This document shows, in pieces, positions 1 to 33,220 of a DNA stretch of 33,220 nucleotides (position 1 is the stretch's first letter; each line of letters opens with the position of its first letter). The position numbers and the translations under genes were made by a program. This DNA comes from Candidatus Choladousia intestinipullorum (GTDB lineage Bacteria > Bacillota > Clostridia > Lachnospirales > Lachnospiraceae): contig DVHT01000189.1 in the NCBI GenBank assembly GCA_018711885.1, forward strand, positions 1-33,220. The letters are read 5' to 3'. A model generated the notes under the pieces. That model searched no databases and had not been told where the DNA came from. It was given only the letters and a program-made list of their open reading frames with translations.

Positions 1-1637
1 CCTACGTACATCGTTTTTGAAGTGACGATCTTTTCGCGAATCGCATCAATCGGCGGATTTGTGACCTGTGCAAACAGCTGCTTAAAATAGTTGAACAGCG
101 GCTGATGGCGCCCGGAAAGGACGGCAAGCGGTGTATCGATTCCCATCGCACTGATCCCCTCGCTGCCTGTTTCTGCCATAGACAGGATCGACGTCCGGTA
201 ATCCTCATAGCTGTATCCAAATGTTTTCATCAGACGCATCCTCATCTCGTCTGAATACGTCTCGACACGTTTATTCGGTATCTTGATATCCTTCAGGCTC
301 ACCAGATAACGGTCAAGCCATTCGCCGTACGGCTGTCTGGATGCATAACGCATTTTCAGGGTTTCATCGTCTACCACTTCTCCTTTTACCGTATCGACCA
401 GAAGCATTTTCCCCGGATGCAGCCGTTCTTTCTGCACGATCCTGGCCGGATCGATCTCCAGGACGCCGACCTCGGAGGACAGGATGACGCATCCGTCATC
501 CGTAATGTAGTAACGCGACGGACGCAGGCCATTGCGGTCCAGTACAGCACCCATGATATCTCCGTCGGAAAACAGGATGGATGCAGGACCGTCCCAGGGT
601 TCCATCATCGTCGCATAGTACTGGTAAAAATCTTTTTTCTTCTGTGACATGACCCCGTTGTTCGCCCAGGGCTCCGGTATCGTGATCATGACTGCAAGGG
701 GAAGATCCATCCCGTTCATCGTCAGGAATTCCAGCGTATTATCGAGCATCGCCGAATCTGAACCCTGTGCGTTGATCACAGGAAGCACCTTGTGCAGATC
801 CTCTTCCAGATATGCAGAAGACATCGTTTCTTCGCGTGCCAGCATTTTGTCGGCATTTCCGCGGATCGTGTTGATCTCACCGTTGTGCACGATAAATCGG
901 TACGGATGTGCACGCTCCCAGCTTGGGTTTGTGTTCGTGCTGAATCTGGAATGTACGATCGCGATCGCAGACTCGTAATCCGGATCCTGAAGATCCGTAA
1001 AAAAGGTTCTGAGCTGCCCTACCAGAAACATCCCCTTATAGACGATCGTCCTGCTTGAGAGTGATACTACGTATGTCGTATCATTCGACTGTTCAAATGT
1101 CCTGCGGACCACGTACAGTCTGCGGTCAAAAGAAAGTCCGCGCTCTGTTTCTTTCGGCCGTTCCACAAATGCCTGTTCAATACACGGCATCTTGTCGAGC
1201 GCCTTGTGTCCGAGAACCTCAGGCGCTGTCGGCACCTTTCTCCAGCCAAGGAAATTCATGCCTTCCTTTTTTACGATACTCTCAAACATTTTCTTCGCCT
1301 GGTTCCTTTTCAGGACATCCTGCGGGAAGAAAAACATCCCGATACCGTAATCTCTCTCATTACGTAAAAAGATGCCAAGGTCCAAACAGGTTTTGCGGAA
1401 GAATCTGTGCGATATCTGCAGCATGATTCCAACTCCGTCGCCTGTTTTTCCCTCGGCATCTTTGCCGGCTCTGTGTTCTAGATTTTCTACAATACTCAGT
1501 GCATTTTCGACTGTCTGATGAGTTTTGACTCCCCTGATATTGACGACTGCTCCGATCCCGCAGTTGTCATGTTCAAATTCCGGCCTGTACAGGCCCGGGC
1601 TCACACAGACAGATTCTCGATTTCTTTTCGAATCCAT
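1..1637 (-). CDS. gltB: Glutamate synthase large subunit, N-terminal part (cut by window edge)
   Basis: This is the start of a glutamate synthase large (alpha) subunit, which takes the amide nitrogen of glutamine to make glutamate from 2-oxoglutarate in the cytoplasm. About 545 codons are visible in one open minus-strand frame that runs off base 1, so the ORF track shows only shadows. The ATG at 1637 follows a GGGAGGAAGAAAG ribosome site. A short propeptide precedes Cys26 in EFEHDNCGIGAVV, the expected N-terminal nucleophile of the class-II glutaminase domain. Later family motifs include HSRFSTNTNPSW, HNGEINT and RNGLRPSRYYI, and the frame then enters the central domain (TNPPIDAIREKIVTS). The FMN/Fe-S synthase half lies outside the window. 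Whether a small subunit follows cannot be seen. Confidence 0.95.
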   Translation of the reverse strand, partial: MDSKRNRESVCVSPGLYRPEFEHDNCGIGAVVNIRGVKTHQTVENALSIVENLEHRAGKDAEGKTGDGVGIMLQISHRFFRKTCLDLGIFLRNERDYGIGMFFFPQDVLKRNQAKKMFESIVKKEGMNFLGWRKVPTAPEVLGHKALDKMPCIEQAFVERPKETERGLSFDRRLYVVRRTFEQSNDTTYVVSLSSRTIVYKGMFLVGQLRTFFTDLQDPDYESAIAIVHSRFSTNTNPSWERAHPYRFIVHNGEINTIRGNADKMLAREETMSSAYLEEDLHKVLPVINAQGSDSAMLDNTLEFLTMNGMDLPLAVMITIPEPWANNGVMSQKKKDFYQYYATMMEPWDGPASILFSDGDIMGAVLDRNGLRPSRYYITDDGCVILSSEVGVLEIDPARIVQKERLHPGKMLLVDTVKGEVVDDETLKMRYASRQPYGEWLDRYLVSLKDIKIPNKRVETYSDEMRMRLMKTFGYSYEDYRTSILSMAETGSEGISAMGIDTPLAVLSGRHQPLFNYFKQLFAQVTNPPIDAIREKIVTSKTMYV

Positions 1638-1685
1638 CTTTCTTCCTCCCGTCGGGTGATTGACATCAGTTTTTATTTACGCATT

Positions 1686-1714
1686 AATATACACCTATTT
1701 TTCTTCTCTGTAAA
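1686..1714 (-). promoter_or_regulatory. Predicted sigma-A promoter for gltB
   Basis: On the minus strand TTTACA is followed after 17 bases by TATATT, which leaves a leader of roughly 40 bases to the gltB ATG. The region is AT-rich compared with the coding DNA around it and starts right after the stop codon of the CPBP gene, so gltB probably has its own promoter. Confidence 0.5.
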
Positions 1715-1724
1715 TAGCCATTTT

Positions 1725-2390
1725 TTAAAAAAAATATGGAAAAACGACTGCCGCCGCATTAGATCCGATATGGAACAGCACCGGAAATACGAATAATTGC
1801 CCGTGTTCATAGACGGCCGTAAGAGCCAGCGCCATAGGAAAAGCAAAGATGATCTGGATCGGATTTCCATGGTAAAGCGCAAATAAAAGCGACGACAGAA
1901 CAGCCGCTGTCTTTACCGGAAAGTATCGCTTCATCCTGCCGTATACCAGTACGCGGAAGATCAGCTCCTCCGCAAGCGGGACCAGAAAACAGAGTCCCAC
2001 AAGCTGCACAGCCATGCTTCCCGCCAGCAGAACCTCCTGTGTCTCATTGGAAAAAACGTCCTGTATCCCTGCCGCATTCAGGACGGTACTCCATACAACA
2101 TTCAGGACAGCGCCGGCAGCGATACAGAATACACCGAACAAAATCTTTCCCGCAATACCGGTATCCTTTACCTCTCTGCTTTGTCCGGCATGCGTCTCCT
2201 GTGCGGAAATGTCTCCGCCTGCACGGATCCGGTCCTGCCGGTACATCGCCCATACAAACGGAAGAACGATTAAAGCCGCAAGCGCCGTGCAGGAAGCCGC
2301 ATCCAGCCTCTGCCCAAATAATGCCGCCACTGTATTCGACACCAGCATATGCAGCAGGACCGGCGTCACTATCGAAATTAATCCGGACAT
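1725..2390 (-). CDS. CPBP-family intramembrane metalloprotease
   Basis: This 221-residue multi-pass membrane protein belongs to the CPBP (CAAX prenyl protease 2 / Abi) family of intramembrane glutamate proteases. The three family motifs are all in the C-terminal half: EELIFR (the EExxxR motif), FALYH (FxxxH) and HIGSN (HxxxN). Hydrophobic segments occupy most of the rest. The ATG at 2390 has GGGAGG a few bases upstream. In Gram-positives such proteins have been linked to bacteriocin self-protection, protein maturation and regulated proteolysis, but the substrate here is unknown. It lies downstream of the kinase/surface-protein operon beyond a hairpin, so read-through linkage is possible but unproven. 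Confidence 0.85.
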   Translation of the reverse strand: MSGLISIVTPVLLHMLVSNTVAALFGQRLDAASCTALAALIVLPFVWAMYRQDRIRAGGDISAQETHAGQSREVKDTGIAGKILFGVFCIAAGAVLNVVWSTVLNAAGIQDVFSNETQEVLLAGSMAVQLVGLCFLVPLAEELIFRVLVYGRMKRYFPVKTAAVLSSLLFALYHGNPIQIIFAFPMALALTAVYEHGQLFVFPVLFHIGSNAAAVVFPYFF

Positions 2391-2410
2391 TTTTCCTCCC
2401 TGTAAAAGCA

Positions 2411-2452
2411 GGCCCGACCGCAGGGAAACCTCATTTCCCAGTCAGTCAGGCC
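2411..2452 (-). terminator. Nested hairpin, likely terminator or attenuator of the surface-protein operon
   Basis: The segment folds as an outer stem GGCCTGAC/GTCGGGCC (minus strand, one G-U pair) around an inner stem GGGAAA/TTTCCC. It sits 12 bases after the stop of the TcaA-like gene and is followed by only a short TGCTTTTAC tract, so termination may be partial, with some read-through into the CPBP gene. Confidence 0.5.
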
Positions 2453-2464
2453 GTCTTCTGTCTT

Positions 2465-3607
2465 TTATGCGTTCTCCGGTATTACCGGAATTTCAAATGA
2501 TGCAATGCTCCATGCGCCGTCAGCAAATGACATCACAAATGTCGCCGTATTGTCTCCGGACTGTGATGCAGTCTCTGTCTGCTGTACCGGCGTACCGTCT
2601 TCCTGGAGTTCTTCTGTGTCTGTCGTGACATCCTGGCGCACCACATAATGATAAGAAAATGTCATCTCTGTCGTGATCGCCCCGTCTTCGCCTTCGGTAA
2701 ACTGCAGATTGCCGAACTGTGCCGCAAAATCGGAAATCGCCGCATTGCGGAACACACTTCCGTCCTGATGCAGCCGCGTCCCCTGGCTTTCGACGAAATC
2801 CTCGGCTGTTGTAAGGCTGTCCGCAAACAGCGTCTCCAGACCATCCGTACTCTCTGTCGCCGCTCCGGCATAGAGCTGTTTCAAAGCATTCACTGCCATC
2901 TCCTTACACTCGTCCTGTGCCGATGTCTTCAAAGCCATCTGAGCAGTATAATCCGCGCTGCCCGCTGTCGTATCAAGTGTTGTATTGACCGATTCAAGCG
3001 CCGGATGGCGCACAGCTACGCTGATCTCTCCAGGAAGCAGGCTTGGCACCTCATAGCAGTCATACGATGCCGCCACTCCATCCGTCACGATCCACGCTGC
3101 ATCCGCCGGCTCGTTGTCCAGATAGAGTTCTGAACCTGCCGGGACTGTAATCCGGAAATTCTTCACCATACAGTGACCGGACAGTATCCTCCATCTGTCA
3201 AAAATCCCGAAAGCTGCATCCGCCTGTTTTCTTACCGTAAAATCCTCTTCATACTGTACTTCACCGTCAGCATTCAGAAATCTTGCGTGGTAATCGACGT
3301 ACTCATTTCCGTCGCTGTCGCGGCGGTTCTCTCCTCTTTCCAGCTCGTATTCCGAATAAAGGCTGTATTTTCTGGCCTCAAGCGCCGCTGCATACTCCTG
3401 TGATGTGATCGGAGTATCCTGTGACTGGTCAAGCAGCGTATACGCCCTGTCTGCATCATTCTCGATCAGCCTTCCCAGATACTGCTCCATTGCATAATCC
3501 GGGGTACTCTGCTGATATGCGCGCAGGCAGGCGGCTCCGCCCCCGAACAACAGTACGATAAGCAGCAGTACCAATACTTTCACTAATACTCTCTTCCATG
3601 CTTTCAT
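2465..3607 (-). CDS. Membrane-anchored extracytoplasmic protein, TcaA/YvbJ-like architecture
   Basis: This 380-residue protein has a basic N-terminus and one membrane segment (about residues 8-28), followed by an exported region. By eye that region splits into an NTF2-like alpha/beta domain (about 35-145), a short beta domain starting VKNFRITVPAGSELYLDNEPA (about 150-225), and a second NTF2-like domain (about 230-375). This resembles the extracellular part of TcaA/YvbJ proteins, which influence cell-wall stress and glycopeptide response in staphylococci, though no zinc ribbon is visible. The start has an AGGGAGG ribosome site. It begins 13 bases after the YARHG gene stops, so the two are co-transcribed. 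The family assignment is an inference from layout and is not certain. Confidence 0.6.
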   Translation of the reverse strand: MKAWKRVLVKVLVLLLIVLLFGGGAACLRAYQQSTPDYAMEQYLGRLIENDADRAYTLLDQSQDTPITSQEYAAALEARKYSLYSEYELERGENRRDSDGNEYVDYHARFLNADGEVQYEEDFTVRKQADAAFGIFDRWRILSGHCMVKNFRITVPAGSELYLDNEPADAAWIVTDGVAASYDCYEVPSLLPGEISVAVRHPALESVNTTLDTTAGSADYTAQMALKTSAQDECKEMAVNALKQLYAGAATESTDGLETLFADSLTTAEDFVESQGTRLHQDGSVFRNAAISDFAAQFGNLQFTEGEDGAITTEMTFSYHYVVRQDVTTDTEELQEDGTPVQQTETASQSGDNTATFVMSFADGAWSIASFEIPVIPENA

Positions 3608-3620
3608 GTTCCGTACCTCC

Positions 3621-4484
3621 CTAATTTCCTGCCAATGCTGCTTCGTAGTTCAAAATGACATTCAGATTTGCTTCCTCATAATCATTCAGGTAATAGAACA
3701 TGTTTGCATCAAACTCTTCCGGTGAATACTGCGGAACATACCATGATTTCTGACTGAAATAGTCACGCAGATCCTGCGAGTTGAAGATACGCCCGTTCAG
3801 GGCAAAAATCTCGTTCCGGATCAGGCGCAGCTGCCCTGCGTCATAATTATAAAGCTCACTCTCGTCGATGTACCGGCTGCTGATTCCCTGGATGATCACA
3901 TCATCCGGTGTATAGGCGGATTCTTCGCCTGAGCTTCCGCTGCTGCCGTCATCATACGTGTAATCACCGTTTCCCGGATCAGTAATTTCAATTGTCTGTC
4001 CGCCGGAACCGCCGTCCGTATAGCCGTCGGAACCGCTGTAGCTGCCGTCATCTGTATAACCGCCGTCTCCGCTGCTGCCGTTATCCGTATAGCTGCCATC
4101 TCCGCTGTAGCTGCCGTCTCCGGAACCGCCGTCCGTTCCTGTATCTCCTGATGTTCCGTCAGAACTGATCGGATTTCCCTGCTCGTCTGTCTCCACAGTC
4201 TCCCCATTTTCGTCTGTTTCCGTCGGAGCTTCCGTCTCGACTCCCTTAATAATGTTGCCTGAAGCCGTAACAGTAAATGCATCTGTCTCATAGACTCTGC
4301 TCTCACTGGTCTCCGGCGCAAGCTCCGACGCCGTTTCCTGTTCTTCCGGTTCCGTTCCCGGAGAAGTCAGCATCAGACCGTTTGTCATCGCAGTATCGAC
4401 GGCAAAAAATGATACTGCTGCCGTCAACACACAGCCCGCAAGAAATCCGCTGTTGCGTTTAAAAATATTTGTTTTCTTTTTCAT
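3621..4484 (-). CDS. YARHG-domain surface protein with Gly/Ser/Asp linker
   Basis: This 287-residue protein has an N-terminal membrane anchor or uncleaved signal (about residues 10-34) and an acidic Glu/Thr-rich stretch. A repetitive Gly-Ser-Asp-Tyr linker (about 105-190) follows, and then a C-terminal YARHG domain (about 200-283). The YARHG signature is seen in LRLIRNEIFALNGRIF followed by DYFSQKSWYVPQ. YARHG domains occur on exported proteins of Firmicutes and are thought to act at the cell wall, and their ligand is not established. The ATG lies downstream of AAAGGGGTGAG, where CCCC and GGGG can pair in a small hairpin. It is the third gene of the kinase operon. Confidence 0.8.
   Translation of the reverse strand: MKKKTNIFKRNSGFLAGCVLTAAVSFFAVDTAMTNGLMLTSPGTEPEEQETASELAPETSESRVYETDAFTVTASGNIIKGVETEAPTETDENGETVETDEQGNPISSDGTSGDTGTDGGSGDGSYSGDGSYTDNGSSGDGGYTDDGSYSGSDGYTDGGSGGQTIEITDPGNGDYTYDDGSSGSSGEESAYTPDDVIIQGISSRYIDESELYNYDAGQLRLIRNEIFALNGRIFNSQDLRDYFSQKSWYVPQYSPEEFDANMFYYLNDYEEANLNVILNYEAALAGN
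3998..4140 (-). repeat. Degenerate repeat encoding the Gly/Ser/Asp/Tyr linker
   Basis: Imperfect short repeats of the type GDGSY / DDGSY / SGDGGYTD encode the spacer of the YARHG protein. At DNA level the blocks ccgccgtc and ctgccgtc recur every 12 to 30 bases, so length variation between strains by slippage is likely. Confidence 0.6.
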
Positions 4485-4548
4485 TATTTATCTCTCACCC
4501 CTTTATGGGGCATCATATCACAGATGTCGAAAAAAGTCTACGGAAACT

Positions 4549-7134
4549 CTATTTTTTCCTGCCGCTCCCATTTATCGCAAATGACGCCGCCGTAGCGGCA
4601 AACATCAGGAGCCCGAACGCCAGCAGAAGAGTCCCGCCGTTCTGGCCCGTTCCCGCAATACGGCCGGCCTTTGCCCCGTCCGCTCCGAGGCTCTGTTCCT
4701 TCATTACCCTTGCTGTACTTTTAAGGGCAGCATCCGCACTCCTTCTGTCCTTTCTGTACCTGGGCGCCTCGTCCGTCTTTTTCCCCACAAATACCGGGAT
4801 TTCCTGACTCCAGTAAGAATTACCGGCCATATCCTCCAGCCAGACCCGGAGCGTCTGCCAGTCTTCCGCCTGATCCAGAGTGATTTTTACCGTCTCGTCT
4901 TCTTTTCCTGCCTCTTCCCGTTCCAGTATCACGGTACTGTCCCGATAGACTTTCATCCGCCTGATCCCTGTATTGTCGTAAGGCGTAACGCAGGCCGTAA
5001 CACATTTTGCATCATACCCCTGCTCCGCTTCGATTCCCGTAACTGTACAGTCCGGAGCTGTCCAGTCCAGCACAAACGCCACCTGCTTTTTCTGAATCCC
5101 CGTGTCGCTTACATTATCCGCACTGTCTTTTGAAGTCAGGAGCAGCTCATATACTCCCTCTTTCTGAAAATACCCCGCCGGAACGGTATAGCAGTACCGT
5201 TTCCAGGAATCCTTCGTTCCCGTCATCGCGACAGAATAATCCACGCCGCGCCTGAGCAGCTCCAGTTCTCCGTCCCGCCTGCAGTAAATATCGGACTCAC
5301 CTACGTAATCAATATTTGTCTCATAAAATGTGATCGGCTCGGCTTTTGAAAGGAAATACTGTCCCAGTTTCTCCCGCGTCTCTTCCGACAGTTCATAGAC
5401 CGATCCGTATCGGTTGACCGAGAATTCTATCATTTCTTCTGCTTTGTTCCCCGCCATATCCTCCGCTGTCACTGACAGCCGATAAATATCGTCATAACTT
5501 TTCTGCACAGGAAAATCAAAGTACCGGACGGCCGCGCCGCGGTCTGTCTCTTTTTTTTCACTGACAGCCGGAAACTTTCCATGATTGATTCCGGCAAATT
5601 CAATCTGCAGGCTGCCGGGTTTATAATGCGCGTCATTTCCTTTTATTTTTACTTTTACCTTCCCTGAATTTGCCGTCTGGTCCTGCACCCCTCCGATCGT
5701 GATCTTGGGAGCGGTCCTGTCTACACAGACGATCCCGCTTTTTGAAAAATGGACGTTTCCGACGTTATCCTCCGTCCTGACAAAAATCTGGTACATCCCT
5801 TCCTGTTCAATCTGTACCGTATGCTCTGTCCTGCATGAAATCCATTCCTCTTTCTGCGGATCGCACAGCAGCCTGCCGCCGCTGTCACAATTTAATACGA
5901 GATACGCTGAAGATTTCAGCCCGCTCCTGCCGTCCGGCGCAACGGTGATCTCTGCTTTGGCTGTATCCGGAACGTACGTTATCCCTCCGGAAACTTTGCC
6001 TGAAAGCGTGATATCAGCAGGCGGAGCTTCCCCGTCAATCGCATACTGCTCCTGACAAGTCTCCGGCACTCCGTCTGATCCGTCTGTGCTCTGCACCTGG
6101 AAGCGGATCATGCCGTCTTCCTGCAGATTTTGAAAGCTCTGTTCCCCGGTGCAGACGCTCCCGGCCTTTGTCTCAAGATAGAGGCTGCTTCCCGGCCTGA
6201 CCCACAGATGTCCCGCTTCGTCACGATACCATGCTCCGGCATCTCCGACAACATCATACCGTTTCTCTGTCTGCTTCTTCTCTTTTTTCTCTTTTTTCTC
6301 TTTCTTCTTTTTCTTCCTGCCGCGTTCTTCCGTGGTCTCTCCCGTCTGCGCTTCTGTCGCTTCAGCCTTTGGGTCTGACACTTCTGTCAAACTTTCCGCC
6401 GCCGTCTCCTGTACCGGCTCTTTGAGTCCTTCCGTACTCATCTGCGTCTGCGGTTCCAAATCGGCTGCCGTCTGCTCGAGACCCCCGGACTCCGGCTCTG
6501 TATTGTCCGCTTTCTCAGAAGCCGCGCTTCCGCCCGGTTTCTCCGTCTTTTCCGTTCCTTCCGGCATTTCTTTTTCCGTCTGTGTTTCTGCCGGCGCAGC
6601 ATCCAATGATATTTGTGTCATTTGTTCCTGCAGCAGCTCCGCTCCTTCTGCGGGCGGCATCGTCTCACTCTCCGCTGATGTCTCCGACTCCGCTGCAGCC
6701 GCGCTCTCCGGCACTTTCTCACTCTCTGATTCTGTCTCCTGCTCTGCCGTCGTCTCACTCTCCGCTGACGTCTCCTGCTCCGCTGCAGTCCCGCTCCCCA
6801 ATATTTTCTCACTCTCTGATTCTGTTTCGTCCTCTGTTTCTGTCCTGCTCTCTGCGCAGCTTTCACTCTCCGGCACTTCCGCGTATACCGGCACTGTCTC
6901 GCTTTCTGCAGCCGGAACAGGGATTTCTGTGCCGCGCACTTTTTCCAGAACAACTGTCCCGAGAGCCGCTGCGATATCGGTGGCTCCGCAGGCGACTGCA
7001 GGCCGGGCCGTATAACACTCTGTATACAGTTCTTCTGCAAAGACCAGGATCACGGCGGCGGCCACGCCAAACGCCAACATTTTCTGCAGCCGCTTTTTCT
7101 TTCTATCTCGCTGTCTCTTCTGTTTCTGTATCAA
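4549..7134 (-). CDS. Large Ig-like surface protein with acidic stalk and C-terminal anchor
   Basis: This protein of about 861 residues starts with a very basic segment and a membrane helix (MLAFGVAAAVILVFAEELY). A roughly 200-residue Glu/Ser/Thr/Ala-rich stalk follows, then a Lys-rich patch (KKKKKEKKEKKEKK) and several Ig-like beta domains carrying DRTAPKITI, AEDMAGNKAEE, LDWTAPDCTV and LEDMAGNSYW motifs. The C-terminus is IAGTGQNGG, a hydrophobic helix, and SGRKK, which resembles a sortase signal without a canonical LPxTG. The track ORF begins at 7191, but a TTG at 7134 with AAAGGGG upstream is the better start and cuts the overlap with the kinase to 32 bases. A downstream ATG at 7080 is another option. 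It is presumably an exported adhesin or sensor partner of the kinase. Its function is unknown. Confidence 0.75.
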   Translation of the reverse strand: MIQKQKRQRDRKKKRLQKMLAFGVAAAVILVFAEELYTECYTARPAVACGATDIAAALGTVVLEKVRGTEIPVPAAESETVPVYAEVPESESCAESRTETEDETESESEKILGSGTAAEQETSAESETTAEQETESESEKVPESAAAAESETSAESETMPPAEGAELLQEQMTQISLDAAPAETQTEKEMPEGTEKTEKPGGSAASEKADNTEPESGGLEQTAADLEPQTQMSTEGLKEPVQETAAESLTEVSDPKAEATEAQTGETTEERGRKKKKKEKKEKKEKKQTEKRYDVVGDAGAWYRDEAGHLWVRPGSSLYLETKAGSVCTGEQSFQNLQEDGMIRFQVQSTDGSDGVPETCQEQYAIDGEAPPADITLSGKVSGGITYVPDTAKAEITVAPDGRSGLKSSAYLVLNCDSGGRLLCDPQKEEWISCRTEHTVQIEQEGMYQIFVRTEDNVGNVHFSKSGIVCVDRTAPKITIGGVQDQTANSGKVKVKIKGNDAHYKPGSLQIEFAGINHGKFPAVSEKKETDRGAAVRYFDFPVQKSYDDIYRLSVTAEDMAGNKAEEMIEFSVNRYGSVYELSEETREKLGQYFLSKAEPITFYETNIDYVGESDIYCRRDGELELLRRGVDYSVAMTGTKDSWKRYCYTVPAGYFQKEGVYELLLTSKDSADNVSDTGIQKKQVAFVLDWTAPDCTVTGIEAEQGYDAKCVTACVTPYDNTGIRRMKVYRDSTVILEREEAGKEDETVKITLDQAEDWQTLRVWLEDMAGNSYWSQEIPVFVGKKTDEAPRYRKDRRSADAALKSTARVMKEQSLGADGAKAGRIAGTGQNGGTLLLAFGLLMFAATAASFAINGSGRKK
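6661..6824 (-). repeat. Two-copy 90-bp tandem repeat in the stalk of the Ig-like protein
   Basis: Blocks beginning at 6661 and 6751 share about 74 bases with few differences, starting cgtctcactctccgctga and ending ctcactctctgattctg. The 90-base period keeps the reading frame and encodes a 30-residue unit containing ETSAESET and TESESEK. This is typical of length-variable surface stalks. Confidence 0.75.
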
Positions 7135-8812
7135 TCGTATTTCCCCTTTCGTCTTCGAACACTCTCTCCACCGCTTCTTTTGCGGCTTCATACTGTTCCA
7201 GTATCACCTCCCTTTCTTTTCTGTTTTCCCATGCTTCCGCAGATTTTACGAAGGTTTCCAATGTACTCAGCACCGGTTTCACCTCCCGGTAGGCCCGTTT
7301 TCCACTGAATTCTGCCGACCGTACAGCCAAAAATGAAATCAGTTCAGATGCGATCTGCCTTTTCACTTCCGGAAGCTCCAGATCCAGGCCGTCCATGCGC
7401 CAAAGCCGGCACAGATCATCCCAATAAGTCAGATATTCTTCTGCTTCCTGCCCCAGTCCCTTCTTTCCCAGTTTTTCATAATACGATGCGATATCTGCAT
7501 GGATTGAAGCAGACAAAAACCACTCCTCCTGTCTTCCTTCTCCCTTTTCTTTCTGAGAAAGGATTGCCTCCCGAAACCAGAAAGACGCAGCGCTTTTTGC
7601 TCCCGGTCCATCATAAAAATACCAGTAAGCGATCCCCATCTGATAAGCGAAACGCCCGTAGACGTGAGAGTTTTCCTTTAATCTTTCCAGAATTGTTCCT
7701 CCCTGTCCGTCAACGGCTTGATAGACCAGATCCTTTAACTGTTTTTCTTCCTCCATGCTGAATACGTAATCCTCCTCAATCCGTCTCAGCAGACAGAACG
7801 CCCATCTTCCATCTTCCGTGAAAAGACCTGCCGCCTGTTCCAGGCACTCAAGCGCCTGCACGAATCCCAGTCCCTCCGACCGGCTCAGAAGCTCCTGATA
7901 CTGCTTCTTCACACGCGCATCTGTCTCCCCGGAAGGTTCCCAAACGGGCAGTTTGATCAAAAAAAGCAGCGATAAGGAAAGCAAAAAGAATGCTCCCACT
8001 GCCTTGCTGCCCTGCTTTTTCCGTTGATACCGGCGGCGCAAACGCCGCATGACCCGGTACAGTTCCGTGCAGTCCTGAAAACGCTGCTCTTTTTCCGCCT
8101 GCAGACACCGTTCCAAAATCCGTCCGATCTTCCGGACCTGACTTTGGGGCATTCCCGTAAGTTCTGATTTTTTCCGGACCCCCGGCTTTGCCGCTGGCGG
8201 CGCACAGCCATACAGGCAGTAGTACATGGAAGCGCCAAATCCATAGACATCGGTGCGCGCATCCACCTCTCTTCCTCCATACTGCTCCGGCGCCGCAAAT
8301 CCCGGTGTCCCGGCACACCCGGCCGTGCTCTTTGTTCCGCGCAAAAACACAGCGGCGCCAAAGTCGATCAGCACCGGTACTCCGTCTTTCCTGATCAGAA
8401 TATTGGTCGGCTTGACATCCAGATGAAGGACGGGCAGCGTCCTCGTGTGCAAATATCCAAGCACATCCAAAAGCCCGAGTGCAATAGAAAAAAACTGTTC
8501 TGCCGTGAGCCCCCGTTTCGCCAGCTTCGAAAGAACCTGACCTGAAACGTATTCCATGACCAGCCAGATCTGTTCTTTTTCTTCAATCACATCTATGATT
8601 TCCGGCAGAGAAGGATGGCACAGCCTCTTCATCATATCCAATTCATGGATCTGATCTCTGTTCTCAGAAACTGGAAGCCGTTTGGCCGCACGTATCTTCT
8701 CTGTAGAAAGGTGCACTACGAGGTAGACCGTCCCCTCTCCGCCGCTGCCAAGACATCTGAGTTTTCTGTAGCGTCCTCCGATCAGTTCCGTATCCGACCG
8801 CTTGGTTTTCAT
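7103..8812 (-). CDS. Transmembrane Hanks-type Ser/Thr protein kinase with helical exported domain
   Basis: This eukaryotic-like Ser/Thr kinase has a complete catalytic core: glycine loop LGSGGEGTVY, the ATP-binding Lys in RAAKRL, catalytic loop HLDVKPTN, metal-binding DFG in LIDFGAA, and a GTPGFAAPEQ activation/APE segment. A single membrane helix (AVGAFFLLSLSLLFLI) follows, then about 270 exported residues that look helical and TPR-like, instead of the PASTA repeats of PknB/PrkC. The track start at 8851 would leave a leader of only about 11 bases without a ribosome site. The ATG at 8812 lies 14 bases after AAAGGAGG and is preferred. It is the first gene of an operon with three exported proteins. 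No PP2C phosphatase or FHA partner is visible in the window. Confidence 0.9.
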   Translation of the reverse strand: MKTKRSDTELIGGRYRKLRCLGSGGEGTVYLVVHLSTEKIRAAKRLPVSENRDQIHELDMMKRLCHPSLPEIIDVIEEKEQIWLVMEYVSGQVLSKLAKRGLTAEQFFSIALGLLDVLGYLHTRTLPVLHLDVKPTNILIRKDGVPVLIDFGAAVFLRGTKSTAGCAGTPGFAAPEQYGGREVDARTDVYGFGASMYYCLYGCAPPAAKPGVRKKSELTGMPQSQVRKIGRILERCLQAEKEQRFQDCTELYRVMRRLRRRYQRKKQGSKAVGAFFLLSLSLLFLIKLPVWEPSGETDARVKKQYQELLSRSEGLGFVQALECLEQAAGLFTEDGRWAFCLLRRIEEDYVFSMEEEKQLKDLVYQAVDGQGGTILERLKENSHVYGRFAYQMGIAYWYFYDGPGAKSAASFWFREAILSQKEKGEGRQEEWFLSASIHADIASYYEKLGKKGLGQEAEEYLTYWDDLCRLWRMDGLDLELPEVKRQIASELISFLAVRSAEFSGKRAYREVKPVLSTLETFVKSAEAWENRKEREVILEQYEAAKEAVERVFEDERGNTIDTETEETAR

Positions 8813-8868
8813 TTCATATCCATACGCCTCCTTTTGTTTGAGAATTTTCATATATAATATGTGATTAT

Positions 8869-8897
8869 ATTATCTTTCAATCAGCCCGCTTTGTCAA
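8869..8897 (-). promoter_or_regulatory. Strong sigma-A promoter of the kinase/surface-protein operon
   Basis: The minus strand carries TTGACA (8892-8897), a 17-base spacer and GATAAT (8869-8874). The predicted transcript start near 8862 supports translation from the downstream ATG at 8812 over the track start at 8851. Confidence 0.75.
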
Positions 8898-8939
8898 GTG
8901 GTTTTTAGAACACTGTTCCCGAAATCCCGGATGACAAAG

Positions 8940-8984
8940 AGGCTGCTGCAGGATGATAAACTGCTCTTCATCCTGCGGCAGCCT
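8940..8984 (-). terminator. Hairpin terminator after the amidase/beta-lactamase-like gene
   Basis: A long near-perfect inverted repeat, AGGCTGCCGCAGGATGA against TCATCCTGCAGCAGCCT (minus strand), lies about 60 bases after the stop codon. The tract after it (CTCTTTGTC) is only weakly T-rich. The stem is strong enough to act as an end of transcript. Confidence 0.6.
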
Positions 8985-9045
8985 GTACAAAGGTGTCATA
9001 TTCTCTTATTATTTGTTGCTCTGATTCAGCGGAATACGGCGGTCA

Positions 9046-10737
9046 TCAGATCAGCTCATAGACCGTTCCCGATATCTGTGCGATCTGCTCAATCGCAGCT
9101 GCATGATCTGCAAGGTTCTGGCTCAAGATACAGAGAACGTACACGGAGCCGTCCGTCTCTACGACTGCTGCGTCGTTCTCAACCTGGTCCCCGTACTCTC
9201 CCGCCAGTTCCCCTGTCTTATTCGCCGACAGCGCCGTTGTTCCTTCCAGACCGGCAGGGATCTTGTTTCTGCGTGTCTGGTTCACCAGATACTCATACAT
9301 TTTCGCCGACGCTTCTGCATTGACGCAGGTTCCGCTGTAAATGCTCTCAAGCAGTCTGAGGCAGTCATTTGCAGACGTGTAATTATCGCCTGCCGGGTTT
9401 TCCTCCAGAAACCTGCGGCCCAGTACAGTCGCAGTGTAGCCGTTCTCCTGGCAGAACTGGTTTACGACCTGCATCCCCGTCTGAGCGTCACCGCCTCCGA
9501 GCCGCTCGATCAGGGTATTTGCCGCCTCATTGTCACTGACCGTTATCATATCCGTGATAAGCTGTTTCAGTTCCCCGTCATAGGATTCTTCAAATGTAAT
9601 ATGGCGCTCCTCAGAAGCCGGATAGCATACGCGGTCATAGATCGCGGCCATGATAAACAGCTTGATCACACTGGCCGATTTCATCTGCCGGTCTCCCTCG
9701 ATGCTGCCCTGCGCCCCCGTCGTGAGATTTTTCACGCTGAAAGCCCATTCTTCCCCGGACTCCATAGACGGATAAAGATAGTCTTCACCGACCTGTTCGA
9801 CCAGAGCATTCATCTTTGCCGCCGCTTCTTCCGTGACCGTTTCCTCTTTCATTCCCTTTTCCGTAAAATACCGGTCAATGCCGTCCGCGATCCCTTCCGC
9901 CATCAGCGGCTGTACAGACGGATCTGACATCCTGGAATCGTCGGACTGGTTCGTCATAAAGCCCATCTCCAGGATCATCACCGGAATCTGGCTCCAGTTA
10001 ATCCCCGTCATATTGTCGTAATACTGCACTCCGAGAGATTCAAACGAAGCTTTGCTGCAGTAGGCATCCAGAATACACTGTCCCAGCAGATAAGAATCCT
10101 CCGCCAGATAGCCGACATACGGATTGTCAGAAGACGGGACCATCGCAAGCGCCCCGCTAACGCTGGGATCATCGGAGCCGTTCGCATGGATGCGGACGTA
10201 AATGTCGCCTCCCTGTTCATAGGCAAGCTGCGCCCGCTCTGCGTTGCTGATCGCCGTATCGTGATCCTCTCTCGTCAGAACGACTTCATATCCTCTCTCT
10301 TCCAGCTCATCCCTCAGCAGCAGGGAAATCTCAAGATTCAGTTCGTACTCTTTCTTATCACTGAATGAGCTTTGCGTGCCGGTCGACGCTTTTGCTTTCA
10401 TCTCTGAAGATCCCGGGCCGCTCGGCTCCTGATCGCTCATGTCGACCCAGCTTCCCTGATGCCCCGGATCGATCGCCACAACAAGCTTCTCCTGCGGCTC
10501 GCTCTCCTTCGTCATCCCGGACTCCCCGGTATCATCTTCCGCTGTTTCTGCTTCCGTCGCAGTCACGGTCCCGGTCGCTTCCGTCTGTTCCGGTCTGCTT
10601 CCTCCGCTTTGTCCTCCCGTCTCGCTGTGACCGGCCCAAAGCCATATGACGATTCCCGCACACAGGAGCAAAATGATCACGACCGCCGCCAAAATCCCGG
10701 TGACAGGGATCTCCTTCTTCTTTTTCCGATTCGCCAT
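9046..10737 (-). CDS. Membrane-anchored Amidase_3 / class-A beta-lactamase-like fusion protein
   Basis: This 563-residue protein has a basic N-terminus, one membrane helix (about residues 10-33), an acidic Thr/Glu linker and two enzyme-like domains. The first (about 85-300) is N-acetylmuramoyl-L-alanine amidase, Amidase_3 type: DPGHQG, the Glu in YELNLEISL and VRIHANGSDD supply zinc ligands, and ILEMGFMTN supplies the catalytic Glu. The second (about 310-563) has class-A beta-lactamase fold motifs: SASVIKLF (SxxK), VSDNEAAN (SDN) and ANKTGEL (KTG). The usual omega-loop Glu166 context is not obvious in GRRFLEENPAGDNYTSAND. It probably works on peptidoglycan outside the membrane. The ATG at 10737 after GGGGAGG is preferred over the track start at 10797, which lies inside the preceding HD gene. 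Confidence 0.9.
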   Translation of the reverse strand: MANRKKKKEIPVTGILAAVVIILLLCAGIVIWLWAGHSETGGQSGGSRPEQTEATGTVTATEAETAEDDTGESGMTKESEPQEKLVVAIDPGHQGSWVDMSDQEPSGPGSSEMKAKASTGTQSSFSDKKEYELNLEISLLLRDELEERGYEVVLTREDHDTAISNAERAQLAYEQGGDIYVRIHANGSDDPSVSGALAMVPSSDNPYVGYLAEDSYLLGQCILDAYCSKASFESLGVQYYDNMTGINWSQIPVMILEMGFMTNQSDDSRMSDPSVQPLMAEGIADGIDRYFTEKGMKEETVTEEAAAKMNALVEQVGEDYLYPSMESGEEWAFSVKNLTTGAQGSIEGDRQMKSASVIKLFIMAAIYDRVCYPASEERHITFEESYDGELKQLITDMITVSDNEAANTLIERLGGGDAQTGMQVVNQFCQENGYTATVLGRRFLEENPAGDNYTSANDCLRLLESIYSGTCVNAEASAKMYEYLVNQTRRNKIPAGLEGTTALSANKTGELAGEYGDQVENDAAVVETDGSVYVLCILSQNLADHAAAIEQIAQISGTVYELI

Positions 10738-10783
10738 GATACCTCCCCTTCTCCGGTTCTTGTTCTTCTTATTATTTCCAGCT

Positions 10784-11377
10784 TCAGGAAGCTTCATACT
10801 CCTTCATTGCATCCGCCACCTGCTGTTCACAGCTTCTCATTGCAAGGATGGTCTGCTCCATCAGTTCTTCCAGCGTCCAGCCAAGCCTCTCTGCTCCTTC
10901 TTTTATCACATCCCTGGAACATCCTGCCGCAAAGCGCTTGTCTTTGAATTTTTTCTTCAGGCTCGATACCTCCATATCGGAAACGCTTCTGGACGGACGC
11001 ATCTTTGCTGCCGCGCCGATCAGTCCCGTCAGCTCGTCCACAGCGAACAGTACCTTTTCCATTTCATGTTTCGGCTCTGCGTCGCTGCAGATACCATAGC
11101 CGTGGCTGCAGATGGAATAGATCATTTCCTCGCTCACTCCGCCTTTTTTCAGCAGTTCCGGCGCTTTTTTACAGTGCTGCTCCGGATAGAGCTCAAAATC
11201 AATATCATGCAGCAGCCCTGTGATAGCCCAGTACTGCGCTTCCGCCTCATATCCCAGCTTTTTTGCATACCAGTCCATCACTGCTTCTACCGTCAGTGCG
11301 TGCTGAATATGAAACGGCTCTTTGTTATATTCTTTTAAAAGTGTAAATGCGTCATCTCTTGAAATCGTACTTATCAT
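10784..11377 (-). CDS. HD-domain hydrolase
   Basis: This protein of about 197 residues belongs to the HD superfamily of metal-dependent phosphohydrolases. Visible motifs are FHIQHALTVEAVM near the N-terminus, the LLHDIDFE doublet, SICSHGYG and a later FAVDELTGLI, giving the H...HD...D pattern. Such proteins hydrolyse phosphate from nucleotides or related compounds, and the substrate cannot be told from sequence. The track start is a GTG at 11389. The ATG at 11377, with GGAG six bases upstream, is better placed. The amidase/beta-lactamase-like gene follows after 46 bases, probably in the same transcript. Confidence 0.8.
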   Translation of the reverse strand: MISTISRDDAFTLLKEYNKEPFHIQHALTVEAVMDWYAKKLGYEAEAQYWAITGLLHDIDFELYPEQHCKKAPELLKKGGVSEEMIYSICSHGYGICSDAEPKHEMEKVLFAVDELTGLIGAAAKMRPSRSVSDMEVSSLKKKFKDKRFAAGCSRDVIKEGAERLGWTLEELMEQTILAMRSCEQQVADAMKEYEAS

Positions 11378-11464
11378 CCTGTTCTCCACTCCTTCTCCGC
11401 GTCATTCTGCAAATCAGCCGGCTGAAGCAGTATCCCTGCTCCAAAACTGCGCAGCCGCTTTTTT

Positions 11465-11494
11465 ATTATACACTTTAATGCGATACCGCGTCAA
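11465..11494 (-). promoter_or_regulatory. Predicted sigma-A promoter for the HD-domain gene
   Basis: The minus strand has TTGACG, an 18-base spacer and TATAAT. The -35 box overlaps the last codon of the HAD phosphatase gene, so the HD and amidase genes can be transcribed independently of it. Confidence 0.6.
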
Positions 11495-12186
11495 CACTGC
11501 CTCTTGCAGGCATCGTCGAGTGACAGAAGCTGCATCAGCTCCCTCACATTGGACACGGTCATTTCTTCCCGGGCTCCGTGCTCCATCAGAAATTCCTTTG
11601 TCCGGAATCCCCAGCAGACGGAGATGCAATCCATTCCCGCATTTCGGGCGGTCAGGATATCGACGTCGGAATCTCCCACATAGACGGCGCGGCTGCGCGG
11701 GATGCCAAGCTCCGCAAGCGCCTCAAAAACGGAATCGGGGGCCGGCTTTCTCCGGATCCCCTGCCGTTCCCCGATCGCAACGCGGACAAGCTCCGGGAAG
11801 TAGATATCCCGAAGCTTCTTCACGGCAAAATCCGCCTTATTGGAAACGATCGCCACCGCAATGCCTTCTTTTAACAGCCTGTCCAGCAGAAACAAAATGC
11901 CCGGATACGGCTCCGTCTCGTCCATACAGTGTTCATTGTAATGTGTGCAGAAATCACGGTAGACCTCATCAAAGTCGGGGTTATCCTCGCCTCCGGGCAG
12001 CAGCTGCATGATCAGCCTGCGGATCCCGTTCCCCACAAAGCTGCATATCTCTTCCCTTGTACGTGTCGGAAAGCCATACTTCCCGGCTGTCGCGTTCGCG
12101 CTGTTTGTCAGATCAGACAGGGTGTCAAGAAGCGTACCGTCCAGATCAAAAATAACTGCATCGTATCGTCTGTCTTCTGGTCGCAT
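11491..12186 (-). CDS. HAD-family phosphatase, phosphoglycolate-phosphatase-like
   Basis: This haloacid-dehalogenase superfamily phosphatase of about 231 residues contains all four HAD motifs: FDLDGTLLDT with the nucleophilic Asp, VSNKAD, the Lys in RRKPAP, and GDSDVDILTARNAG. A helical cap domain (about residues 20-85) lies between motifs 1 and 2, as in the Gph/PGMB group. Likely substrates are small phosphorylated metabolites such as 2-phosphoglycolate, but specificity cannot be read from the sequence. The track begins at a GTG (12198). The ATG at 12186 leaves a more normal leader after the predicted promoter, and neither start has a strong ribosome site. Confidence 0.85.
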   Translation of the reverse strand: MRPEDRRYDAVIFDLDGTLLDTLSDLTNSANATAGKYGFPTRTREEICSFVGNGIRRLIMQLLPGGEDNPDFDEVYRDFCTHYNEHCMDETEPYPGILFLLDRLLKEGIAVAIVSNKADFAVKKLRDIYFPELVRVAIGERQGIRRKPAPDSVFEALAELGIPRSRAVYVGDSDVDILTARNAGMDCISVCWGFRTKEFLMEHGAREEMTVSNVRELMQLLSLDDACKRQC

Positions 12187-12218
12187 AGGTATTCTCACTT
12201 TCTCTTTACTGAGTCTCC

Positions 12219-12247
12219 ATCATACCATATTCCGGCAGACACCTCAA
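12219..12247 (-). promoter_or_regulatory. Predicted extended -10 promoter for the HAD phosphatase gene
   Basis: On the minus strand TTGAGG, a 17-base spacer and TATGAT occur with a TG one base upstream of the -10 (TGGTATGAT). The promoter overlaps the end of the small membrane protein gene by a few bases. Confidence 0.55.
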
Positions 12248-12582
12248 GAAGCCGTTGAAAATTCCACCGTCTTTTCTGATGCCGTATCAAAATTGCCTCC
12301 ATACACTGCACACGGCGCTCTTTTTGCAAAGCTTCTGTATTTCCGGTACATGCGTCCCACGCTGCCGGCTGCATTGCTGGCTGCGATCAGCGCCGCTCCT
12401 GTCAGTACCGTAAACAAAAACCAGAGGAAAAGAAGCACCAGAAACGGAGCCTCCAAAATCTCGATCCCAAACCCCAAAAGTACCGCTGCCTCCTCGAAAA
12501 ACGCTGCAGACACACACAGCCCCCAGCCCTTTGCAGTCAGTTCCGTATCTGTAATTTCTCTTTCCATCCCTGTTCTTCTCAT
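12244..12582 (-). CDS. Small membrane protein behind tandem LexA-like boxes
   Basis: This 112-residue protein is of unknown family. It has a moderately hydrophobic segment (GWGLCVSAAFFEEAAVLLGFGI) and a clear membrane helix (FLVLLFLWFLFTVLTGAALIA), then a basic, presumably cytoplasmic tail. The ATG at 12582 has AGGGGG nine bases upstream. The overlapping frame 12287-12601 encodes a Gly/Cys/Arg-rich peptide without recognisable features and was judged a shadow. Its promoter start region carries two GAAC-N4-GTTC boxes, so it may be DNA-damage-inducible. Small SOS-induced membrane proteins in other Gram-positives (YneA, SosA) delay cell division, but no homology to them is claimed. Confidence 0.6.
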   Translation of the reverse strand: MRRTGMEREITDTELTAKGWGLCVSAAFFEEAAVLLGFGIEILEAPFLVLLFLWFLFTVLTGAALIAASNAAGSVGRMYRKYRSFAKRAPCAVYGGNFDTASEKTVEFSTAS

Positions 12583-12617
12583 TTCCCCTTACCCCCTGCA
12601 AAATCCATCTCTCATTC

Positions 12618-12644
12618 CGAACTTACGTTCAGAACATTTGTTCT
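12618..12644. promoter_or_regulatory. Tandem LexA-like (SOS) operator boxes
   Basis: Two adjacent dyads, GAACttacGTTC (12619-12630) and GAACatttGTTC (12632-12643), match the core of the Gram-positive LexA/DinR box CGAAC-N4-GTTYC. Their centres are 13 bases apart. They cover the predicted transcript start of the small membrane protein gene, a normal place for a repressor to bind. Confidence 0.6.
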
Positions 12645-12651
12645 GATTCGT

Positions 12652-12680
12652 ATTCTAATACAGATCCGCAGTTTTGGCAA
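12652..12680 (-). promoter_or_regulatory. Predicted sigma-A promoter of the small membrane protein gene
   Basis: TTGCCA, a 17-base spacer and TAGAAT are present on the minus strand. The predicted start near 12645 lies immediately before the tandem LexA-like boxes. Confidence 0.6.
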
Positions 12681-12699
12681 GACCTTTTTTTATCTGACA

Positions 12700-12729
12700 C
12701 TGGCAGTCTCCTCCCCGGTCTGATACAAT
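12700..12729 (+). promoter_or_regulatory. Possible promoter for the ASKHA-domain gene
   Basis: CTGGCA and TACAAT are separated by 18 bases, with TG one base before the -10 (extended -10). It lies about 80 bases before the called start codon and just before an AAAGGAG ribosome-site-like sequence. Confidence 0.4.
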
Positions 12730-12809
12730 AGGCACATACACACACTTAGAAAGGAGATCTTCGCAGCCCCAGGGGAATTGTCTGCTCTTGCGGACTGCTT
12801 TTCAAAGTT

Positions 12810-14360
12810 ATGAATTGTTTCAGCGAAAAAATACATTTATGCATGGAACCGCCGACTGAAGACCATCCGCTGGCCGATCGTGAACGGATCCTTGAGGCGC
12901 TCAGCGAGAAAGGCTTCTCCCCCGTCTCCATGACGCTCCCGGTCCTCCGGAAGCTTTACCCACTCTGCCGGGACAGCGGATGGGATATCACTGCCACCCT
13001 GATCCATACCGAAACAGAAGTCCTCGTCACAGATATTGAGCGCGGAGACACGACAGGCTCGCAATACGGTCTTGCCGCCGACCTCGGTTCTACTACCGTC
13101 GTCATGCAGATGATCGATCTTAATACGGGCGAAACGGTTGCAGAGGCAAAAGCCATGAACGGTCAGATTGCCTTCGGTGATGATATCCTGACACGCATTA
13201 TTTACACAAAGGATCATCCGGAACGCCTCCGGGAAATCACGCAGGCGACGCTCTCCACCTTCCGGAATCTGTTTCAGGAGCTGGAGCGCATCTCCGGCAT
13301 TCCATACGACAGCTGCCCGGCCTTGATCATTGCCGGAAATACGACTATGGTCCATTTTCTGCTCGGGCTGGATGCCTGGACGGTTTTTTCCTCCCCGTAC
13401 GCTCCTGTCGTATCTGATCCCGGCTATTTTTACGGAAGAGAACTCGGTCTTGACTTTTCCGGGATCGTATTCTTCATGCCCGCTCTTTCCAATTATCTCG
13501 GCGGCGATATCACAAGCGGCCTGCTGACGACGGATTTCTATCATCAGGACGGGCTCTCTGTTTTCTTTGATATCGGTACGAACGGCGAACTCGTGCTCGG
13601 AAACAGCAGCTTTTTGCTGGCCGGAGCCGGCGCAGCCGGTCCTGCGCTGGAAGGCGGGATCAGCAAATACGGAATGCGCGCATCGGAAGGTGCGATCGAC
13701 AGGATCACGATATCCGGCGGTTCCCTTACCTTTACCACGATTGGCGGCGGACGTCCCGCCGGAATCTGCGGCTCCGGTATTATTGATCTGATCGCACAGA
13801 TGCGGCTGAATAGCTGGATCGATATCTCCGGACGGCTGGATCCGGACGCGTCGGAGCGCATCGTCTATCTTCCGGAAGAAGAGGAATACGTCGTCGTCTA
13901 CGCGGATCAGAGCGAATCGGCAGACGGAACGATCCGTTACTTTTCCCAGACAAATATCATCCAGTACCTTGATACGAAGGCCGCTGCGCACACCATGATC
14001 GACTGTCTTCTGGAATCATCCGGATTTTCCGCCGACGATATTACTGCTTTTTATACTTCCGGCGCATTCGGTACGTACGCAGATCTGGAATCTGCGATTA
14101 CCGTCGGTATTTTCCCGGATCTTCCGCGCGGACGTTTTCACTGCCTGCACAACAGTTCACTCGCCGGAGCAAAAGAGCTTCTGTTAAACAGGAACCGGCT
14201 GTCCGACATCCGTTATCTGCAGCAGACCGTCTACTGTGTCCAGTTCGCCTCCATGCCGGATTTCCTGATAAAAATGCAGGCTGCAAAGTTTATTCCCCAT
14301 ACGGATATGCGGCAGTACCCGACCGTGGAAGACGCCCTTCACAACATTCATCGCAGATAA
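12810..14360 (+). CDS. ASKHA-domain protein related to corrinoid-protein reductive activators (RACo/DUF4445)
   Basis: This 516-residue protein has a complete ASKHA ATPase core: AADLGSTTVVMQ (phosphate-1), FFDIGTNGELVLG (phosphate-2), AGAGAAGPALEGG and a late TSGAFGTYADLESA block. RACo-type family members use ATP to drive reduction of cob(II)alamin in corrinoid proteins, normally with an N-terminal [2Fe-2S] ferredoxin-like domain. Here the first 75 or so residues do not show that domain, so this is a short form. The start is uncertain. The ATG at 12810 lacks a ribosome site, while a good AAAGGAG at 12750-12756 has no in-frame ATG, GTG or TTG before it, and the frame between reads GIVCSCGLLFKVMNC. 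No corrinoid methyltransferase genes are near. Confidence 0.85.
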   Translation: MNCFSEKIHLCMEPPTEDHPLADRERILEALSEKGFSPVSMTLPVLRKLYPLCRDSGWDITATLIHTETEVLVTDIERGDTTGSQYGLAADLGSTTVVMQMIDLNTGETVAEAKAMNGQIAFGDDILTRIIYTKDHPERLREITQATLSTFRNLFQELERISGIPYDSCPALIIAGNTTMVHFLLGLDAWTVFSSPYAPVVSDPGYFYGRELGLDFSGIVFFMPALSNYLGGDITSGLLTTDFYHQDGLSVFFDIGTNGELVLGNSSFLLAGAGAAGPALEGGISKYGMRASEGAIDRITISGGSLTFTTIGGGRPAGICGSGIIDLIAQMRLNSWIDISGRLDPDASERIVYLPEEEEYVVVYADQSESADGTIRYFSQTNIIQYLDTKAAAHTMIDCLLESSGFSADDITAFYTSGAFGTYADLESAITVGIFPDLPRGRFHCLHNSSLAGAKELLLNRNRLSDIRYLQQTVYCVQFASMPDFLIKMQAAKFIPHTDMRQYPTVEDALHNIHRR

Positions 14361-14390
14361 TCAGCCGGACATTTTCTGTTCTGCACAGAA

Positions 14391-14437
14391 AAAAGGCAGG
14401 AGACCGGAACCTCAAAACTGGTTCTGCTTCTCCTGCC
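14391..14437. terminator. Bidirectional terminator between convergent genes
   Basis: The stem GGCAGGA/TCCTGCC, with an inner GAACC/GGTTC pairing, lies between the plus-strand ASKHA gene and the minus-strand acidic gene. On the minus strand it is followed by TTTTTT, a classical intrinsic terminator. On the plus strand the tail is weaker. Confidence 0.8.
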
Positions 14438-14458
14438 TTCTGGTATTATACCGATCTG

Positions 14459-14752
14459 TCAGATCTGGATCACAAGATCGGGATCGATCGTAAAGACGTC
14501 CTCATCTTCCTCATATTCGTCATCATCATCGTCGTCCCACTCGTAAAACACGCAGTCATAGGAGCTGATATCAAGCTTCCCATCCTCATAAAGCTGGCGG
14601 ATCAGTTCATCCGACCTGCTCCTGCTGACTGCTATACTGACATCATCGTCACCGAAAAATGTCAGTGTCTGCTCTTCCGGCAGATATTGTGTGTTTGTCA
14701 CATCCGTGACTGCGAGTGCCTTCGTTTCCGGGTGACGGTATAAAATGTACAT
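14459..14752 (-). CDS. Small acidic protein of unknown function
   Basis: This 97-residue protein is of no family I recognise. It begins MYILYRHPETKALAVTDVTN, which looks like a beta-rich start. It ends in a strongly acidic stretch (EWDDDDDDEYEEDEDVF) before a hydrophobic tail DPDLVIQI. No signal peptide or membrane segment is visible, so it is probably cytoplasmic. The start is well supported by AAGGAGG seven bases before the ATG. It follows the membrane-tethered MutS-like gene after 28 bases and is followed by a strong terminator, so the two form a short operon. Confidence 0.75.
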   Translation of the reverse strand: MYILYRHPETKALAVTDVTNTQYLPEEQTLTFFGDDDVSIAVSRSRSDELIRQLYEDGKLDISSYDCVFYEWDDDDDDEYEEDEDVFTIDPDLVIQI

Positions 14753-14780
14753 AGATATTCCTCCTTTTTCTGTTTACAGC

Positions 14781-16490
14781 TCAGACTGCACCTGTCATTT
14801 TTCGTTCCGGCTCCGCCATTTCGCGCGCCATCTGTTCCGCCTTTTCAATGATCGAATCTTCAAAGCCCATCAGATGGAGCAGGCGGATCGCATTGCGCGA
14901 CATTGCACGCCCTTCTTTCAGCAGATAGTCAAATGTAATATTGTCTTCCGTCACCTCCTCCTCAAAATGGCAGTTGCGGTAGACGCCCTCCAGCAGATAC
15001 GTCAGCTCAATATCGTGTGTGGCAGCGAAACACAGCAGACGCTCCTGCGCCATACGCAGAAGGATCTGAGAGGACGCCGCGATACGCTCTACGGTGTTCG
15101 TGCCGCGCAGCACTTCATCCACACAGCAAAACAGCGGCACTTCTTCCACCATCCGGTCCAGAATCCTCTTCAGGGAACGGATTTCTACCATATAATAGCT
15201 CTCTTCTCCCACCAGGTCGTCCCTGAGCGCCATGGAAGAAAAGACGCGGAAATAGCTGGCTTCATATTCTTTTGCAAGTACCGTATGGACCGTCTGCGCC
15301 AGGATTGCCTGCAGGGCGGCCGTTTTCAGGAACGTCGATTTCCCGGAAGCATTGGAACCGGTCACAAGGATGCAGCGGTCCGTATCGATCGAATTCGGGA
15401 CTGGATGCGCGATCAGCGGATGGTACATCTGTTCCGCTCTGTAATGTACCGCACCGCCCCTGTGAAGGACCGGAAGCGTATACTCCGGAAAAGCTCTGCG
15501 GAATGACGCCACTGCGATCGCAGATTCTACCCTCCCCATCTCATCTACGAGAAACTCAAATTCCGGCAGATGTCTGGATACCTCGCCTACGACCGTCTTA
15601 AACTGGATCAGGTCGATATGGAACAGATTGTTCAGGTATACAAAAAGCGTCTGTTCCAGTCCTCCGCCCTGCGTCTCTCCGGCAACGAGGAGCGTCATAT
15701 TGCGCCGCAGCTTTCCAAAAGACGCCGTTGCTTTTTTCATCCGGTCCTTCGAAAGCCGGATCACATCCCGCTTTACGATCTTCTCGGCGGCCTTTAATAC
15801 TTTCTCAATCGCCAGGCAGGAAGTGATATAAGGAGCCACCGGTCTTTTATAATGCTCGTACGTCCCGATGCTGATTCCGATCGCCGCGATCAGCATCAGG
15901 ATTCCCGGCTGGGGATTGAGAAACAGCAGCAGGACGGAACACAGGATCAGGCCGATCATCCCGAAATGCACGAGATTGTTTCCGCTGTCGGCATCTGCCA
16001 GATTGTAAATATAATCAAACACAGAGGTCTGGCCCGTCTTGCCGATCCCCGCGAAGAAATATTCCATCTCTTCCCGCTCTTTTTCATGTTCCTTAAACCA
16101 TGAGACCAGTGTTTCAAATTCCTCCAGTTCTTCTCCGTCCAGTTTCGGCGTGCGAAGCTGATAATACAGATAACTTTCGCCGAGGAACGAACGCGTATGG
16201 TTCATCTGGGCGAAAATCCGGTCCATATCAAGATCGTTCCAGGTAATATCATCAATCTGGAACTGGTCTGTCTCTTTGTTCAAATAATAGTGGCTGATAC
16301 AGTCAAACTCCGTCGGGTCGTAATCCCGTTCCGGTATCTGGCCCCATTCCCTCCGGATCCGGTGCATCAGCAGCCGCCGGTTTTTCTGCCTCTGGTACAG
16401 CAGGATCAGCACAAAAGCAGCGATCACAATCGCAACGATCCCTGCTGCAGTGAGAAGCTGTATCAGATCATAATTTTCATACCCGTCCAT
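14781..16490 (-). CDS. Membrane-tethered MutS-family ATPase
   Basis: This 569-residue protein has an N-terminal membrane helix (about residues 12-32) and a second hydrophobic hairpin (about 173-208). A C-terminal MutS-type ATPase domain (about 350-550) contains Walker A GSNASGKSTFLK, the DDLVGEESYYMVEI block, Walker B CVDEVLRGTNTVE and the AATHDIEL switch. The mismatch-recognition and connector domains of MutS are absent, and a helical core/lever-like region lies between. Relatives are annotated as MutS-related proteins without an established role. A membrane anchor makes classical mismatch repair unlikely. The ATG has AAGGAG six bases upstream, and an extended -10 promoter precedes it. Confidence 0.85.
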   Translation of the reverse strand: MDGYENYDLIQLLTAAGIVAIVIAAFVLILLYQRQKNRRLLMHRIRREWGQIPERDYDPTEFDCISHYYLNKETDQFQIDDITWNDLDMDRIFAQMNHTRSFLGESYLYYQLRTPKLDGEELEEFETLVSWFKEHEKEREEMEYFFAGIGKTGQTSVFDYIYNLADADSGNNLVHFGMIGLILCSVLLLFLNPQPGILMLIAAIGISIGTYEHYKRPVAPYITSCLAIEKVLKAAEKIVKRDVIRLSKDRMKKATASFGKLRRNMTLLVAGETQGGGLEQTLFVYLNNLFHIDLIQFKTVVGEVSRHLPEFEFLVDEMGRVESAIAVASFRRAFPEYTLPVLHRGGAVHYRAEQMYHPLIAHPVPNSIDTDRCILVTGSNASGKSTFLKTAALQAILAQTVHTVLAKEYEASYFRVFSSMALRDDLVGEESYYMVEIRSLKRILDRMVEEVPLFCCVDEVLRGTNTVERIAASSQILLRMAQERLLCFAATHDIELTYLLEGVYRNCHFEEEVTEDNITFDYLLKEGRAMSRNAIRLLHLMGFEDSIIEKAEQMAREMAEPERKMTGAV

Positions 16491-16532
16491 AGCTGTCTCC
16501 TTCCGCCGTCTGTCTTCGGTTTATTATCCGTC

Positions 16533-16561
16533 ATTATACCAGTCCTGCCCCGTACTTTCCA
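16533..16561 (-). promoter_or_regulatory. Extended -10 promoter for the MutS-like gene
   Basis: TGGTATAAT on the minus strand gives a perfect -10 (16533-16538) with an extended TG. The -35 at 17 bases is poor (GGGAAA), as is common for extended -10 promoters. Confidence 0.5.
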
Positions 16562-16600
16562 TACTTTTTACAGACTTTTTACAACCTCTGCCCAACTGAA

Positions 16601-16657
16601 AAAGATGCAGGATATCCCGGCACAGATCCGTCTGCGCCGTCTATTCTGCATCTTTTC
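16601..16657 (-). terminator. Terminator of the MarR/ABC exporter operon
   Basis: AAAAGATGCAG pairs with CTGCATCTTTT around a GC-rich loop. On the minus strand the stem is followed by a CTTTTT-type tract, about 35 bases after the exporter operon stop codon. Confidence 0.75.
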
Positions 16658-16691
16658 TGATTCTGAGTGCTCTGTTTTCTTCTTACTCTTA

Positions 16692-18581
16692 TCAGGAGAG
16701 TTCCAGCTTTCCTGTATACAGCTGATAGTAGGTTCCTCTCTGTTTGATCAGATCCTCATGGTCTCCTCGTTCGATGATCTTTCCGTGCTCCAGAACAATG
16801 ATCGCATTGCTGTTGCGGATCGTGGAAAGTCTGTGTGCAATGACGAATACGGTACGGCCTTTCATCAGGTTATCCATACCTTTTTGTACAATGCTCTCGG
16901 TACGTGTATCGATGCTGGACGTAGCCTCGTCGAGGATCAGCACCGGCGGGTCTGCAACGGCCGCCCTCGCGATCGAGATCAGCTGTCTCTGTCCCTGTGA
17001 AAGTTCTTCTCCGTCACTGCTCAGCAGTGTATTGTATCCGTTCGGAAGCATCCGGATGAAGTGATCTGCATGAGCCAGTTTTGCTGCCGCATATACTTCC
17101 TCATCTGTTGCATCCAGTTTTCCATAGCGGATATTGTCCATGATCGTACCGGTAAACAGGTGCGTATCCTGAAGTACAATCCCGAGCGAACGTCTCAGAT
17201 CGTCTTTCTTGATCTTTCTGATATTGATGCCGTCATACCGGATCTTTCCGTCCTGAATATCGTAGAAGCGGTTGATCAGGTTCGTGATCGTCGTCTTTCC
17301 TGCTCCGGTAGAACCGACGAATGCCAGCTTCTGTCCCGGCTTTGCGTAAAGGCTGATATTTTTCAGAATGACTTTGTCTTCATTATATCCAAAGGTCACA
17401 TCCTCAAAACGGACGTCTCCCTTCAGTTCCGTATAAGTAACAGAACCGTCCGCCGAGTGCGGATGCTTCCACGCCCACATGCCGGTACGCTCTTTGCACT
17501 CGGTGATCGTGCCGTTTTCATCCTTTTTCGCATTGACAAGAGTCACGTAGCCTTCATCCATTTCCGGCTCCTCATCGATGAGCTCAAAAATACGTTCCGC
17601 TCCGGCAAGCGCCATGATGATCGAGTTGAACTGCTGTGCCACCTGCATAAACGGCTGTGTAAAGCTCTTGGTAAACTGCAGATAGGAAGCCATCACGCCA
17701 AGCGTAATGCCGCCGATGCCGGCTACGGAAAGGAATCCGCCGAGTACGGCCGTCAGTACAAACTGCAGGTTTCCGATGTTTCCGATCACAGGCCCCATCA
17801 TGTTTGCAAATCGGTTTGCACGGGAAGCGCTCACAAACAGAGCTTCATTCAATTCATCAAATTCCTGCTCCGATTTACGCTCGTGGTTAAACACCTTGAC
17901 CACGCGCTGTCCGTTCATCCGTTCTTCCACAAATCCCGTCACATCTGCGAGCGATTTCTGCTGGCGGACAAAGTATTTCCCGCTGTTTCCACCGATGACC
18001 CTCGTCACAATGATCATAACCACGATCATAATAACGGCAAGAACCGTAAGGAGCGGGCTCAGAAGCAGCATGGAAATGAAGGTAACAATGATCGTAAAAA
18101 ACGACATCAGCACCTGCGGGATGGACTGGCTGATCATCTGTCTCAGTGTATCTGTATCATTCGTATACAGACTCATGATGGAACCGTTCGTCCTCTGGTC
18201 GAAATAACGGATCGGCAGAGTCTGCATATGCTCGAACATGTCATCACGGATCCTCTTTAATACGCCCTGTCCGATGTATACCATCATCCTTGTATAAGTG
18301 AAGGTAGCCAACACTCCCATCAGGAAGATACAGCCCAGGAGTCCGAGTGCACGGTAAAGCCCGGAAAAATCAGGCGTCTGCTCACCGATCAGCGGAATAA
18401 TGAAATCGTCCAGCAGGAATTTCAGTGACAGTGATACCGAAATCGTTGCCACGGAGCTGAGCAGAATGCACACAAATACCAGAAGAAATCTTAATCTATA
18501 AGTCTCTGTCACATATTTCAGGAGACGTTTTGCAGTACGGACCGTATCCTTCGAAAGCTTCGGCTTCTGATTTTTATTCAT
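16692..18581 (-). CDS. ABC exporter half-transporter with complete ATP-site motifs
   Basis: This half-transporter of about 629 residues has an N-terminal six-helix membrane domain (about 30-330) fused to an ABC ATPase domain. Motifs are Walker A GSTGAGKTT, a variant signature LSQGQRQL, Walker B LILDEATSS with the catalytic Glu, and H-loop IAHRLST. About 45 extra residues, including KERTGMWAWKHPHS, lie between the membrane part and the ATPase. It pairs with the preceding gene as a heterodimeric multidrug-type exporter (LmrCD/BmrCD/TM287-288 pattern). The GTG at 18590 abuts GGAGG, so the ATG at 18581, eight bases after AAAGGAGG, is preferred. It then overlaps the upstream gene by the eight bases ATGAATAA. 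Confidence 0.92.
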   Translation of the reverse strand: MNKNQKPKLSKDTVRTAKRLLKYVTETYRLRFLLVFVCILLSSVATISVSLSLKFLLDDFIIPLIGEQTPDFSGLYRALGLLGCIFLMGVLATFTYTRMMVYIGQGVLKRIRDDMFEHMQTLPIRYFDQRTNGSIMSLYTNDTDTLRQMISQSIPQVLMSFFTIIVTFISMLLLSPLLTVLAVIMIVVMIIVTRVIGGNSGKYFVRQQKSLADVTGFVEERMNGQRVVKVFNHERKSEQEFDELNEALFVSASRANRFANMMGPVIGNIGNLQFVLTAVLGGFLSVAGIGGITLGVMASYLQFTKSFTQPFMQVAQQFNSIIMALAGAERIFELIDEEPEMDEGYVTLVNAKKDENGTITECKERTGMWAWKHPHSADGSVTYTELKGDVRFEDVTFGYNEDKVILKNISLYAKPGQKLAFVGSTGAGKTTITNLINRFYDIQDGKIRYDGINIRKIKKDDLRRSLGIVLQDTHLFTGTIMDNIRYGKLDATDEEVYAAAKLAHADHFIRMLPNGYNTLLSSDGEELSQGQRQLISIARAAVADPPVLILDEATSSIDTRTESIVQKGMDNLMKGRTVFVIAHRLSTIRNSNAIIVLEHGKIIERGDHEDLIKQRGTYYQLYTGKLELS

Positions 18582-20307
18582 CGTCTCCACCTCCTTTTAC
18601 CTGTGACTCATATACTTCTCTGTAAATATCGTTCGTCTTCAGCAGCTCTTCTGAAGTGCCGATGCCGGAAATCCGGCCGCCGTCCAGAACAATGATCTGG
18701 TCTGCATCTTCAATAGAAGATACTCTCTGTGCAATAATGATCTTCGTCGTGTCCGGTATTTCCTCACGGAACGCTTTGCGGATCAGTGCATCCGTCTTTG
18801 TATCTACGGCACTGGTGGAATCATCCAGAATGAGGATCTTCGGCTTTTTCAAAAGCGCGCGCGCAATACAGAGACGCTGCTTCTGTCCTCCGGAAACGTT
18901 GTTTCCGCCCTGCACGATCATCGTATTGTAACCTGCCGGAAATTCATTTACGAACCCGTCCGCCTGAGCCAGCCGGCAGACTCTCTGCACTTCCTCATCA
19001 CTGGCATTTTCATCTCCCCAGCGGATGTTTTCGTAGATCGTCCCGGTAAACAGCACATTCTTCTGAAGCACCATGGAAACCTGATCTCTGAGCGCTTCCA
19101 GATTATAGTCGCGCACATCGATCCCGCCGACTTTGACAGACCCTTTCGTCACATCGTAAAGCCTTGGGATCATCTGGACCAGCGTAGACTTCGCGCTTCC
19201 CGTTCCTCCGATGATACCGATCGTCTGTCCTGATTGAATCTGGAGACTGATATCATCCAGAGACAGGTTTCCGCCTTCTCCGGCATAACTGAATGATACG
19301 TGGTCAAAGACAATATCGCCGTTCGGCACTTCTTTTACTGCCTGCTCTTTATCCTGCATCTCCGGAACTTCTGTAAGCACTTCCGTAATACGGTCGGTCG
19401 ATGCTTCTGCAATCATGATCATAACAAAGACAAACGTAACCATCATCAGCGACATCAGGATCTGCAGCGCATACACGATGACACTGGTCATTTCACCCGT
19501 TTCCATCGTACCGAATACAATGCTGCGGCCGCCGATCGCCACAAGGCAGAGCACTACGACATACATCGTAAACTGCATGACCGGTGAGTTCCACGCCACA
19601 ATCTTTTCCGCCTTTGTAAAAAGGTCATAGACATACTGGGATATCCCGTGAAATTTTCTGATCTCAAAATCTTCTCTTACAAATGCCTTTACAACACGGG
19701 AAGCATTTACATTCTCCTGCACCGAATTGTTCAGCACGTCGTACTCATCAAATACCCTGATAAAGTGCGGGTGAGCCTTCTTCGCGATAAAGATCAGCGT
19801 GCCGCCGAGAAACGGGATCACAATCAGGAATAAAAGCGCGATCCTCGTGTTGATCATCAGCGTCATGAACCAGGACATCAGCATCATGATCGGCGCTCTG
19901 GCAAGCAGCCTGATGCTCATCATATACGCCATCTGCACATTCGTAATATCAGTCGTCATACGGGTGACGAGACCTGACGTAGAAAACCGGTCGATATTCT
20001 TAAATGAAAATTCCTGCACCTTGTAAAAAATATCGTGGCGCAGATTTTTCGCATAACCTGCCGCAGCGACTGCCGCCATATGTCCCGCAATTGCGCCGAA
20101 CCACAGCGCAAGCATTGCCATGATCACGAGAATGACTCCCCTTTGGACGATATAGCCAAGATCTCCTCCGGCTATGCCGATATCAATGATCCGGGCCATC
20201 TCCATAGGGATCAAAACTTCCATCAGTACTTCAAGGATTACAAATAACGGAGCCAATACAGACTGTTTTTTATATTCCCGTACTGAACTTAAAAGTGTCT
20301 TATTCAT
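18574..20307 (-). CDS. ABC exporter half-transporter with degenerate ATP site
   Basis: This 577-residue half-transporter has a six-helix membrane domain and a C-terminal ATPase. Walker A is GGTGSAKST and the signature NVSGGQKQR is intact. The catalytic Glu after Walker B is Asp (LILDDSTSAVD) and the H-loop His is Gln (IIIAQRVSS). These changes mark the non-hydrolysing site of heterodimeric exporters such as TM287 and BmrC, so this subunit should pair with the downstream one. The start has GGAGG upstream and overlaps the MarR stop by ATGAATAA. The likely job is drug, lipid or peptide export, and the substrate is unknown. Confidence 0.92.
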   Translation of the reverse strand: MNKTLLSSVREYKKQSVLAPLFVILEVLMEVLIPMEMARIIDIGIAGGDLGYIVQRGVILVIMAMLALWFGAIAGHMAAVAAAGYAKNLRHDIFYKVQEFSFKNIDRFSTSGLVTRMTTDITNVQMAYMMSIRLLARAPIMMLMSWFMTLMINTRIALLFLIVIPFLGGTLIFIAKKAHPHFIRVFDEYDVLNNSVQENVNASRVVKAFVREDFEIRKFHGISQYVYDLFTKAEKIVAWNSPVMQFTMYVVVLCLVAIGGRSIVFGTMETGEMTSVIVYALQILMSLMMVTFVFVMIMIAEASTDRITEVLTEVPEMQDKEQAVKEVPNGDIVFDHVSFSYAGEGGNLSLDDISLQIQSGQTIGIIGGTGSAKSTLVQMIPRLYDVTKGSVKVGGIDVRDYNLEALRDQVSMVLQKNVLFTGTIYENIRWGDENASDEEVQRVCRLAQADGFVNEFPAGYNTMIVQGGNNVSGGQKQRLCIARALLKKPKILILDDSTSAVDTKTDALIRKAFREEIPDTTKIIIAQRVSSIEDADQIIVLDGGRISGIGTSEELLKTNDIYREVYESQVKGGGDDE

Positions 20308-20794
20308 CTCTTCGGTCTACCTCCTTATTCTCCCTGTTTTTCTCTGTAAGATTGCGAAACATCCGGCACATCACTCTTTTGCAGACTTCTGCCTCCTCTT
20401 CCGTGATCCCTTCCAAAAGGCGTTCCTCGGTCTTTCGGATCTGCGCGATAATTGCGGGTCTTAAAGATTCCGCTTTTTTCGTCGGCACGATCCGTTTCAG
20501 TCTGGCGTCCTGCTGCGCGCTTTCCCTTCGGATAAAGCCGTGCTTTTCCATCAGTTTGAGAATTCCCGTAGCTGTCGACTTCCGGATCTGAAACTCCTCC
20601 TCAATATCCTTCTGATAGACATCTCTGTGCAGAGTCGACATCAGGATATACCTCAACACATGCATCTGCATGGCCGTAAGCTCCTCATCATACTCTGTCA
20701 TTTCCAACGCATCTTTGCGCTTGATCTGATGCGAAAGGATATGAATCATCCTTCCCATATGTATCTTCCTGAATTTCTCATCAACATCCTGCAT
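20300..20794 (-). CDS. MarR-family transcriptional regulator of the ABC exporter operon
   Basis: This 164-residue winged-helix MarR-type regulator contains the expected core: LTAMQMHVLRYI, the helix-turn-helix KDIEEEFQIRKSTATGILKLME and the wing IRRESAQQDARLKRIVPT. Helices at both ends provide dimerisation. It is first in an operon with two exporter subunits, overlapping the first by eight bases, so it probably represses its own operon and is released by an exporter substrate. The ATG has AAAGGGG eight bases upstream. A near-consensus promoter and a TTAG-N8-CTAA dyad precede it, and the dyad sits at the predicted transcript start. Confidence 0.92.
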   Translation of the reverse strand: MQDVDEKFRKIHMGRMIHILSHQIKRKDALEMTEYDEELTAMQMHVLRYILMSTLHRDVYQKDIEEEFQIRKSTATGILKLMEKHGFIRRESAQQDARLKRIVPTKKAESLRPAIIAQIRKTEERLLEGITEEEAEVCKRVMCRMFRNLTEKNRENKEVDRRDE

Positions 20795-20809
20795 CTTCTG
20801 TACCCCTTT

Positions 20810-20827
20810 TTAGTTCGCGCCCTAACT
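20810..20827. promoter_or_regulatory. Possible MarR operator
   Basis: TTAG-N8-CTAA (20810-20825), overlapped by AGTT-N8-AACT (20812-20827), lies just downstream of the MarR promoter -10 box. The location would allow the regulator to block its own transcription. Confidence 0.45.
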
Positions 20828-20833
20828 TTTCAC

Positions 20834-20862
20834 ATTATACAGACCTGTTTTTTTATTGTCAA
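20834..20862 (-). promoter_or_regulatory. Consensus sigma-A promoter of the MarR/ABC exporter operon
   Basis: The minus strand has a perfect TTGACA, a 17-base spacer and a perfect TATAAT. So strong a promoter fits an operon kept off by a repressor. Confidence 0.85.
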
Positions 20863-20885
20863 CATCTTTTTCGGCCAATGCAAAA

Positions 20886-20930
20886 AGAGCTGCCGCAGAA
20901 TGAAATTGCGCTTTCTGCAACAGCTTCTCT
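20886..20930 (-). terminator. Terminator after the GNAT gene
   Basis: AGAAGCTGTTGCAGAA pairs with TTCTGCGGCAGCTCT on the minus strand, followed by TTTTT. It lies about 40 bases after the GNAT stop codon. Confidence 0.8.
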
Positions 20931-20967
20931 TTCCAAATCCCTGTTCTGTTTCCCTCAAAAGGAAACT

Positions 20968-21477
20968 CTACATTCCAAATTCAGGCGCATACGTTACGGC
21001 TCCCCGGATGGCTCCTGCGTCTTTGCGCAGCTTTACCGCCATGAAGTTCACAGACGGTATCCCCTGCGGCACTTCAATCCCAAACTGCTCTGCCGGGACA
21101 TACCCCATGCGCGGATAGTACTGTTCGCTTCCAAGGACAAGGGAATACTCATATCCAAGCTCCCGGGCGATCTCATGGCCCCGGTTCACCAGAGCAGTCC
21201 CGATCCCCCGCCGCCAGTATGCAGGCTTTACGGAAAGCGGCGCCAACACGAGCACCGGGTCTTTTCCGACCGCTGCCTTCGTAAACAGAATATGACCGGC
21301 CAGTTCTCCGCCAGCCTCTGCCACCAGTGACAGCTCCGGAATAAAAGAGCTGCCTTTTCTGAGCGCCTCCACCAGATCCTGTTCATTTCCATCCGCATGG
21401 TCTGCCGCGGCAAAAGCTTCTGTGACCAGTTTGTACACTTCCTTGTAGTCCTGTTCCCGCTCCTGTCTTATCACCAT
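20968..21477 (-). CDS. GNAT-family N-acetyltransferase
   Basis: This 169-residue acetyl-CoA-dependent N-acetyltransferase starts IRQEREQDYKEVYKLV. It carries the acetyl-CoA-binding motif A in LSVKPAYWRRGIGTALV and continues GYEYSLVLGSEQYYPRMGY. The last block, with YYPRMGY, is typical of the YhbS-like subgroup. The acceptor substrate is unknown. The ATG follows CAGGAGTGATTAAAA. It is transcribed divergently from a Crp/Fnr-type regulator, and the two promoters share an inverted repeat. Confidence 0.9.
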   Translation of the reverse strand: MVIRQEREQDYKEVYKLVTEAFAAADHADGNEQDLVEALRKGSSFIPELSLVAEAGGELAGHILFTKAAVGKDPVLVLAPLSVKPAYWRRGIGTALVNRGHEIARELGYEYSLVLGSEQYYPRMGYVPAEQFGIEVPQGIPSVNFMAVKLRKDAGAIRGAVTYAPEFGM

Positions 21478-21505
21478 TTTTAATCACTCCTGTCCATGTA
21501 CGTTT

Positions 21506-21533
21506 ATTATACTTTGTTTCTGGTATCTGTCAA
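21506..21533 (-). promoter_or_regulatory. Promoter of the GNAT gene
   Basis: TTGACA, a 16-base spacer and TATAAT occur on the minus strand. The -35 box lies in the left arm of the 10-bp inverted repeat shared with the divergent promoter. Confidence 0.65.
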
Positions 21534-21550
21534 TCAAATCATTGACAGAT
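21525..21550. repeat. Perfect 10-bp inverted repeat in a divergent promoter region
   Basis: ATCTGTCAAT, a six-base spacer CAAATC, and ATTGACAGAT form an exact inverted repeat. Each arm contains the TTGACA -35 box of one of the two divergent promoters, so a dimeric protein bound here would affect both genes. Confidence 0.8.
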
Positions 21551-21570
21551 GGCGTCAGCCTCATTACAAT
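21542..21570 (+). promoter_or_regulatory. Promoter of the Crp/Fnr-type regulator gene
   Basis: TTGACA, a 17-base spacer and TACAAT lie about 25 bases before the GGAGGG ribosome site. The -35 box forms part of the right arm of the inverted repeat. Confidence 0.7.
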
Positions 21571-21595
21571 TGCTTATTATATGGAGGGAACAGCT

Positions 21596-22255
21596 ATGGA
21601 CTTTCAAAGTGTATTTCCCGTTTGGACACAATTAAATACAGCACAAAAAAACCGGATCCTCGGCAGTCTCATCACCCGCACATTCAGGAAAGGTGGGCTG
21701 ATCCATAACGGCAATATGGACTGTACCGGCCTGCTTTTGGTAAAGTCAGGCCAGCTGCGCGCCTATATCCTTTCCGATGAAGGACGTGAGATTACTCTTT
21801 ATCGCCTGTTCGATATGGATATGTGCCTGTTCTCCGCATCCTGCATGATCCGGTCCCTTCAATTCGAAATAAGCATTGAAGCGGAAAAAGACACAGAACT
21901 CTGGATTATTCCTTCTGAAATTTACAAGCAGCTCATGGACGAGTCAGCTCCCGTGGCAAATTACACCAATGAGCTGATGGCCTCCCGGTTTTCTGATGTG
22001 ATGTGGCTGATGGAACAGGTCATGTGGAAAAGCCTGGACAAACGTCTTGCTGCATTTTTGCTGGAGGAAAGCGCCATCGAGGGCAGCAGTGAACTGAAAA
22101 CTACCCACGAGATCATCGCAAATCACCTTGGTTCGCACCGGGAGGTCATCACACGAATGCTGCGCTACTTCCAAAATGAAGGGTGGGTCAAACTATCCCG
22201 CGGGACAGTCATCCTTCTGGATAAGGACCGGCTGCGTTCATTAGCAGATGCATAA
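21596..22255 (+). CDS. Crp/Fnr-family transcriptional regulator
   Basis: This regulator of about 219 residues has an N-terminal cyclic-nucleotide-binding-like beta-roll (about 10-120, with GLLLVKSGQLRAYILSDEGRE and ITLYRLFDMDMCLFSASCM). A dimer helix follows, then a C-terminal winged helix-turn-helix (TTHEIIANHLGSHREVITRMLRYFQNEG) with the family's recognition pattern HREVITR. The cAMP-binding arginine motif is not evident and there is no Fnr-type cysteine cluster, so the signal is unknown. The ATG at 21596, seven bases after GGAGGG, is chosen over the track start at 21542, which lies inside the promoter. Thioredoxin and MATE genes next door share a palindrome that may be its target. Confidence 0.92.
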   Translation: MDFQSVFPVWTQLNTAQKNRILGSLITRTFRKGGLIHNGNMDCTGLLLVKSGQLRAYILSDEGREITLYRLFDMDMCLFSASCMIRSLQFEISIEAEKDTELWIIPSEIYKQLMDESAPVANYTNELMASRFSDVMWLMEQVMWKSLDKRLAAFLLEESAIEGSSELKTTHEIIANHLGSHREVITRMLRYFQNEGWVKLSRGTVILLDKDRLRSLADA

Positions 22256-22307
22256 GATCCTCCGGTTCTTCGATGATACCGCCGATGTTGTTTGCTTTTG
22301 TACCTCT

Positions 22308-22613
22308 CTACAGCATTGCAAGGATATCGCTCTTTGGCCGTGCCCCCATAGCCTGGCTGACAACCTTGCCGTCCTTTATCACCACCAGGGTGGGAATGCT
22401 CATAATGCCAAACTCCCCGGCCAGCTCCTGCTGCTCATCTACATTGATCTTGCCGACTTTGATGTCGGGACGTTCACGGGCGATTTCTTCCACGATGGGA
22501 ACGACCATACGGCAGGGGCCGCACCACGGTGCCCAGAAGTCCAGCAGGACAGGTTTATCAGAGTTCATCACTTCGTTTTGGAAATTATTCTTATTAATAT
22601 TGATAGCAGACAT
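22308..22613 (-). CDS. trxA: Thioredoxin
   Basis: This 101-residue thioredoxin has the active site FWAPWCGPCRM, the cis-proline loop SIPTLVVIKDGK and a C-terminal helix, so it is a full-length single-domain cytoplasmic dithiol reductant. The ATG at 22613, eight bases after AAGGAGG, gives the normal family length. The track ORF starting at 22724 adds an improbable basic extension across the promoter. The gene converges with the Crp/Fnr-type regulator gene and diverges from the MATE gene. No thioredoxin reductase is visible in the window. Confidence 0.95.
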   Translation of the reverse strand: MSAININKNNFQNEVMNSDKPVLLDFWAPWCGPCRMVVPIVEEIARERPDIKVGKINVDEQQELAGEFGIMSIPTLVVIKDGKVVSQAMGARPKSDILAML

Positions 22614-22647
22614 CTTTTTGTCCTCCTTGTTTTTCTTTGATGACTTC

Positions 22648-22688
22648 ATTATATCCGGGAGCAGACTGCACTTCTGTGATGAAATCAC
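22648..22688 (-). promoter_or_regulatory. Predicted activator-dependent trxA promoter with 13-bp palindrome
   Basis: The minus strand has a perfect TATAAT (22648-22653) but no good -35 box. The perfect palindrome GTGAT-GAA-ATCAC (22676-22688) is centred about 41 bases upstream of the predicted start, the class-II position for Crp/Fnr activators. The same site is about 59 bases upstream of the predicted MATE gene start. Confidence 0.55.
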
Positions 22689-22704
22689 CAAATGGAAATT
22701 TTTC

Positions 22705-22734
22705 TTGACTATCTGCTTGCGCATCCCTTATCAT
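22705..22734 (+). promoter_or_regulatory. Predicted promoter of the MATE transporter gene
   Basis: TTGACT, an 18-base spacer and TATCAT are followed by a leader of about 65 bases containing GGGGAGG. Confidence 0.55.
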
Positions 22735-22805
22735 GGCATATGCAGCCTTGCCAAAGGCGCGGATTTTATTTTCATTATCACTTGGGGAGGTATCGTTTAG
22801 ATTCT

Positions 22806-24131
22806 ATGACAAACTCAATTGCGAAAGATTTTCGGTTCTTTTCCTTGCTGCGCTTCGCGCTTCCGACAATGGTCATGATGGTGTTCATGTCCCTGTATAC
22901 GATCGTTGACGGCATTTTTGTATCCCGCCTTGTGGGCACCAATGCGCTCTCATCGGTAAACATCGTCTATCCGGTCATCAATCTCATTATCGCATGCGGC
23001 GTTATGCTGGCGACCGGCGGAAACGCGTTTGTCGCCAAAAAGCTTGGTGAAAAAAGAGAACTGGAAGCTTGTGAAGATTTTACGGTATTACTTATTACCA
23101 GCATTTTGACCGGTATTGCCGTGATGGCGCTGGGGCTGCTCTTTCTGGAACCGGTCGTCCGTCTGCTCGGCTCGACTGATATACTCCTTGACGATTGCAT
23201 GACGTACCTGCGGTTCACGCTCTATTTTGCTCCGGCGTGCATGCTGCAGCTCTTTTTTCAGACCTTTTTCGTAACCGCAGGCAAACCGTCCTACGGACTG
23301 ATCCTGATCTGTGCCGGCGGTGTGTGCAACATCATCCTCGACTACGTATTCATGGGACCGCTCGGGCTCGGTGTGGCAGGCGCAGCCGTAGCGACCGGCA
23401 TCGGACAGCTGATCCCTGCCATAGCAGGCATTCTTTATTTCTTATTCATAAGAAAAAACCTGTTTATTGTAAAGCCGGTCCTGCACCGGGCCACACTGGT
23501 AAAAAGCTGCACAAACGGTTCTTCCGAGATGGTGACCAATATCTCTACCGCAGTCGTGACCTATCTCTTTAATCTGATCATGCTGCGGCTGTGCGGCGAA
23601 TCGGGAGTCGCAGCGATCACGATCGTACTGTACGGACAGTTTTTATTCAACGCTCTTTACATGGGCTTTTCCATGGGTGTCGGCCCCGTCATCAGCTACA
23701 ACGACGGATCCAGGAATGTCCCGCTGCTTCGCCGGATCGTACGGATCTGCCTGACCTTTACGGTCACGGCTTCCGCAGCCATTACCGCAGCGGCTCTGGC
23801 CGCCTCTCCCGTTATCGTGAGCATCTTTACTCCTCCCGGAACGAAAACGTACGAATTGGCCCGGACAGGATTTTTCCTGTTTTCCTTTAACTTTATTTTT
23901 GCAGGCCTGAATATCTTTTCCTCTGCGATGTTTACATCGCTGAACAACGGCCCGGTCTCCGCAGTACTCTCCTTTATGAGAACGTTCATCTTCATCACGC
24001 TCAATATCCTGATCCTTCCGGAGTTCATCGGGGTCACCGGAGTCTGGCTCGCAGTACCGCTCGCCGAATTTATGGCAATGTTTTTATCTGTCTATCTGAT
24101 CAAGACGAGATGGAAACGGTATTTCGTTTAG
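22806..24131 (+). CDS. MATE-family efflux transporter
   Basis: This multidrug and toxin extrusion-type transporter of about 441 residues has some twelve membrane helices in two related halves, beginning FFSLLRFALPTMVMMVFMSLYTIVDGIFVS. The pattern ...VDGIFVSRLVGTNALSSVNIVYP is typical of MATE proteins of the DinF/MepA-like branch common in Clostridia. These use a sodium or proton gradient to expel cationic compounds. The ATG at 22806 starts MTNSIAKDFRFF, which matches usual family N-termini, though the GGGGAGG lies about 15 bases upstream. The longer track ORF from 22692 would begin before the predicted promoter -10. It ends six bases before the convergent sugar-kinase gene. Confidence 0.92.
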   Translation: MTNSIAKDFRFFSLLRFALPTMVMMVFMSLYTIVDGIFVSRLVGTNALSSVNIVYPVINLIIACGVMLATGGNAFVAKKLGEKRELEACEDFTVLLITSILTGIAVMALGLLFLEPVVRLLGSTDILLDDCMTYLRFTLYFAPACMLQLFFQTFFVTAGKPSYGLILICAGGVCNIILDYVFMGPLGLGVAGAAVATGIGQLIPAIAGILYFLFIRKNLFIVKPVLHRATLVKSCTNGSSEMVTNISTAVVTYLFNLIMLRLCGESGVAAITIVLYGQFLFNALYMGFSMGVGPVISYNDGSRNVPLLRRIVRICLTFTVTASAAITAAALAASPVIVSIFTPPGTKTYELARTGFFLFSFNFIFAGLNIFSSAMFTSLNNGPVSAVLSFMRTFIFITLNILILPEFIGVTGVWLAVPLAEFMAMFLSVYLIKTRWKRYFV

Positions 24132-24137
24132 ACAAGG

Positions 24138-25052
24138 CTACAAATCGGTCCTGATCTGCCTGTAGACTTCCTCGATTTCTTCCTTCGTCGCCAGATCTTC
24201 TGAAAATGCGCTGGCGCTCCCTGCCGCTATTCCCATATAAAAAGCATGCTCATAGTCCTGCCGCTCCAGCCATCCGGCCATAAATCCCGCAACCATGGAG
24301 TCCCCGGCGCCCACCGCGTTTACGAGGATTCCTTCCGGCGCAGGCGAAGAATATACGCTGCCGTCTGCGGCAATCAGCACAGCGCCCTCTCCGGCAAGAG
24401 ACACCAACACGTTCTGCGCCCCCATCTCCTGAAGACGCCTGCCATGCAAAACAGCTTCCTCTCTCGTCCGGATCACTGCGCCAAATATTTCGCCCAGCTC
24501 ATGATTGTTCGGCTTGATCAGAAACGGGCGGTAAGCAAGCACCTTCAAAAGCAGGTCTTTCGTAGCGTCCACTGCGATCAGCACGCCCCGGCCTTCCAGC
24601 TGCTCCATGATCCTCTGGTAGGCATCATCCGGCATAGAAGCCGGAATGCTGCTGGATAAAAAGAGCACATCCCCTTCTCCAAGCGCATCGAGCTGCTTCA
24701 TGAGCATCTGAACTTTTTCTCTGCTGATTCTTGGCCCCTGTCCATTGATCTCCGTCCCGTCGATCGATTTCAGCTTCAGATTGATCCTGCTGAATCCTTC
24801 ATCCGCCTGAATAAACCCGTTTTTTACTCCCATTTCTTCCAGCCTTCTAACAATTTCCGCCCCGGTAAATCCGGCTGTAAACCCAAGCGCCGTATTCTCG
24901 ATCCCCAGATTTCCAAGCACGGTAGATACGTTGATCCCTTTTCCGCCCGGAAGTATCTTTTCATAAACGGTCCGGTTCGTAACCCCCAGCTGAAAATCTT
25001 CCACCGATACGATATAGTCCAGCGACGGATTAAATGTTACTGTATAGATCAT
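24138..25052 (-). CDS. pfkB: 1-phosphofructokinase family sugar kinase (PfkB fold)
   Basis: This 304-residue ribokinase/PfkB-superfamily kinase opens with IYTVTFNPSLDYIVSV, as in 1-phosphofructokinase and tagatose-6-phosphate kinase. It shows the N-terminal signature PGGKGINVSTVLGNLG and the C-terminal ATP/catalytic block NAVGAGDSMVAGFMAG, with Asp in GAGDS as the base. The probable reaction is fructose-1-phosphate plus ATP to fructose-1,6-bisphosphate, although tagatose-6-phosphate cannot be excluded. It is the last gene of the nucleoside operon, 21 bases after cyuA, with no fructose PTS next to it. The start has GGAGG six bases upstream. Confidence 0.88.
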   Translation of the reverse strand: MIYTVTFNPSLDYIVSVEDFQLGVTNRTVYEKILPGGKGINVSTVLGNLGIENTALGFTAGFTGAEIVRRLEEMGVKNGFIQADEGFSRINLKLKSIDGTEINGQGPRISREKVQMLMKQLDALGEGDVLFLSSSIPASMPDDAYQRIMEQLEGRGVLIAVDATKDLLLKVLAYRPFLIKPNNHELGEIFGAVIRTREEAVLHGRRLQEMGAQNVLVSLAGEGAVLIAADGSVYSSPAPEGILVNAVGAGDSMVAGFMAGWLERQDYEHAFYMGIAAGSASAFSEDLATKEEIEEVYRQIRTDL

Positions 25053-25073
25053 GGTTTCCTCCTGTACTCTTAA

Positions 25074-26345
25074 TTAATGTTCAATCATAATTCTCAGGAT
25101 TTCTTTATCTGTCTCTCTCATGCCTTCTTTTCCGATCAGGCCGACACAGCTGATCGTCTCAGACGTCTCCTCCTGAAGGATTCCGGTATACGGAGCATAT
25201 CCTCTGTCATTCATCGCCAGGTGGTGAGCCAGATATGCCGCATCCAGGCTGGCCGCTATTTTTGCCGCGCATGAAATTTTCGCACCGTCACAGATGATCC
25301 CCGGAATATTCGCAAGTGTATTCTCGATCGTCTTTTTAATCCTTCCCAGATCGCCGCCGACCATGTAAGTGATCGCTGCCCCGCTTGCACAGGACGCAGA
25401 CACCGCACCGCAGAAAGCGGAAAGCTTTCCAATATACAGCTTCTGGTATACCGTCAGAAGATTGGAAAAGACAAGCGCCCGGTAAAGGCTCCATTTCGGA
25501 AGCTCCATCGCCTCTGCATAAACGATAAGAGGCACCGAGCACGCGATCCCCTGATTTCCGCTTCCGGAATTAATGATGACCGGCATGTCGCAGCCGCCCA
25601 TACGGGCCTCTGACGCCGCTGCCGTAAGACTGCGCATTTTTGTGAGCATGTCATCGGAATAGGACTCGCGGATCACGCGCCCGATACCGAGGCCGTAACG
25701 CCCGGTCATTCCCTCCCGCGCCACAGCCATATTGCAGCTGATCTGCGCATCGAGCATCTCTCTGACGTCCTCCAGATCCACAGTATCCGCAAATTCCTTG
25801 ATATCTTCCAGATTCAGGGTGCTCCTGTCCGCAGCCGGCGCCTCGTCCTTCTGACTGTCCTTATCGAATACTACCTTACCGTTCTTTTCGATCTTTGTCA
25901 CGTTGATATGGTCGTATTTGATCTCCAGACTTACGGTATCGTCTCCTGCTTTCATATCGAGGATAAAATGAAGGACAATGGGCGAATCGAGAACCTCCAC
26001 ACGGCAGATGTCCTGCTCCAGGAGTTCTCTTGCACGCTCCCTTGCTTCTTCACTCACGTGCTCCAGCACTTCCATATTCCGCGACGCGTCTCCTCCGACT
26101 GCTCCAAGTACGACGCCCGCCTGTATCCCGGTCAGACCGCCCGAGTTCGGAATCACCACACAGCGCACATTCTTGATAATATTTCCGCTGCATCTGGCTA
26201 CGATTAATTCCGGCTCTTTTCCAAGGACCTCCCTGGCCCTTGCCGCTCCGTATGCAAGCGCGATTGGCTCTGTACAGCCCATCGCCGGCACCATTTCCTC
26301 TTTCATGATCGCCAGGTAATTCCTATAAATTTTCTCATTCAGCAT
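25074..26345 (-). CDS. cyuA: L-cysteine desulfidase family protein (CyuA / UPF0597)
   Basis: This protein of about 423 residues belongs to the CyuA/YhaM (UPF0597) family of iron-sulfur lyases, related to the alpha subunit of serine dehydratase. CyuA converts L-cysteine to pyruvate, ammonia and sulfide in anaerobes. Cysteines in MVPAMGCTEPIALAYG, QGIACSVP and GIICDGAKISCAAK are candidate cluster ligands, and NSGSGNQG is a conserved glycine-rich block. The ATG at 26345, seven bases after AAGGG, gives the family N-terminus MLNEKIYRNYLAIM. The track extension to 26432 would overlap deoB. Its place in a nucleoside operon is unusual. The preferred substrate could also be serine or a related amino acid. 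Confidence 0.88.
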   Translation of the reverse strand: MLNEKIYRNYLAIMKEEMVPAMGCTEPIALAYGAARAREVLGKEPELIVARCSGNIIKNVRCVVIPNSGGLTGIQAGVVLGAVGGDASRNMEVLEHVSEEARERARELLEQDICRVEVLDSPIVLHFILDMKAGDDTVSLEIKYDHINVTKIEKNGKVVFDKDSQKDEAPAADRSTLNLEDIKEFADTVDLEDVREMLDAQISCNMAVAREGMTGRYGLGIGRVIRESYSDDMLTKMRSLTAAASEARMGGCDMPVIINSGSGNQGIACSVPLIVYAEAMELPKWSLYRALVFSNLLTVYQKLYIGKLSAFCGAVSASCASGAAITYMVGGDLGRIKKTIENTLANIPGIICDGAKISCAAKIAASLDAAYLAHHLAMNDRGYAPYTGILQEETSETISCVGLIGKEGMRETDKEILRIMIEH

Positions 26346-26391
26346 ATTCGTTCCCTTTTCCTCCGTATATTGATGCGGATTCTCAGTTCCA

Positions 26392-27579
26392 TTATCTGAT
26401 CTGCCCAAGCAGCGATGTGCCGATACATCCATCCGGCATTTTTACGTCAAAGTTATCCGCAATCGTCGCGCCGACCACGGCAAAACAGTCCTGTTCCGGC
26501 AGAGCGCCGCTCCCGGTCATAGACGGCGACCATGCCAAAAACGGAACTTTCTCCCGTGTATGATCCGTTCCGGTATACGTAGGGTCATTTCCGTGATCAG
26601 CCGTCAGGATCAGCAGATCGTCCCCGGTCAGCCGTTCCATCAGCTTGCCAAGCAGCACATCAAAGCGCTCCAGTTCCCCGGCATATCCCTGCACATCTCT
26701 TCTGTGCCCCCACAGTGCGTCAAAGTCTACAAGATTCGTAAAACACAGTCCCGTAAAATCTCTCGCCGCAATCTCTATCGTCTGCTCCATGCCGTGTACG
26801 GAGCTCTGCGATTTATTCGATTCTGTCAGGCCCTGCCCGTCAAAAATATCAAAAATCTTTCCGACTGAGATCACAGTAAGGCCCTGTTCCTTGAGCGCGT
26901 CAAGGACGGTCTTTCCAAAGGGCTTAAGCGCATAATCGTGGCGGTTTGCCGTGCGCTTAAACTCTCCCTTTTTCCGTCCTGTATACGGCCTTGCAATCAC
27001 TCTTCCCACTTTCCACTCGTCCCGCATGGTCAGGCTTCTGGCAATCTCACAATAACGGTAGAGATTCTCAAGTCCCATCGTCTCTTCGTTCCCGCAGATC
27101 TGCAGTACCGAGTCCGCTGAGGTATAGACGATCAGGCTCCCGTTTTTTATTTCTTCTTCTCCCAGCTCATCGAGGATCTCTGTTCCGCTGGCGCTCTTAT
27201 TTCCGATGACCTTTCTTCCGGTCCGCTCCTCCAGCTCACGGATCAGTTCTCTCGGAAATCCTGTCTCCGTGAACGTCCGAAACGGAGTTGTCACATGCAG
27301 CCCCATCATCTCCCAATGCCCCGTCATCGTGTCTTTTCCCCTGCTCCTCTCATACAGACATGCATGGTATCCGATCGGATGCTTTGCAGGATCGATCCCC
27401 CTCAGTGTACAGAGATCTGCGAGTCCAAGCCGGACCAAATTCGGAATCTGAAAATTTTCGCGTTTCTCTGCAATATGCCCGAGTGTATTGGCCCCGGCAT
27501 CTCCGTACTCGTCGGCATCCGGCATAGCGCCGATGCCGAGCGAGTCTATCACAACCGTAAAAATCCGTTTATAGCGCAT
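26392..27579 (-). CDS. deoB: Phosphopentomutase
   Basis: This 395-residue phosphopentomutase interconverts ribose- or deoxyribose-1-phosphate and the 5-phosphates, linking nucleoside breakdown to the pentose pathway. It belongs to the alkaline-phosphatase superfamily: [14 protein letters not shown] holds the first metal-binding Asp, and [11 protein letters not shown] follows. [26 protein letters not shown] and [19 protein letters not shown] carry the second set of metal ligands. Length matches the family. It lies between cdd and cyuA on one strand, and the uridine phosphorylase upstream produces its substrate. Confidence 0.97.
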
Positions 27580-27626
27580 ATCGCTTCTTCACTCCTTCCT
27601 TCTGTCTGTCGTATCCCGTTTTCTTC

Positions 27627-28049
27627 TTATTGAAGGTTTTGGGGAGAAAAACTGACTGGAAGCAGCTCGGCCAGCGTATACTCTTCCCAGGTCAGGTCTC
27701 CTTTCCCAAGCAGCACCAGAAAACGTTCCGGGGCGCAAAACTCCATCAGTACCTGACGGCATACGCCGCAGGGAGCCGTATAACGGTCCGGTGCGTCCTC
27801 TCCAGCCCCTCCGGCGACGGCGATCGCAGTAAAATCGCGCGCGCCTTCTGAGACCGCCTTGAATACCGCCGTCCTCTCAGCGCAGTTCGACGGTCCGTAA
27901 GCGGCATTTTCCACATTGCACCCGGTGAAGATACGGCCGTCTTTTGCAAGCAGCGCAGCCCCGACACGGAATCCGGAATACGGCGCGTACGCAAACGTCC
28001 TTGCTTCAAGTGCCATCCTGACCAGTTCCTTCTTTTTACTCTCTGTCAT
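27627..28049 (-). CDS. cdd: Cytidine deaminase
   Basis: This 140-residue homotetrameric-type cytidine deaminase converts cytidine and deoxycytidine to uridine and deoxyuridine. The zinc site is visible as NCAERTAVF (Cys and catalytic Glu) and PCGVCRQVL (two Cys), and substrate contacts come from the FRVGAALL and [11 protein letters not shown] blocks. The ATG overlaps the end of the uridine phosphorylase gene by four bases (ATGA), which indicates translational coupling. Together with udp and deoB it forms a pyrimidine nucleoside salvage pathway. Confidence 0.97.
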
Positions 28050-28828
28050 GATCTCTCCCTGTCTTTCCGGATCAGGATCCTGAGCGCTTCTACTGCGCTG
28101 CTGATCGCTGCTTCTGTTTCATGTACGATCGTGTTTTCCAGTCCTGCCTTTTCTCTCTCCTGGTTGCCGACAACAAGGAAGATGGAACCTGCCCGCACTC
28201 TCCTGTAGCCGGCTACAATAAACAGCGCCGCCGACTCCATCTCAGAAGCCTTGCAGCCCATCCGGAGCCATGCCTCCCATTTGTCCAGAAGTTCATACCC
28301 CACCGGCTTGATCTCTGGTTCATGCTGCCCGTAGAAAGAATCCTTGCACTGGACGACGCCGGTATGGAATGTATGTCCGCCTGCTCTGACAGCCTCCACA
28401 AGCGCGTTCGTCACCTCCAGATCTGCGACTGCCGGATACTCGATCGGAGCGTATTCCCGGCTTGTTCCTTCCATCCGGATAGCTGCGGTCGCGATTACAA
28501 GATCTCCGCCTTTTACTTCTATGTCCATGCCGCCGCAGGTTCCGACACGGATAAACGTATCGGCTCCGCAATTTACAAGCTCCTCCATCGCGATGGAAGC
28601 GGAAGGCCCTCCGATCCCGGTCGAAGTCACGCTGACCTTCTCCCCGTCGAGATAACCCGTATATGTTACAAATTCGCGGCTGTCTGCAATCAGCTTCGCT
28701 CCCTCAAAATGCTCTGCGATCTTTTCACACCGTTTCGGATCGCCGGGCAGGATGACATAGCGTCCTGCATCGCCTTTTCTCAGCTGTATATGATACTGCA
28801 ACCCTGCTTCTCCTGAATAGTTCTGCAT
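28046..28828 (-). CDS. udp: Uridine phosphorylase
   Basis: This nucleoside phosphorylase of about 260 residues splits uridine with phosphate into uracil and ribose-1-phosphate. Motifs are [11 protein letters not shown] (phosphate-binding), [23 protein letters not shown] and [10 protein letters not shown], the last two giving the family signature and ribose-binding Glu-Met-Glu. The ATG at 28828, eight bases after AAAGGAG, is chosen, and the 15 extra residues of the track ORF are poorly supported. It is the first gene of the udp-cdd-deoB-cyuA-pfkB run and has an extended -10 promoter upstream. Confidence 0.95.
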
Positions 28829-28887
28829 CCCGTCTGCTCCTTTCTCCCTGTACGTTTCTGAATATTCGCACAATAGTTGATAGCTCC

Positions 28888-28916
28888 ATCATACCATTTT
28901 CAGCCGATGAGCACAA
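28888..28916 (-). promoter_or_regulatory. Predicted extended -10 promoter of the nucleoside operon
   Basis: TGGTATGAT on the minus strand supplies a -10 with extended TG. A weak -35, TTGTGC, sits 17 bases upstream. The transcript would start about 50 bases before the udp ATG. Confidence 0.5.
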
Positions 28917-28936
28917 CCGAAAATACCATTTTCCTA

Positions 28937-28965
28937 TTGAACTTTCTCCCAGTCCGTGATATAGT
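28937..28965 (+). promoter_or_regulatory. Promoter of the XRE-aminotransferase gene
   Basis: TTGAAC, a 17-base spacer and TATAGT lie about 40 bases upstream of the AAGGAG ribosome site of the fusion gene. Confidence 0.65.
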
Positions 28966-29002
28966 GTTTAAAACAAAATTGAACTTTAAACTTTTGAACT
29001 TT
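28937..29002 (+). repeat. Three TTGAACTTT direct repeats in the leader of the XRE-aminotransferase gene
   Basis: TTGAACTTT occurs at 28937-28945 (overlapping the -35 box), 28979-28987 and 28994-29002. The last two are 15 bases apart and lie between the promoter and the ribosome site. They are plausible binding sites for the XRE domain encoded next to them. Confidence 0.6.
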
Positions 29003-29012
29003 TAAGGAGCTT

Positions 29013-30569
29013 ATGATGGAAAATGAACTTTTTGCGGACCGGCTGAAATACGCCATGCAGGCACAGAATATGAAACAGGTTGATCTGGTACGGGCGGCCG
29101 CCGGATGCGGCATAAAGCTCGGTAAGAGCCACATCAGCCAGTACGTGAGCGGGAAGACGGTTCCCCGCGCGGATACACTCCGTGTTCTGGCAGAGATCCT
29201 GCACGTAGACGAAAACTGGCTCAGAGGATCAGGCGCCGGACCGGAACCGGACCGGACGTCCTCGGACGCCGCAGGCGGCAGCGCGCCGGAGCAGTCTGTT
29301 TTGATCCATAAAAAAAACACCCCTGACGGGATGACATCTTTGGGAGGAAGTAATATGCGCGAATTTAAAAAATCATCAAAATTAAACAATGTATTGTACG
29401 ATGTCCGCGGACCTGTCGTAGATGAGGCCGAGCGGATGGAAGAATCAGGTACTCAGATCCTGAAATTGAACATCGGCAATCCCGCGCCTTTCGGCTTCCG
29501 CACACCTGACGAAGTAATCTATGACATGCGTCAGCAGCTGACGGAATGTGAGGGCTACTCTCCGGCCAAAGGTCTCTTTTCCGCCCGGAAAGCGATCATG
29601 CAGTACGCGCAGATCAAAAAAATACCGAATGTCACGATTGAAGATATCTACACAGGCAACGGCGTCAGCGAGCTGATCAACCTGTGTATGTCGGCTCTGT
29701 TAAACGATGGCGATGAAATCCTCATCCCGTCCCCGGATTATCCGCTCTGGACTGCCTGCGCCACACTTGCCGGCGGCAAAGCTGTCCACTATATCTGCGA
29801 CGAACAGTCCGAATGGTATCCTGATATGGAAGATATCAAAAAGAAGATCAATGACCGGACGAAAGCCATCGTCATCATCAATCCGAACAACCCGACCGGA
29901 GCCCTGTATCCGAGAGAAGTCCTGCAGCAGATCGTCGATATCGCAAGGGAGCATCAGCTCATCATCTTTTCGGATGAGATCTATGACCGTCTGGTCATGG
30001 ACGGAGAAGAGCATGTCTCCATCGCCTCTCTCGCTCCGGACCTGTTCTGTGTGACCTACAGCGGACTGTCCAAGTCCCATATGATCGCCGGATTCCGGAT
30101 CGGCTGGATGATCTTAAGCGGCAACAAACGGATCGCAAAAGATTATATTGAAGGGCTCAAAATGCTCTCCAACATGCGGCTCTGCTCCAATGTACCGGCC
30201 CAGTCCATCGTGCAGACGGCCCTCGGCGGACATCAGAGCGTCAATGATTATATCGTTCCCGGCGGCAGACTTTATGAGCAGCGGGAATGCATCTACAATG
30301 CGCTGACCGATATTCCGGGCGTAAGCGCCGTGAAGCCTAAAGCTGCATTTTACATCTTCCCGAAGCTGGATGTCAAAAAGTTCAATCTTGCAGACGATGA
30401 ACGGTTTGCGCTCGATCTGCTGCGGGATAAGAAAATCCTGCTGATACACGGCGGCGGGTTCAACTGGCACCAGCCCGACCATTTCCGTATCGTCTATCTG
30501 CCGCGGATCGAGGTTCTGAAAGAATCCGCTGAAAAGATTGCAGACTTTTTAAGCTATTATCACCAGTGA
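29013..30569 (+). CDS. XRE-type HTH / alanine-type aminotransferase fusion protein
   Basis: This 518-residue protein has two parts. Residues about 1-75 form an XRE (Cro/C1) helix-turn-helix (MKQVDLVRAAAGCGIKLGKS, then HISQYVSGKTVPRADTLRVL). A poorly structured linker (about 76-114) follows. Residues 115-518 are a complete fold-type I aminotransferase of the AlaT/AlaA type, with NIGNPAPFGF, GYSPAKGLFSARKAI, NPNNPTGALY and the PLP lysine (Lys354) in SGLSKSHMIAGFRIGW. It should convert pyruvate and glutamate to alanine and 2-oxoglutarate and may also bind DNA. A GGGAGG site with an in-frame ATG at 29355 begins exactly at the enzyme domain (MREFKKSSKLNNV), so a free enzyme may also be made. The main start has AAGGAG upstream of two adjacent ATGs. 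Confidence 0.92.
   Translation: MMENELFADRLKYAMQAQNMKQVDLVRAAAGCGIKLGKSHISQYVSGKTVPRADTLRVLAEILHVDENWLRGSGAGPEPDRTSSDAAGGSAPEQSVLIHKKNTPDGMTSLGGSNMREFKKSSKLNNVLYDVRGPVVDEAERMEESGTQILKLNIGNPAPFGFRTPDEVIYDMRQQLTECEGYSPAKGLFSARKAIMQYAQIKKIPNVTIEDIYTGNGVSELINLCMSALLNDGDEILIPSPDYPLWTACATLAGGKAVHYICDEQSEWYPDMEDIKKKINDRTKAIVIINPNNPTGALYPREVLQQIVDIAREHQLIIFSDEIYDRLVMDGEEHVSIASLAPDLFCVTYSGLSKSHMIAGFRIGWMILSGNKRIAKDYIEGLKMLSNMRLCSNVPAQSIVQTALGGHQSVNDYIVPGGRLYEQRECIYNALTDIPGVSAVKPKAAFYIFPKLDVKKFNLADDERFALDLLRDKKILLIHGGGFNWHQPDHFRIVYLPRIEVLKESAEKIADFLSYYHQ
29342..29357 (+). promoter_or_regulatory. Internal ribosome-binding site and start codon inside the fusion gene
   Basis: GGGAGGAAGTAATATG is a near-ideal Shine-Dalgarno and start, in frame with the fusion gene and located at the first residue of the aminotransferase domain (Met115). 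Confidence 0.7.
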
Positions 30570-30581
30570 GAATAACCGCAG

Positions 30582-30626
30582 CCTGCCGGCCGTCAGGTCA
30601 GGAACCTGGCCCAGCCGGCCAGCAGG
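30582..30626. terminator. GC-rich hairpin between convergent genes
   Basis: CCTGCCGGCC pairs with GGCCAGCAGG (one G-U pair), starting 12 bases after the aminotransferase stop and covering the stop codon of the PLD-like gene. There is no clear T tract on either strand, so its terminator role is likely but not certain. Confidence 0.5.
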
Positions 30627-31441
30627 CGGAGCACGACGATCCTTGCCCTTCTCTTAAAGCTGATCTGCTGAGGCTCCATTCCCTCCGGAAGGTCATACGT
30701 CTCCTCATCTGCGACCGGCAGAGCCTCTTTTTCATATTCCGCCATTTCCTGCCTGAGCTGCCCGTTTAACTCCCTGCTGTCGATCACCAGCATGATTTCC
30801 GTGTCGATATAAGCGCTGCGCATATCCCAGTCATAATTTTTGTACCCGTCATGATCCCCCAGAAAATAATCATACGTATTTCTTCCGCCAAGAATATACG
30901 CCGTATCGTCCGCGATCAGATACTTGTCATGCATGCGCCCCATCAGCCGCCACGGAAGCAGCGGGTTCACAGGACTGTAGATACGGATCTCGGCAGTTTC
31001 CATACCGGAAAGCGCCATAAAGTATTCATTCCCGGTCATATTCGTAAACGCTGCAAACCCGTCAACCAGAAGCTGTACCTGCACGCCTCTTTTCGCTGCA
31101 TCCAAAAGCGCTGCCAGCATATCCATCCCGCTCTCATCCGTGCGGAATTCAAAGGTAGACATAATGATGCGTTCTTCTGCCTGTGAGATCAGACGGATCC
31201 GTTCCTCCAGCGCCTCTCCGTTATCAGCAAGGACACGGGCCCGTTCAGGTCCTTCGCCCGCCCCGTAAAACGAGTATTGTTCTGTTTTCTTTTTCGTCTT
31301 CTCGCTCACGGACGGCTGCCGCACAAAAGGAAGCGCCGCTCCGAGCAGCAAATACAGCGCCGCTGCCAGCAGCGCAGGAAGAAAGATCCTTTTCCGCTTC
31401 TTTCTTCCTGCTTTCTGTGTATTCTCCTGAATCTCCCTCAT
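30593..31441 (-). CDS. Membrane-anchored phospholipase-D-like protein with a single HKD motif
   Basis: This 282-residue protein has a basic N-terminus, one membrane segment (FLPALLAAALYLLLGAALPF, about 20-39) and a PLD-type phosphodiesterase domain (about 80-230). One HKD motif is present, HDKYLIADDTAYILGGRN. PLD and cardiolipin-synthase enzymes normally carry two HKD motifs in about 480-510 residues. The second half is missing here, and the protein ends in a basic and hydrophobic tail (ARIVVLRLLAGWARFLT). It may be a truncated relic, or it may act as a dimer like the short Nuc-type PLDs. The ribosome site GAGGGG lies inside the end of the YgjP-like gene, four bases upstream, so the two are coupled. 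Confidence 0.75.
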   Translation of the reverse strand: MREIQENTQKAGRKKRKRIFLPALLAAALYLLLGAALPFVRQPSVSEKTKKKTEQYSFYGAGEGPERARVLADNGEALEERIRLISQAEERIIMSTFEFRTDESGMDMLAALLDAAKRGVQVQLLVDGFAAFTNMTGNEYFMALSGMETAEIRIYSPVNPLLPWRLMGRMHDKYLIADDTAYILGGRNTYDYFLGDHDGYKNYDWDMRSAYIDTEIMLVIDSRELNGQLRQEMAEYEKEALPVADEETYDLPEGMEPQQISFKRRARIVVLRLLAGWARFLT

Positions 31442-31445
31442 GCGC

Positions 31446-32009
31446 TCATGCCCCTCTGTCCGTTAGCTTTCCTGTCTCTGAGACCCGTATTCCAGCCAGA
31501 TACTTTCTTCTCTCCCGGTAATCCGGAAGCTCCGCTTCCACTACTTTCCAGAACGCGGCCGAGTGGTTCATTTCCCGCCGGTGCGCAAGCTCATGCACCA
31601 CGACGTAATCCAGCACCTCCTCCGGCATCAGCATCAGTTTCCAGTTAAAATTCAGGTTGCCCCTGCTGCTGCTGCTTCCCCATCTCGTTTTCTGATCCCG
31701 GATCGTAATACGCCCGTAGTTCACTCCCATCCGATGCGCAAAGTAAGCCGCCCGCTGCGGAATCCGTTCCCTGGCTTTTCTGATCCATCCGGCCCGCTCC
31801 TCCTGCGTACAGAAGATCGCATTTTTCTCTGCCTGCGCGATCCTGCCGCGCTGCTTTTCGATCCAGTCCCGGTGGCGTTCTACAAAAGCGCCGATCTGTC
31901 TTTTTGATACACGGTACGGCGCCCGCACGATCACCCGGCCATCCTCCTTCACTTGAAGCGCCAGTGTTTTCCGCCCGGAGCGCATTACTGTATATGCTTC
32001 TGTTTCCAT
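31446..32009 (-). CDS. YgjP-like (M48/DUF45) metallopeptidase
   Basis: This 187-residue protein of the YgjP/DUF45 family carries a zinc-peptidase motif VVVHELAHRREMNHSAAFW (HExxH plus a third His) after the conserved TRWGSSSSRGNLNFNWKLML segment. The N-terminal part (VIVRAPYRVSKRQIGAFVERH) is the usual beta-strand plus helix of the family. It has no signal peptide and is presumably cytoplasmic, with an unknown substrate. The ATG has GGAGGAG upstream. It follows a strong terminator and shares a transcript with the PLD-like gene. Confidence 0.9.
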   Translation of the reverse strand: METEAYTVMRSGRKTLALQVKEDGRVIVRAPYRVSKRQIGAFVERHRDWIEKQRGRIAQAEKNAIFCTQEERAGWIRKARERIPQRAAYFAHRMGVNYGRITIRDQKTRWGSSSSRGNLNFNWKLMLMPEEVLDYVVVHELAHRREMNHSAAFWKVVEAELPDYRERRKYLAGIRVSETGKLTDRGA

Positions 32010-32033
32010 AATGTCTCCTCCATGCTGATGTTC

Positions 32034-32072
32034 AAAAAATCAATAGTTTCAGACTCATACGCCTGAAACTAT
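32034..32072 (-). terminator. Intrinsic terminator after the ATC-hydrolase gene
   Basis: A perfect 10-bp stem ATAGTTTCAG/CTGAAACTAT is followed on the minus strand by TGATTTTTTG. It separates the ATC-hydrolase transcript from the YgjP/PLD pair. Confidence 0.85.
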
Positions 32073-32103
32073 CAAAACGAATTCCTTTTTCTCCCTGCCC
32101 TCA

Positions 32104-32793
32104 TCAGCAGCAGTTGAAATTTTCATTCTTATATGACCGGAGCTTTTCTGCCATTTCTGCTCCGTATTTCTCTTCAAAATCGTTCATCACTGCGGCACAG
32201 ACCCGTTCTCCTTCTCCGGCAAATACCGCTCCTGCAATTTCCCCAATGGCATAGTACACATGCGCGCAGTGGTAATCATAACCTTTCACATACTCTCGAT
32301 GCTTTTCCGTTCTCGTCTCCGCCGTCATACCGGCACGGTCCACCCGGAAAATACAGCATTCCGCCTCATGCATCGTCTGAACCGTATGGAATTCAATTGC
32401 TTCATGAAATCCCCTCAGCATCGCTTCATCCAGACAGCCGCAGTAGAGAGCTCCCGCCTCCATTGCATCCGCCTCCCGGAATCCTAGGAACCAGGGACAG
32501 GCAGTCACATGGTATTCATAATCCGGCGAGACGGCTGTGACCTCAGATACGCTGGCAGTTCCTGACAGGACAGCCTCTTCGGACGGAACCCATTCACCGT
32601 ATCTGCAGAATGCACCATAGTCCAGCGGCTCTCCTGCCCGGATTGCCCGCTGCGCCATACGGCTCCCCCGCTGCATGGCATAATGCTTCACACCGTGCAG
32701 GAACGCGTTCCTGCCCCGTTCCCCAAATCGTTCTTTGAGATGCTTATAATAAGACGCCACAAGAAACGTCTGTGTTTTCTCTGAAAAATTCAT
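32104..32793 (-). CDS. L-2-amino-thiazoline-4-carboxylate (ATC) hydrolase family protein
   Basis: This 229-residue protein matches the ATC-hydrolase family, whose founding members open the thiazoline ring of L-ATC on the route to L-cysteine. Family-like features are the helical N-terminus with GRNAFLHGVKHYAMQRGSRM, the HVTACPWFLGFREADAMEAG block, a central YCGCLDEAMLRGF segment and AECCIFRV. It is cysteine-rich and ends FNCC. Many family members in gut Clostridia have unproven substrates, so true ATC hydrolysis is uncertain. It begins 15 bases after the Rpn-family gene ends, suggesting co-transcription, and a strong terminator follows. Confidence 0.78.
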   Translation of the reverse strand: MNFSEKTQTFLVASYYKHLKERFGERGRNAFLHGVKHYAMQRGSRMAQRAIRAGEPLDYGAFCRYGEWVPSEEAVLSGTASVSEVTAVSPDYEYHVTACPWFLGFREADAMEAGALYCGCLDEAMLRGFHEAIEFHTVQTMHEAECCIFRVDRAGMTAETRTEKHREYVKGYDYHCAHVYYAIGEIAGAVFAGEGERVCAAVMNDFEEKYGAEMAEKLRSYKNENFNCC

Positions 32794-32808
32794 TGTCTTC
32801 CTCCGTTT

Positions 32809-33220
32809 TCACAGCAGAGACTTCAAAAAATCTATCGCTTCTTCTGCCTCGTCCTCCGTACAGCCGCAGGCAAGCGCGATTTCTCTTTTCCCTGCTCCCG
32901 GTTCCTTCCGCAGGAACTCCCTCACCTTTTTCAGCACGCTGCGCAGTTCCTCACGGCCTAATTCACGGCCTTCCTCTCGGCTTTCTTCCCGCTGCACTCT
33001 GATATCCGTTTCATAATCATATTCCGCCATCAACATATTAACCACCTCGCTGCTTTTCCTCGACAAATATTCCTGCAGGATTCCCGCATCCAGACAGGAA
33101 AGAACTGCTTCCTTTAACCCGTTTCCTTTTTCCCTCTGCCGCCTGATTTCATCCACAAACAGGCTGTATTCTTTCAGGATGCCGCATGCATCCAGAATGC
33201 TGTGTCCCGCGGAAGGATTG
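32809..33220 (-). CDS. Rpn-family recombination-promoting nuclease/transposase-like protein, C-terminal part (cut by window edge)
   Basis: The frame is open to the right edge, upstream of the track's GTG start at 33156. It reads NPSAGHSILDACGILKEYSL and then FVDEIRR, close to the conserved GHN...C..L.EYS.FVD block of Rpn / PD-(D/E)XK nuclease-family transposase-like proteins. The rest is the usual C-terminal tail: CLDAGILQEYLSRKSSEVVNML, an EESREEGRELGREE charged helix and a short helical end. The catalytic N-terminal domain lies outside the window. Rpn proteins nick DNA and promote recombination, and they occur in large variable families in Lachnospiraceae. Confidence 0.78.
   Translation of the reverse strand, partial: NPSAGHSILDACGILKEYSLFVDEIRRQREKGNGLKEAVLSCLDAGILQEYLSRKSSEVVNMLMAEYDYETDIRVQREESREEGRELGREELRSVLKKVREFLRKEPGAGKREIALACGCTEDEAEEAIDFLKSLL

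What the first reader, a model, noticed from the sequence alone, without database searches (positions are those of the whole stretch)
2465..8897. Operon coupling a non-PASTA transmembrane Ser/Thr kinase to three exported structural proteins
One strong promoter drives a kinase with a helical TPR-like exported domain, a giant Ig-like stalk protein, a YARHG protein and a TcaA/YvbJ-like protein, ending in a hairpin. All four have an extracytoplasmic part and a single N-terminal anchor. Seen: tight spacing, shared strand and domain motifs. Inferred: an envelope-sensing system in which the exported proteins act as ligand binders or kinase partners. I know of no described system with this exact set.
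Basis: partly seen in the sequence, partly recalled or inferred. Interest (0 to 1): 0.75.

Follow-up and report, generated by a model that had tools for sequence, protein, structure and literature searches.

The report
Orphan secretion-type kinase beside wall genes
A gut bacterium carries a membrane protein kinase and its giant surface partner, a pair so far described as parts of a protein-secretion machine, here apparently kept without that machine and placed next to a separately switched set of cell-wall genes, which suggests that the pair was reused to monitor the cell envelope.

Summary
The four genes exist as described, and their order is strongly conserved: 25 genomes of the genus, the window included, have kinase–Ig–YARHG–TcaA-like–CPBP contiguous (proteins about 36–50% identical), and Robinsoniella keeps the order. 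The single-operon reading is only partly right. The Ig–YARHG junction holds a second promoter (-35 TRGACW, exactly 17 nt, extended -10) in 24 of 24 aligned loci. It remains in front of YARHG where 4 kb of other DNA separates the genes, and where kinase and Ig are gone. In the read-through mRNA the YARHG ribosome site is predicted to be occluded; in mRNA started at this promoter it is free (29 of 29 loci). So there are two adjacent units: kinase–Ig and YARHG–TcaA-like–CPBP. The kinase has a TPR-like ectodomain; the Ig protein has a signal peptide or anchor and a C-terminal membrane helix. The pair matches, by architecture and relatives, TseD–TseI of type VII secretion subtype T7SSe (2024), but no WXG100 or EssC was found in this genome. 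The window's kinase clade has lost the HRD arginine and the neighbouring PP2C gene. Best reading: an orphaned T7SSe-type kinase–stalk pair working as an envelope sensor beside a wall-protein unit. Function is inferred.

The parts
8869..8897 (-). Promoter P1 of the kinase-Ig unit (TTGACA-17-GATAAT)
   Evidence: 11 of 12; same type in 24 of 32 genus loci, mean score 10.75 vs 8.43 shuffled
7103..8851 (-). Transmembrane Hanks-type Ser/Thr kinase, catalytic residues intact, non-RD (HLD instead of HRD); likely start Met14 at 8812
7943..7999 (-). Kinase transmembrane helix (about residues 285-303)
   Evidence: Hydropathy
7103..7942 (-). TPR-like extracytoplasmic domain of the kinase
   Evidence: AlphaFold2 pLDDT 88.5, pTM 0.85, all-helical; Foldseek Rap/LGN/OGT TPR folds, prob 0.99, E about 0.08; profile search led by consensus TPR proteins
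4549..7191 (-). Large Ig-like protein: N-terminal hydrophobic segment (signal peptide or anchor) and C-terminal TM helix with basic tail (TseI-like)
4512..4540 (-). Promoter P2 of the YARHG unit (TAGACT-17-TATGAT, extended -10)
   Evidence: 24 of 24 aligned genus loci; in 1.02 Mb of genus loci (both strands) the pattern gives 26 hits, all with the site's own downstream G[CT]
4525..4531 (-). Candidate Spo0A (0A) box TTCGACA, reverse of TGTCGAA, in the P2 spacer
   Evidence: Exact in 15 of 24 loci; Spo0A in own genome 2.7e-46; consensus from PMC3485338
4498..4510 (-). CCCC-ATAAA-GGGG repeat; the GGGG is the YARHG Shine-Dalgarno, predicted occluded in read-through mRNA and free in mRNA started at P2
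   Evidence: mean unpaired 0.14 vs 0.81, same direction in 29 of 29 loci (window itself 0.22 vs 0.50)
3621..4484 (-). YARHG-domain exported protein (domain about 3642-3899)
   Evidence: Pfam YARHG 1.4e-20
2465..3607 (-). TcaA-like exported protein: N-terminal TM, MecA_N/NTF2-like region, beta domain, C-terminal NTF2-like domain; no zinc ribbon
2395..2470 (-). Strong hairpin between the TcaA-like and CPBP genes (terminator or attenuator)
1725..2390 (-). CPBP (Rce1-like) intramembrane protease, conserved next gene of the set
9046..10797 (-). Amidase_3 plus Beta-lactamase2 exported enzyme, conserved upstream neighbour; in R. peoriensis and G121 the amidase lies between the TcaA-like and CPBP genes

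Best explanation
Two adjacent, separately promoted units. Unit 1 is a T7SSe-type kinase-stalk pair (like TseD-TseI) that persists without a type VII secretion machine: a Ser/Thr kinase with a TPR-like ectodomain and an Ig-like membrane protein reaching into the wall. Proposed mechanism: the Ig protein senses or presents a wall state, the TPR domain reads it, and the non-RD kinase, which should not need activation-loop phosphorylation, phosphorylates cytoplasmic targets. Unit 2 makes the YARHG, TcaA-like and CPBP proteins from its own promoter, possibly under Spo0A; its ribosome site is masked in read-through mRNA, so expression of the two units is uncoupled. Shown by sequence: genes, order, both promoter motifs, relatives, and no detectable T7SS parts in this assembly. 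Predicted: folds and RNA masking. Inferred: sensing, phosphorylation, Spo0A control.
For: Conserved order in 25 genus loci. The kinase-Ig link extends across the family: 24 of 36 loci by a strict profile, 19 of 30 RD and 5 of 6 in the other group. Family relatives lie beside EssC (TIGR03928, 1108 bits, FHA) and WXG100 genes in L041, and beside EssC and/or WXG100 in L036, L037, L038 and L070, with PP2C and FHA or DUF6382-FHA genes, matching the published T7SSe parts list. Own genome: no WXG100 above cut-off and one FtsK/SpoIIIE-type ATPase; several congeners at least 95% complete with the kinase also lack WXG100. P2 and masking. Unit 2 kept without the pair in G422, G412 and G407, and separated from it by 4.2-4.6 kb in G152 and L107 with P2 intact. 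Window-type non-RD kinases form one clade, 94/88; 0 of 6 loci in the group without the Arg have an adjacent PP2C against 25 of 30 RD loci.
Against: No transcript, binding or phosphorylation data. Homology to TseD/TseI rests on architecture and neighbours; the authors' sequences were not compared. The assembly is about 89% complete. Overlap of the kinase and Ig genes, and of most genes in R. peoriensis and G121, would also suit a single operon. CCCC could be a promoter discriminator rather than a masking arm. The 0A box is missing or changed in 9 of 24 loci. The loss of Arg and of PP2C is probably one evolutionary event.
Confidence: 0.58

Rival explanations
1. One envelope-sensing operon: kinase, Ig, YARHG and TcaA-like proteins act together, the exported proteins serving as ligand binders or partners of the kinase, with P2 only boosting the later genes.
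For: Long-conserved order and tight spacing in the genus, and overlapping genes in R. peoriensis and G121.
Against: P2 lies in front of YARHG in every aligned genus locus; predicted masking of the read-through ribosome site; unit 2 kept without kinase and Ig in G422, G412 and G407 and moved about 4 kb away in G152; kinase-Ig without YARHG-TcaA in L035 and L047.
Confidence: 0.22
2. The pair is still part of a type VII secretion system encoded elsewhere in the genome, working in trans.
For: Homologues sit in T7SS loci; 14 of 47 genus genomes do have WXG100 genes above cut-off.
Against: No WXG100 above cut-off and only a SpoIIIE/FtsK-type ATPase in the own genome; near-complete congeners with the kinase but no WXG100, such as G439, G437, G152 and G404; no EssC or WXG100 at any genus kinase locus read.
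Confidence: 0.1
3. Conserved neighbourhood without functional coupling: the two gene sets stay together because of position between amidase and gltB genes, with unrelated roles in wall maintenance.
For: gltB is also conserved downstream, and the units are separable.
Against: The same grouping recurs in R. peoriensis and G121 with the amidase in another place, which is hard to explain by neutral linkage.
Confidence: 0.1

Closest known systems
T7SSe / T7SSd (TseD-TseI, TsdD-TsdI; PMC11217815)
   Same: Membrane Ser/Thr kinase with helical extracytoplasmic C-terminus, encoded with a giant Ig-like protein with signal peptide and C-terminal TM
   Different: No ATPase, WXG100, PPM phosphatase or FHA protein at the locus; non-RD kinase; next to YARHG/TcaA-like/CPBP genes
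PASTA kinases PrkC/Stk1/IreK
   Same: Cytoplasmic Hanks kinase, one TM, extracytoplasmic sensor
   Different: TPR-like ectodomain instead of PASTA; the genome has a separate PASTA kinase with PP2C at contig C127
YARHG-kinase fusion proteins (PMC3355149)
   Same: YARHG linked to a kinase, proposed peptidoglycan binding
   Different: Here separate genes with separate promoters
Staphylococcus aureus TcaA (PMC10328498)
   Same: One TM, large extracytoplasmic part, envelope context
   Different: No zinc ribbon, no Pfam TcaA domain hit
Masked ribosome sites of phage T4 gene e type (from memory)
   Same: Site hidden in long upstream-started mRNA, free in mRNA begun at a promoter inside the hairpin
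   Different: Bacterial gene pair; prediction only

Membership tests
T7SSe | Membrane Ser/Thr kinase with helical extracytoplasmic region (TseD) | tested here: met
T7SSe | Giant Ig-like protein with signal peptide and C-terminal TM (TseI) | tested here: met
   (880 aa, smaller than the 1654 aa reported for TsdI)
T7SSe | FtsK/SpoIIIE-type ATPase TseC (EssC-like) | tested here: not met
   Only one FtsK/SpoIIIE gene in the assembly, SpoIIIE/FtsK-like; none at genus loci read; assembly about 89% complete
T7SSe | WXG100 proteins TseA/TseA2 | tested here: not met
   Best own-genome hit E 0.0096, below cut-off; genus survey
T7SSe | PPM phosphatase TseF beside the kinase | tested here: not met
   0 of 6 loci without the HRD Arg against 25 of 30 RD loci
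T7SSe | TseJ DUF6382-FHA protein | tested here: not met
   Absent from window and the other non-RD loci; present at RD loci such as L046
T7SSe | Sequence relation to published TseD/TseI | not tested
   Authors' sequences not at hand; inferred from EssC/WXG100-linked relatives
PASTA kinase (Stk1/PrkC) | PASTA repeats outside the membrane | tested here: not met
   No PASTA hit; NF033483 112 bits vs cut-off 450, kinase region only
YARHG protein | YARHG domain above gathering score, exported | tested here: met
   73.5 bits vs 27; N-terminal TM
TcaA/YvbJ | N-terminal cytoplasmic zinc ribbon | tested here: not met
   remote zinc-ribbon relatives in other genomes
TcaA/YvbJ | Pfam TcaA domains | tested here: not met
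   Only sub-threshold MecA_N, E 0.0048
TcaA/YvbJ | C-terminal NTF2-like domain | tested here: inconclusive
   Model pLDDT 77.7; NTF2/cystatin-like Foldseek hits, best E 9.7e-4
Masked ribosome-site element (T4 gene e type) | SD paired in read-through mRNA, free in mRNA from the internal promoter | tested here: met
   Prediction only: 29 of 29 loci in the same direction, means 0.14 vs 0.81
Spo0A regulon | Spo0A binding at the promoter | not testable with these tools
   Box present, Spo0A gene present; binding not assayed

The most novel reading that the evidence does not exclude
A type VII secretion kinase-stalk pair has been stripped of its secretion machine and its phosphatase, turned into a non-RD envelope sensor, and coupled in the genome, through a promoter that both starts wall-protein expression and hides that unit's ribosome site from read-through, to a Spo0A-linked wall-protein unit.
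Probability: 0.33. Interest if true: 0.75.

Novelty: new variant of a known kind. Interest (0 to 1): 0.58.

Why it matters
It suggests that the kinase and Ig-like protein described in 2024 as T7SSe parts form a signalling pair that can live without the secretion system, which bears on what they do inside it. It also supplies a genus-wide natural series (pair present, decayed, absent, moved away) in which partnership with YARHG and TcaA-like proteins can be tested, and a conserved internal promoter with predicted ribosome-site masking in gut Lachnospiraceae.

Tried and rejected
EssB/YukC as the relative of the kinase: no such hit in Foldseek or profile searches; the ectodomain is TPR-like. Sortase-anchored stalk: no LPxTG-like motif seen before the C-terminal TM. 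P2 element as a genome-wide regulon: only this one site in the genome at up to 3 mismatches. PDB profile search with the TcaA-like alignment gave nothing useful. Literature searches for TcaA with YvbJ, for Hanks-type TPR kinases in Clostridia, and for the exact gene set returned nothing.

Full report
Observation. Pfam supports kinase, Ig-like and YARHG domains. The kinase has no PASTA domain, and the same genome has an ordinary PASTA kinase with a PP2C gene elsewhere. Catalytic residues are conserved (K57, D145, N150, D163), but the HRD arginine is Leu. The ectodomain model is confident and all-helical (pLDDT 88.5), and sequence and fold searches point to TPR repeats. The Ig protein has a hydrophobic segment at each end, so 'single N-terminal anchor' does not hold for it or for the kinase.

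Conservation. The kinase was found in 170 of 200 family genomes at E 1e-20 or better, though weaker hits cover only the kinase domain, and in 37 of 47 genus genomes at 1e-30. Twenty-five genus loci, the window included, have kinase–Ig–YARHG–TcaA-like–CPBP contiguous, usually with the amidase upstream and gltB downstream. The other genus loci end at a contig edge, except G152, which has 4.2 kb between Ig and YARHG, and G422, whose kinase is of the RD type. Named relatives include Bacterium 1XD42-54 and Robinsoniella peoriensis.

Two units. The Ig–YARHG junction aligns over 24 genus loci: -35 TRGACW, exactly 17 nt, TATNAT with an extended -10, then CCCC and a GGGG Shine-Dalgarno. In 1.02 Mb of genus loci (both strands) the -35/-10 pattern gives 26 hits, all followed by the site's G[CT]. 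It sits directly before YARHG in G152 and L107, where other genes separate YARHG from Ig, and in G422 (no kinase or Ig at the site), G412 (Ig remnant) and G407 (YARHG near a contig start, Ig remnant on another contig). Folding predicts the Shine-Dalgarno unpaired 0.14 in read-through RNA and 0.81 in RNA from P2, in the same direction in 29 of 29 loci; G422, without the upstream pair, is the one locus not occluded (0.85). These loci are related, so this is not 29 independent trials. The kinase promoter P1 is conserved too. A Spo0A-box sequence occurs in P2 in 15 of 24 loci and Spo0A is encoded; binding and direction are unknown.

What the kinase–Ig pair is. Across the family the kinase commonly lies with PP2C (25 of 30 RD loci), FHA proteins (16 of 30) and a giant Ig protein (19 of 30). 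In five of these loci EssC and/or WXG100 genes are near, and the L041 neighbour passes the EssC model with 1108 bits. This matches T7SSe as described in 2024: TseD kinase, TseI Ig-like giant, TseF phosphatase, TseJ DUF6382-FHA (PMC11217815). Many RD loci have no T7SS gene within the stretch read, and some lie near a prepilin peptidase gene, so the pair may be wider than T7SSe. The window clade is the most reduced: no PP2C, no FHA, non-RD kinase, one clade at 94/88 support, with long branches. No WXG100 above cut-off and no EssC were found in this genome, with the caveat of about 89% completeness; near-complete congeners with the kinase also lack WXG100.

Mechanism. Most likely the Ig protein and the TPR ectodomain form an envelope-sensing pair that signals through the kinase, while YARHG, TcaA-like and CPBP proteins, expressed separately, act on or monitor the wall. 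YARHG has been proposed to bind peptidoglycan and occurs fused to kinases (PMC3355149); S. aureus TcaA affects wall teichoic acids and autolysis (PMC10328498), but membership of the window protein in TcaA is not shown. Sensing, substrates and Spo0A control are inferred.

Verdict.

Noticed in passing
L046, L064, L065, L067, L073: Kinase-PP2C-FHA-Ig loci sharing a WG-repeat protein and an A24 prepilin peptidase family (both identified by Pfam in L046), with no EssC/WXG100 in the stretch read.
   Followed up: partly
L050:136-1755 (G121): Kinase of the set with DFG changed to DPG and no APE motif: perhaps a pseudokinase.
   Followed up: no
L037:14090-16006: LXG-domain protein with a Tox-GHH nuclease domain close to a kinase-PP2C-FHA locus, a likely T7SS antibacterial effector.
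   Followed up: no
L080-L103: Zinc-ribbon TcaA/YvbJ-like genes in other Lachnospiraceae are often next to YARHG and/or Amidase_3 genes, with no window-type kinase within about 1.5 kb, so that grouping may be older than the link to the kinase.
   Followed up: partly
window 8930-8975: Long inverted repeat between the amidase and kinase genes (by eye), a likely terminator of the amidase gene.
   Followed up: no
window 9046-10797: Amidase_3 fused to a Beta-lactamase2 domain; in several relatives the amidase is a shorter gene.
   Followed up: partly
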